From Ideonella livida (GTDB lineage Bacteria > Pseudomonadota > Gammaproteobacteria > Burkholderiales > Burkholderiaceae_C), in NCBI RefSeq assembly GCF_010499455.1, contig NZ_JAAGOH010000032.1, positions 1 through 48,395 on the forward strand: 48,395 bases of DNA, written 5' to 3'. Below the pieces are notes generated by a model. That model worked only from the letters and a program-made list of their open reading frames with translations, searched no databases and was not told where the DNA came from. Of the stretch, positions 1 through 48,395 are shown one piece after another (within the stretch, counting starts at the first letter, position 1; every line of letters starts with the position of its first letter). Made by a program: the position numbers and the translations under genes.

Positions 1-381
1 GGCCGGGGGGTGCTGGGCGCCGGCGCCCGGCAGGGGCAGGCTCAGGGCCGGCAAGGCCAGGCCGACTTGGCAGGCGGTGCACTGCTGGCAGGCGCCGCCG
101 TGGTGGGCGGCGTCCTGGGGGGCATCGGCAGGGCTGGCGGCCGGGACGTCGGCCGACCCGGCGGTGGCGGCATGGCAGGGCGGCGGCGCCGTGCGGTGGG
201 CGTCGTGGGGGCCGTCATGCGGGCTCGCTTGCAGCGGCTCGTGTGGGCCCCTCTCCAGGGCCGCCGGGTTCAGCGCACCCTGGTGCCAGACGGCCTGGCG
301 CCAGCCGCTGCTCCAGGCCTGCCAGGGCAGGGCCAGCATGAGCAGCAGCAGCAGAGCGGCGCGCCAGCGGGAGGAGGTCAT
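1..381 (-). CDS. Cys/His-rich secreted protein, 3' end outside window
   Basis: Reading the minus strand from the ATG at 381 gives 127 open codons to the window edge with no stop, so the C terminus is missing. The first ~23 residues (basic start, then a Leu-rich run ending in QAWS) look like a signal peptide. The rest is rich in His, Pro and Ala and carries a PCH motif near residue 89 and a CQQCTAC cluster near residues 118-124, a pattern that could bind a metal. Small secreted proteins of this kind (for example DUF2946) often sit near copper genes, but I cannot assign the family. The start lies 10 bp after the lipoprotein stop on the same strand, so the two are probably co-transcribed. Confidence 0.55.
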   Translation of the reverse strand, partial: MTSSRWRAALLLLLMLALPWQAWSSGWRQAVWHQGALNPAALERGPHEPLQASPHDGPHDAHRTAPPPCHAATAGSADVPAASPADAPQDAAHHGGACQQCTACQVGLALPALSLPLPGAGAQHPPA

Positions 382-391
382 GGCCCGGGGT

Positions 392-727
392 TCAGAACTC
401 GATACGGCGCTCGGTGGGCCGGTCGCCGGGCTCGCCAAACTGCAGGCGGTCGATGCGCGCGGCCTCCAGGCTGTGCAGCAGGGCCGCGCGGGCGGTGTCC
501 GGCGCCTTCGGGTCCAGGCGCAGCACGGCGTTGAGGGTCTGGGTGGGGTAGCGGCTGCGGGCGGTGGTGCCGGCCTGGGCGCAGTCCACCGGCTGGTCGC
601 CCACCTGGCAGCGGCCCTGGGCGTCCAGGGCGAAGTCCACCCGCTGCTGGGCCTGCTGCACCGCCGGTTGGCAGGCGGCCAGGCAGGCCAGCATGACGAG
701 GGCGGGGAGCAGGACGGCGGTGCGCAT
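392..727 (-). CDS. small putative lipoprotein
   Basis: A 111-residue protein that begins MRTAVLLPALVMLACLAAC: a signal peptide ending in a lipobox (LAAC), so Cys19 would be lipidated and the protein anchored on the outer face of a membrane. The mature part (about 92 residues) contains CQVGDQPVDC, possibly a disulfide pair, and a C-terminal stretch (DPKAPDTARAALLHSLEAA) that recalls the periplasmic fold of ExbD-like proteins. That resemblance is only suggestive. ATG at 727 was preferred to an upstream GTG because it places the basic n-region next to the hydrophobic core. It follows the activator gene after 115 bp that contain a perfect 12-bp palindrome at 771-782; a separate promoter there is possible. 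Confidence 0.65.
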   Translation of the reverse strand: MRTAVLLPALVMLACLAACQPAVQQAQQRVDFALDAQGRCQVGDQPVDCAQAGTTARSRYPTQTLNAVLRLDPKAPDTARAALLHSLEAARIDRLQFGEPGDRPTERRIEF

Positions 728-842
728 GGGCAAGGGCGGGGCGGAGAAGAACACGGTCCTGCACAGTGTAGGCCCGCGGGCCGTGTCCTGGACCTCGCGC
801 CGGGCTTGGTGGCCTGCGTTGGCGCAAGTCGCCGCGGCGGGC

Positions 843-2203
<1,361 letters not shown>

Positions 2204-2207
<4 letters not shown>

Positions 2208-4381
2208 GGTGGCGAGGTGGTGGCGGTCTGGGGATCGGGCTGCGGTGCGGCTGCAGCGGCGGGCATGCGGCCGCCCAGGCGCAGCCGCGGCGGGGGATCG
2301 GTGGCGTCCGGGGCGCTGGCGGGCAGGAAGACGGTGAAGGCGGCCCCGCCCTCGGGCAGGGCCTGGGCGCGCAGGTGGCCGCCGAAGCTCTCGACGATGT
2401 CACGGCAGATCGCCAGGCCCAGGCCCAGGCCGCCCGCCTCGGACTTGGTGGTGAAAAAGGGCTCGAAGAGGCGTTCGGCCTGCTCGGGGGTGAAGCCACT
2501 GCCATTGTCGCGGACCTCCACCCACACCTCCCGGCGCGGGGCCGGGGCCTGGGTGTGCGGGTCGGTCAGGCCGTCGAAGTGGGCCTCGGCCCGTGCCAGG
2601 GCCTGGGCCACGGGGTCGCCCTCCTCGGGCAGGGTGTGCACGCCGGCGCTCAGGCGCAGCTGGCGTTCGGGCGTGCGGGCCATGGCGTCCAGGGCGTTGC
2701 CCAGCAGGTTGGCCAGCACCTGCTCCAGGCGGTTGGGGTCGCACCAGGCGTACAGGCTGGCGCGGGGCACCTGGTCATGCACCTGCACCTTCTCGGCGCG
2801 CAGGCGCTGGCCCACCAGGAACAGGGCGTTGGCCAGGGCCTGGGCCACGTCGGTGGGCTGGGGCCGCACCTCGGCCTTGCGGGCAAAGGCCTTGAGCGGC
2901 TGGATCAGGTCGCCCATCTGGTCGGCCAGCCGGGCGATCAGGCCCAGGTTGCTCTCGGCCGCGCCGGATTGGCCGCGCCGCAGAAACTCCTGCGCATTGC
3001 CCGAGAGGGTGCGGATGGCGCCCAGGGGCTGGTTGAGCTCGTGGGTGATGCCGGTGGCCAGGCGGCCCAGCAGGGCCATCTTGGCGGCGTGCACCAGCTC
3101 GTCCTGGGCGGCGCGCAGGGTGGCCTCGGCCTGCACGCGTTCGGCCACCTCGCGGCGCAGGCGCACATTGGTCTCGGTCAGGGCGCGGGTGCGGCGGGCC
3201 ACCTTGTGTTCCAACTCGGCGTTGGCGGTCTCCAGCCAGCGCTTGGCCTCCAGTTTCTGCTTGAGGATGCGTTGTCGCTGACGCATCAGCAGGGCCAGCA
3301 GGGCGAAGAAGGCAGCGGCCACGGCGGTGAGCATGCCGGTCAGCAGGGCCTGGTGGCGCACGGGCACCAGGTCGGCAAAGAGCATGAGCCGCCAGTCCAT
3401 GCCGTCCAGGTTGCGGCCCAGGGCCAGCATGCCGTATTGGCCGGCGGCGCCGGCGCGGGGCTGGGCCACCAGGCCACCGGGCAGCATGCCCTTGAGCACC
3501 TGGCCATCGCCTTCGACCTGCAGCCGCACGTCCAGCGGGAAGCGGCCGATGCGCTGGCCGCCGTACAGGCGGGTGAGCTGCTGCTCCACCCGCGTTTCGG
3601 GCGCCAGCTCGGTCAGGGCGGTGTAGCGCCACTCGGGCTGCGAGCTGAGGATGACCACCTCGTTGGCGTCGGCCAGCAGGCCGGGCGCGCCCAGCAGGTC
3701 CCAGGTGGGCTCCACCGGGTCCAGGCTGATCTTGATGGCCGCCACCCCCACCACGCGGGCCCCGACGCGGATGGGGTGGGACACAAAGTAGCCGGGCTCG
3801 CCGCCCAGGCCGATGGCAAAGTGCCGGCCCACCCGGCCGGCCAGGGCGTCCAGGTAGTAGGGGCGGAAGGACAGGTCCTCGCCCAGCCGGCTGTCGTCGG
3901 GGGCGCGGGGCGGGCCGGGCGGCGTGCCGGGGGCGGCGCTGTTGCTGGTGGCACGCACGATGCCGCGCTCGTCCAGCACGTACAGCGCCAGGCTGCCCAG
4001 GTGGGCGTTGAGCTTGCGCAGATGCTCGTTGACCGACTCGGTCAGCGCCGGCGAGGGGCCGCGGCCCGGGCCCTGGGCCAGCAAGGCGGGCACCTGAGGG
4101 TGCAGGCCCACCGTGGCCGGCAGCGGCTCCAGGCGCTTGATCACCCCGTCCACCGCCGAGGCGAACAGGTCCAGGCGGTGCACCGATTCGTCGCGCAGGC
4201 GCTGGGTGCCACGCTCCAGGCTGAGCTGGTAGCCGGCCCAGCCGGCCAGCGCCACGCCCAGCAGCCAGGGCAGCAGGCGCAGCACCGGGCGCCAACCCAG
4301 GGGCCGGAAGCTGAGGCTGGGCGCGTCGTCCGCAGGGGCGGCGGTGGGCGCGGGGGCGGGGGCGGCGGGAACCTGGCTCAT
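2204..4381 (-). CDS. aauS: sensor histidine kinase, AauS/DctB type
   Basis: A 725-residue membrane kinase. A Pro/Ala-rich cytoplasmic tail is followed by a first membrane helix (about 34-50), a long periplasmic sensor region of the PDC/double-Cache kind (about 55-340), a second helix (about 345-365), a coiled linker, and the kinase core. The H-box is GITHELNQPLGAIRT, the N-box NLLGNALDAM, and the G-boxes DNGSGF and GGLGLGLA. It should phosphorylate the adjacent regulator in response to periplasmic dicarboxylate-like ligands, here probably glutamate or aspartate. Its stop overlaps the regulator start by 4 bp, so the pair is translationally coupled. The C-terminal ~35 residues after the kinase core are low-complexity Pro/Ala. 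Confidence 0.85.
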
Positions 4382-4408
4382 GCCGTGCGGGGGGGCAGAG
4401 GGCCGGCC

Positions 4409-4428
4409 CGGGGGGGGGCGGCCCCCCG
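4409..4428 (-). other. G/C-run hairpin between gltL and the kinase gene
   Basis: A run of nine G (4410-4418) is followed by CGG and six C, which can fold into a tight stem. It lies in the 72-bp gap between the ATPase stop and the kinase ATG. There is no T tract, so it may be an RNA processing or partial attenuation element rather than a terminator. The long G run may also be prone to slippage or sequencing error. Confidence 0.35.
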
Positions 4429-4453
4429 CGCTGGAGGGGGAGCGCTCAGCCGG

Positions 4454-5188
<735 letters not shown>

Positions 5189-5245
5189 GGGGGTTCTCCT
5201 GGCCGGCGCGGCGGCGGTCTGTGCCGCGGCCACGCGCGTGGGGGG

Positions 5246-5911
5246 TCAGCGGATGATGGCGATGCGCTTCTGCAGGCGGCGCACCAGCATCGACAGCGAG
5301 AAGCAGATGACGAAGTACACCACGGTGGCGACCAGGTAGGTCTCGACCGGACGGTTGAAGTTCTTGCCCGCCAGCTCAAAGCCCTTGAGCAGGTCATAGG
5401 CGCCGATGGCGTAGACCAGCGAGGTGTCTTGGAACAGGATGATGGTCTGGGTGAGCAGCACCGGGATCATGTTGCGGAAGGCCTGCGGCAGCACCACCAG
5501 CTGCATGGTCTGGCGGTAGCTCATCCCCATGGCGTAGCCGGCGTAGGTCTGGCCCTTGGGCACGCTTTGGATGCCGGCGCGCATGATCTCGGCGTAGTAG
5601 GCGGCCTCAAACAGTGTGAAAGTGATCAGCGCCGAGACCTCCGCGCCCAGCGGGCGGCCGGTCAGCAGCGGGATCAGCAGGAAGAACCACAGGATCACCA
5701 TGACCAGCGGGATGCTGCGCATGGTGTTGACGTAGAAGGCCGCGGGCTTTTCCAGCCAGGGCTTGCCCGACAGGCGCATGAGCGCCAGCAGGGTGCCCAG
5801 CACGATGCCGCCGACCATGGCCACCAGCGTGAGCTGCAGCGAGAACAGCAGGCCCTTGGTGACGTAGCTGGCGAGGACCTCGCCGGTGAGGAAGCTGAAG
5901 TCGAGGTTCAT
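5246..5911 (-). CDS. gltK: glutamate/aspartate ABC transporter permease
   Basis: A 221-residue inner-membrane permease of the HisMQ type. There are about five membrane helices. The EAA-type loop for the ATPase (residues EIMRAGIQSVPKGQTYAGYA) lies in the middle. It forms a heterodimer with GltJ. The start codon comes one base after the gltJ stop, so translation is likely coupled. The order gltJ-gltK-gltL matches acidic amino-acid importers. Confidence 0.92.
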   Translation of the reverse strand: MNLDFSFLTGEVLASYVTKGLLFSLQLTLVAMVGGIVLGTLLALMRLSGKPWLEKPAAFYVNTMRSIPLVMVILWFFLLIPLLTGRPLGAEVSALITFTLFEAAYYAEIMRAGIQSVPKGQTYAGYAMGMSYRQTMQLVVLPQAFRNMIPVLLTQTIILFQDTSLVYAIGAYDLLKGFELAGKNFNRPVETYLVATVVYFVICFSLSMLVRRLQKRIAIIR

Positions 5912-5912
5912 C

Positions 5913-6656
5913 TCAATGGCCTCCGCCCACGGTGCCGGGGATGCGCACGCGGCGCTCGATCCAGTGCGCCAGCTGGTACACCAGGATGGAGGTGATGAAG
6001 TAAAGGGCGGTGACGGCCAGGTAGATCTCGATGCCGCGCGAGGTCTCCTCCTGCGCCTGGCGGGCGAACATGGTCAGCTCGGCCACCGAGACCGCAAAGG
6101 CCACCGAGGAGTTCTTGACGATGCCCATGCTCTCGCTGGTGAGCGGGGGCACGACGATGCGCAGTGCCATGGGCAGGATGACGTGGCGGTAGGTCTGCGG
6201 CAGGGTCAGGCCCAGCGCCAGGCCGGCGTAACGCTGGCCCTTGGGCAGGCTCTGGATGCCGGCCTTGACCTGCTCGGAGACGCGCGCCGAGGTGAAGAAG
6301 CCCAGGCCCAGCACCACCAGGATGAAGCTGGGCAGGGACTTGAGCGCCGGGATCAGCTCGGGCACCACGAAGTACCAGAGGAAGACCTGCACCAGCACCG
6401 GGATGTTGCGGAACAGCTCGGTCCAGGCCTCGCCGATGAACACCAGGCCGCGGCTGGGTGCGGTGCGCAGGATGCCCATGACGATGCCCGTCAGCAGGGC
6501 CACGGCCAGTGCCAGGGCCGAGACCGAGGCGGTCCAGCCCCAGGCCGAGAGCATCCAGTCGAGGTAGGTGATGTCGCCGCCGCTGCCGAAGCAGCGCTCG
6601 ACGACTTCGCCGTCGATGGTGTTCTTGCAGAACACCTGCCAGTCCCAGGTGGCCAT
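5913..6656 (-). CDS. gltJ: glutamate/aspartate ABC transporter permease
   Basis: A 247-residue HisMQ-type permease with a periplasmic N-terminal segment of about 30 residues holding two Cys (VFCKNT, ERCFG), as in GltJ/AatQ, before the first helix. The ATPase-contact loop is QVKAGIQSLPKGQRYAGLA. It pairs with GltK. AGGA lies 7 nt before the ATG. The gene is separated from gltI by a 141-bp gap with a long stem-loop, which would let the binding protein be made in excess over the membrane parts. Confidence 0.92.
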   Translation of the reverse strand: MATWDWQVFCKNTIDGEVVERCFGSGGDITYLDWMLSAWGWTASVSALALAVALLTGIVMGILRTAPSRGLVFIGEAWTELFRNIPVLVQVFLWYFVVPELIPALKSLPSFILVVLGLGFFTSARVSEQVKAGIQSLPKGQRYAGLALGLTLPQTYRHVILPMALRIVVPPLTSESMGIVKNSSVAFAVSVAELTMFARQAQEETSRGIEIYLAVTALYFITSILVYQLAHWIERRVRIPGTVGGGH

Positions 6657-6733
6657 GGGCAGGTCCTAGAGAAAGAGGAAGGGAAGGGGTGGCCGGGCCA
6701 CCCGGCCCGTCGCATGCAGGGCCGCCGGCGCGA

Positions 6734-6778
6734 CCTTGCGGGCGGCATCGGCGGCAGAGGCCGGCGCCGCCCGCAAGG
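6734..6778 (-). other. 13-bp stem-loop between gltI and gltJ
   Basis: The arms at 6734-6746 and 6766-6778 (CCTTGCGGGCGGC and its exact complement) form a 13-bp stem with a 19-nt loop. No U tract follows on the minus strand. Placed just after the binding-protein stop, it fits a 3' mRNA stabiliser or partial attenuator that raises GltI over GltJKL, as is common in ABC importer operons. Confidence 0.65.
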
Positions 6779-6797
6779 GGGGGCACCGGCGCCGTCA

Positions 6798-7700
6798 TCA
6801 CTTGTTGTAGGACTCGGCCGGCAGGTCGTTGGGCTTGGCCCAGGCGGCCTTGGTGGCGTCGCTGGCGGGCAGGCCCACCTTGGCGCCGGTCGGCGGGATC
6901 GGCTGCATGAACCACTTGTCGTAGAGCTTGGCGATGGCGCCCGACTTCATCATGGCGATGATGCTGTCGTCCACGGCCTTCTTGAAGGCCGGATCGTCCT
7001 TGCGCATCATGCAGGCGATGGGTTCGACGTTGAGCACCTCGCCCACGATCTTGTAGTCGGCCGGGCTCTTGCTCTTGGCGATGGCGCCGGCCAGGATCTG
7101 GCCGTCCATCACGAAGGCGTCGGCGCGGCCGCTCTCCAGCAGCAGGAAGCTGTCGGCGTGGTCCTTGCCGAAGACTTCCTTGAAGTCCACCCCCGCGGCC
7201 CGCTCATGCTTGCGCAGCAGCTGCACGCTGGTGGTGCCGGTGGTGGTGGCCACGTTCTTGCCGTTGAGCTGGCTGATGCTGGTGATGCCCGAGGCGGCCT
7301 TGACCGCGATGCGCACCTCCTCCACGTAGGTGGTCACGGCGAAGGTGACCTGCTTCTGGCGGGCGGCGTTGTTGGTGGTGGAGCCGCACTCCAGGTCCAC
7401 GGTGCCGTTTTCCACCAGCGGGATGCGGTTCTGCGAGGTCACCGGCTGGTACTTCACCTCCAGCTTGCCCAGGCCCAGGGACTTCTTCAGGTCGGCGATG
7501 ACCAGCTCGCCCAGCTCGGTGTGGAAGCCGGCGTACTTGCCGTCGCCCAGGGTGTAGGACAGGGCGCCGGAGGACTCGCGCACCCCCAGGGTGATGCTGG
7601 CCGAATCCTTGATCTTCTTGAGCGTGTCGGCCTGCGCGGCGCCGGCGGTCAGGGTGGCGGCCACGGCGGCCACGGCGAGGACGGTGTTCTGGATCTTCAT
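6798..7700 (-). CDS. gltI: glutamate/aspartate periplasmic binding protein
   Basis: A 300-residue family 3 solute-binding protein. The signal peptide is about 25 residues and ends at AQA. Mature sequence includes ITLGVRESSGALSY and the ligand-pocket segments SQNRIPLVENGTVDLECGS and TTGTTSVQLL, typical of the glutamate/aspartate-binding protein GltI/AatJ. AGGAG lies 7 nt upstream of the ATG at 7700; a TTG codon directly before it is not needed. It captures acidic amino acids in the periplasm for GltJKL. A second, related binding protein gene lies 41 bp upstream. Confidence 0.93.
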   Translation of the reverse strand: MKIQNTVLAVAAVAATLTAGAAQADTLKKIKDSASITLGVRESSGALSYTLGDGKYAGFHTELGELVIADLKKSLGLGKLEVKYQPVTSQNRIPLVENGTVDLECGSTTNNAARQKQVTFAVTTYVEEVRIAVKAASGITSISQLNGKNVATTTGTTSVQLLRKHERAAGVDFKEVFGKDHADSFLLLESGRADAFVMDGQILAGAIAKSKSPADYKIVGEVLNVEPIACMMRKDDPAFKKAVDDSIIAMMKSGAIAKLYDKWFMQPIPPTGAKVGLPASDATKAAWAKPNDLPAESYNK

Positions 7701-7741
7701 CAACGGTCTCCTGAGGGGGCTAGGGGGGAAACGTGAGGGGC

Positions 7742-8635
7742 TCAGTTGAGGGGCCGGTCCTCGGGCTGGCGGTAGAGCTGCAGCAGCCGTTCGGAAGGGG
7801 GCATGTCAAGGTTGAGGTTGCGGGGCGGTATGGGACGCTGGAACCAGCGCCGGTAGAGCCGGAGTGCCTCGCCAGACTGCATCAGCTGGCTCAGGCCCCG
7901 ATCCACCACGCGCTTGAAGGCGGCATCTCCGCGCCGCATCATGCACGCGTAGGCCTCGGTTGCCATCGGTTGTCCCACCACCTGCCAGTCCTCGGGGCGG
8001 GCGGACTTGGCGCGGATGCCGTGCAGCAGCGCATCGTCCAGCAGGAAGACCTCGGCCTGCCGGCTCTCCAGCACCTTGAAGGCGGTGTCGTGGTCGCGCG
8101 CCAGCACGATGGTGAAGTCCTGTGCCGAGCGTTCGCGGTGCAGCAGCAGCGCCCGCTCGGAGGTGGTGCCCGCGGTCACCACCACGCGCCGGCCCTTGAG
8201 GTCGGCCAGGTCCTTCACCGGGCTGCCGCGGCGCACCATCATGCGCAGCTCCACCACGAAGATCGAGACCGAGAAGGCCACCTGCCGCTCGCGTTCGCGG
8301 TTGTGGGTGGTGCTGCCGCACTCCAGGTCCACGGTGCCGTTCTGCACCAGGGCCATGCGGTTCTGGGAGGTCACCGGCACCAGCTGCAGCGTCAGCGCCG
8401 GCAGCTTGAGCTCGGCCTTGATGGTGTCCAGCACCCGCAGCATCAGCTCCTGCGAGTAGCCCACCACCTGGTGGCGCTGGTCGTAATAGGAGAAAGGCAC
8501 CGAGGACTCCCGGTGGCCCAGGCGGATGGTGCCGGTCTCGGCGATGCGCTGCAGGGTGTCGCCGTCCTGCGCCCCCGCCCGCGGCGCCAGCGCCACCAGG
8601 ACCAGGCCCGCCAGCAGGCTGGCCAGCGCGCGCAC
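7742..8635 (-). CDS. second glutamate/aspartate-type binding protein, first gene of the operon
   Basis: A paralogue of GltI (about 297 residues from GTG 8635). It keeps SQNRMALVQNGTVDLECGS and TAGTTSERALL, but its middle and ends differ. The reading frame has no ATG near the N terminus. The GTG at 8635 is chosen because it starts a good signal peptide (VRALASLLAGLVLVALAPRAGAQ) and because the candidate sigma-54 start site is near 8711, which would leave the other GTG at 8710 with no leader. The ribosome site is weak for either choice. It could widen the ligand range of GltJKL or serve in sensing with the kinase. The operon promoter is probably upstream of this gene. Confidence 0.78.
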   Translation of the reverse strand: MRALASLLAGLVLVALAPRAGAQDGDTLQRIAETGTIRLGHRESSVPFSYYDQRHQVVGYSQELMLRVLDTIKAELKLPALTLQLVPVTSQNRMALVQNGTVDLECGSTTHNRERERQVAFSVSIFVVELRMMVRRGSPVKDLADLKGRRVVVTAGTTSERALLLHRERSAQDFTIVLARDHDTAFKVLESRQAEVFLLDDALLHGIRAKSARPEDWQVVGQPMATEAYACMMRRGDAAFKRVVDRGLSQLMQSGEALRLYRRWFQRPIPPRNLNLDMPPSERLLQLYRQPEDRPLN

Positions 8636-8721
8636 ACCCGGGCGACCACGGGCCCCGGCCCGCGCACGGCGGCCGGCCGCAGGGGCCAAGGGGGCGGAAA
8701 AGCGCTTCACCCCACCGCTGA

Positions 8722-8737
8722 TGCACAAGCCATGCCA
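8722..8737 (-). promoter_or_regulatory. candidate sigma-54 (-24/-12) promoter
   Basis: On the minus strand the sequence is TGGCATGGCTTGTGCA. It has GG and GC separated by exactly 10 nt and matches the TGGCAC-N5-TTGCA consensus except for two positions. It would start transcription near 8711 toward the binding-protein operon. The operon encodes its own sigma-54 activator, which supports the call. No experimental start site is known. Confidence 0.65.
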
Positions 8738-8793
8738 CCCATGGCCGGCGGCATTCCGCCCCGGGCAAACCCCGCCGCGACCGCCCGGGCAGA

Positions 8794-8805
8794 ACGGAAA
8801 ACCGT
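8794..8805. promoter_or_regulatory. candidate activator (AauR) site 1
   Basis: ACGGAAAACCGT: dyad ACGG/CCGT around AAAA. It shares the CGG-N4-CCG core of the described Pseudomonas AauR motif (TTCGG-N4-CCGAA). It lies about 57 bp upstream of the -24 element, within the range of sigma-54 enhancers. Confidence 0.6.
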
Positions 8806-8834
8806 CTCCCTCCCCCCGCTCCGACGCCGGGTGC

Positions 8835-8846
8835 ACGGAAAACCGT
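8835..8846. promoter_or_regulatory. candidate activator (AauR) site 2
   Basis: An exact second copy of the dyad at 8794-8805. Centres are 41 bp apart, about four helical turns, so two activator dimers would face the same side of DNA. The rest of the 8711-9022 gap holds only a short direct repeat near 8983-9005 (CCACGATGTC twice) and the lipase ribosome site. Confidence 0.6.
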
Positions 8847-9022
8847 CGGCCCGCCGGACGGGCCGCTGAATGCGGGGCAACACCAGCTTGCCACCGCGGC
8901 CGGCCCGCGGGAGCATGGGTCAGACAGGTCGCGGGTGCCGCCCGGCGGCCAGGGCGGCGGCCCGGCGGGCCGCCGGCAGATCCACCACGATGTCCACCAC
9001 GATGTCTGTCAGGGAGAACGCC

Positions 9023-9847
9023 ATGACCCCTTCCACCCCCAGCCCCCGCGACACCCTGGTGCTGGTGCACGGCTACCTGGGCTACGGCGACGCGCCCTGG
9101 GGCCTGGCCCTGCCCGACCGCCTGGCCTACTTCCGCGGCGTGGAGGCGGCGCTGCGCGCCGCCGGCCACCACGTGGTGGTGGCCCAGCTGCCGCCCCAGG
9201 CGCGGGTGGCCCAGCGTGCCGAAGCCCTGGCCCGGCTGCTGGCCGACGGGCAGGCCTGCCCGGGCGAGCGCCTGCACCTCATCGCCCACAGCATGGGCGG
9301 GCTCGATGCGCTGCACGCCCTGCACCACCACCGGGAGGCCACCGCCCGGGTGCAGGGGGTGGCCTCGCTGGGTACCCCGTTTCGCGGCACGCCGATGGCC
9401 GACCTGCTCACCGGCCAGGGCGTGAACCTGCCCGGGCCCCTGGCGCAGCTGCAGGCCATGTCCCTGCTGCCGCTGGGCGGCGCGCTGCAGGACCTGAGCA
9501 CCGCCGGCGCCAGCGCCCTCACCGCGGCCAGCCCGCTCAACCTGCGGGTGCGCTGGATCACCGTGACCGGGCGCGACGCCGCCACCCAGGACGAGGACAC
9601 CCTGTTCAAGGCCATGGCCCGGCTGCCGGTGTTCCGCCACCAGCCCAACGACGGCCTGGTGCCGCTGGCGTCCTGCCGCCTGCAGGGCGCGCAGATGGCG
9701 CTGGACTGGCCGGCTGACCATGCCCAGCTGGCGGGCTGGACACTGTGGTTCCGGGCGCTGCCGCTGCAGCTGGGGCCTGCCCTGGGGCCTACCGAGGACC
9801 ACCTGCGCCGCTACCGCGAGCTGGCGGCCCTGATGGTGCGTGACTGA
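9023..9847 (+). CDS. alpha/beta hydrolase, lipase-like
   Basis: A 274-residue hydrolase with the lipase oxyanion segment LVLVHGYLGYG at the start and the nucleophile elbow IAHSMGG (Ser near residue 92). A later Asp (near NDGLVPL) and a C-terminal His are the likely rest of the triad. No signal peptide is seen with this start, so it is probably cytoplasmic. The ATG at 9023 follows GGGAG at 6 nt; longer in-frame starts add only low-complexity residues. It is divergent from the glutamate operon and convergent with the LacI-type regulator. The substrate is unknown. Confidence 0.75.
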   Translation: MTPSTPSPRDTLVLVHGYLGYGDAPWGLALPDRLAYFRGVEAALRAAGHHVVVAQLPPQARVAQRAEALARLLADGQACPGERLHLIAHSMGGLDALHALHHHREATARVQGVASLGTPFRGTPMADLLTGQGVNLPGPLAQLQAMSLLPLGGALQDLSTAGASALTAASPLNLRVRWITVTGRDAATQDEDTLFKAMARLPVFRHQPNDGLVPLASCRLQGAQMALDWPADHAQLAGWTLWFRALPLQLGPALGPTEDHLRRYRELAALMVRD

Positions 9848-9894
9848 GACGCGCCCGCGCCTGCCTGGCCCGGGAGCGCCTGCCCCCCGCCCCG

Positions 9895-10929
9895 TCAGCT
9901 GCTGCCGCGTACCACCAGCTCGTAGCCCAGGTCCACGCCCGGCGTGGCCGGCGCCTCGCCGCGGATCAGGCCCAGCAGCATGCGGGCAGCCGCCTCGCCG
10001 ATGGCCGCCCGGGGCGTGCGCACCGTGGTCAGTGGCGGCAGCATGTGCTCGCTGCCGGTCAGGTCGTTGAAGCCGACGATGGCCAGCCGGCGCGGCACCG
10101 CCACCTTCAGCCGCAGCGCGGCCAGCAAGGCCCCCTGGGCCAGGTCGTCGTTGCAGAAGAAGATGGCGTCCACCGCCGGCCTGAAGGCCAGGATCTGCTC
10201 CAGCATCTGCCCGCCCAGGGCGATGGAGGAGGGCGCCGGATGCAGGAACTCCAGCCGCGGGTCGTGGCCGCCGACGGCCTGCAGCGCCTGGCGCCAGCCC
10301 TGCAGGCGCTGCATCACCCGCGCGTCCAGCTGGGCCCCGGCAAAGGCGATGCGCCGCCGCCCCTGGGCCAGCAGGTGCTCGGTCAAGGCGCGGCCGGCGT
10401 CCTGCTGCGAGAAGCCCACGCTGTACTGCCCGGGCTGCGTGGAGGTCTCCATCACATGCACGCAGGGCACACCCGAGCCTGCGATCAGCGCACGGGCGGC
10501 GGCACTGCGCTCAAAGCCGGTGACGATCAGCCCGGCCGGGCGGTGCAGCAGCTGCTCGCGCAGCAGCTGCTCCTCCTCGCTCTCGTCGTAGTGGGTGATG
10601 CCGATCAGCGTCTGGTAGCCGGCCGGGCGCAGGGCGCGCTGCACCGCCTCGATCAGGTCCACGAACAGGGCGTTGGACAGCAGCGGGATGAGCACCGCCA
10701 CATGCGTGCCGCGCTGCGAGGCCAGCGCGCGCGCCGCCGGGTCGGGCACGTAACCCAGGCGCTGGGCGGCTTCTTGCACCCGGGCCACCAGGGCGGGGTC
10801 CACCGCGCGCTCGCCGCGCAGCGCCCGCGAGACGGTGATGGGGCTGACCCCGGCGGCCTGGGCCACATCGGCCAAGGTGGTGCGGCCGGTGGCGCGGCGG
10901 CGGGAGCGGGAGTCGGACACGTCAGGCAC
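9895..10929 (-). CDS. gntR: LacI-family repressor, GntR (gluconate) type
   Basis: A 344-residue LacI-family regulator. The N-terminal helix-turn-helix is TTLADVAQAAGVSPITVSRA, followed by the hinge (ALASQR) and a periplasmic-binding-like effector domain with FFCNDDLAQGAL. Its pairing with a divergent gluconokinase points to gluconate or 6-phosphogluconate as effector. The GTG at 10929 has no clear ribosome site and a GTG three codons later is also possible. Two 14-bp palindromes lie in the 210-bp gap before gntK, so it probably represses itself and the gntK-TRAP genes. Confidence 0.85.
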   Translation of the reverse strand: MPDVSDSRSRRRATGRTTLADVAQAAGVSPITVSRALRGERAVDPALVARVQEAAQRLGYVPDPAARALASQRGTHVAVLIPLLSNALFVDLIEAVQRALRPAGYQTLIGITHYDESEEEQLLREQLLHRPAGLIVTGFERSAAARALIAGSGVPCVHVMETSTQPGQYSVGFSQQDAGRALTEHLLAQGRRRIAFAGAQLDARVMQRLQGWRQALQAVGGHDPRLEFLHPAPSSIALGGQMLEQILAFRPAVDAIFFCNDDLAQGALLAALRLKVAVPRRLAIVGFNDLTGSEHMLPPLTTVRTPRAAIGEAAARMLLGLIRGEAPATPGVDLGYELVVRGSS

Positions 10930-10982
10930 GGCAGGAAGGGCTCAGGGTTAACACGGATGCGGGCCGGGTCGGGGAGTTCTTA

Positions 10983-10996
10983 GGATAGCGCTATCC
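10983..10996. promoter_or_regulatory. LacI/GntR operator O1
   Basis: GGATAGCGCTATCC is a perfect 14-bp palindrome with the central CG common to LacI-family operators. It sits 54 bp before the gntR start. A wider imperfect inverted repeat (10945-10956 with 11022-11033, 11 of 12 matching) flanks it. Confidence 0.75.
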
Positions 10997-11114
10997 GACG
11001 GCTTGGCCGGCGTGTCATGGTCCGTGTTTACCCGGATGTCGTTGAGATTCTCTCTGAACGGCATGCCCGGCAGACCCCCTGCACCCGCGCCTGCCGAATT
11101 TTTTTGCAGCGCTT

Positions 11115-11128
11115 GGACAGCGCTATCC
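11115..11128. promoter_or_regulatory. LacI/GntR operator O2
   Basis: GGACAGCGCTATCC matches O1 at 13 of 14 bases. It lies 11 bp before the gntK ATG, where bound repressor would block transcription start or early elongation. Centres of O1 and O2 are 132 bp apart, so looping is possible. Confidence 0.72.
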
Positions 11129-11139
11129 AGAACTAGACC

Positions 11140-11667
11140 ATGCAAATCCAGGCAATCCGGACGGTACCGCTGGTGGTGATGGGCGTCTCGGGCTGCGGCA
11201 AATCCAGCCTGGCCGCCGCCGTGGCGGCCGCGCGTGGCGCGCCGCTGATCGAAGCTGACGCCCACCACAGCCCCGCCAACCTCGACAAGATGCGCCAAGG
11301 CATCGCCCTGACCGATGCCGACCGCGCCGGCTGGCTCGACAGCCTGGCCCAAGCCCTGCTGCAGGCCCGCTCCCAAGGCGTGGTGATGACCTGCTCGGCC
11401 CTCAAGCGCGCCTACCGCGACCGCCTGCGCGCCGCCGCGCCGGGCTTGCGCTTTGCCTTTCTGCAGATCAGCCGCGAGGAGGCTGGCCGGCGCGTGGCCA
11501 GCCGCGCGGGCCACTTCTTTGCCGGCGCCGGCCTGGTGGACAACCAGTTCGCCACGCTGGAGCCGCCCGTGGGCGAGCCCGGCGTGCTGACGCTGGACGC
11601 CGCCCTGCCCCTGGACACCCTTTGCCAGCAGGTGCTGGCCTGGCTGAACGCTGGAGACCCCGCATGA
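11140..11667 (+). CDS. gntK: gluconokinase
   Basis: A 175-residue P-loop kinase. Walker A MGVSGCGKSS starts near residue 14, followed by EADAHHSPANLDKMRQG, typical of GntK, and TCSALKRAYRDRLR. It converts gluconate and ATP to 6-phosphogluconate in the cytoplasm, feeding the Entner-Doudoroff or pentose phosphate route. There is no good ribosome site before ATG 11140, and operator O2 lies just upstream. Its stop overlaps the start of the next gene (ATGA), so it is coupled to the TRAP transporter. Confidence 0.92.
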   Translation: MQIQAIRTVPLVVMGVSGCGKSSLAAAVAAARGAPLIEADAHHSPANLDKMRQGIALTDADRAGWLDSLAQALLQARSQGVVMTCSALKRAYRDRLRAAAPGLRFAFLQISREEAGRRVASRAGHFFAGAGLVDNQFATLEPPVGEPGVLTLDAALPLDTLCQQVLAWLNAGDPA

Positions 11668-12203
11668 GCGCCGCCCCCGTTCCCCCGTCGCACGCCCCCC
11701 ATGCCCCGTCGGCCGGGCTGGGCGCCCGCCTGCACACCGCCGCGCTGTGGGCCATGGGCGCTTGCTTGGCGGTGATGTGCCTGTCGGTGTTCGTCAACGT
11801 GGTGCTGCGCTATGGCTTTGGCAGTGGCATCCCGGCCAGTGAGGAGCTGTCGCGCCTGCTGTTCGTCTGGCTGGTGTTCATCGGCGCGGCCGCGGCCTAT
11901 CCCCAGGGCGAGCACATGGCCTTCACCAGCCTGGTGGGCCTGCTGCAGGGCAGGCCGCTGGCCCTGCGGGTCATGACCCTGCTGATCCGGGGGCTCACCG
12001 TGCTGGCCTGCGCGCTGCTGGCCTGGGGCGCCTGGCAGCAGGTGGTGGTGGGGCTGGACAGCCGCTCGGTGGTGCTGGGCTACCCGGTGGCCCTGCTGCC
12101 GCTGCCAGCCCTGCTGTGCAGCCTGGCCATCGGCCTGTGCGCCGCCTGGGAGCTGCTGCGCGGGGTGCCGCTGCACCTGGGCCACGCCGCCGACGTGGAA
12201 TGA
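11664..12203 (+). CDS. dctQ: TRAP transporter small membrane subunit
   Basis: A 179-residue DctQ-type protein with four predicted membrane helices and the conserved segment FVNVVLRYGFGSGIPASEEL, followed by LLFVWLVFIGAA. The ATG overlaps the gntK stop by 4 bp and has GGAG upstream. With DctM and DctP it forms a sodium-coupled organic-acid importer. Linkage with gntK and gntR suggests gluconate or a related sugar acid as substrate; this is inferred from context. Confidence 0.88.
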   Translation: MSAAPVPPSHAPHAPSAGLGARLHTAALWAMGACLAVMCLSVFVNVVLRYGFGSGIPASEELSRLLFVWLVFIGAAAAYPQGEHMAFTSLVGLLQGRPLALRVMTLLIRGLTVLACALLAWGAWQQVVVGLDSRSVVLGYPVALLPLPALLCSLAIGLCAAWELLRGVPLHLGHAADVE

Positions 12204-12231
12204 GCCTGACCTGTCGAGACTGGAGAAACAC

Positions 12232-13527
12232 ATGATGAGTCCCGAAGGACAAGCGTTCATCGTCTTCTGCGGCGGCATGCTGCTGCTGATGGGCATTGGC
12301 ATGAACATGGCCCTGGCGCTGGTGCTCACCGGCGCGGGCATGGCCTGGGTGCTGGAGTTCTGGGACACCCAGCTGCTGGCCCAGAACCTGGTGGGCGGGG
12401 TGGACTCGTTCGCCCTGCTGGCCGTGCCCTTTTTCATCCTGGCTGGCGAGCTGATGAATGGCGGGGGCATCAGCCGCCGCATCATCGACATGGCCCAGGC
12501 CTGGGTGGGCCACATCCGCGGCGGCCTGGGTTATGTGGCCATTGGCGCCGCGGTGCTGATGGCCGCCATGAGCGGCTCGGCCCTGGCCGACACCGCCGCC
12601 CTGGCCACCATCCTGCTGCCCATGATGCGCCAGCAGGGCTACCCCATGGCCACCTCGGCCGGGCTGGTGGCCTCGGGCGGCATCATCGCCCCCATCATCC
12701 CGCCGTCCATGCCCTTCGTGATCTACGGGGTGACGACCAACACCTCCATCTCGGCGCTGTTCGTCTCGGGCATCGTGCCGGGGCTGATCATGGGCGCGGG
12801 CCTCATCCTGGCCTGGCGCTGGGTGCTGCGCGACCTGGACCTGCCGGCCCGGCCTGCCCTGCCCCTGGCCGAGCGCCTGCGCGCCACGGGCCGCGCCTTC
12901 TGGGCGCTGCTCATGCCGCTCATCATCATCGGTGGCATGAAGAGCGGGGTGTTCACCCCCACCGAGGCCGCGGTGGTGGCCGCCGTGTATGCCCTGGTCA
13001 TCGCCCTGTTCGTGCACCGCGAGATGAAGGTGGTCGAGCTGGGCGGTGCCCTGGCCCGCGCCGGCAAGACCACCGCCATCGTCATGTTCCTGTGCGCCGG
13101 CGCCCAGGTGGCCAGCTACATGATCACCCTGGCCGACCTGCCCGGCGTGCTCACCGGCTGGCTGGGCCCGCTGGTGGACCACCCGCGCCTGCTGATGGCC
13201 GTGATGATGGTGGTGCTGGTGCTCATCGGCACGGCGCTGGACCTCACGCCCACCATCCTGATCTTTGCCCCGGTGATGCTGCCCATCGCCGTCAAGGCGG
13301 GCATCGACCCGGTGTACTTCGGCCTGATGTTCGTGCTCAACGGCGCCATCGGCCTGATCACGCCGCCCGTGGGCACCGTGCTCAATGTGGTGGCCGGCGT
13401 GGGCCGGCTGCCGCTGCACCAGGTCATCAAGGGCGTGAACCCCTTCCTTTTCACCTACACCGCCATCCTGGCGCTGTTCGTGTTGTTCCCGGCGCTGGTC
13501 ACGGCGCCCCTGGCCTGGCTGCGCTGA
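12232..13527 (+). CDS. dctM: TRAP transporter large permease subunit
   Basis: A 431-residue DctM-type permease with about 12 membrane helices. Family landmarks include the AMSGSALADTAALATILLP region, IIAPIIPPSMPFVIYG and the late GLITPPVGTVLNVV segment. It translocates the substrate handed over by DctP. GGAG lies 6 nt before the first of two tandem ATGs. Confidence 0.92.
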   Translation: MMSPEGQAFIVFCGGMLLLMGIGMNMALALVLTGAGMAWVLEFWDTQLLAQNLVGGVDSFALLAVPFFILAGELMNGGGISRRIIDMAQAWVGHIRGGLGYVAIGAAVLMAAMSGSALADTAALATILLPMMRQQGYPMATSAGLVASGGIIAPIIPPSMPFVIYGVTTNTSISALFVSGIVPGLIMGAGLILAWRWVLRDLDLPARPALPLAERLRATGRAFWALLMPLIIIGGMKSGVFTPTEAAVVAAVYALVIALFVHREMKVVELGGALARAGKTTAIVMFLCAGAQVASYMITLADLPGVLTGWLGPLVDHPRLLMAVMMVVLVLIGTALDLTPTILIFAPVMLPIAVKAGIDPVYFGLMFVLNGAIGLITPPVGTVLNVVAGVGRLPLHQVIKGVNPFLFTYTAILALFVLFPALVTAPLAWLR

Positions 13528-13562
13528 GCGCACCGGCGCCGCCTTTTCCCTTTCACCAGACC

Positions 13563-13578
13563 GGCGCCCGCAGGCGCC
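13563..13578 (+). other. stem-loop between dctM and dctP
   Basis: GGCGCC-CGCA-GGCGCC gives a 6-bp stem and 4-nt loop in the 71-bp gap. It may protect or partly separate the downstream binding-protein message. No U tract follows. Confidence 0.4.
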
Positions 13579-13598
13579 CCAAAGCAGGAGACGACTCC

Positions 13599-14633
13599 AT
13601 GACCCTCGCCCGCCGCACTTTCTCTGCCCTGGCCGCCGCCGCCGTGGCGGCCTGCACCCTGGCCGCGCCCCTGGCCGCTGCCGCGCAGGACATCAAGCCG
13701 CGCCTCATCCGCTTTGGCTACGGCCTCAATGAGCAGAGCAACCAAGGCCGCGCCGTCAAGTTCTTTGCCGAGCAGGTGGAGAAGGCCAGCGGCGGCAAGA
13801 TGCGGGTGCGCGCCATCGGTGCGGCCGCCCTGGGCCCGGACACCCAGATGCAGCAGGCCCTCATTGGCGGTGCGCAGGAGATGATGGTGGGCTCCACCGC
13901 CACCCTGGTGGGCATCACCAAGGAGATGGCGCTGTGGGACACGCCTTTCCTGTTCAACACCGCCGCCGAGGCCGATGTCATCCTGGACGGCCCCATCGGC
14001 CAGAAGGTGATGGACAAGCTGCAGGACAAGGGCCTGGTGGGCTTGGTGTACTGGGAGAACGGTTTTCGCAACCTCACCAACAACAAGCGCCCGGTCAACA
14101 AGGTGGAAGACCTGGACGGCATCAAGCTGCGGGTGATGCAGAACAACGTGTTCCTCGACAGCTTCAAGCTGCTGGGCGCCAACGCGGTGCCGCTGCCCTT
14201 CTCCGAGCTGTTCAGTGCCCTGGAGACCAAGGCGGTGGACGGCCAGGAGAACCCGTACAACACCATCCTGTCGAGCAAGTTCTACGAGGTGCAGAAGTAC
14301 CTGTCCATCACCAACCACGTCTACAGCCCGTGGATCCTCACGGTCAGCAAGAAGTGGTGGGACACGCTCAGCCCGGCCGAGCAGAAGGTCCTGAAGGATG
14401 CCGCCGTGGCCAGCCGCGCCTTTGAGCGCCAGGACACCCGCGCCGAGGCCACCAAGGCGCTGGCCGAGCTCAAGGCCAAGGGCATGCAGATCAACGAGCT
14501 GAGCCCGGCCGAAGCCGCCCGCATGCGCACCAAGCTCACCCGCGTCAACGCCGGCATCGGCGTCAACGTGGGCATGGACCTGTGGGTGGAGACCCAGGCG
14601 GCGCTGGACAAGCTGCGCAGCGGCAAGAAGTGA
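13599..14633 (+). CDS. dctP: TRAP transporter periplasmic binding protein
   Basis: A 344-residue DctP-family protein. The signal peptide (MTLARRTFSALAAAAVAAC and on to AAAAQ) spans about 28 residues. The conserved Arg of the ligand pocket lies in LDGIKLRVMQN, followed by NAVPLPFSELFSALETKAVDGQENP in two adjoining stretches. AGGAG is 8 nt from the ATG at 13599. It captures the sugar acid for DctQM. In many TRAP operons the binding protein comes first; here it is last. A small dyad at 14637-14649 after the stop may help end transcription facing the chemoreceptor gene. Confidence 0.92.
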   Translation: MTLARRTFSALAAAAVAACTLAAPLAAAAQDIKPRLIRFGYGLNEQSNQGRAVKFFAEQVEKASGGKMRVRAIGAAALGPDTQMQQALIGGAQEMMVGSTATLVGITKEMALWDTPFLFNTAAEADVILDGPIGQKVMDKLQDKGLVGLVYWENGFRNLTNNKRPVNKVEDLDGIKLRVMQNNVFLDSFKLLGANAVPLPFSELFSALETKAVDGQENPYNTILSSKFYEVQKYLSITNHVYSPWILTVSKKWWDTLSPAEQKVLKDAAVASRAFERQDTRAEATKALAELKAKGMQINELSPAEAARMRTKLTRVNAGIGVNVGMDLWVETQAALDKLRSGKK

Positions 14634-14672
14634 GGGCCGGCGGCGCCGGTGGCGTCGCCGCGCGGGGCGTGC

Positions 14673-16250
14673 TCAGCCGCCCACGCGGAACACCGCCACC
14701 GCCTGCACCAGCTGCTGCGCCTGCTGTTTGAGGCTCTCGGCCGCGGCGGCGCTCTGTTCCACCAGCGCCGCGTTCTGCTGCGTGGCCTGGTCCATGGCGC
14801 TCACCGCCTCGCCCACCTGCTGCACGCCGCTGCTCTGTTCGCGGCTGGCCGTGCTGATCTCGCCCACGATGCTGGAGACGCGGCCGATGGCGCCCACCAC
14901 CTCCTGCATGGTGCTGCCGGCGCGGTCCACCTGGGCCGTGCCCTGCTCCACCCGCTCCACGCTGGCCGCAATCAAGCTCTTGATCTCCTTGGCCGCATCG
15001 GCGCTGCGCTGGGCCAGGGTGCGCACCTCGCCCGCCACCACGGCAAAGCCGCGGCCCTGCTCGCCGGCGCGGGCGGCTTCCACCGCCGCGTTCAGCGCCA
15101 GGATGTTGGTCTGAAAGGCAATGCCGTCGATCACGCCGGTGATGTCGGCGATGCGCCGTGAGCTCTCGTTGATGCGGCGCATGGTCTCCACCACCTCACC
15201 CACCGCCTCGCCGCCGCGGCTGGCCACCTGACTGGCCTCCTGCGCCAGGGCGTTGGCTTGGTTGGCACTGTCGGCGTTGTGGCGCACCGTGGTACCCAGC
15301 TCCTCCATGGAGGCCGCGGTCTGTTGCAGGGCGCTGGCCTGCTGCTCGGTCCGCGCCGACAGGTCGTTGTTGCCCGAGGCGATCTCTGCGCTGGCGGTGG
15401 CCACCTCTTCAGAGCCTTCACGCACCTGCCGCACCACCCGCGCCAGCCCCTGTTGCATGGCCCGCAGCTGGGCCATCACGCTGTGCTGGTCGCCCGGCCG
15501 CAGGTGCACCGGGGTGGCCAGGTCGCCCTGTGCCACGGCGGCGGCCAGGGCCACGGCCTGGGCGGGCTCGCCCCCCAGCTGTGCCCGTAGCCGGGCGGTG
15601 ATGAAGCCCGCCATCCCCAGCCCCGCCACCAAGGCACCCGCCGCCAGCGCCAGTACCCACTGGCGCGCCTGGGCGTCTTCGGTCTCGGCCTGGGTGGCGT
15701 AGGCCTCGGCGGCCTTGAAGTGCGCCGCCACCGTGGCATCCAGGGCGGCCAGGGCCTCATCGGCCCTCATCTGGCCGGCGCCGTCGGCGATGTCGCGGGC
15801 ATCGTCCATCTTGCCGCCCTGGGCCAGCTGCCGGATGCGGTCGCCCTGGGTGCGGTAGTCCTCCAGGGCCTTGGCCAGCTTGTCCTCGGCCGCGGGGTCG
15901 GGCCGCAGCCCGAAGCCCTGGTAGGCCTGCAGGCTGGCTTGCAGCCGCTGGCGCGCGGCGTCCTGCTTTTCCGTGTACTCGGCCAGGTAGCTGGTGTCGG
16001 CGGCCCGGCTGAGCTTGACCTCGAACTCCCGCACCTCCAGCAGGGCGGCGCGGCTGCGGGCCAGCTCGCCGGCGCCCGGCAGCCACTGGCGCGCCAGCGT
16101 GCCCGAGGCGTTGGCCACCTGATGCAGGGCCAGGTAGGACACCGCAGCCAGGCTGGCCAGCAAGGCCAGCACCAGGCCAAAGGCCAGCATCAGCTGGGTG
16201 CCGATGCGCAGGCGGTCCCAGGCTTGGCGCAGGGTCGGAGGGGCGGACAT
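14673..16250 (-). CDS. methyl-accepting chemotaxis protein
   Basis: A 525-residue chemoreceptor. Two membrane helices (about 20-42 and 195-215) flank a helical periplasmic domain of four-helix-bundle type, followed by HAMP and a long signalling coiled coil. The hairpin tip reads [20 protein letters not shown] in the central region, diagnostic of the family. No C-terminal CheR-binding pentapeptide is seen (ends FRVGG). AGGA lies 6 nt upstream. The ligand is unknown. It lies 53 bp downstream of a secreted Cache-domain gene on the same strand. Confidence 0.93.
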
Positions 16251-16303
16251 GGGGTTTCCTTCGGTGGGTCAGGTGGGTCGGGCGGGTTGCCGGTGGCGAT
16301 CAC

Positions 16304-16795
16304 TCACTTTTTGTAGCCGACATAGGTGGCCCCAATGACCTTGCCGCCCGCGTCCTTGATGGGGTGGTAACAGGCGGCGAAGGCGGTGCCCAGCACGTCC
16401 ACATCGCCGCAAAACTCGGCCCCCTTCATCAGCGCCTCATAGGCCTTGGCCCGCGCCAGTGGCGTGCCCACGCCGCGCTTGCCCTCGGGCGTGAGCACGT
16501 TGGTGGAGACGCGGATGAACTCCTCGCCGTCCTTGACGAAGACCGTGGCCGTGGCGCCATTGGCCTTGCGCACCTCGTCGACCACGTCGTAGTTGTTGTT
16601 GAGCTTGCGCGCCCCGAAGTAGATGGCCGGCACGGTGCGCTCACCGGCCTTGTCGGTGCCTTCCACCTTGGCCGGGCCAATCTTGGCCAGACGGGCGTCC
16701 AGGGCGGTGATGGTGGCTTTGGGGTCGTTGGCCTGGGCCAGGCCGGTCCAGAGGCCCAGGACGACGGAGCAGCAGAGCAAGTTGGTGCGGTTCAT
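16304..16795 (-). CDS. secreted single Cache-domain protein
   Basis: A 163-residue protein with a signal peptide of about 22 residues (ends AQA) and then a domain like the extracellular Cache_3-Cache_2 sensor of chemoreceptors. Landmarks are IYFGARKLNNNYDVVDEV, ATVFVKDGEEFIRVSTNV and a C-terminal AACYHPIKDAGGKVIGATYVG. It has no membrane helix or signalling domain. Being just upstream of a chemoreceptor, it may act as a periplasmic ligand-binding partner, but this is inference. The 205-bp gap on its other side (16796-17000) shows nothing I recognise. Confidence 0.78.
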   Translation of the reverse strand: MNRTNLLCCSVVLGLWTGLAQANDPKATITALDARLAKIGPAKVEGTDKAGERTVPAIYFGARKLNNNYDVVDEVRKANGATATVFVKDGEEFIRVSTNVLTPEGKRGVGTPLARAKAYEALMKGAEFCGDVDVLGTAFAACYHPIKDAGGKVIGATYVGYKK

Positions 16796-17000
16796 GGGCG
16801 GTGGCAGTCAGGAGAGGTGAGGGAAGGCGCCCTCCACCCCGCAGGGGGGGCTGGCGGCCGCAGGGCGGAGGACGCCGCCTGCCTGTGCCGTATCGGACCG
16901 CCAGGCGGCCCCTGAAGTCGGCAAGACCCTGGGCGGCGCGCAAGACTTCACACGGCGGCGTTGCGTGGCGTCAAACCCGCGCCCCGCCTGCCCTTGAGTT

Positions 17001-17717
17001 TCAGGACGCGCGGGCCAGACGGCCGCGCCGCGACTGCCGCGCGCGCTCGTGCCAGGCCTGCCACCAGGGGCTGGCGGTCCCGTTCAGGCCCGTGGCCTGG
17101 GGCTCCAGCCCGCGCGGCTGCCAGGCCTGCAGGTTGGAGACGGCCAGGCCGGCCATGTCGGCCGACCAGTGCCCGGCCTGCAGCGTCACCCAGTCACGGC
17201 CCAGGCAGACCTCGCCCTGCGCATCCAGCAGCACCACCATGGAGCCGGCCAGCAGCGGCTGCAGCAGCCGCGCCAGCGCCGGGCTGCGCAGCAGGCGGGC
17301 CGCTTGCGCCTCCTCCAGGCCGTGCATCAGCTCTCCCAGCAGACGGGCCAACTCCGCGCTGTCGGAGCAGGGCGCCGGGGCGGCCCCGGGCCGCAACGTC
17401 TCCAGGGTGCCGTTGTGCAGCAGCAGCAGGCCGCCCTGCGGGGTGTCGCGCACCAGGTGGGGATGGGCCATGTCGTGGCTGACCGGGCCCACGGTGGCCC
17501 GGCGCAGGTGCAGCCAGGCCTCGGCCTCCCGGGGCAGGTGGGCGTTGTGCACCAGCAGCTCGGCCAGGGCCATGCCCTTGGTCCAGGCCAGGCGCGGGGC
17601 GTCGGGCGTGCCGGCGCGGTGGCACAGCCCCCAGCCGTCAGGGTTGTGCTGCCAGACGTGCTGGAGGAAATCCGCCGGAATGGTCCGGCCGGCTGGCTTC
17701 TTGAGGATGAGACACAT
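17001..17717 (-). CDS. class II glutamine amidotransferase
   Basis: A 238-residue protein that starts MCLI, so Cys2 becomes the N-terminal nucleophile after Met removal. NPDGWGLCHRAG and LHLRRATVGPVSHDMAHPH, and LLLHNGTL, are the class II Gln-amidotransferase landmarks. There is no second synthetase domain, so it is of the stand-alone YafJ/EgtC kind; its acceptor substrate is unknown. ATG 17717 is required for the Cys2 position, ruling out the longer in-frame start. It is divergent from gshA across 184 bp with no clear motif. Confidence 0.8.
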   Translation of the reverse strand: MCLILKKPAGRTIPADFLQHVWQHNPDGWGLCHRAGTPDAPRLAWTKGMALAELLVHNAHLPREAEAWLHLRRATVGPVSHDMAHPHLVRDTPQGGLLLLHNGTLETLRPGAAPAPCSDSAELARLLGELMHGLEEAQAARLLRSPALARLLQPLLAGSMVVLLDAQGEVCLGRDWVTLQAGHWSADMAGLAVSNLQAWQPRGLEPQATGLNGTASPWWQAWHERARQSRRGRLARAS

Positions 17718-17901
17718 GGTGGAGGAACCTTGTCCGTCGTCAAGCAAGAACGGCACCAGGGGCGCCGGTGTCCGCGTTCTGACCATCATCAAGAGTCCTG
17801 CAGCCGGCCAGCGCCGGAAAAGGCCCGCTGTCGCACGCCATTCGTGCAAATGACGTCCAATCGGGGCCCGCACCGCATCCCCATCCTCCAGGAGACGGGT
17901 C

Positions 17902-19428
17902 TTGACCCTTTCACTGCACCAGCAACTGCCTCTTCTTCGCCGCGAACGCCTGCAGGGCGTGCGCCGCGGCATCGAGAAGGAGAGCCTGCGCGCCCGCCCC
18001 GACGGCGCCCTGGCCTTCACCCCCCACCCCCTGGCCCTGGGCGCGGCGCTGACCCATCCCCACATCACCACGGACTTCAGCGAATCGCAGCTGGAGCTGG
18101 TCACCGGCGCCCACACCAGCGTGGAGGCGGCCTTGGCCGAGCTGACCGCGCTGCACCAGGTGGTCGCCCGCGGGCTGGGCGAGGAGGAGCGCATGTGGGT
18201 GTCCTCCATGCCCTGCCGCCTGCCGGCCGACGCCGACATTCCGTTGGGCCAGTACGGACGTTCGCACATCGGCCAGGCCAAGACCGTCTACCGCCGCGGC
18301 TTGGGCCACCGCTACGGCCGGCGCATGCAGACCATCTCCGGCATCCACTACAACTGGTCCATCCCCGGCGCCAGCGATGCCGACTACTTCGGCCTGATCC
18401 GCAACTTCCGCCGCCACTCCTTCCTGCTGCTCTACCTCTTTGGCGCGTCGCCCGCCGTGGGCGCCTGTTTTGTGGCCGGCCTGCCCCACGGCCTGCAGCC
18501 GCTGGGCGCCCACACCCTGCACCTGCCACACGCCACCTCGCTGCGCATGGGCCGGCTGGGCTATCAAAGCGACGCCCAGGCCAGCCTGCGGGTGAGCTAC
18601 AACGGCCTGGAGGGCTACGGCGCCAGCCTGGAGGACGCCATGACCCGCGTCTACCCGCCCTATGAGGCCGTGGGCCTGCGCGACGAGGGCGGGCGCTGGC
18701 AGCAGCTCAGCACCACCTTGCTGCAGATCGAGAACGAGTTCTACGGCACCATCCGTCCCAAGCGCACCATCCGCCCAGGCGAGCGCCCGCTGCATGCCCT
18801 GCGCCAGCGCGGCGTGGAGTACGTGGAGGTCCGCTGCATGGACCTGGACCCCTTCTGCCCCACCGGCATCAGCGAGGAGACCGCGCGCTTCCTGGACGTG
18901 TTCCTGCTGCACTGCCTGCTGGCCGAGAGCCCACCCGAAACGCCCGAGGAGATCGCCGCCCTGGGCCGCAACCAGCACCGCACCGCCGGCTACGGCCGCG
19001 AGCCCGGCCTGCTGCTGGAGCGCGATGGCATGAGCCAGCCGCTGCGCGACTGGGCCGCCGAGCTGCTGGCCGACTGCGCCCGCATCGCCGCGGTGGTGGA
19101 CGAGGCCCTGCAGAGCGGCGAGGCCCACCAGCAGGCGGTGGCGCGGGCCCAGGCGGCGCTGGCCGCGCCCGAGGGCCTGCCTTCCTCGCGCGTGCTGGCC
19201 GAGACCCGCGAGCTGCACGGCGGCGAGCACCTGCGCTTTGGCCGCGCCCGCTCCGAGGCCACCCGCCAGGTCTGCCTGGCCGCACCGCTGGCGCCGCCGC
19301 AGCAGGCCCACTGGGCCCGCCTGGCCACGGAATCGCTCACCGCGCAGGCCCGCATCGAGGCCCAGCAGACCGGCAGCTTCGAGGAGTTCCTGGACGGCTA
19401 CCTGGCGGTGCAGGGCCTGCGTCCCTGA
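17902..19428 (+). CDS. gshA: glutamate-cysteine ligase
   Basis: A 508-residue protein of the enterobacterial GshA type (about 518 in E. coli). Landmarks are RRGIEKESLRARPDGALAF, TTDFSESQLELVTGAH, TISGIHYNWSI and VEYVEVRCMDLDP. It joins glutamate and cysteine with ATP, the first step of glutathione synthesis in the cytosol. The start is TTG at 17902, preceded by GGAG at 7 nt; no ATG fits. A 6-bp hairpin follows its stop. Glutathione is also the cofactor for the frm pathway later in the window. Confidence 0.95.
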   Translation: MTLSLHQQLPLLRRERLQGVRRGIEKESLRARPDGALAFTPHPLALGAALTHPHITTDFSESQLELVTGAHTSVEAALAELTALHQVVARGLGEEERMWVSSMPCRLPADADIPLGQYGRSHIGQAKTVYRRGLGHRYGRRMQTISGIHYNWSIPGASDADYFGLIRNFRRHSFLLLYLFGASPAVGACFVAGLPHGLQPLGAHTLHLPHATSLRMGRLGYQSDAQASLRVSYNGLEGYGASLEDAMTRVYPPYEAVGLRDEGGRWQQLSTTLLQIENEFYGTIRPKRTIRPGERPLHALRQRGVEYVEVRCMDLDPFCPTGISEETARFLDVFLLHCLLAESPPETPEEIAALGRNQHRTAGYGREPGLLLERDGMSQPLRDWAAELLADCARIAAVVDEALQSGEAHQQAVARAQAALAAPEGLPSSRVLAETRELHGGEHLRFGRARSEATRQVCLAAPLAPPQQAHWARLATESLTAQARIEAQQTGSFEEFLDGYLAVQGLRP

Positions 19429-19436
19429 ACCCCGCC

Positions 19437-19452
19437 GCCCGCGCCGGCGGGC
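19437..19452. terminator. possible bidirectional terminator gshA/ppk2
   Basis: GCCCGC-GCCG-GCGGGC forms a 6-bp GC stem with a 4-nt loop in the 24-bp gap between the convergent gshA and ppk2 stops. There is no T tract, so strength is uncertain. Confidence 0.45.
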
Positions 19453-20373
19453 TCAGAACCGCTCGGGCACGAACATCTCGGGCGGCACCGGGTGGCGCAC
19501 ATAGTCGGGGTGGCGCTCGCGCCGCGGCAGCTCCACCTCCTCGCGCTCGATGTCGTGGTACGGGAACTGCTCCAGCAGGTGGGCGATGCAGTTCAGCCGG
19601 GCGCGCTTCTTGTCCACCGCCTGCACCACCCACCAGGGCGCCTCAGGAATGTGGGTGCGCTCCAGCATCGCCTCCTTGGCCTTGGTGTAGTCCTCCCAGC
19701 GGCGGCGGCTCTCCAGGTCCATGGGGCTCAACTTCCACTGCTTGAGCGGGTCGTGCAGGCGGCTCAGGAAGCGCAGGTGCTGCTCGTCGTCGGTGATCGA
19801 GAACCAGTACTTGATCAGCCGGATGCCTGAGCGCACCAGCATGCGCTCGAACTCGGGCACCGAGCGGAAGAACTCCTCACCCTCGTCCTCGGTGCAGAAG
19901 CCCATCACCCGCTCCACGCCGGCGCGGTTGTACCAACTGCGGTCAAACAGCACCATCTCGCCGGCGGCCGGCAGGTGCGAGACATAACGCTGGAAGTACC
20001 ACTGCGTGCGCTCCCGGTCGTTGGGCGCGGGCAGGGCCACGGTGCGGCACACGCGGGGGTTCAGGCGCTGGGTGATGCGCTTGATGGCGCCGCCCTTGCC
20101 GGCGGCGTCGCGGCCCTCGAACAGGATCACCACCTTCTGCCCGGTGCCGGCCACCCAGTCCTGCAGCTTGACCAGCTCGCGCTGCAGGCGGAACAGGGTG
20201 CTGAAGTAGTGCAGCCGCTCGCTGCGCTCGCCCTCGCTGGCCTGCAGCAGACCCAGTGCCTCATCGACCGAGCGGTCCTCGATCTCCATCTCGATTTCTT
20301 CGTCGTAGCCGTCCATCAGGTCACGGCGCAGGCGGGCCACCAAGGTGGCGTGGTCGTCATCAGGCAGGGACAT
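19453..20373 (-). CDS. ppk2: polyphosphate kinase 2
   Basis: A 306-residue PPK2-family enzyme. Walker A is FEGRDAAGKGGAIKR (about residues 85-99) and the lid/Walker B region includes VLFDRSWYNRAGVERVMGF. It moves phosphate between polyphosphate and nucleotides, mainly making GTP/ATP from GDP/ADP in the one-domain class. An acidic N-terminal segment (DGYDEEIEMEIEDRS) precedes the core. ATG 20373 was chosen because upstream in-frame sequence is unlike the family. It is divergent from the HAF protein gene. Confidence 0.92.
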   Translation of the reverse strand: MSLPDDDHATLVARLRRDLMDGYDEEIEMEIEDRSVDEALGLLQASEGERSERLHYFSTLFRLQRELVKLQDWVAGTGQKVVILFEGRDAAGKGGAIKRITQRLNPRVCRTVALPAPNDRERTQWYFQRYVSHLPAAGEMVLFDRSWYNRAGVERVMGFCTEDEGEEFFRSVPEFERMLVRSGIRLIKYWFSITDDEQHLRFLSRLHDPLKQWKLSPMDLESRRRWEDYTKAKEAMLERTHIPEAPWWVVQAVDKKRARLNCIAHLLEQFPYHDIEREEVELPRRERHPDYVRHPVPPEMFVPERF

Positions 20374-20548
20374 GGCGGCGGGTCCACAAGGGCGGTGCAG
20401 GCACAGGGCCCCGCAGGGTAGAGGAAGTTTGTGACGGCACCATGTGTCCGCGGCATCCCCTGTTACGTCATGCCGCCGCCACGCCAGCCACACCACAATG
20501 CGTCCGCGAGGACATTCCACTTTCGCATTTCCAACAGGAGGGAGACCG

Positions 20549-21634
20549 ATGAACCCCGTACTGAAGCAAGTCTCCGGGCTGCAGGCGCGCAGCGCACAGA
20601 TGCCCATTTCCCTGCGGCCCCTGAAGTGGCTGACCGCCGCGGCCTTGGCCGCAGTCGCCCTGGGGGCCCAGGCGGAGACCGCCTACCGCCTCAAGCTGAT
20701 GGTCAGCCCCCCGGGCACCAGCAGTGCCGATGGCTTGGGTGTGAACAGCAGCGGCACCGTCGCAGGCCGTGCCTTCAGCACCGAATACAACGCCATCCGC
20801 TGGGTGGAGGGTCAGCCGCAGGCGCTGGACCGCTACGCCGTGCCCTACGGCCTCAACGACGTGGGCGACGTGGTGGGCCAGCTCAGCTCACAGGGCATGG
20901 TCTGGCATGCCGACGGCCGCCGCACCCCGCTGCGCTCGCCGGACGGCGACGATGCCGCGTCGGTGGCCACCGCCATCGCCCCGTCGGGCATGACGGCGGG
21001 TCTGGCCCTGGTGGCTGACCAATGGCAGGCGGTGCGCTGGGACCCCACCGGCGCGGTCTCGCTGCTGAAGGGGCTGTGTGAGGGATGCACCTCCTTTGCC
21101 TACGGCATCGCCAGTGGCGGCTGGACGGTGGGCCAAGTCCACCGCAGCGCCGGGTTTGATCCCTTCCCCCGTGCCGCGCTCTGGCGCGGCCGCCAGCTCA
21201 CCGATCTGGGCGCCCTGCACCCCGACGACGGCACCTTGGCCCGGGGCGTGAACGCCCAGGGCGTGGCGGTGGGCTATCGCGCCACGGGTTGGGCCATGGA
21301 CCATCTGTACGCCATGCGCTGGCAGGACGGGCAGGCCACGACGCTGCCGACCCTGGCCGACGACCCGAACAGCCGCTGTGAGGCCTTTGCCGTCAACGAC
21401 CACGGCGACATCGTCGGCTACTGCACCGCGCCCGACTTTCAGCGCCGGGCCGTGTTGTGGCGCCGTGCCGGTGGCATTCGTGACCTCAACACCCAACTGC
21501 CCCAGCGCCTGCGCGATGCCGGCTGGCGCCTGAGCACCGCCACCGCATTGAGCCAGAACGGCTATATCACGGGCGAGGCGCGCAACACCCGCACGGGCGA
21601 GACCCGGGCTTACCGGCTGGAGCGGCTGCGCTGA
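20549..21634 (+). CDS. secreted HAF-repeat (beta-propeller-like) protein
   Basis: A 361-residue protein with an N-terminal signal (about 42 residues, ends AQA). The mature part repeats short units of the kind G(L/V)N-x2-G-x-V-x-G (GVNSSGTVAGRAF, GLNDVGDVVGQL, GVNAQGVAVGYRA, AVNDHGDIVGYC), each followed by W-x-G-type strands. These are HAF repeats, found in exported proteins of unknown role. A strong AGGAGGGAG ribosome site precedes ATG 20549. No PEP-CTERM or sorting signal is seen. The function is unknown. Confidence 0.72.
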   Translation: MNPVLKQVSGLQARSAQMPISLRPLKWLTAAALAAVALGAQAETAYRLKLMVSPPGTSSADGLGVNSSGTVAGRAFSTEYNAIRWVEGQPQALDRYAVPYGLNDVGDVVGQLSSQGMVWHADGRRTPLRSPDGDDAASVATAIAPSGMTAGLALVADQWQAVRWDPTGAVSLLKGLCEGCTSFAYGIASGGWTVGQVHRSAGFDPFPRAALWRGRQLTDLGALHPDDGTLARGVNAQGVAVGYRATGWAMDHLYAMRWQDGQATTLPTLADDPNSRCEAFAVNDHGDIVGYCTAPDFQRRAVLWRRAGGIRDLNTQLPQRLRDAGWRLSTATALSQNGYITGEARNTRTGETRAYRLERLR

Positions 21635-21640
21635 GGCAGG

Positions 21641-21661
21641 GCCCGGGCGGTGCGCCCGGGC
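21641..21661. terminator. bidirectional stem-loop between HAF gene and corA-like gene
   Basis: GCCCGGGCG-GTG-CGCCCGGGC is a perfect 9-bp stem with a 3-nt loop, starting 7 bp after the HAF-protein stop and followed by a second GC dyad. The two genes are convergent, so it can end both transcripts. No T tract. Confidence 0.6.
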
Positions 21662-21689
21662 GGCCGGGGCCGCCGTCACGGCAGCGCGC

Positions 21690-23309
21690 TCAGCGCCACA
21701 CCCCGGCCAGAGCGCGCAGCTTGTCCCACCAGCGCAGGCGCTCGTCACTGAGCACGTCCAGAAAGTCCGACAGGCGCTTGGACTTGCTCATGGTGTAGAG
21801 CGTCAGCGCCAGGCTGCCGCCGCCGATGGCGGCAAACCACAGCAGCTTCTGCCAGCCGGGGGCGCCCGCCTCGTCCAGCAGGTTCATGCCCAGAAAGCCG
21901 GTGGTGGTGGTGCCCACCATGCCCAGGATGGTCACCACCGTCAGCCGCACCACGGTGTTGGCCTGCCGGCGGATGCTGTCGGCGTCCAGGTAGTCGCTCA
22001 TGTCGCGGATGCGTTCCTTGACCTCGGCGTACAGGGCCTCACTCTCCAGTTGCCGCGCGGTGCGGGCAAACAGGTCGCGGGCGTGCGCCTGCTCCGCCAC
22101 CTCATGGAACCAGTAGCGGTGCGTGAAGCGCAGAAAGCCCTCGAAATTGGCGCGGATGCTGCGCTTGAAGCGTCGCACGCTCTCGGCGTCCTGCACGTCC
22201 AGCGCGCGCAGGCTCTCAGCCAGCCGGTCGGCAAACATCAGCAGTGCCGCCTTCTGGAAGTGCGCGATCAGGAACAGCAGAAAGTGCTCGTGGCGGAACT
22301 GGGCCAGCACCCCGCGCTCGGCGCAGGTGAAGAAGGGCGCGTGCGCGTCGCCCACCACCACCAGGGCATGGCCGCTGGCCAGGTAGCGGGTGCGCGGCGC
22401 CCCGCCGCCGTCCAGCCAGAAGCGGTCGATGCAGTGGCGGGCCTCAAAGTCGGCCAGGTGCGCCTCGGCAAAGGGCAGGGCCGCGTCGGGCCCGGCCGCG
22501 CCGGTGACCAGACCCAGGCGCACAAAGTCGGCCCGGCTCAGGGCGCGCGGGTCGTCCAGGGCCAGCCACGCCATGAGCGGCATGCGGTAGTACTCGATCT
22601 GCCGGTAGCGCCAGGCCTGGGGCGGCGCCTCGGCGCTGCCGTCGGCCACCAGGGGCTGCAGCAGCCAGGCCCAGTCGGCCGCCACCCGGGGCATGCGCTG
22701 GCGCGCCACCTGGGCCAGAAAGGGCTGCTGCTGCTGCGCGTCTGAGCGGGTCAGCACCTGATCCTGAGCGCCCAGCCACTCCACCTGGGCCGGCGCGTGC
22801 ACCGCGTTGCCCTGGGCGTCCCAGCCGCTGGGATAGCCGCGGCCCAGGCGGTACATCAGCTCCTGCGACTGCGCCAGCGTCAGGCCCTGGCCCTGCAGCG
22901 CCACCTTCAGGAAGATCAGGTCCACATCAAAAAAGAAGAACAGCTCGATGTGGTCCACCTTGAGCGTGATGGGGGCCTGCCCCGGCGCCAGCTGCACCCG
23001 CAGCGCCGCCACGTCGTGCCGGCGGTAGAGGCGCAGCGCTGCCTGCTCGCCCGCACCGCCGTACAGGAAGCGCTGCACATAGGGCAAAAAGGTGACGAAC
23101 TCGTGGTAATGCCGCTCGGCAAAGCCCTCGCCCTGCGGCCCGAAGCGTTCGGTGAAGGGCTGCCAGGGGCAGTCGGCGCCCGCCCCGTCCAGGCACTGCC
23201 AGGGGCGGCGCTGCGGCATGCCTGGATGACCGGCTGGCGTGAGCAGGCGCAGCGGCCACAGCAGCGTCTGGCTGTGGAAGTGCACGGTGGGCGTGGTGGC
23301 TTGGGGCAT
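21690..23309 (-). CDS. CorA-family metal channel-like protein
   Basis: A 539-residue protein. The large cytoplasmic region ends in helical segments and two C-terminal membrane helices. The loop after the first helix holds GMN (residues 474-476, in GFLGMNLLDE), the selectivity motif of CorA Mg/Co/Ni channels. It is longer than typical CorA (about 320), with an extended N-terminal domain containing FFFFDVDLIFLKVAL. A short cytoplasmic tail of about 35 residues follows. It could be a channel or one of the divergent CorA-like proteins, and the transported ion is unknown. Confidence 0.75.
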   Translation of the reverse strand: MPQATTPTVHFHSQTLLWPLRLLTPAGHPGMPQRRPWQCLDGAGADCPWQPFTERFGPQGEGFAERHYHEFVTFLPYVQRFLYGGAGEQAALRLYRRHDVAALRVQLAPGQAPITLKVDHIELFFFFDVDLIFLKVALQGQGLTLAQSQELMYRLGRGYPSGWDAQGNAVHAPAQVEWLGAQDQVLTRSDAQQQQPFLAQVARQRMPRVAADWAWLLQPLVADGSAEAPPQAWRYRQIEYYRMPLMAWLALDDPRALSRADFVRLGLVTGAAGPDAALPFAEAHLADFEARHCIDRFWLDGGGAPRTRYLASGHALVVVGDAHAPFFTCAERGVLAQFRHEHFLLFLIAHFQKAALLMFADRLAESLRALDVQDAESVRRFKRSIRANFEGFLRFTHRYWFHEVAEQAHARDLFARTARQLESEALYAEVKERIRDMSDYLDADSIRRQANTVVRLTVVTILGMVGTTTTGFLGMNLLDEAGAPGWQKLLWFAAIGGGSLALTLYTMSKSKRLSDFLDVLSDERLRWWDKLRALAGVWR

Positions 23310-23381
23310 GCGGCCACGATAACCGCGCCGGGCCGGCGGTGGTGCAGGTGAACCGCGCGGGGTGCGGTCGATCCAGGGTGA

Positions 23382-23912
23382 CTAGACCGGCGCCTCCACC
23401 GGCACCACCAGTCCGCGCTTGAGCGACTCGATCACCACCTGCGTGGTGATGCGGCCAATCTGCGGCAGCGCCTGCATCAGCGCTGCGCACCAGGCGTCGT
23501 AGGCCGCCATGTTGGCCACCTGCACCACCACCATCAGGTCGTTCTGGCCTGTCACATACCAGGCCTGCTGCACGGCGGCATCCTGCGCCAGGCGCGGGCG
23601 CAGCGCGGCCAGCACCGGATAGTTGTCCCGGTCGATCTGCAGGCCGGCCAGCAGCGTCACGCCCCGGCCCACGCGCGCCGGGTCCAGCACGGCCACCTGC
23701 GCCTGGATCACGCCCTGCGCCCGCAGCCGCTTGAGCCGCCGCTGCACGGCCGAGGCCGACAGGCCGATGGCCGCCCCCATGTGCTCGGCACTCAGCGTGC
23801 AGTCCTGCTGCACAAAGGCCAGCAGGTGGCGGTCAAAGTCATCCAGCGCCGGGCAGGCGCCTGTGGCGGCGGCGGCGGCCTCCGGTGGGGGCAGGGCAGG
23901 AACACGGGACAT
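23382..23912 (-). CDS. Lrp/AsnC-family regulator
   Basis: A 176-residue Lrp-type protein. The helix-turn-helix is LSAEHMGAAIGLSASAVQRR near residues 45-65, and the C-terminal RAM effector domain contains WYVTGQNDLMVVVQV. It is divergent (128-bp gap) from a PLP-dependent sulfur amino-acid lyase, the arrangement of mdeR-mdeA in Pseudomonas, so it probably responds to an amino acid such as methionine and controls that gene. I found no clear Lrp box in the gap. ATG at 23912 follows the family; an upstream in-frame extension has low-complexity sequence. Confidence 0.85.
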   Translation of the reverse strand: MSRVPALPPPEAAAAATGACPALDDFDRHLLAFVQQDCTLSAEHMGAAIGLSASAVQRRLKRLRAQGVIQAQVAVLDPARVGRGVTLLAGLQIDRDNYPVLAALRPRLAQDAAVQQAWYVTGQNDLMVVVQVANMAAYDAWCAALMQALPQIGRITTQVVIESLKRGLVVPVEAPV

Positions 23913-24040
23913 GATGGCCGGCAGTGTAGGCAGCGCACGCCGCCCGCCCGCGTCCGGGTCCGCCCGCATGCCGCCAAGCCGCGCCTGCCACCCCAACAAC
24001 ACGGCCAGGCCGCGCCCGGCCTGCGGACACTGGCGCGGCC

Positions 24041-25273
24041 ATGCCTGCTGAAGATTTCGCCACGCCCGCCACGCCCGCCCTGCACCCCGCCACCCTGGCC
24101 TTGCACGCCGCGCTGCGGCCCGACCCCGGCACCCGCTCCCTCCAGCCGGTGCTCGACGCCTCGGTCAACCAGGGCTTCGACCCCGGCAGCGCGGCCTTCT
24201 CGGCCGACGGCGTGGACGACCTGGCCGCGCTGCCCTTCCTCTACGCCCGCTGGGGCAACCCCACCGTGCGCCAGCTGGAACAACGCCTGGCCGCGGTGGA
24301 AGGCGGTGAAGACGCCTTGTGCACCGCCAGCGGCGTAGCCGCCGTGGCCGCCACCTGCCTGGGCCTGCTGCGCGCGGGCGACCACCTGATCGTGAGCGAT
24401 GTGTGTTACGCCGGCGCCCATGAGCTGATGCGCAAGCTGCTGCCCGACTTCGGCATCCAGGTCAGCGCCGTCAACCTGAGCGACCTGGACGCCGTGCGCG
24501 CCGCGCTGCGCCCCGAGACCCGCCTCATCCATGCCGAGAGCCCCTGCAACCCCCTGCTGCGCCTGACCGACCTGGGCGCGCTGGCCGAACTGGCCCACGC
24601 CCACGGCGCCCTGCTCAGTGTGGACAGCACCCTGGCCACGCCGGTGATGAGCCGCCCGCTCAGCCTGGGGGCCGACCTGGTCATCCACTCGCTGACCAAA
24701 TTCATCAACGGCCATGGCGACGCGTTGGGGGGCTGTGTCATCGGCGCCCGCGCGCTGGTGGCCCGGCTGCGCGGCCGCGCCGGCGTGTACCTGGGCGCTT
24801 GCCTCTCGGCCCAGGCCGCCTGGCTCATCCAGCGCGGTCTGGACACCCTGGGCGCCCGCCTGGCCCAGGCCAGCCGGAGCGCTGCCGCCCTGGCCCACTG
24901 GCTGCAAGGCCACCCGGCAGTCAGTGCCGTCACCTACCCCGGCCTGCCCAGCCACCCCCAGCACGCCTTGGCCTGCCGCCAGATGCCCGGCGGCTTTGGC
25001 GCGGTCCTCACCTTTCAGACCCCGCAGCCCGAGGCCATGGCGCGCCAGCTGGCCCAGCGCCTGCGCCTGGTGCACTACGCCTTCTCGCTGGGCCACCAGC
25101 GCAGCCTCGTGGTGCTGCTGGGCACCGACGACATGATGCGCAGCTACGCGCTGCCCCCCGCCGGCCTGGCCGAATACCGCCGCTATGCCGGCGACGGGGT
25201 CTTTCGCCTCAGCGTGGGCCTGGAGGCGCTGCCTGACCTGCAAGCCGACCTGGACCAAGCCCTGCGCGCTTGA
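24041..25273 (+). CDS. Cys/Met-metabolism PLP enzyme (methionine gamma-lyase or cystathionine lyase)
   Basis: A 410-residue trans-sulfuration-family enzyme. YARWGNPTVRQLEQRLAAVEGG is the N-terminal signature, the Schiff-base Lys is in HSLTKFINGHGDALGG, and late landmarks are SLG and SVGLEALPDLQADL. It acts on methionine, cystathionine or a related thioether in the cytoplasm. Family members cannot be told apart by motif here. The divergent Lrp gene favours methionine gamma-lyase, and the downstream homocysteine methyltransferase also places it in sulfur amino-acid turnover. Confidence 0.85.
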   Translation: MPAEDFATPATPALHPATLALHAALRPDPGTRSLQPVLDASVNQGFDPGSAAFSADGVDDLAALPFLYARWGNPTVRQLEQRLAAVEGGEDALCTASGVAAVAATCLGLLRAGDHLIVSDVCYAGAHELMRKLLPDFGIQVSAVNLSDLDAVRAALRPETRLIHAESPCNPLLRLTDLGALAELAHAHGALLSVDSTLATPVMSRPLSLGADLVIHSLTKFINGHGDALGGCVIGARALVARLRGRAGVYLGACLSAQAAWLIQRGLDTLGARLAQASRSAAALAHWLQGHPAVSAVTYPGLPSHPQHALACRQMPGGFGAVLTFQTPQPEAMARQLAQRLRLVHYAFSLGHQRSLVVLLGTDDMMRSYALPPAGLAEYRRYAGDGVFRLSVGLEALPDLQADLDQALRA

Positions 25274-25304
25274 CCCCTCCCCATTCCCCACGACACCCCC
25301 CGAC

Positions 25305-26219
25305 ATGACCACCCCCCCCGCCACCCTGCGCCGCCGCACCTTCACTCTGGGCGCTGCCCTGGCCACCCCGCTGCTGGCCACCCTGCTGAGCGCCTGCGGC
25401 CGCACCGAGGCGCCCGCCGCCCCCACCGCGTCTGCCCCCACCCCGGCCGCCGCACCGGCCGCCCGCATCTACACCGTGGGCACGGATGCGGTCTACGCCC
25501 CATTCGAGTTCCAGAACGAGCGCGGCGAGATCCAGGGCTTTGACATCGACCTCGTCAAGGCCGTGGCCCAGCGCGCGGGCATCGAGGTCAAGTTCGTCAA
25601 CACGCCCTGGGAAGGCATGTTCAACACCCTGGCCCAGGGCGACCGTGACATCCTGGTCTCGGCCATCACCATCACCCCCGAGCGGGCGCAGACCATGGAC
25701 TTCAGCGCCCCGTACTTCGATGCGCGCCAGCTCATCGCCGTGCCCGCCGCCTCCAAGGTGCAGCGCTTTGCCGACCTCAAGCCCCTGCGCGTGGCCGTGC
25801 AGACCGGCACCACCGGCGACGAGGTCGTCAGCCAGCTGCTGGGCAAGACCAACCCCCGCCTCAAGCGCTTTGAATCCACTCCCCTGGCCCTCCAGGAGCT
25901 GGATGCCGGCGGCGTGGACGCCGTGGTGGCCGACAACGGCGTCATCGCCCACTACGTGGCCCACCACCCCGGCGCCCGTTTCAAATCGGTGGAAGACCCC
26001 AGCTTCATCCCCGAGCAGTACGGCCTGGTCGTCAAGAAGGGCAACGCCGCCCTGCTGGCCCAGCTCAACGACGGCCTGGTCAAGCTGCTGGCCGACGGCG
26101 GCTACGCCGAGATCCACACCCGCTGGTTTGGCGCCGCCCCCACCGCGCTGCCGGGCAGCGTGCCCACCGCTGCCGCCACCGCCCCGTCGTCCACCACCGC
26201 CGCCTCGGCCAACCCGTGA
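25305..26219 (+). CDS. lipoprotein amino-acid binding protein (orphan)
   Basis: A 304-residue family 3 binding protein. The N terminus (LRRRTFTLG, then a hydrophobic stretch) ends in a lipobox LLSAC, so it is a lipoprotein, possibly Tat-exported. The mature protein has GTDAVYAPFEFQNERGEIQG, the usual ligand-loop start, and QTGTTGDE. An Ala/Pro/Ser-Thr linker follows the lipobox and a similar tail ends the protein. No permease or ATPase gene lies nearby, so it must share a transporter encoded elsewhere. It sits between the lyase (31-bp gap) and mmuM (overlap TGATG), so its ligand is probably a sulfur amino acid such as methionine or S-methylmethionine. Confidence 0.85.
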   Translation: MTTPPATLRRRTFTLGAALATPLLATLLSACGRTEAPAAPTASAPTPAAAPAARIYTVGTDAVYAPFEFQNERGEIQGFDIDLVKAVAQRAGIEVKFVNTPWEGMFNTLAQGDRDILVSAITITPERAQTMDFSAPYFDARQLIAVPAASKVQRFADLKPLRVAVQTGTTGDEVVSQLLGKTNPRLKRFESTPLALQELDAGGVDAVVADNGVIAHYVAHHPGARFKSVEDPSFIPEQYGLVVKKGNAALLAQLNDGLVKLLADGGYAEIHTRWFGAAPTALPGSVPTAAATAPSSTTAASANP

Positions 26220-27238
26220 TGCACAGCGCCTGCCCCAACCCCCTGGCCCCCTTCCTGGCCCAGGGCGGCCACCTGCTACTGGACGGCGCCCTGGCCACCG
26301 AGCTGGAGCGCCGCGGTGCCGACCTGAACGACCCGCTCTGGTCAGCCCGTGTGCTGCTGGAACAGCCCGAGCTGATCGAGGCCGTGCACCTGGACTACTT
26401 CCGCGCCGGCGCGGACGTGGCCACCACCGCCAGCTACCAGGCCACCTTTGAAGGCTTTGCCCGCCGTGGCCTGCACCCCGACCAGGCCGCCGACCTGATG
26501 CGCCGCGCCGTGCAACTGGCCGTGAACGCCCGCAACCGCTTCTGGGCCGAACACTGCGCTGAACATGGCGCCGCCGCCGGTCTGGCCACCCCGCCCGCCG
26601 ACCCCGCCCAGCCCGTGGCCGGCCGCCACCGCCCCCTGGTGGCCGCCAGCGTGGGCCCCTACGGCGCCTACCTGGCCGACGGCTCCGAATACCGCGGCCA
26701 CTACGGCCAAAGCCCCCAGGCCCTGGCGGACTTTCACCGCCCGCGCCTGCAGGTGCTGGCCCGCGCCGGGGCGGACCTGCTGGCCTGCGAAACCCTGCCC
26801 AGCCTGACCGAAGCCCTGGCCCTGGCCGCCTTGATGGACACGGAACAGGCCGTGGGCTGGATCAGCTTCTCCTGCCGCGACGCCCGCCACACCTGCGAAG
26901 GCCAGCCCCTGGCCGACTGCGCCGCCGCCCTGGAACCCTTCGCCAGTGTGCTGGCCCTGGGCGTCAACTGCACCGCCCCCCAGCACGTGGCCGCCCTGCT
27001 GGCCAGCGCCCGGCCGCACACCACCAAACCCCTGCTGGCCTACCCCAACGGCGGCGAGGTCTACGACGCCGTCAGCAAGACCTGGCGTGCCGACCCCGCC
27101 CATGCCGGTGGCACCGCCGCCACCTTGGCCGACCACGCCCAGGACTGGGCCCACTGCGGCGCCCGCCTCATCGGCGGCTGCTGCCGCACCGGGCCGGCGG
27201 ACATCTCGGCGCTGCTGGGGCGGTGGGGGAGGGGCTGA
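26219..27238 (+). CDS. mmuM: homocysteine S-methyltransferase
   Basis: A 339-residue zinc methyltransferase of the MmuM type. LLLDGALATELERRGADLND is the N-terminal signature. The zinc ligands are the Cys of GVNCTAP and the Cys pair of IGGCCRTGP. It moves a methyl group from S-methylmethionine (or S-adenosylmethionine) to homocysteine to give methionine. The ATG at 26219 overlaps the preceding stop by one base. It is longer than E. coli MmuM (310) because of a Pro/Ala insert near residues 118-134. The usual partner permease MmuP is absent; the adjacent binding protein may replace it. Confidence 0.9.
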   Translation: MHSACPNPLAPFLAQGGHLLLDGALATELERRGADLNDPLWSARVLLEQPELIEAVHLDYFRAGADVATTASYQATFEGFARRGLHPDQAADLMRRAVQLAVNARNRFWAEHCAEHGAAAGLATPPADPAQPVAGRHRPLVAASVGPYGAYLADGSEYRGHYGQSPQALADFHRPRLQVLARAGADLLACETLPSLTEALALAALMDTEQAVGWISFSCRDARHTCEGQPLADCAAALEPFASVLALGVNCTAPQHVAALLASARPHTTKPLLAYPNGGEVYDAVSKTWRADPAHAGGTAATLADHAQDWAHCGARLIGGCCRTGPADISALLGRWGRG

Positions 27239-27312
27239 CGCCTCAACGGTTGGGCCCGTCTGGGCGCAGACCACGCCCCGTCAGGCCGCGGTGAGCAGGC
27301 CCGGACAAAATG

Positions 27313-27324
27313 AGGGTTTTCCCT
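27313..27324. promoter_or_regulatory. short dyad upstream of the bestrophin gene
   Basis: AGGG-TTTT-CCCT, a 4+4 dyad 21 bp before the ATG, in the 107-bp gap. It may be a regulator site; no regulator is known here. Confidence 0.35.
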
Positions 27325-27345
27325 TAGCTTGTTCGGATCCTGCCG

Positions 27346-28281
27346 ATGATCGTTCGCCCCCGCCAGCACTGGCTGCAACTGCTCCTGGTGTGGCACGGCT
27401 CCGTGCTGCGCCACATCCTGTTCCGCCTGGGACTCAACGGCGCGCTGGCCATCTTTGCCGTCTGCCTCATGCCTTGGCTCAAGGGCCACGGACTGGAGCT
27501 GTCCACCGCGCCGTTCAGTCTCATCGGCATTGCCCTGGCCATCTTCCTGGGCTTTCGCAACAGCGTCAGCTACGACCGCTTTTGGGAAGCGCGCAAGCTC
27601 TGGGGCGGCCTGCTTGTGGCCTCACGCTGCCTGCTGCGGCAGGCGCAAACGCTGACCGGCCGTGCCCCCACCGACCCCGCCGTGCGCGAGTTCTGCCACC
27701 TGCTGGTGGCGCTGGCCAGCGTGCTGCGCCACCAACTGCGCCACAGCCTGGCCAGCCCCGCCGCGCAGGCCGACCTGCAGCGCCTGCTGCCCGCCGACCT
27801 TGCTGCCGCCGTGGCCCGCGCCCAGTACCCCTGCGTGCGCTTGCTGCGTGAGCTGGCCGCCTGGGTGCGCCGCCAGCACACCGAAGGCCGCCTGAGCGAG
27901 GTTGCCGTCCAGTCCATGGACCGCAACCTCGACGAACTTACCCTTTACCACGGCAGCTGCGAACGCATCGCCGCTACTCCCATCCCTTACGCCTACAGCG
28001 TCCTGCTGCACCGCACCGTCACCGTCTACTGCACTCTGCTGCCCTTCAGCCTGGTCAGCGCCGCTGGCGTGCTCACCCCCGTCGTTTCCGTCTTTATCGC
28101 CTACGCCTTCATGGCCCTAGACGCCATCGCCTGCGAGCTGGAAGAACCCTTCGGTACCGAACCCAACGACCTCCCCCTCAACGCCATGTGCCTGACCATC
28201 GAACGCAGCCTGCTGGAGCTGTGCGATGCCGACAGCCTGCCGCTCCCGGCCAGTCCGGACCGGTTTCACGTGTTGGATTGA
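27346..28281 (+). CDS. bestrophin-like (UPF0187/YneE) channel protein
   Basis: A 311-residue membrane protein of the bestrophin-like family. SLIGIALAIFLGFRNSVSYDRFWEARKLWG is present in two adjoining stretches near residues 58-88 and is highly conserved, as are IPYAYSVLLHRT and the C-terminal ELEEPFGTEPNDLPLNAMC. Bacterial members are thought to be ion channels. The last gene before the CRISPR-cas locus, it has chromosomal-type codon use, and the GC content drops right after it. Confidence 0.85.
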   Translation: MIVRPRQHWLQLLLVWHGSVLRHILFRLGLNGALAIFAVCLMPWLKGHGLELSTAPFSLIGIALAIFLGFRNSVSYDRFWEARKLWGGLLVASRCLLRQAQTLTGRAPTDPAVREFCHLLVALASVLRHQLRHSLASPAAQADLQRLLPADLAAAVARAQYPCVRLLRELAAWVRRQHTEGRLSEVAVQSMDRNLDELTLYHGSCERIAATPIPYAYSVLLHRTVTVYCTLLPFSLVSAAGVLTPVVSVFIAYAFMALDAIACELEEPFGTEPNDLPLNAMCLTIERSLLELCDADSLPLPASPDRFHVLD

Positions 28282-28383
28282 GGGGGGCGGCGCGTAAATT
28301 CAACTTGAGTGGTGTTTGGTTACGGTGTCGTCCCATGAGCCTTTGGCCTGGCAAGATGGTTGGAAAAATGTTTAGGGGCGGCC

Positions 28384-29391
28384 ATGGACGAGATACATGC
28401 CAGTGATCTGAAGACCATCCTGCATTCCAAGCGTGCCAACTTGTACTACCTAGAGCATTGCCGGGTGTTGGTCAACGGTGGGCGGGTGGAGTACCTCACC
28501 GAACGCGGCAAACAGCAGCAGTACTGGAACATTCCCATTGCCAACACCACCACGGTGTTGCTGGGCACGGGCACCTCCATCACCCAGGCTGCCATGCGGG
28601 AGTTGGTCAAGGCCGGGGTGATGGTGGGTTTTTGCGGGGGCGGCGGCACGCCCTTGTTCGCCGGCACCGAGGCGACGCTGGAAGTCGCCTGGATGCCGCC
28701 GCAAAGCGAGTACCGGCCCACCGAGTACCTGCAGCAATGGGTGCGCTTTTGGTTTGACGAACCGCTGCGCCTGCAGGCTGCCAAGATGTTCCAGAAGGCG
28801 CGGCTGCTTCGGCTGCGTGACCACTGGATCCAGTCCAAAGCACTCAAAGAGCAGGGCTTTGAGCCCGATGGCCAGGCGCTGGAATCCTTGGTGTTGGGCA
28901 GTGCCTCGGCCCAGGCCATGGCGCCGGATCACACGGCCTTGCTCACAGAGGAGGCTCGGCTCACCAAGCAGCTGTACCGTTTGGCCGCCCAAGCCACTCG
29001 TTACGGCGAGTTCACCCGCGCCAAGCGTGGTGACGACCAACCCGCAGGCGGCGATGGCCCGGCCAACCAGTTCTTGGACCATGGCAACTACCTGGCTTAC
29101 GGGCTGGGGGCCACCGCCTGCTGGGTGCTGGGTTTGCCGCACGGATTGGCCGTGTTGCACGGCAAAACGCGGCGCGGCGGCCTGGTGTTTGACGTGGCCG
29201 ATCTGGTCAAGGACGCGGTGATCCTGCCCCAGGCCTTTGTGTCCGCCATGCGGGGCCACAGCGAACAGGCCTTCCGCCAAGCTTGTGTGGAAGCGCTCAC
29301 CCGCAGCGAGGCGCTGGACTTCATGATTGACACACTCAAGGCCACGGCAACGGCCTTGGGGCAACAAGTTCAGGCGGGGGCGCAGAAGTGA
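28384..29391 (+). CDS. cas1: type I-F Cas1 integrase
   Basis: A 335-residue Cas1 of subtype I-F. It makes the metal-dependent spacer integration cut at the leader-repeat junction together with Cas2-3. Likely metal ligands are a Glu near residue 190 (LLTEEARLTKQLYR), His259 (VLHGK) and Asp270/273 (VFDVADL). The start MDEIHASDLKTILHS matches the family, with AGGGG 5 nt upstream; a longer in-frame TTG start at 28360 was not used. The first gene of the cas operon. The 102-bp gap upstream (28282-28383) is A/T-richer than its surroundings, but I see no convincing -35/-10 pair. Confidence 0.97.
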   Translation: MDEIHASDLKTILHSKRANLYYLEHCRVLVNGGRVEYLTERGKQQQYWNIPIANTTTVLLGTGTSITQAAMRELVKAGVMVGFCGGGGTPLFAGTEATLEVAWMPPQSEYRPTEYLQQWVRFWFDEPLRLQAAKMFQKARLLRLRDHWIQSKALKEQGFEPDGQALESLVLGSASAQAMAPDHTALLTEEARLTKQLYRLAAQATRYGEFTRAKRGDDQPAGGDGPANQFLDHGNYLAYGLGATACWVLGLPHGLAVLHGKTRRGGLVFDVADLVKDAVILPQAFVSAMRGHSEQAFRQACVEALTRSEALDFMIDTLKATATALGQQVQAGAQK

Positions 29392-32300
29392 ACATCCTGC
29401 TGATCTCCCAGTGCGACAAGCGGGCCCTCACGCAGACCCGCCGGATCCTGGACCAGTTCGCCGAGCGGCGGGGTGACCGCACCTGGCAGACCCCCATCAC
29501 GCAAGATGGGCTGGACACCCTGCGCCGTCTGCTGCGAACTTCGGCGCGCAAGAACACCGCCGTGGCCTGCCACTGGATCCGGGGCATCGACCACTCTGAG
29601 CTGTTGTGGGTGGTGGGCGACCGCAGCCGCTTCAATGCCCAAGGCGCCGTGCCCACCAACACCACCACCCGCGATGTGTTGCGAGCCAAGGATGAAGACA
29701 CCTGGCAATCGGCCGGGCTGATTCGCCTGTTGGCTGACTTGGCCGGCCTGCTGCACGACTTGGGCAAGGCCACGCAGGCTTTCCAAATGCGCCTGTCTGG
29801 CAACTTGGAAGGCAAGAACCTCATCCGGCATGAGTGGGTGTCACTCCGCCTGCTGGAGTCGTTTGTCGGCTCAGACCCTGACGCGCAGTGGCTGCAGCGC
29901 TTGGCAGCCCCCACGGCGGCTGACGACGCGGCCTGGCTGACCCACTTGCGGCGTGACCATCTGGACGGCCCACAACCCTCGCCGTTCAAGGCCCTGGCGC
30001 ATGCCCCCTTGGCGGCCGCACTGGGTTGGTTGGTGGTCACCCACCACCGCTTGCCTCAGTTGCCCCATCGGTCCCAAGAGCAGCAAGTGCTTCAGCCTGC
30101 GACGTTGGTAGACCCATTGCAAGAGCTGGCGTCCTCTTGGAACGAGGATGCCTGCCTCAAGGAGCTGGACGCCGAGGCCTTTCGCCCCTATTGGACCTTT
30201 CCCCATGGCCTGCCCATGGTCACCCAAACCGCCTGGCGCCAACGGGCCAGCCGCGTGGCGCGTGGCCTGCTGCAGGTTCTGGCCCAAGCGGGCCCAGCGG
30301 TGCAGGCCGTTCCCGCCGATGCCTTTGTGATGCACCTCAGCCGCCTGTGCCTGATGCTGGCGGACCACCACTATTCCAGCCTGCAGGGCTCGCACCCTGA
30401 CCGGGTGAAGGGCGCACCAGGCTTTCCGCTGTGGGCCAACACCACGGCCCAAGGTGGGCGCAACCAAGGCTTGGATGAGCATCTGGTGGGGGTGGCCCAA
30501 CTGGGCGCGCTGGTGGGACGCTTTTTGCCGCAGGTGGCGCAGAACCTGCCGCATCTGGGGGAGCATCCCCTGCTCAAGAAGCGGGCCAAGCTGGATCGGT
30601 TCCGCTGGCAAGACCGCGCGGCAGAGTTGGCTGGTGGCCTGCGCGATGACTCGCGCCGCCAGGGGGCGTTCATCGTCAACATGGCGTCTACCGGCTGCGG
30701 CAAGACGCTGGGCAATGCCCGCATGATGTATGCGCTGGCCGACCCTGCCGTGGGCATGCGCTGTGCCTTTGCCATGGGCTTGCGCACGCTCACGCTGCAG
30801 ACCGGCCGGGCGTTTCGGGACATGCTCCGGCTGGACGATGACCAATTGGCCGTGCGCGTGGGCGGGTCGGCCAGCCAGGCGCTGTTTGAGTTTCACGAAG
30901 CGCGGGCCGAAAAAACTGGTTCAGCCTCTCAGCAAGCGCTGCTGGACGAAGACGGGCATGTGGACTTTGGCGGCGCGGTGGATGCCGACCCGCTGCTGCG
31001 CCGCGCCGTGGCTGACCCCACCGTGCGCAAGCTGCTGGTGGCGCCGCTCTTGGTCTGCACCATTGACCACCTGGCACCCGCGACGGAGAGCCAACGCGGC
31101 GGCCGGCAGATTGCCCCCATGCTGCGCCTGCTCAGTGGCGACTTGGTGCTGGATGAGCCAGATGACTTTGACCTGTCGGACCTGCCGGCCTTGACCCGCT
31201 TGGTGAACTGGGCCGGCTTGCTGGGCGCCCGGGTGCTGTTGTCTTCTGCCACGCTGCCGCCGGCGCTGGTGCACGGGCTGTTTGAGGCCTATCGCCAGGG
31301 CCGCCAGCTCCACCAACGGCACTGCGCAGATCGCCCCGGCCAAGTGGCCGCCCAGCCCGTTTGCTGCGCCTGGGTCGATGAGTTCCAGCAACAGGCCCAG
31401 CCCTGCGGAGATGGTGAAAGCTTCTTGGCCACGCATCAGCAATTTGCCCAGCGGCGCCACGCCCGCCTGGCCCAAGAGGCGGCCTCACCCCGCCGGCGGG
31501 CCGCCCTGTGGCCCTGGCCGGCCCAGCCACTGCCCAGCGGCATGGGCATGGCCGATCTGGCGGCGGACCTGGCCGCACAGTTGATGCAGGCGGCTGGGCA
31601 GTTGCACCACCACCATCACAGCATTGACCCGGTGACGGGGCGGCGTGTGAGCTTTGGCCTGGTGCGCCTGGCCAACATTGAACCCCTGTTTGAACTGGCC
31701 TTGGCTCTGTACCAGCAGGTGCCGCCCGCAGGGGTGCAACTGCATGTTTGCGTGTACCACGCACGCCATCCGCAACTGGTGCGCTCAGCCATTGAGCATG
31801 AGCTGGACGCCACCTTGCAGCGCCATAAGCCTGAAGCCGTGTTCTCACGCCCCAGCATCCGCCAGCGCTTGGATGCCACCGAGCAGCCGGACCACCTGTT
31901 CATCGTGCTGGGCAGCCCGGTCACGGAGGTGGGGCGGGACCACTGCTACGACTGGGCTGTGGTGGAGCCGTCTTCCATGCGGTCCTTCATTCAGTTGTGT
32001 GGGCGGGTGCGCCGCCACCACGGGGGCCCGGTCACGGAGCCCAACATCCTGATCCTGCAGCACAACCTGCGTAGCCAGCGCAGCCCGCAAACAGCCGCCT
32101 TCTGCTGGCCCGGTTTTGAAGGCGCCCCGGGTTCACCGTTTTCGCTGCGCAGCCATGACATGAAGACGCTGTTGCGCCCGGAGGAACTGCCGGTCATCGA
32201 CGCCCGCCCGCGGCTGTGCCTGCCAGCAGGAGGCAGCCTGGAGCCGCAGCGTTACCTGTCTGACCTGGAGCACGCGCGGCTGCAGCACGACATGCTGCCT

Positions 32301-32795
32301 CGCTCTTCGGTGCCCCCGCCCGCGCGCACCGCCAACCCACGGGCCAGGGCCCTTGCGGCGCAGAGCGATGCGCCAGCAGCGCCCGCCATCAATGCCAGCA
32401 GTTGGTGGCAGGCTGCCACACAGCGCGCGCAACTCACCGCCTTGTTGCAACAGAAGCAGCCGTTCCGCAAGACCACACAGCACGAGGTCACGGTGGCCCG
32501 GTTGCCAGATGAAGACGGCGACATCAAGCTGCATCAGCTCATGGGTCCAGGACATAAGAAGCTTTACCGGCCAGTAGAAGGCGAAGCTTGTGTGTCCATC
32601 GACGACGGGGCCCTCCAAGCTGAGCGTGTCGCCCCTTGGGCGGTGCCCGACTACGAGACCGCCCTCTCCGAGCTTGCCGAGTCCAAAGGCTTGTCACTGC
32701 GCCAGTGCGCCGAGCGCTTTGGCACCGTGACCGTGCCGGAGAGCGCCGGCGGCTGGCGATATCACCCGATGTTGGGCTTTGCCAAAGGCGTGTAG
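29388..32795 (+). CDS. cas3: Cas2-3 fusion nuclease-helicase
   Basis: An 1135-residue protein. Residues 1-95 or so form the Cas2 domain (MNILLISQCDKRALTQTRRI). The HD nuclease motif is HD123-124 in LLHDLGKATQ. The helicase has Walker A MASTGCGKT (432-440), DEPD (589-592), SSAT (619-622) and motif VI QLCGRVRRHH near 869. It degrades target DNA after Csy-complex recruitment, and with Cas1 takes part in spacer capture. The fusion of Cas2 to Cas3 is diagnostic for I-F. GTG start overlaps the cas1 stop by 4 bp. It is a little longer than the P. aeruginosa protein; catalytic motifs appear intact. Confidence 0.97.
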   Translation: MNILLISQCDKRALTQTRRILDQFAERRGDRTWQTPITQDGLDTLRRLLRTSARKNTAVACHWIRGIDHSELLWVVGDRSRFNAQGAVPTNTTTRDVLRAKDEDTWQSAGLIRLLADLAGLLHDLGKATQAFQMRLSGNLEGKNLIRHEWVSLRLLESFVGSDPDAQWLQRLAAPTAADDAAWLTHLRRDHLDGPQPSPFKALAHAPLAAALGWLVVTHHRLPQLPHRSQEQQVLQPATLVDPLQELASSWNEDACLKELDAEAFRPYWTFPHGLPMVTQTAWRQRASRVARGLLQVLAQAGPAVQAVPADAFVMHLSRLCLMLADHHYSSLQGSHPDRVKGAPGFPLWANTTAQGGRNQGLDEHLVGVAQLGALVGRFLPQVAQNLPHLGEHPLLKKRAKLDRFRWQDRAAELAGGLRDDSRRQGAFIVNMASTGCGKTLGNARMMYALADPAVGMRCAFAMGLRTLTLQTGRAFRDMLRLDDDQLAVRVGGSASQALFEFHEARAEKTGSASQQALLDEDGHVDFGGAVDADPLLRRAVADPTVRKLLVAPLLVCTIDHLAPATESQRGGRQIAPMLRLLSGDLVLDEPDDFDLSDLPALTRLVNWAGLLGARVLLSSATLPPALVHGLFEAYRQGRQLHQRHCADRPGQVAAQPVCCAWVDEFQQQAQPCGDGESFLATHQQFAQRRHARLAQEAASPRRRAALWPWPAQPLPSGMGMADLAADLAAQLMQAAGQLHHHHHSIDPVTGRRVSFGLVRLANIEPLFELALALYQQVPPAGVQLHVCVYHARHPQLVRSAIEHELDATLQRHKPEAVFSRPSIRQRLDATEQPDHLFIVLGSPVTEVGRDHCYDWAVVEPSSMRSFIQLCGRVRRHHGGPVTEPNILILQHNLRSQRSPQTAAFCWPGFEGAPGSPFSLRSHDMKTLLRPEELPVIDARPRLCLPAGGSLEPQRYLSDLEHARLQHDMLPRSSVPPPARTANPRARALAAQSDAPAAPAINASSWWQAATQRAQLTALLQQKQPFRKTTQHEVTVARLPDEDGDIKLHQLMGPGHKKLYRPVEGEACVSIDDGALQAERVAPWAVPDYETALSELAESKGLSLRQCAERFGTVTVPESAGGWRYHPMLGFAKGV

Positions 32796-32856
32796 CGCCA
32801 CCACGGCATAGTTGGTTGACACAAGTTTGATGACCGGTTTTTCTGGGAGAGCAAAG

Positions 32857-34164
32857 ATGGCACCACCCGATCCACAGCGAACTGAGGCCTTGCGCGCCTT
32901 GATAGAGGGCTTTCTTCAGCAGCGGCTGGCAGACAAGCTGGAGAAGTTAGACAAGAAGGAGAAAGCGGTCGAAAAGCTTGGCGCTGAGCAACTGTCCGGC
33001 CGAGCGGCGCTTTATGCAAAGTTCGAATACAAGACTTGGCTCGCAGACGCCGCTCGTCGGGTCGAAAAAGTTCAAGCCGTTACCCATTCCCTCAAGCCAA
33101 TCCACCCTGACGCCAAAGGTACAAATCTGTACTGCTTGCCCAGTACCTTGGCGCCGCTATCGGAGTTGGGCAGTCATGCGCTTGGCCAGCGCTTTGAAGC
33201 AGATGTAGTGTGTGACGCGCGCAATTTGGACGTCTACCAGTTTCTGAAGCTTCCGTTCCTAGATAAGACGCTTTGGGTCTTATGTGTCGAGTCAGACATT
33301 GACCTCGCCTCGGCTTTCAGCACCGATCCTGCTGAAGCGGCTCAATGGCTCGCTGCTTTCGCGAGCCTAGCTCAGCCAATTGGTCTGCTGGCTTCGCACA
33401 CTTTGGCCAAGCAGTTGTACTGGTTCACTGGCACCAATCCCCACAGCGATGCGGACTTTCACCTGTTGGCGCCGTTGTTCCCCACCTCACTGGTGCATGA
33501 GGTTCACTTGACGCTGCAGGAAGACCGCTTTGGTGATGCCGCCAAAGCGGCATGGGCTGCGTCCAATGCAGGTCGTTGGAGCTCGCACCCACTGCGCGAG
33601 TACCCCCAGCTGGCCTGCCGTCAAATGGGAGGTAGCAATCCTCAGAACATCAGCCAGCTCAACAGTGAACGGCGTGGCCAAAACCTGCTGCTGGCCTCTC
33701 TCCCGCCGGTGTGGGAGTCCGCAGCGGTCAAGCCCCTGCTGGGCGTGGGTTCGATGTTTGAGGCCATGGCCTGGCGCAAGAGCGTGCGGAACCTCCTCAA
33801 GTCGCTGCGTCAGTTCTTGGAAACGGACCCCGCCAACAACCAGCGCACGCGCGGCCACCGCGCCGACTTGGTGGAGCAACTCTTGGATGAACTCATGCAG
33901 CTGACCGCTGAGCAGCACACCCTGCCACCCGGCTGGAGCCAAGACCCGGCCTGCCACTTGCCCCAAGCCCAAAAGGCGTGGCTGGACCCTGAGGCTGCCC
34001 CTGAACCCGGAGATGACGCCCTGGACGAGATGGCGGCCGCCTTTGCGCGCTGGTTGAACCAACAACTGCGTGAATCACTGGCCATGGCGGATCCGGAGTA
34101 CCAGCACTGGCGCAAGCAGGCGCGTGAGCTGTTCAAACTGGCCGAGCGGGAGGGCGCGCTGTGA
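32857..34164 (+). CDS. csy1: Csy1 (Cas8f), large subunit of the I-F effector
   Basis: A 435-residue Csy1 (434 in P. aeruginosa). It binds the 5' handle of crRNA with Csy2 and reads the PAM. An N-terminal charged helix (ADKLEKLDKKEKAVEKLG) precedes the family region, which includes GGSNPQNISQLNSERRGQ, a hallmark of Csy1. ATG 32857 was chosen from several starts because GGGAG lies about 7 nt upstream; longer forms from 32812 or 32830 have no site. The first ~600 bp are clearly lower in GC than the rest of the gene (26 of 60 at 33241-33300 by hand count). Confidence 0.95.
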   Translation: MAPPDPQRTEALRALIEGFLQQRLADKLEKLDKKEKAVEKLGAEQLSGRAALYAKFEYKTWLADAARRVEKVQAVTHSLKPIHPDAKGTNLYCLPSTLAPLSELGSHALGQRFEADVVCDARNLDVYQFLKLPFLDKTLWVLCVESDIDLASAFSTDPAEAAQWLAAFASLAQPIGLLASHTLAKQLYWFTGTNPHSDADFHLLAPLFPTSLVHEVHLTLQEDRFGDAAKAAWAASNAGRWSSHPLREYPQLACRQMGGSNPQNISQLNSERRGQNLLLASLPPVWESAAVKPLLGVGSMFEAMAWRKSVRNLLKSLRQFLETDPANNQRTRGHRADLVEQLLDELMQLTAEQHTLPPGWSQDPACHLPQAQKAWLDPEAAPEPGDDALDEMAAAFARWLNQQLRESLAMADPEYQHWRKQARELFKLAEREGAL

Positions 34165-35225
34165 CGACCGACACGGTTCAACTCTCCGCCCCTGACCGCG
34201 CCGCCGTGCTGGTGCTGCCGCACCTGCGGGTGCAGGGTGCCAACGCCATCTCCAGCCCGCTGACCTGGGGCTTCCCGGCCATGACGGCCTTCACCGGCCT
34301 GATGACAGCGCTGGAGCGGCGGCTGGGCCCGCAAGCCGGCATCGCCTTTCTGGGTGTTGGGGTGGTCTGCCACGGCTATGAAGCGCAGGTTTCCGGGGGC
34401 TATACCCGAGCGTTTCACCTCAGCCGGCACCCCGTGCTGGCAGACGGCAGCAGCGCCGCCTTGGTGGAAGAAGGGCGGATCCACCTGGACCTGACGCTGG
34501 TCTTCTCCGTGGACCTGGCCAAAGAGCTGGTGGGTGACGCTGAACGCGCTGCCCTGGCAGCGCGTGTGGGCCACACGCTTGCCAGCATGCGCTTGGCGGG
34601 GGGTAGCGTGCTGCCACCCATAGGCGGGGTAGGGACAGGTGCGCGGCGCAAGGGCCACCCCAGCCTGGCCTTGCTGGCGGATGTTGAGGACGCCGAGGCA
34701 GGGCGGGCGCAGTTCCGCAAGCTGGCGCGGCAGTGGATGCCGGGCTTTGCCTTGGTCTCGCGCGATGACTTGTTGCAGAACCACTTGGCCCACATGCGGC
34801 AGGCCGAACCCGCCACCACGGTGTTGGACGCTTGGTTGGACCTCTCTCGCTGGAACAGCCAAGCCGCGCTGGCACCAGACCACGACGGTGAACCCACTGA
34901 CGCCACGCCAGCCACCTGGACCACGGCACCCCGCGCGGGGTGGACGGTGCCCATTCCTGTGGGCTTTGCCGGGCTCACCCCCTTGCAGGCCCCGGGCACG
35001 GTGGCGGGCGCACGCGACCGCAGCACACCCGTGCGCTTTGTGGAGACCGTCTGGTCCATGGGCCAGTGGATCAGCCCCCATCGCCTGCGCAGCCTGGCGG
35101 ACTTGGTTTGGTTCCCCGTCTACACCCCACCCACCGCAGAGGACAGCGCCCACGCGCTGTACCGCTGCGTCAATGAGTACACCCCCAGCCCAACCGTTTG
35201 GGCGCCAGAAGCCATCAACGGCTGA
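34161..35225 (+). CDS. csy2: Csy2 (Cas5f), effector subunit
   Basis: A 354-residue Csy2 that forms the tail of the Csy complex with Csy1. Family landmarks are LVLPHLRVQGANAISSPLTWGFP, and the late VRFVETVWSMGQWISPHR. GTG start overlaps the csy1 stop by 4 bp (GTGA), so they are translated together as a heterodimer. It is a little longer than the 327 residues in P. aeruginosa. Confidence 0.95.
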   Translation: MTTDTVQLSAPDRAAVLVLPHLRVQGANAISSPLTWGFPAMTAFTGLMTALERRLGPQAGIAFLGVGVVCHGYEAQVSGGYTRAFHLSRHPVLADGSSAALVEEGRIHLDLTLVFSVDLAKELVGDAERAALAARVGHTLASMRLAGGSVLPPIGGVGTGARRKGHPSLALLADVEDAEAGRAQFRKLARQWMPGFALVSRDDLLQNHLAHMRQAEPATTVLDAWLDLSRWNSQAALAPDHDGEPTDATPATWTTAPRAGWTVPIPVGFAGLTPLQAPGTVAGARDRSTPVRFVETVWSMGQWISPHRLRSLADLVWFPVYTPPTAEDSAHALYRCVNEYTPSPTVWAPEAING

Positions 35226-35250
35226 ACACTGAACTTCAAGGAGATCTTTC

Positions 35251-36294
35251 ATGGCTACCAAGGAAATCGCTCTCAAGACCGCTTCTGTGCTCGCTTTTGA
35301 GCGCAAGCTGGACCCGTCTGACGCCCAACTCTTCTCCGGCCGCTGGGATGCCCGCGCTGACGCCAAAGCGTGGGCGCCGGTCACGATCAATGAAAAGTCG
35401 GTGCGCGGCACCATCTCCAACCGGCTCAAGGCCAAGGACCAAGACCCGGCCAAGCTGGATGCCCAGATCGAGAACCCCAACCTGCAGACCGTGGATGTGG
35501 CCGCCCTGCCGGCCGATGCTGACACCCTGAAAGTCAGTTTCACGCTGCGTGTGTTGGGTGGCACGGGCACCCCCTCTGCCTGCAACAACGCCGACTACCA
35601 AGCCAAGCTGCTGGCCACAGTACATAGCTATGTGCAGGCCCATGGCTTTACTGAGTTGGCCCGGCGCTACGCCTTCAACCTGGCCAATGGCCGCTTCTTG
35701 TGGCGCAACCGGGTGGGGGCGGAGCAAGTGGAGGTGCACGTGACCCAGCTGGTGCAGGGCGCACCCACCCAAGCCTGGACCTTTGACGCCCTGGCCATGC
35801 CCACACGCAGTTTTGACGCCCCGCCAGCCAAGGCTGCTGACCTGGCTGCGCTGGCCGATGTGATCGCCCAGGGCTTGGCAGGCAGCAGCCATGTGCTGCT
35901 GCAAGTCACGGCATTTGCACGCATCGGAGCCGCCCAAGAGGTGTATCCGTCGCAAGAACTCATCTTGGACAAGGGCAACAGCAAGAAGAGCAAGACGCTG
36001 TACCACGTGAAGGGCGTGGCGGGCATTCACTCCCAAAAGCTGGGCAACGCGCTGCGCACCATCGACACCTGGTATCCCGGCGCTGAAGACCTGGGCCCCA
36101 TCGCCGTGGAGCCGTATGGCTCGGTTACCACGCTGGGCAAGGCCTTCCGTGCGCCGGGAGCGGGCAAGCAAGACTTCTACAACCTGCTGGACAACTGGAT
36201 CCTGAAGGACCGGGCACCTGAGCTGGTGCAGCAACACTTCGTGGTGGCCACCCTCATCCGGGGTGGCGTGTTTGGCGACGCGGGCAAGGACTGA
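35251..36294 (+). CDS. csy3: Csy3 (Cas7f), backbone subunit
   Basis: A 347-residue Cas7-type RNA-binding subunit (342 in P. aeruginosa), of which six copies coat the spacer part of the crRNA. Landmarks are [28 protein letters not shown]-like ([15 protein letters not shown]) and the C-terminal [19 protein letters not shown] strong AAGGAG site precedes the ATG, fitting a subunit needed in excess; the 25-bp gap before it is the longest after csy1. Confidence 0.96.
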
Positions 36295-36297
36295 GCC

Positions 36298-36918
36298 ATG
36301 GCACCTTTCGATGAAGGTGCGGTGGCGCCAACCAGCCACTACCTGGAATTGACGCTTCATCAAGACCCGGACTTCACCGAAGCCCAGCTGATGAGCGCAC
36401 TCATCAACAAGCTTCACCGCGCCTTGTTTGACCAACTGGCCATACACGGTGCTGCCAGCAGTGTGGGGTTGAGCTTTCCGGCCTACCGGCCCCGGCCGGG
36501 GGGCTTGGGGCGATCCGTTCGCCTTCACGGCAGCGCGCAAACCCTAGGTCTCCTCATGGCTACCACCTGGCTGACTGGATTGCGAGATCACCTGCAACAG
36601 CCAAACCCGGACATCTTGCCGGTGCCGGGCAGTGTGGTGGCGCACCGCGTAGTGCAGCGGGTACAAGCCCAGAGCAACCCGAATCGGCTGCGCCGGCGTT
36701 GGTTGAAGCGTCATCCGGGCGAAGCCCCCGAAGTGGCAGAGGCAGCATTTCCTGCCGAAGCGGCAGAGAAGCTCGACCTGCCATTCATTCAGCTTCGCAG
36801 CCGCAGCACGGGACAGCCCTTTCCGCTGTTCGTGCGGCAGGTCGTCTCCGCAGCCAAACCGGGGACCTTCAATGCCTATGGCATGGGTTTGGACGGCTCC
36901 ACCGTGCCTTGGTTCTGA
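36298..36918 (+). CDS. cas6f: Cas6f (Csy4), crRNA endonuclease
   Basis: A 206-residue repeat-specific ribonuclease. The catalytic His is His40 in INKLHRALF (His29 in P. aeruginosa numbering); the Ser is in LRSRSTGQPF; the Arg-rich helix that reads the stem is NRLRRRWLKRH. The end NAYGMGLDGSTVPWF matches the family. It cuts at the base of the repeat hairpin and stays bound. It has about 11 extra N-terminal residues over the reference. The start follows the csy3 stop by 3 bp. Confidence 0.96.
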   Translation: MAPFDEGAVAPTSHYLELTLHQDPDFTEAQLMSALINKLHRALFDQLAIHGAASSVGLSFPAYRPRPGGLGRSVRLHGSAQTLGLLMATTWLTGLRDHLQQPNPDILPVPGSVVAHRVVQRVQAQSNPNRLRRRWLKRHPGEAPEVAEAAFPAEAAEKLDLPFIQLRSRSTGQPFPLFVRQVVSAAKPGTFNAYGMGLDGSTVPWF

Positions 36919-36963
36919 TCACCTGGCAGCCCAAAATTGCCGGCGCCACCCACGGTCCTTAAG

Positions 36964-36976
36964 AATCAATCACTTA
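36964..36976 (+). promoter_or_regulatory. distal IHF site in the leader
   Basis: AATCAATCACTTA matches the WATCAA-N4-TTR consensus at every fixed position. It is 84 bp from repeat 1. IHF is known to bend I-F leaders for Cas1-Cas2-3 integration. Confidence 0.7.
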
Positions 36977-37030
36977 CGCCTGATCTGAAAATTTGGGTCT
37001 GATGGCGCCGTTCGGACAAAACTCTTTGAC

Positions 37031-37043
37031 AATCAACGGTCTA
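37031..37043 (+). promoter_or_regulatory. proximal IHF site in the leader
   Basis: AATCAACGGTCTA matches WATCAA-N4-TTR with one mismatch. It ends 16 bp before repeat 1, the position expected for a DNA bend at the leader-repeat junction. Confidence 0.6.
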
Positions 37044-37059
37044 GAAAAAGCCTCTTCTA

Positions 37060-40000
37060 GTTCACTGCCGCACAGGCAGCTCAGAAAAGAAGGAGAAGGC
37101 GAGACGACGCGACCGGAAAGTTCACTGCCGCACAGGCAGCTCAGAAAGCCAACAGCGACGCGCCAAGCGCCTTCATCGCGTTCACTGCCGCACAGGCAGC
37201 TCAGAAATGATCGGCCACCGCAGTGCCCGCAAACCATCCGTTCACTGCCGCACAGGCAGCTCAGAAAAGCAGCAGCACGCCTAGCAATGTGGTTACTGTG
37301 TTCACTGCCGCACAGGCAGCTCAGAAATGGTGCGACGAGGAGACGGCAGCGGCTGAAGCGTTCACTGCCGCACAGGCAGCTCAGAAAGCTCAAGTGACGC
37401 TGGACGTTGTGGCCTGAAAGTTCACTGCCGCACAGGCAGCTCAGAAATCCTGGCGGTTTTGTCTCTGGCTGCCGAGGTAGTTCACTGCCGCACAGGCAGC
37501 TCAGAAATGTTCGTGCGGCTGGGGGTGGGCGGGGGACTCGTTCACTGCCGCACAGGCAGCTCAGAAAACCAAGACCGGCGGTGTGCACACGCCCATCGCG
37601 TTCACTGCCGCACAGGCAGCTCAGAAAACAGTGGCTTCACCGAGCACCAAGACCCCGGAGTTCACTGCCGCACAGGCAGCTCAGAAAGAGACCGGCGAGC
37701 GCGTGCAGGTGTTCACCGCGTTCACTGCCGCACAGGCAGCTCAGAAATCTGTAAAACCCGCAGGACATATGCACCTATTGTTCACTGCCGCACAGGCAGC
37801 TCAGAAATGGACGACGCAGGATGTTTCCGGGGTTTTCTCGTTCACTGCCGCACAGGCAGCTCAGAAAATGGAGCTGCGCAGCCGCCAATACCCGTCTGTG
37901 TTCACTGCCGCACAGGCAGCTCAGAAAATTTGTACCCCTTCCGATCGCTGGCGCGGATCGTTCACTGCCGCACAGGCAGCTCAGAAAATGAAGCGATCCC
38001 GGCTGTAGACCGTGGCGACGTTCACTGCCGCACAGGCAGCTCAGAAATTGGGTGTACTCGGCATATTCCAGCGCGAGCTGTTCACTGCCGCACAGGCAGC
38101 TCAGAAAACAGGGCCCATGCGAAGGCGCAGCCCAGGAGGGTTCACTGCCGCACAGGCAGCTCAGAAATGTCAGAGCTGGCAGGGTCAGGGGCAGGCCCGG
38201 TTCACTGCCGCACAGGCAGCTCAGAAAACCCGGCGGGCCATGTCGCGCAGGCTCACCTCGTTCACTGCCGCACAGGCAGCTCAGAAATGCAGGTTCAGTC
38301 CAACGTGCAGGCCTGATGCGTTCACTGCCGCACAGGCAGCTCAGAAATGGGGCAGGATGTGCTGCAAGTCGAGGTCGTCGTTCACTGCCGCACAGGCAGC
38401 TCAGAAACTGGGGATTGAGTACGTCCTGCTGAGGGAGAAGTTCACTGCCGCACAGGCAGCTCAGAAATTTGCCAAGCGCGTGCAGGGCCACATGGACACG
38501 TTCACTGCCGCACAGGCAGCTCAGAAATCGGCAATGAGCGTCAGCGATCCGGCGGCCATGTTCACTGCCGCACAGGCAGCTCAGAAAACGCTGATCCCCA
38601 GTGCCGTCAGCAGGTCGGCGTTCACTGCCGCACAGGCAGCTCAGAAAACGAGATACGACCCGGCGGGACTAGTGCCGCCGTTCACTGCCGCACAGGCAGC
38701 TCAGAAAACCCAGGCGCGCGCTGATGATCGACGGCAGCGGTTCACTGCCGCACAGGCAGCTCAGAAAGAGCGACGACTCGCCGCGGATCTCCACCACGCG
38801 TTCACTGCCGCACAGGCAGCTCAGAAAAGCTCCCGAAGCTTCATGCTTCGGACAGCTTCGTTCACTGCCGCACAGGCAGCTCAGAAATGCGCCAGCAGCA
38901 TGGGGATGAGTGGATCGACGTTCACTGCCGCACAGGCAGCTCAGAAAACGAGGGCGCGGACAGTGACGTTGTGGAATGGGTTCACTGCCGCACAGGCAGC
39001 TCAGAAATGAAGGCGGGGGAGTTGGACGGTGGAGCGCTGGTTCACTGCCGCACAGGCAGCTCAGAAAATGCTTGCGCGCTGGGCGCACGCGATGATGCGG
39101 TTCACTGCCGCACAGGCAGCTCAGAAACACGCGCTCAGACCTCGTTCCTGCCGCGATCAGTTCACTGCCGCACAGGCAGCTCAGAAAACTCCCGGCGCCG
39201 GACGGGAAGCCGGCACACCGTTCACTGCCGCACAGGCAGCTCAGAAAAGCAGCGCCATCAATTCCAGGGCGCTCAGGCGGTTCACTGCCGCACAGGCAGC
39301 TCAGAAAAGGTGGCCACCGCTGGCGGCGTGCTGCGCCTGGTTCACTGCCGCACAGGCAGCTCAGAAATTTTCCGACACCGCCCCACGCGACCGTTTCGCG
39401 TTCACTGCCGCACAGGCAGCTCAGAAATTTTGCCCGGGCCGCTGCGAGCTGTGCGGGCAGTTCACTGCCGCACAGGCAGCTCAGAAAGAAAAGTGCGGAG
39501 GCCAGAACGCTCTAGCCAAGTTCACTGCCGCACAGGCAGCTCAGAAAAACGAGATATTGAGCGAGTACGGCCTTCCTCCGTTCACTGCCGCACAGGCAGC
39601 TCAGAAACGCTCAAGTCACCCTCGACGTGGTGGCCTGACGTTCACTGCCGCACAGGCAGCTCAGAAATTGACGCCCTTGTTGTAGGCGGCGCGGGCTTTG
39701 TTCACTGCCGCACAGGCAGCTCAGAAACTCATGGATGGGCGCAGCGACATCTATGACCCGTTCACTGCCGCACAGGCAGCTCAGAAATACGCTAGCGCTT
39801 ACGGCGAGCGTGCGCTGACGTTCACTGCCGCACAGGCAGCTCAGAAACCACGGGGTGTCCTTCAACTTGATCACGTCACGTTCACTGCCGCACAGGCAGC
39901 TCAGAAAATCCGCGGCTTTTGGATCGGGGACGAATGGCTGTTCACTGCCGCACAGGCAGCTCAGAAATAAGGCGGGTGGCATTGCCGATCGTGTCCTTAG

Positions 40001-42667
40001 TTCACTGCCGCACAGGCAGCTCAGAAATTTCATCGGTCTAATTGCGTCGCTCACAAATTGTTCACTGCCGCACAGGCAGCTCAGAAATATGACCCCGACC
40101 GGCGCGCGATGGCGGCGGCGTTCACTGCCGCACAGGCAGCTCAGAAACTGCAGAACCGCGGCCCGCAGGCGCTCACCGCGTTCACTGCCGCACAGGCAGC
40201 TCAGAAATGGTCGAGCAGGGTGGAGTTTTCGCCCACGGTGTTCACTGCCGCACAGGCAGCTCAGAAATCCACGCCCATCGAGGACGTGCGCATGATGAAG
40301 TTCACTGCCGCACAGGCAGCTCAGAAAGTGCGCATGAAAACGCTGCGCGTGAAGATGGGGTTCACTGCCGCACAGGCAGCTCAGAAAACCACGATGGGGC
40401 GGCCGGTGTGCGGCACTTCGTTCACTGCCGCACAGGCAGCTCAGAAATGTGCAAAGCTGCCGTGGCGGGCGCTCCAGCCGTTCACTGCCGCACAGGCAGC
40501 TCAGAAAACGACCTGCACTAGCAGAGATCGACGTCTTCGGTTCACTGCCGCACAGGCAGCTCAGAAATCAGGTGCTGCGCACCTTGGCTCAAGGCTTCGG
40601 TTCACTGCCGCACAGGCAGCTCAGAAATGAGACGTAATTGGAGCAACGCTCGCTGGTACGTTCACTGCCGCACAGGCAGCTCAGAAATCATCATGATTCG
40701 GAATGCCACAAAGCCGGAAGTTCACTGCCGCACAGGCAGCTCAGAAAACGAATGACGCTCTGTCCAAGAGCCAGTTTGTGTTCACTGCCGCACAGGCAGC
40801 TCAGAAATTCTGGGCTTTCCAGCGCCACGCGGGGCATGCGTTCACTGCCGCACAGGCAGCTCAGAAAGCCCGGTGAGCCTGTCCGCGGGACGTGCAGCCG
40901 TTCACTGCCGCACAGGCAGCTCAGAAAACACTCGCGCCCGTCGCGCCGCCGGTGGAGAGGTTCACTGCCGCACAGGCAGCTCAGAAACTGCGCACCGTCT
41001 GGGAGCCCTAAACCATGGCGTTCACTGCCGCACAGGCAGCTCAGAAAATGAAGACTGCCTCGTGGGAGCGCAGCGCACTGTTCACTGCCGCACAGGCAGC
41101 TCAGAAAATGAAGACTGCCTCGTGGGAGCGCAGCGCACTGTTCACTGCCGCACAGGCAGCTCAGAAAATGCGCACCGAACAGGAGCCGGCTTTCCTCTGG
41201 TTCACTGCCGCACAGGCAGCTCAGAAAGCAATCGCCAATTGGGTCTGGTTCCACCCTCGGTTCACTGCCGCACAGGCAGCTCAGAAAAGGCAACGGCGAC
41301 CACCTGCCGCTGATGTACCGTTCACTGCCGCACAGGCAGCTCGGAAAAGAGCACGGCGTTTCTGCCGAGCACATCGAGCGTTCACTGCCGCACAGGCAGC
41401 TCAGAAAATCGCAACCCAACAGAAAGACGGAAATGCTTTGTTCACTGCCGCACAGGCAGCTCAGAAATACGACCGCGGCCAGTTCAACCGCGACGAGATG
41501 TTCACTGCCGCACAGGCAGCTCAGAAAACACGTGGCCGCTATCGACAGTGGGCACAGGAGTTCACTGCCGCACAGGCAGCTCAGAAATTCAGGTGCGCAG
41601 CACCTGGGCTGTAGCTGTTGTTCACTGCCGCACAGGCAGCTCAGAAAAGTGCGCGGGCCATCTCGTTGGTCACGTCGATGTTCACTGCCGCACAGGCAGC
41701 TCAGAAATTGGGAGTGGCGACGAACCTGCTGGGAACGCAGTTCACTGCCGCACAGGCAGCTCAGAAAACAATCCAGCGCAGCAGCACAACACCCGTGCCG
41801 TTCACTGCCGCACAGGCAGCTCAGAAATGGACGATTGCCGTGATCGCGGGATGCAGGATGTTCACTGCCGCACAGGCAGCTCAGAAATTCACCGTAGGGC
41901 GGGAATAGTCTGGCTGGGGGTTCACTGCCGCACAGGCAGCTCAGAAATGACGGCGCCACGGTGACGCGAGAATTCCACGGTTCACTGCCGCACAGGCAGC
42001 TCAGAAATGGGTCCAGATGCGCGAATCGCTCAGAGGGGTGTTCACTGCCGCACAGGCAGCTCAGAAAACCAGCGCCTTGGCAAGGCTGCGCTCCAGGACG
42101 TTCACTGCCGCACAGGCAGCTCAGAAATTGTTCAGCAGTCCAGACGATGCAATCCGCGGGTTCACTGCCGCACAGGCAGCTCAGAAAAAGTGGCGCGCAC
42201 CAGCTCCCCCGCATCCGCCGTTCACTGCCGCACAGGCAGCTCAGAAATGACGGAGCCGCGTTTCCTGTCGCAGGGTTCGGTTCACTGCCGCACAGGCAGC
42301 TCAGAAAACATGCGGCCCTCTTCAAGCGCCCGCTTCCATGTTCACTGCCGCACAGGCAGCTCAGAAATGCAGGAGCAGGACGAGCGCCGAGAGGCAGCGG
42401 TTCACTGCCGCACAGGCAGCTCAGAAATCAGCGCCGTTGCGGGCGCGGAGGAACGCCAGGTTCACTGCCGCACAGGCAGCTCAGAAAAAGGTCCGAGCGA
42501 TAGAGGAAGCCGACATTCTGTTCACTGCCGCACGGGCAGCTCAGAAATCTGGCTCGACCACGCGCTCTTCAATGCTGACGTTCACTGCCGCACAGGCAGC
42601 TCAGAAATGGTGATCGCATCGCGGATCAGCCGACGATGAGTTCACTGCCGCACAGGCAGCTCAAAAG
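37060..42667 (+). CRISPR. type I-F CRISPR array, 94 repeats and 93 spacers
   Basis: A 28-bp repeat recurs with an exact 60-bp period from 37060 to 42640, so each of the 93 spacers is 32 nt. The repeat starts GTTCACTGCC, folds as CTGCC-GCACA-GGCAG, and ends CTCAGAAA, the 8-nt crRNA handle; this is the I-F class. Transcription is plus strand, leader first. Repeats are identical except at 41320 (A24 to G), 42520 (A15 to G, in the loop) and the terminal one at 42640 (G25 to A, A28 to G). Spacers are GC-rich and many read open, fitting phage or plasmid coding DNA. Long ORFs across the array are artefacts of the multiple-of-3 period. Confidence 0.99.
41048..41139 (+). repeat. tandem duplicate spacers 67 and 68
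   Basis: The 32 nt at 41048-41079 and 41108-41139 are identical, with one normal repeat between them. This is one repeat-spacer unit duplicated, probably by recombination between repeats. Confidence 0.97.
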
Positions 42668-42685
42668 TGGTGAGCCTGGGCTCTA

Positions 42686-42832
42686 GACTGAAGTGCAACA
42701 CCTCAACTGGGTCAATGACTTGAAGCGATGGGCCAAGCATATTCAAGCCTGAGCATGGAGGAGCGCACGCAGATCAGCCTGCTGCTGAGCCAGGACGTCA
42801 AGCCCAGCGAGATCGCTCGGCAACTGGGCAGG
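42686..42832 (+). pseudogene. truncated IS30-family element
   Basis: From ATG 42728 the first 35 codons read YSSLSMEERTQISLLLSQ and on to PSEIARQLGR, the N-terminal helix-turn-helix of IS30-family transposases. Similarity stops at about 42832, before the catalytic DDE domain, so it is a dead 5' fragment. The left end may be the GACTGAAGTGCAAC stretch at 42686, 19 bp after the last CRISPR repeat, but I did not verify it as a terminal repeat. The 110 bp after the fragment, up to the frmR operator, are G/T-rich and show nothing I recognise. Confidence 0.75.
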
Positions 42833-42944
42833 TGCAGGGCCCGTTGGTCGCTTGTGGCGGGCAGTGTGCGGTGCGCGGCCTGTGGTGCGGAGAGCCGGTG
42901 TGGTGAACAGCGTTGTGGGTGGCGCGGCGGCCTTGTCCTTCATA

Positions 42945-42959
42945 TACTGGCCCCCAGTA
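42945..42959. promoter_or_regulatory. FrmR operator overlapping a -10 box
   Basis: TACTGG-CCC-CCAGTA is a perfect 6+6 dyad around a C tract, the form used by the RcnR/FrmR/CsoR regulators. A good -10 (TATACT at 42943-42948) overlaps its left half, so bound FrmR would block RNA polymerase. It is 18 bp before the frmR ATG. Confidence 0.75.
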
Positions 42960-42977
42960 CCTTGGAGGCCTTAGGCC

Positions 42978-43241
42978 ATGCCCCACGCACCTGAAGACAA
43001 ACGCAAGGCCTTGGCCCGCGTGCGCCGCATCCGCGGCCAGGCCGAGGCGCTGGAGCGCGCGCTGGAGGCTGGCGCAGATTGCGCGCCGGTGCTGCAGCAG
43101 TTGGCGGCCATTCGTGGCGCGGTCAATGGCCTGATGTCCGAGATCCTGGAGTCGCACATTCGTGAGGCGTTGGCCGCTGACCGGCCTGCCGGCGAGCTGG
43201 CGCAGGACCTGACGGCCCTGGTGCGCTCTTACCTGCGCTGA
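42978..43241 (+). CDS. frmR: formaldehyde-responsive repressor
   Basis: An 87-residue all-helical repressor of the FrmR/RcnR family. It keeps RVRRIRGQAEALERALE at the start, Cys35 (the formaldehyde-reactive residue, which crosslinks to the N-terminal amine at Pro2, here also present as MP) and His60 in ILESHIRE. It represses frmRAB until formaldehyde modifies it. The gene is followed by a 99-bp gap rich in pyrimidines before frmA. Confidence 0.95.
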   Translation: MPHAPEDKRKALARVRRIRGQAEALERALEAGADCAPVLQQLAAIRGAVNGLMSEILESHIREALAADRPAGELAQDLTALVRSYLR

Positions 43242-44450
<1,209 letters not shown>

Positions 44451-44479
44451 TCCCGGCCCGCCTGACCTGGAGCGACCGC

Positions 44480-45334
44480 ATGGAACGCGTTGAACAGCAC
44501 GCCAGCTTTGGCGGCCGGCAGGAGGTGTGGCAGCACGCCAGCACCACCTTGGGCTGCCCCATGAAACTGGGCGTGTACCTGCCGCCGGCCGCGCTGGCCG
44601 GTCAGCCCTGCCCGGTGCTGTATTGGCTTTCGGGCCTGACCTGCACCGAGCAGAACTTCATCACCAAGTCGGGCGTGCAGGCCCATGCCGCGCAGCACGG
44701 CTTGATCGTGGTGGCGCCCGACACCAGCCCGCGGGACCCCGCCGGCACCCTGGGCGTGCCCAACGATGCGGCCTACGACCTGGGCCAGGGCGCGGGCTTC
44801 TACCTGAACGCCACGCAGGCGCCCTGGGCCACGCACTTCCGCATGGAAGACTATGTGGTGCAGGAGCTGCCGGCCCTGGTGGAGTCGCACTTTGCCGGCC
44901 AGGTGCAGCCCGGCCGGCGTGCCCTCAGCGGCCACTCCATGGGCGGGCACGGCGCCCTCACCCTGGCGCTGCGCCACCCGGGGCGCTTTGCCAGCGTGTC
45001 GGCCTTCTCGCCCATCGTGGCGCCCAGCCAGGTGCCCTGGGGCCAGAAGGCCTTTACCGCCTACCTGGGCGACGACCCCGCCGCCTGGGCCGCGCATGAC
45101 GCGGTGGCCCTGATCGCCAAGGCTCAGGAGCGCCTGCCCCTGCTGGTGGACCAGGGCGAGGCCGACGAGTTCTTGGCCACCCAGCTGCGCCCCGAGCTGC
45201 TGGAGGCGGCCTGCGCCGCCGCCGGCCACCCGCTCACCCTGCGCCGTCATGCGGGGTATGACCACAGCTACTACTTCATCGCCAGCTTCCTGGGCGAGCA
45301 TGTGGCCTGGCATGCCCAGGCGCTGAAGGGTTGA
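44480..45334 (+). CDS. frmB: S-formylglutathione hydrolase
   Basis: A 284-residue esterase-D-type hydrolase. The nucleophile Ser is in SGHSMGGHGAL; LTCTEQNFITKSG and YDHSYYFIASF (catalytic His) are family landmarks. It splits S-formylglutathione to formate and glutathione, completing the pathway. It starts 29 bp after frmA with GGAG upstream. It is convergent with the amidohydrolase gene with only 7 bp between stops. Confidence 0.95.
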   Translation: MERVEQHASFGGRQEVWQHASTTLGCPMKLGVYLPPAALAGQPCPVLYWLSGLTCTEQNFITKSGVQAHAAQHGLIVVAPDTSPRDPAGTLGVPNDAAYDLGQGAGFYLNATQAPWATHFRMEDYVVQELPALVESHFAGQVQPGRRALSGHSMGGHGALTLALRHPGRFASVSAFSPIVAPSQVPWGQKAFTAYLGDDPAAWAAHDAVALIAKAQERLPLLVDQGEADEFLATQLRPELLEAACAAAGHPLTLRRHAGYDHSYYFIASFLGEHVAWHAQALKG

Positions 45335-45341
45335 AGCCAGC

Positions 45342-46259
45342 TCAGACCGATGCCGCCGCCGGTTGGGTAATGTCCGGCAGGCCGTACAGCGCACGCGGCT
45401 GCCGGCACAGGATGGGCGCGTGCCAGGCCTCGGGCGTCCAGGCCAGAAAGTGGCGCAGCAGCGCCGCCGTGTCCGGCACCTCGCCCTGGGGGCGGGTGTG
45501 CGGCCAGTCCGACCCCCACACCAGGCGCTCGGGCGCGGCGGCCAGCAGGGCATCGTGCACGGCGCGCGCGTCCTCATAGCCGGGCGCGGCCTCTGACACA
45601 TTGGCTACTCCTGAGAGCTTGACCCACACCACCCCTTCGGCCAGCAGGGCGCACAGGCTTTGCATGCCGGCGTGGGCGGTGCCCAGCCGGGCCGGGGTGC
45701 GGCCCATGTGGTCCAGGACCACCGGCACGGGCGAGCGGCGCAGGCGGGGGGCCAGCGCGGGCAGCAGGCGGCTGTCGGTGAGCAGCTGCAGGTGCCAGCC
45801 GCGCGCGGCCATGCGCGGGGCCAGGGCGTCAAAGGCGGCCTCAAAGTGGACAAAACCGCTCAGCGCCCGCGGGTCGCCGGGCTCGAAGTGGGCCATGCGC
45901 AGGCCGCGCACACCGGCCTCGGCCCAGCGGTCCAGCGTGGCCTCGTCCACCTCCGGTGTGGCGGCGGCCACGCCCACCAGGGCGCCGCCGCCTTGGGCCA
46001 GGGCGTCCAGCAGCACCCGGGCATCGGTGCCGTACAGGCTGGGCTGCACCACCACGCCCTGGCGCAGCCCCAGGCCGCCCAGGCGGGCCCGCCAGGCTGC
46101 CAGCGGAGCGGGCGCGGGGGTGTAGCTGCGGCCGGGCGCCATGGGGGCGTCCTCGGGCGGGGCGATGACGTGAAAGTGGCAGTCCACCCCATCGGTCACG
46201 CCGATGGGGTGGGCGGCGCCCGATGGGGGACCGGCGGGGGCGTGGGGCGCAGGGGTCAT
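45342..46259 (-). CDS. amidohydrolase of the 2-pyrone-4,6-dicarboxylate lactonase type
   Basis: A 305-residue TIM-barrel hydrolase (LigI-like family). VDCHFHVIAP near residue 24 is the metal/active-site start, with VVLDHMGRTPA and the C-terminal VWGSDWPHT completing the site. It would open a lactone or similar ring of an aromatic breakdown product. ATG at 46259 was chosen because the upstream extension is low-complexity. It lies 10 bp after the TctC gene on the same strand, so the binding protein may bring in its substrate. The true substrate is unknown. Confidence 0.8.
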   Translation of the reverse strand: MTPAPHAPAGPPSGAAHPIGVTDGVDCHFHVIAPPEDAPMAPGRSYTPAPAPLAAWRARLGGLGLRQGVVVQPSLYGTDARVLLDALAQGGGALVGVAAATPEVDEATLDRWAEAGVRGLRMAHFEPGDPRALSGFVHFEAAFDALAPRMAARGWHLQLLTDSRLLPALAPRLRRSPVPVVLDHMGRTPARLGTAHAGMQSLCALLAEGVVWVKLSGVANVSEAAPGYEDARAVHDALLAAAPERLVWGSDWPHTRPQGEVPDTAALLRHFLAWTPEAWHAPILCRQPRALYGLPDITQPAAASV

Positions 46260-46269
46260 GGCGGGCCGA

Positions 46270-47382
46270 TCAGTCCAGGGTGATCTTGGCTTCGCGCACG
46301 ATGCGCGCGGTGCGGGCAATCTCGCTGCGGATGAACTCGGCGTAGGCGGCGGTGCTGCCTTCGCGGGGCTCGGCGCCCAGGCGGGCGAACTGCTCGCGCA
46401 CGGCGGGTCGGCGCAGCACGGCCTGCAAGGCCTGGTGCCAGCGCTGCACCAAGGCGGCGTCGGCCCGGCCGGGCAGCACCAGGCCCAGGGTGGTGGAGGC
46501 GTCAAAGCCGGGCACGCCGGCTTCGGCCAGGGTGGGCACCTCAGGCAGCAGGGCCGAGCGGCGGGCGGTGGTCACCGCCAGGGCGCGCAGCCGGCCGGCC
46601 TGCAGCAGCGGCAGCACCGCCGAGAGCTGGTCAAAGTGCAGGTCCACATGGCCGCCGGCCACGTCGGTGTTGGCCGGTGAGCTGCCCTTGTAGGGCACAT
46701 GCACCAGCTGCACGCCGGTGGCGTCCTGGAACAGCTCGCCCACGATGTGGTTGCCGCTGCCGCTGCCGGCCGAGGCCATGGTCAGCGCGCCGGGCTTCTG
46801 ACGCGCGCGGGCCAGCAGCTCGGCCACGCTGCGCACCGGCGAGGACGGGCCCACCACCAGCACCATGGGCACGCTGGCGATCAGGCCCACGGGGCTGAAG
46901 TCGCGCACCGGGTCGTAGGGCAGGCGGGGGTGCAGGGCCGGGGCGGCCAGGTGGTTGACGGGAGAGGCGATGCCCACCGTGGTGCCATCGGGTGCGGCCT
47001 TGGCCACGCTGTCCAGGCCCACGATGCCGGCGGCGCCGGCGCGGTTGTCCACCACCACGGTCAGGCCCAGCTCGCGCCCCAGCTCTGGGGCCAGGAGGCG
47101 GGCGCTCAGGTCCACATTGCCGCCGGGCGGAAAGGGCACCACCAGGCGCACGGTCTTGCCCGCGGCCGGTCCGTCGGCCGCCGGGGCCGCTTGCGCTGCT
47201 GCGGGCAGGCCGGTGGCGGTCAGCGCCAGGCCCGAGGCCAGGGCCAGGCCCTGGCAGAGGCGGCGGCGGGCGGCGTTGGCGGGCTGGCTGGGCTGGCTGG
47301 GCTGGCTGGGCTGGCTGGGCTGGTCGGGCGTGGCGGGACAGGCGTTGGGGCGGCCGGTTGGGCGGGCGGTGGTGCGGCGCAT
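46270..47382 (-). CDS. tripartite tricarboxylate (Bug) binding protein
   Basis: A 370-residue TctC/Bug binding protein. KTVRLVVPFPPGGNVDLSAR and VVVDNRAGAAGIVG are the N-terminal landmarks, with VHVPYKGSSPANTDVAGGHVD in the middle. It binds a carboxylic acid in the periplasm. Before the signal peptide (ARRRLCQGLALASGLAL) there is an unusual leader of about 37 residues with an SQP repeat. The second of two close ATGs (47382) is preferred because AAGGA is 9 nt away; the first leaves only 3 nt. It is the middle gene of tctC-tctC-amidohydrolase. Confidence 0.88.
   Translation of the reverse strand: MRRTTARPTGRPNACPATPDQPSQPSQPSQPSQPANAARRRLCQGLALASGLALTATGLPAAAQAAPAADGPAAGKTVRLVVPFPPGGNVDLSARLLAPELGRELGLTVVVDNRAGAAGIVGLDSVAKAAPDGTTVGIASPVNHLAAPALHPRLPYDPVRDFSPVGLIASVPMVLVVGPSSPVRSVAELLARARQKPGALTMASAGSGSGNHIVGELFQDATGVQLVHVPYKGSSPANTDVAGGHVDLHFDQLSAVLPLLQAGRLRALAVTTARRSALLPEVPTLAEAGVPGFDASTTLGLVLPGRADAALVQRWHQALQAVLRRPAVREQFARLGAEPREGSTAAYAEFIRSEIARTARIVREAKITLD
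47281..47325 (-). repeat. 9-bp minisatellite in the TctC gene
   Basis: GGGCTGGCT repeats four times plus a near copy, all in frame on the minus strand, coding for SQP repeats upstream of the signal peptide. Copy number can change without frameshift, in steps of three residues. Confidence 0.85.
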
Positions 47383-47417
47383 GGGCATGGGTCCTTGGTG
47401 GGGCGTGGCGGGGCGTT

Positions 47418-48395
47418 TCACTCTGCCTTCAGGTCCAGCGCCTGGGCCAGGCGTTGGTTCAGGGCGATCTCCTGCGTGATCTGGGCGGCGAAGGCTTCGC
47501 CGCAGACGGTGGAGGGTTCCAGGCCGGCGCTGGCCAGGCGCTCGCGCACGGCTGGCGACTGGCCAAAGGCCATGGCTTCGCGGGTGAGGGCCTGCAGGGC
47601 CGGGGCCGGCGTGCCGGCGGGCGCCAGCACCCCGTACCACGTGTCCACGGTGAAGCCCTTGAGGCCGGCCTCCTCAAAAGTGGGCACCTGCGGCAGCAGG
47701 GTCGAGCGGCGCGCCGACGCCACCGCCAAGGCGGTGAGCCGGCCCGACTTGAGGTGCGGCAGCACCGAGCCCAGCGTGGCCAGTGACAGCTCCAGCTGGC
47801 CGCCCATCAGGTCGGTCACCACCGGGGCCGCGCCCTTGTAGGGCACATGCACCAGCGGCACGCCGGCCAGGCGGGCAAAGCGCTCTGCCGCCAGGTGCGG
47901 CGAGCTGCCCAGGCCGGGCGAGCCGTAGGTCAGGCCTTGCGGCCGGCTGCGGGCGAGCTGGAGCAGCTCGGCCAGGCTGCGCACCGGCAGGGCCGGGCCC
48001 ACCACCAGCACGGTGGCGCTTTGCGCCAGCGTGCACACCGGGCTGAAGGCGCGCGCGGCGTCAAAGCGGATGCGGGCGGCGTAGAGCGCCGGGATCATGG
48101 CGTGGTTGCTGGCGGCGGCCAGCAGGGTCTGGCCGTCGGGGCGGGCCTGGGCCACCGCCTCGGTGGCCAGCACCGCGTTGGCGCCCGGGCGGTTCTCCAC
48201 CACCAGCGGCTGGCCCAGCGGGCGGGCGGCGTGGTCGGCAAAGGCCCGGGCCACCAGGTCGGACGGGCCGCCGGCGGCAAAGCCCACCAGCAGGCGCACC
48301 GGGCCGGCGGGCCAGGGGGCCGCGCCAGCGGTCTGCGCCTGCGCGGCGGTGACGGGTGCCAGGGCCGCCACGGCCAGTGACACGGCGGCCACCGC
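47418..48395 (-). CDS. second TctC (Bug) binding protein, 5' end outside window
   Basis: At least 325 residues. The window edge cuts inside the signal peptide (AVAALAPVTAAQAQ remains). VRLLVGFAAGGPSDLVAR, VVENRPGANAVLATEAVA and VHVPYKGAAPVVTDLMGGQLE are the TctC landmarks. The N-terminal Met is not in the window; an internal GTG near the edge is unlikely to be the start. It lies 35 bp upstream of the other binding-protein gene. No tctAB membrane genes are in view. Confidence 0.88.
   Translation of the reverse strand, partial: AVAAVSLAVAALAPVTAAQAQTAGAAPWPAGPVRLLVGFAAGGPSDLVARAFADHAARPLGQPLVVENRPGANAVLATEAVAQARPDGQTLLAAASNHAMIPALYAARIRFDAARAFSPVCTLAQSATVLVVGPALPVRSLAELLQLARSRPQGLTYGSPGLGSSPHLAAERFARLAGVPLVHVPYKGAAPVVTDLMGGQLELSLATLGSVLPHLKSGRLTALAVASARRSTLLPQVPTFEEAGLKGFTVDTWYGVLAPAGTPAPALQALTREAMAFGQSPAVRERLASAGLEPSTVCGEAFAAQITQEIALNQRLAQALDLKAE

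Follow-up and report, generated by a model that had tools for sequence, protein, structure and literature searches.

Two spacers of a type I-F CRISPR array in Ideonella livida probably record the same gene end in two related invaders

How did two spacers from separate parts of one CRISPR array come to spell the same protein end in different nucleotides? The question is raised by a locus of Ideonella livida, in a window of 48,395 nt (the whole stretch of DNA that was analysed; it is contig C32 in a draft assembly of 104 contigs and 5.26 Mb). The initial annotation had seen in spacers 6 and 43 two captures, made at different times, of one C-terminal site in two related phages or prophages. The type I-F cas operon of this locus is complete according to PADLOC, with its six genes in order on the + strand (28360-36918), and Rfam CRISPR-DR4 gave 94 matches in the array beyond it (Table 1). 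Spacer length is 32 nt in 93 of 93 spacers, and 91 of the 94 repeats carry the exact consensus, so that the array shows little drift; the altered repeats are distal, at 41320, 42520 and 42640. In loci of this kind, the leader usually lies on the cas side. The position of the array suggests that the leader is likewise next to cas6f here, in which case spacer 6 is the younger of the two. An 88-aa frame just beyond the array on its distal side (42728-42994) shows a weak match to HTH_38, below the Pfam cutoff; by eye it resembles the start of an IS30-type transposase, of which we presume it to be perhaps a remnant.

Table 1. Positions in the window of the cas genes, the array and the spacers discussed
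Feature	Position	Strand	Evidence or reading
cas1 (type I-F)	28360..29391	+	PADLOC Cas1f, E 2.8e-148
cas2-3 fusion (type I-F)	29388..32795	+	PADLOC Cas23f, 1192.7 bits
cas8f / csy1	32812..34164	+	PADLOC Cas8f, E 8.5e-110
cas5f / csy2	34161..35225	+	PADLOC Cas5f, E 1.6e-89
cas7f / csy3	35251..36294	+	PADLOC Cas7f, E 3e-147
cas6f / csy4	36298..36918	+	PADLOC Cas6f, E 2.9e-47
Presumed leader, 141 bases, cas6f to first repeat	36919..37059	+	Position only
Type I-F CRISPR array, 94 repeats of 28 nt, 93 spacers	37060..42667	+	Rfam CRISPR-DR4
Spacer 6 (presumed newer)	37388..37419	+	A-Q-V-T-L-D-V-V-A-stop, frame from first base
Spacer 21	38288..38319	+	Q-V-Q-S-N-V-Q-A-stop; candidate third, more diverged capture
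Spacer 43 (presumed older)	39608..39639	+	A-Q-V-T-L-D-V-V-A-stop, frame from second base
Spacer 92	42548..42579		Matches TerL coding site W-L-D-H-A-L-F-N-A-[DN]

Aligned at a 1-nt offset, spacers 6 and 43 are identical at 26 of 31 bases. The differences fall at positions 9, 12, 15, 21 and 31 of spacer 6; the first four occupy third codon positions and are all synonymous in A-Q-V-T-L-D-V-V-A-stop, while the fifth lies after the stop. The spacer numbers and coordinates of the initial annotation were exact, and this alignment confirms the shared peptide end with synonymous differences that it had described. In spacer 43 coordinates, positions 2-9 are matched and the mismatches fall at 10, 13, 16, 22 and 32, so at the level of the spacers the older one is an imperfect fit to the element that gave the newer one.

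This likeness exceeds what was obtained from simulated arrays. When the 4278 spacer pairs within the array were each compared in both orientations, spacers 6 and 43 had an ungapped local score of 22, the highest of any non-identical pair, and spacers 59 and 76 came next with 16; the best pair per simulated 93-spacer array scored 12-16 (20 simulations). Counted as identities over offsets of -2 to +2 on both strands, the best pair per simulated 92-spacer array reached 18-23 (300 simulations) against 26 for the real pair. The simulated spacers came from first-order Markov models of the real ones and thus test the likeness by composition only. Spacers 6 and 43 are also the best non-identical pair among 320 spacers from this array and the arrays of two sister genomes, where the next pair scores 18, the simulations covering the single array. 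With four differences placed at random among the 30 coding bases, the probability that all occupy third positions in a given frame is 0.0077, a value uncorrected for six frames.

The distribution of silent changes also bears on the strand of the captured gene. All four differences are synonymous in the forward frame, three of four in the reverse frame and none in the other four frames. Read on the opposite strand, both spacers give Q-A-T-T-S-[S/R]-V-T-stop, and a gene with this end and one amino-acid change could have been captured instead: the frame is open, the stop is present in both spacers and three of the four changes are silent there, but an S/R change is needed where the forward frame needs none. 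Searches of viral_contigs with a degenerate reverse pattern returned no matches, and the degenerate forward pattern, with or without the first Ala, likewise returned none there. We consider a gene on the other strand unlikely. As far as the spacer letters tell, the forward frame is the likely coding strand, likely rather than proven because the reverse frame is three-quarters synonymous and both spacers carry its stop as well.

Taken together as sequence, spacers 6 and 43 quite probably go back to two separate acquisitions by the type I-F system, at different times, from homologous protospacers in two diverged relatives of one mobile element, most likely phages. The captured site would span the final nine codons of one gene together with its stop. 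Alternatively, a spacer could have been duplicated within the array and mutated later, with no second capture. Exact duplicates do occur, both in a sister array and in this one, where the adjacent and identical spacers 67 and 68 (41048-41139) represent a usual array duplication. However, a drifted copy would not be shifted by 1 nt at both ends, four coding changes that all fall on synonymous third positions are not expected from drift, and the exactness of 91 of 94 repeats speaks against it too, which leaves this origin very improbable.

Two captures of one site also have to account for the 1-nt offset. In the available text of a study on type I-F acquisition, the PAM is given as GG at the protospacer 3' end, that is, CC before the spacer sequence (PMC5059440). 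The array does not hold the upstream bases, but the codon before GCT was probably CCC (proline), providing overlapping CC PAMs; spacer 43 would have the first two C's as its PAM and spacer 6 the last two, which would explain the offset. A 1-nt slipping of Cas1:Cas2-3 would be another explanation, and such slipping is described for type I-F acquisition in the same text (PMC5059440). The site itself was not obviously favoured for capture, because spacer 6 begins with G and spacer 43 with C, a minority of 15 of the 93 array spacers, the other 78 beginning with A or T.

Protospacers for spacers 6 and 43 were searched for in IMG/VR, INPHARED phages, PLSDB plasmids, genome_contigs, sampled genomes of the family and the genus, and the host's own genome, and none was found in any of these sets. 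The best reading of the sequence is still that one gene end was captured twice, from two diverged relatives, as the initial annotation had proposed, with a putative gene, CC PAM and phage or prophage origin; we do not count the missing source in these sets against a phage origin.

Several partial matches were set aside. In viral_contigs, the relaxed pattern Q-V-x-[L/F]-D-V-x-A-stop matched six loci, two of them possibly real gene ends. In one (L017, 5600-5645, - strand), the gene ends in ...GRPVQAQVGFDVFA-stop, its stop overlaps the next start and the contig edge cuts the gene; it lies upstream of a head-tail adaptor gene and is faintly like the spacer 6/43 peptide, probably through selection by the pattern. 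The other (L018) has ...RLNQVVFDVAA-stop in a 159-codon frame opposite a 689-codon frame. In L018 (7085-8291, - strand), the 159-codon frame ends ...NNERMRVRLNQVVFDVAA-stop and an adjoining 99-codon frame contains ...RRERMRVRLEQVV..., so that the two frames appear to form a small repeated gene or element of a 117-kb viral contig. We did not accept either locus as a homologue of the captured gene, because the search pattern itself selects most of the likeness. The remaining four loci lie opposite a longer frame, in a 13-codon frame in one case and in frames of 31-123 codons in the other three. The pattern V-T-L-D-V-V-A-stop matched three loci in viral_contigs, each in a short frame that faces an open frame of 766-1527 codons on the other strand, and a flexible-residue variant matched two, with apparently real ends (...VQLTFNFVA-stop) on two closely similar contigs, which were put aside as a matter of judgement, given their gene content. 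The single match in genome_contigs (84,980 species) comes from a Bacteroidales MAG, where it runs antisense to a long frame.

With both spacers as query in distant mode, INPHARED gave 8 records and PLSDB 12, all at E 2-9. The only one for spacer 6 was a Cupriavidus match of 22 of 23 bases, internal to a protein that we take to be EAL-type, and hence attributable to chance; the others, all for spacer 43, were set aside on their E-values and listed features. In the host's own genome, at up to 3 mismatches, only the array matched, so self-targeting or a host element as the source was dropped. The exact peptide had no match outside the array in 399 genomes of the family. At up to 3 mismatches, 12 other genomes of 397 matched, three with a stop, out of frame or antisense, and nine without the final stop in the printed match; these are taken as chance because a backward control pattern matched 26 genomes (hand count). 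Across 16 genomes of the genus, no match outside the array was found at up to 2 mismatches. Spacers 1-46 of the 93, joined and compared with 60 genomes, matched at E <=0.5 in 52 of them, own array included, and nine of the ten regions fetched had no CC upstream and were chance-like, in host genes. In the tenth region, spacer 11 matches the sister genome G407 (L048, contig C187) at 27 of 32 bases, with CC upstream and four of the first six bases mismatched. Compared with plasmids, the whole array gave 30 records; their coverage is broad and of low identity, as is to be expected where the plasmids carry CRISPR arrays of their own.

Spacer 92 provides a positive control for the capture of phage coding sites. 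The whole array gave 10 records against phages, and seven of these are spacer 92 on TerL of four Burkholderia phages, some deposited twice (DC1, BcepIL02, BcepMigl and CSP3). Relative to DC1, spacer 92 has, read by eye, three synonymous differences and one N/D change; the bases upstream of the match in DC1 itself are CA, not CC, and none of the TerL homologues is the exact source. Among 80 IMG/VR loci with relatives of the DC1 TerL (kept from 122 found), spacer 92 matched at 24-28 of 32 bases in 59, and CC lies upstream in 26 of these. All 93 spacers together gave 66 matches of at least 24 of 32 bases, 59 of them from spacer 92, against four for shuffled spacers. These matches indicate that phage coding sites are sampled by the array, even where the exact source phage has not been recorded. 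In the 80 loci (of 122 found), spacers 6, 43 and 21 had no match of at least 24 of 32 bases, and the best likeness to the captured gene end scored 18 among 11,300 frames, against 40 for identity and 24 for the L017 gene end scored alongside. The phages behind spacer 92 therefore have near relatives that are known, whereas for spacers 6 and 43 even a near relative is missing from the searched sets.

Whether the first capture promoted the second is a separate question. Upon invasion by the second relative, the crRNA of spacer 43 would have met a target matched at 2-9 (and at 1 if the preceding codon is CCC) and mismatched at 10, 13, 16, 22 and 32, that is, distally, and capture may then have been primed near the site. 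In type I-F systems, matches near the PAM combined with distal mismatches suit weakened interference or priming, and the exact outcome is not predictable. Primed type I-F acquisitions cluster near the primed protospacer, as reported in the available text of PMC5059440. Given a real double capture, we consider it about equally probable that spacer 43 did or did not prime the capture of spacer 6. Coincidence disputes only this step: in an array of this length, a birthday effect could yield two independent captures from related phages with neither priming nor a hotspot. A rough estimate, with genomes of 60 or 40 kb and all CC PAMs equal, puts the probability of at least one same-site pair at 0.02-0.03 if 20 spacers derive from one phage family, at 0.05-0.07 for 30 and at 0.14-0.20 for 50, but these values depend on the number of spacers from one family, which was assumed to be 20-50. 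With a probability of 0.02-0.20, priming is not required, and if one family is over-represented among the 93 spacers, a single same-site pair can arise without any special process. Independent capture by coincidence is accordingly a serious possibility, to which we give somewhat less than even weight.

Other spacers were considered as further cases of repeated capture. Spacer 21 has its stop 1-2 nt from the phase of spacers 6 and 43 and a C-terminus-anchored BLOSUM62 score of 13, against 11 for a spacer of a sister array; among 1000 simulations of a 91-spacer array, 2.4% gave a score this high, a figure that flatters spacer 21 because the likeness was noticed before testing. Its source was searched for with no matches in viral_contigs and one weak phage match (E 3). 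As a third capture, spacer 21 is thus a weak, post hoc candidate. In a bolder scheme, spacers 6, 21 and 43 would be three dated snapshots of the same gene end in three phage lineages, each within 2 nt, with the site re-captured through priming by older spacers at their own mismatched site, a memory-updating loop on a single protospacer; we regard this as improbable.

Spacers 59 (40568-40599) and 76 (41588-41619) have in common a hairpin-like core, TCAGGTGC-NNN-GCACCT-NGGCT, with a different loop in each (TGC or GCA). Their score of 16 is also reached in simulated arrays. In the host's own genome, the core has no full match elsewhere, one place with one mismatch and ten with two. The likeness may be due to chance, or the two may form a further same-site pair that covers a terminator-like element.

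The sister species G380, of the same genus, carries a 151-spacer array with the same repeat, in which two pairs of non-adjacent spacers are identical (80/120 and 89/115; L142, contig C14). These pairs have different neighbours and a non-collinear order, which fits repeated capture of one site. In contrast to spacers 6 and 43, their identity records no divergence of the source.

Overlapping spacers have been described in Legionella pneumophila Toronto-2005, whose type I-C system holds pairs against the Legionella mobile element LME-1, and the available text of that report reads the overlapping old and new spacers as possible natural priming (PMC5071653). As in the LME-1 pairs described there, one strain has spacers for overlapping stretches, of which the newer fits the present variant and the older matches it imperfectly (PMC5071653); in I. 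livida the overlap is seen at the level of the spacers alone, as 26 of 31 bases at a 1-nt offset. In that text the system is I-C and the element known, whereas here the system is I-F and the target element was not found; the variants of LME-1 involve a seed or PAM mutation, while those recorded here are synonymous changes outside the seed (PMC5071653).

A second comparison is offered by Pectobacterium atrosepticum, in which primed and naive type I-F acquisition were studied by experiment with known plasmids (PMC5059440). The available text reports a GG/CC PAM, mostly 32-nt spacers, 1-nt slipping and clustering near the primed protospacer (PMC5059440), and the excess of spacers starting with A or T is common to that system and to the present array, at 78 of 93 (PMC5059440). 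In contrast to the experiment as described there, the array of I. livida is natural and its target was not found (PMC5059440).

The initial annotation had further spoken of a protein under selection being hit twice at one spot. Purifying selection on the protein would explain the synonymous pattern, but it does not explain the second hit, for which recurrent exposure and an available PAM, possibly with priming, are enough. The pair is a clear and ordinary case of the same kind of invader recorded twice and reveals no new process, overlapping old and new spacers having been published before, as the available text of PMC5071653 shows. Read as a double capture, spacers 6 and 43 would be a clean natural record of one host's encounters with two diverged relatives of the same element, and A-Q-V-T-L-D-V-V-A, probably with a preceding proline, would serve as a nine-residue C-terminal tag by which that element may be recognised once it is sequenced.
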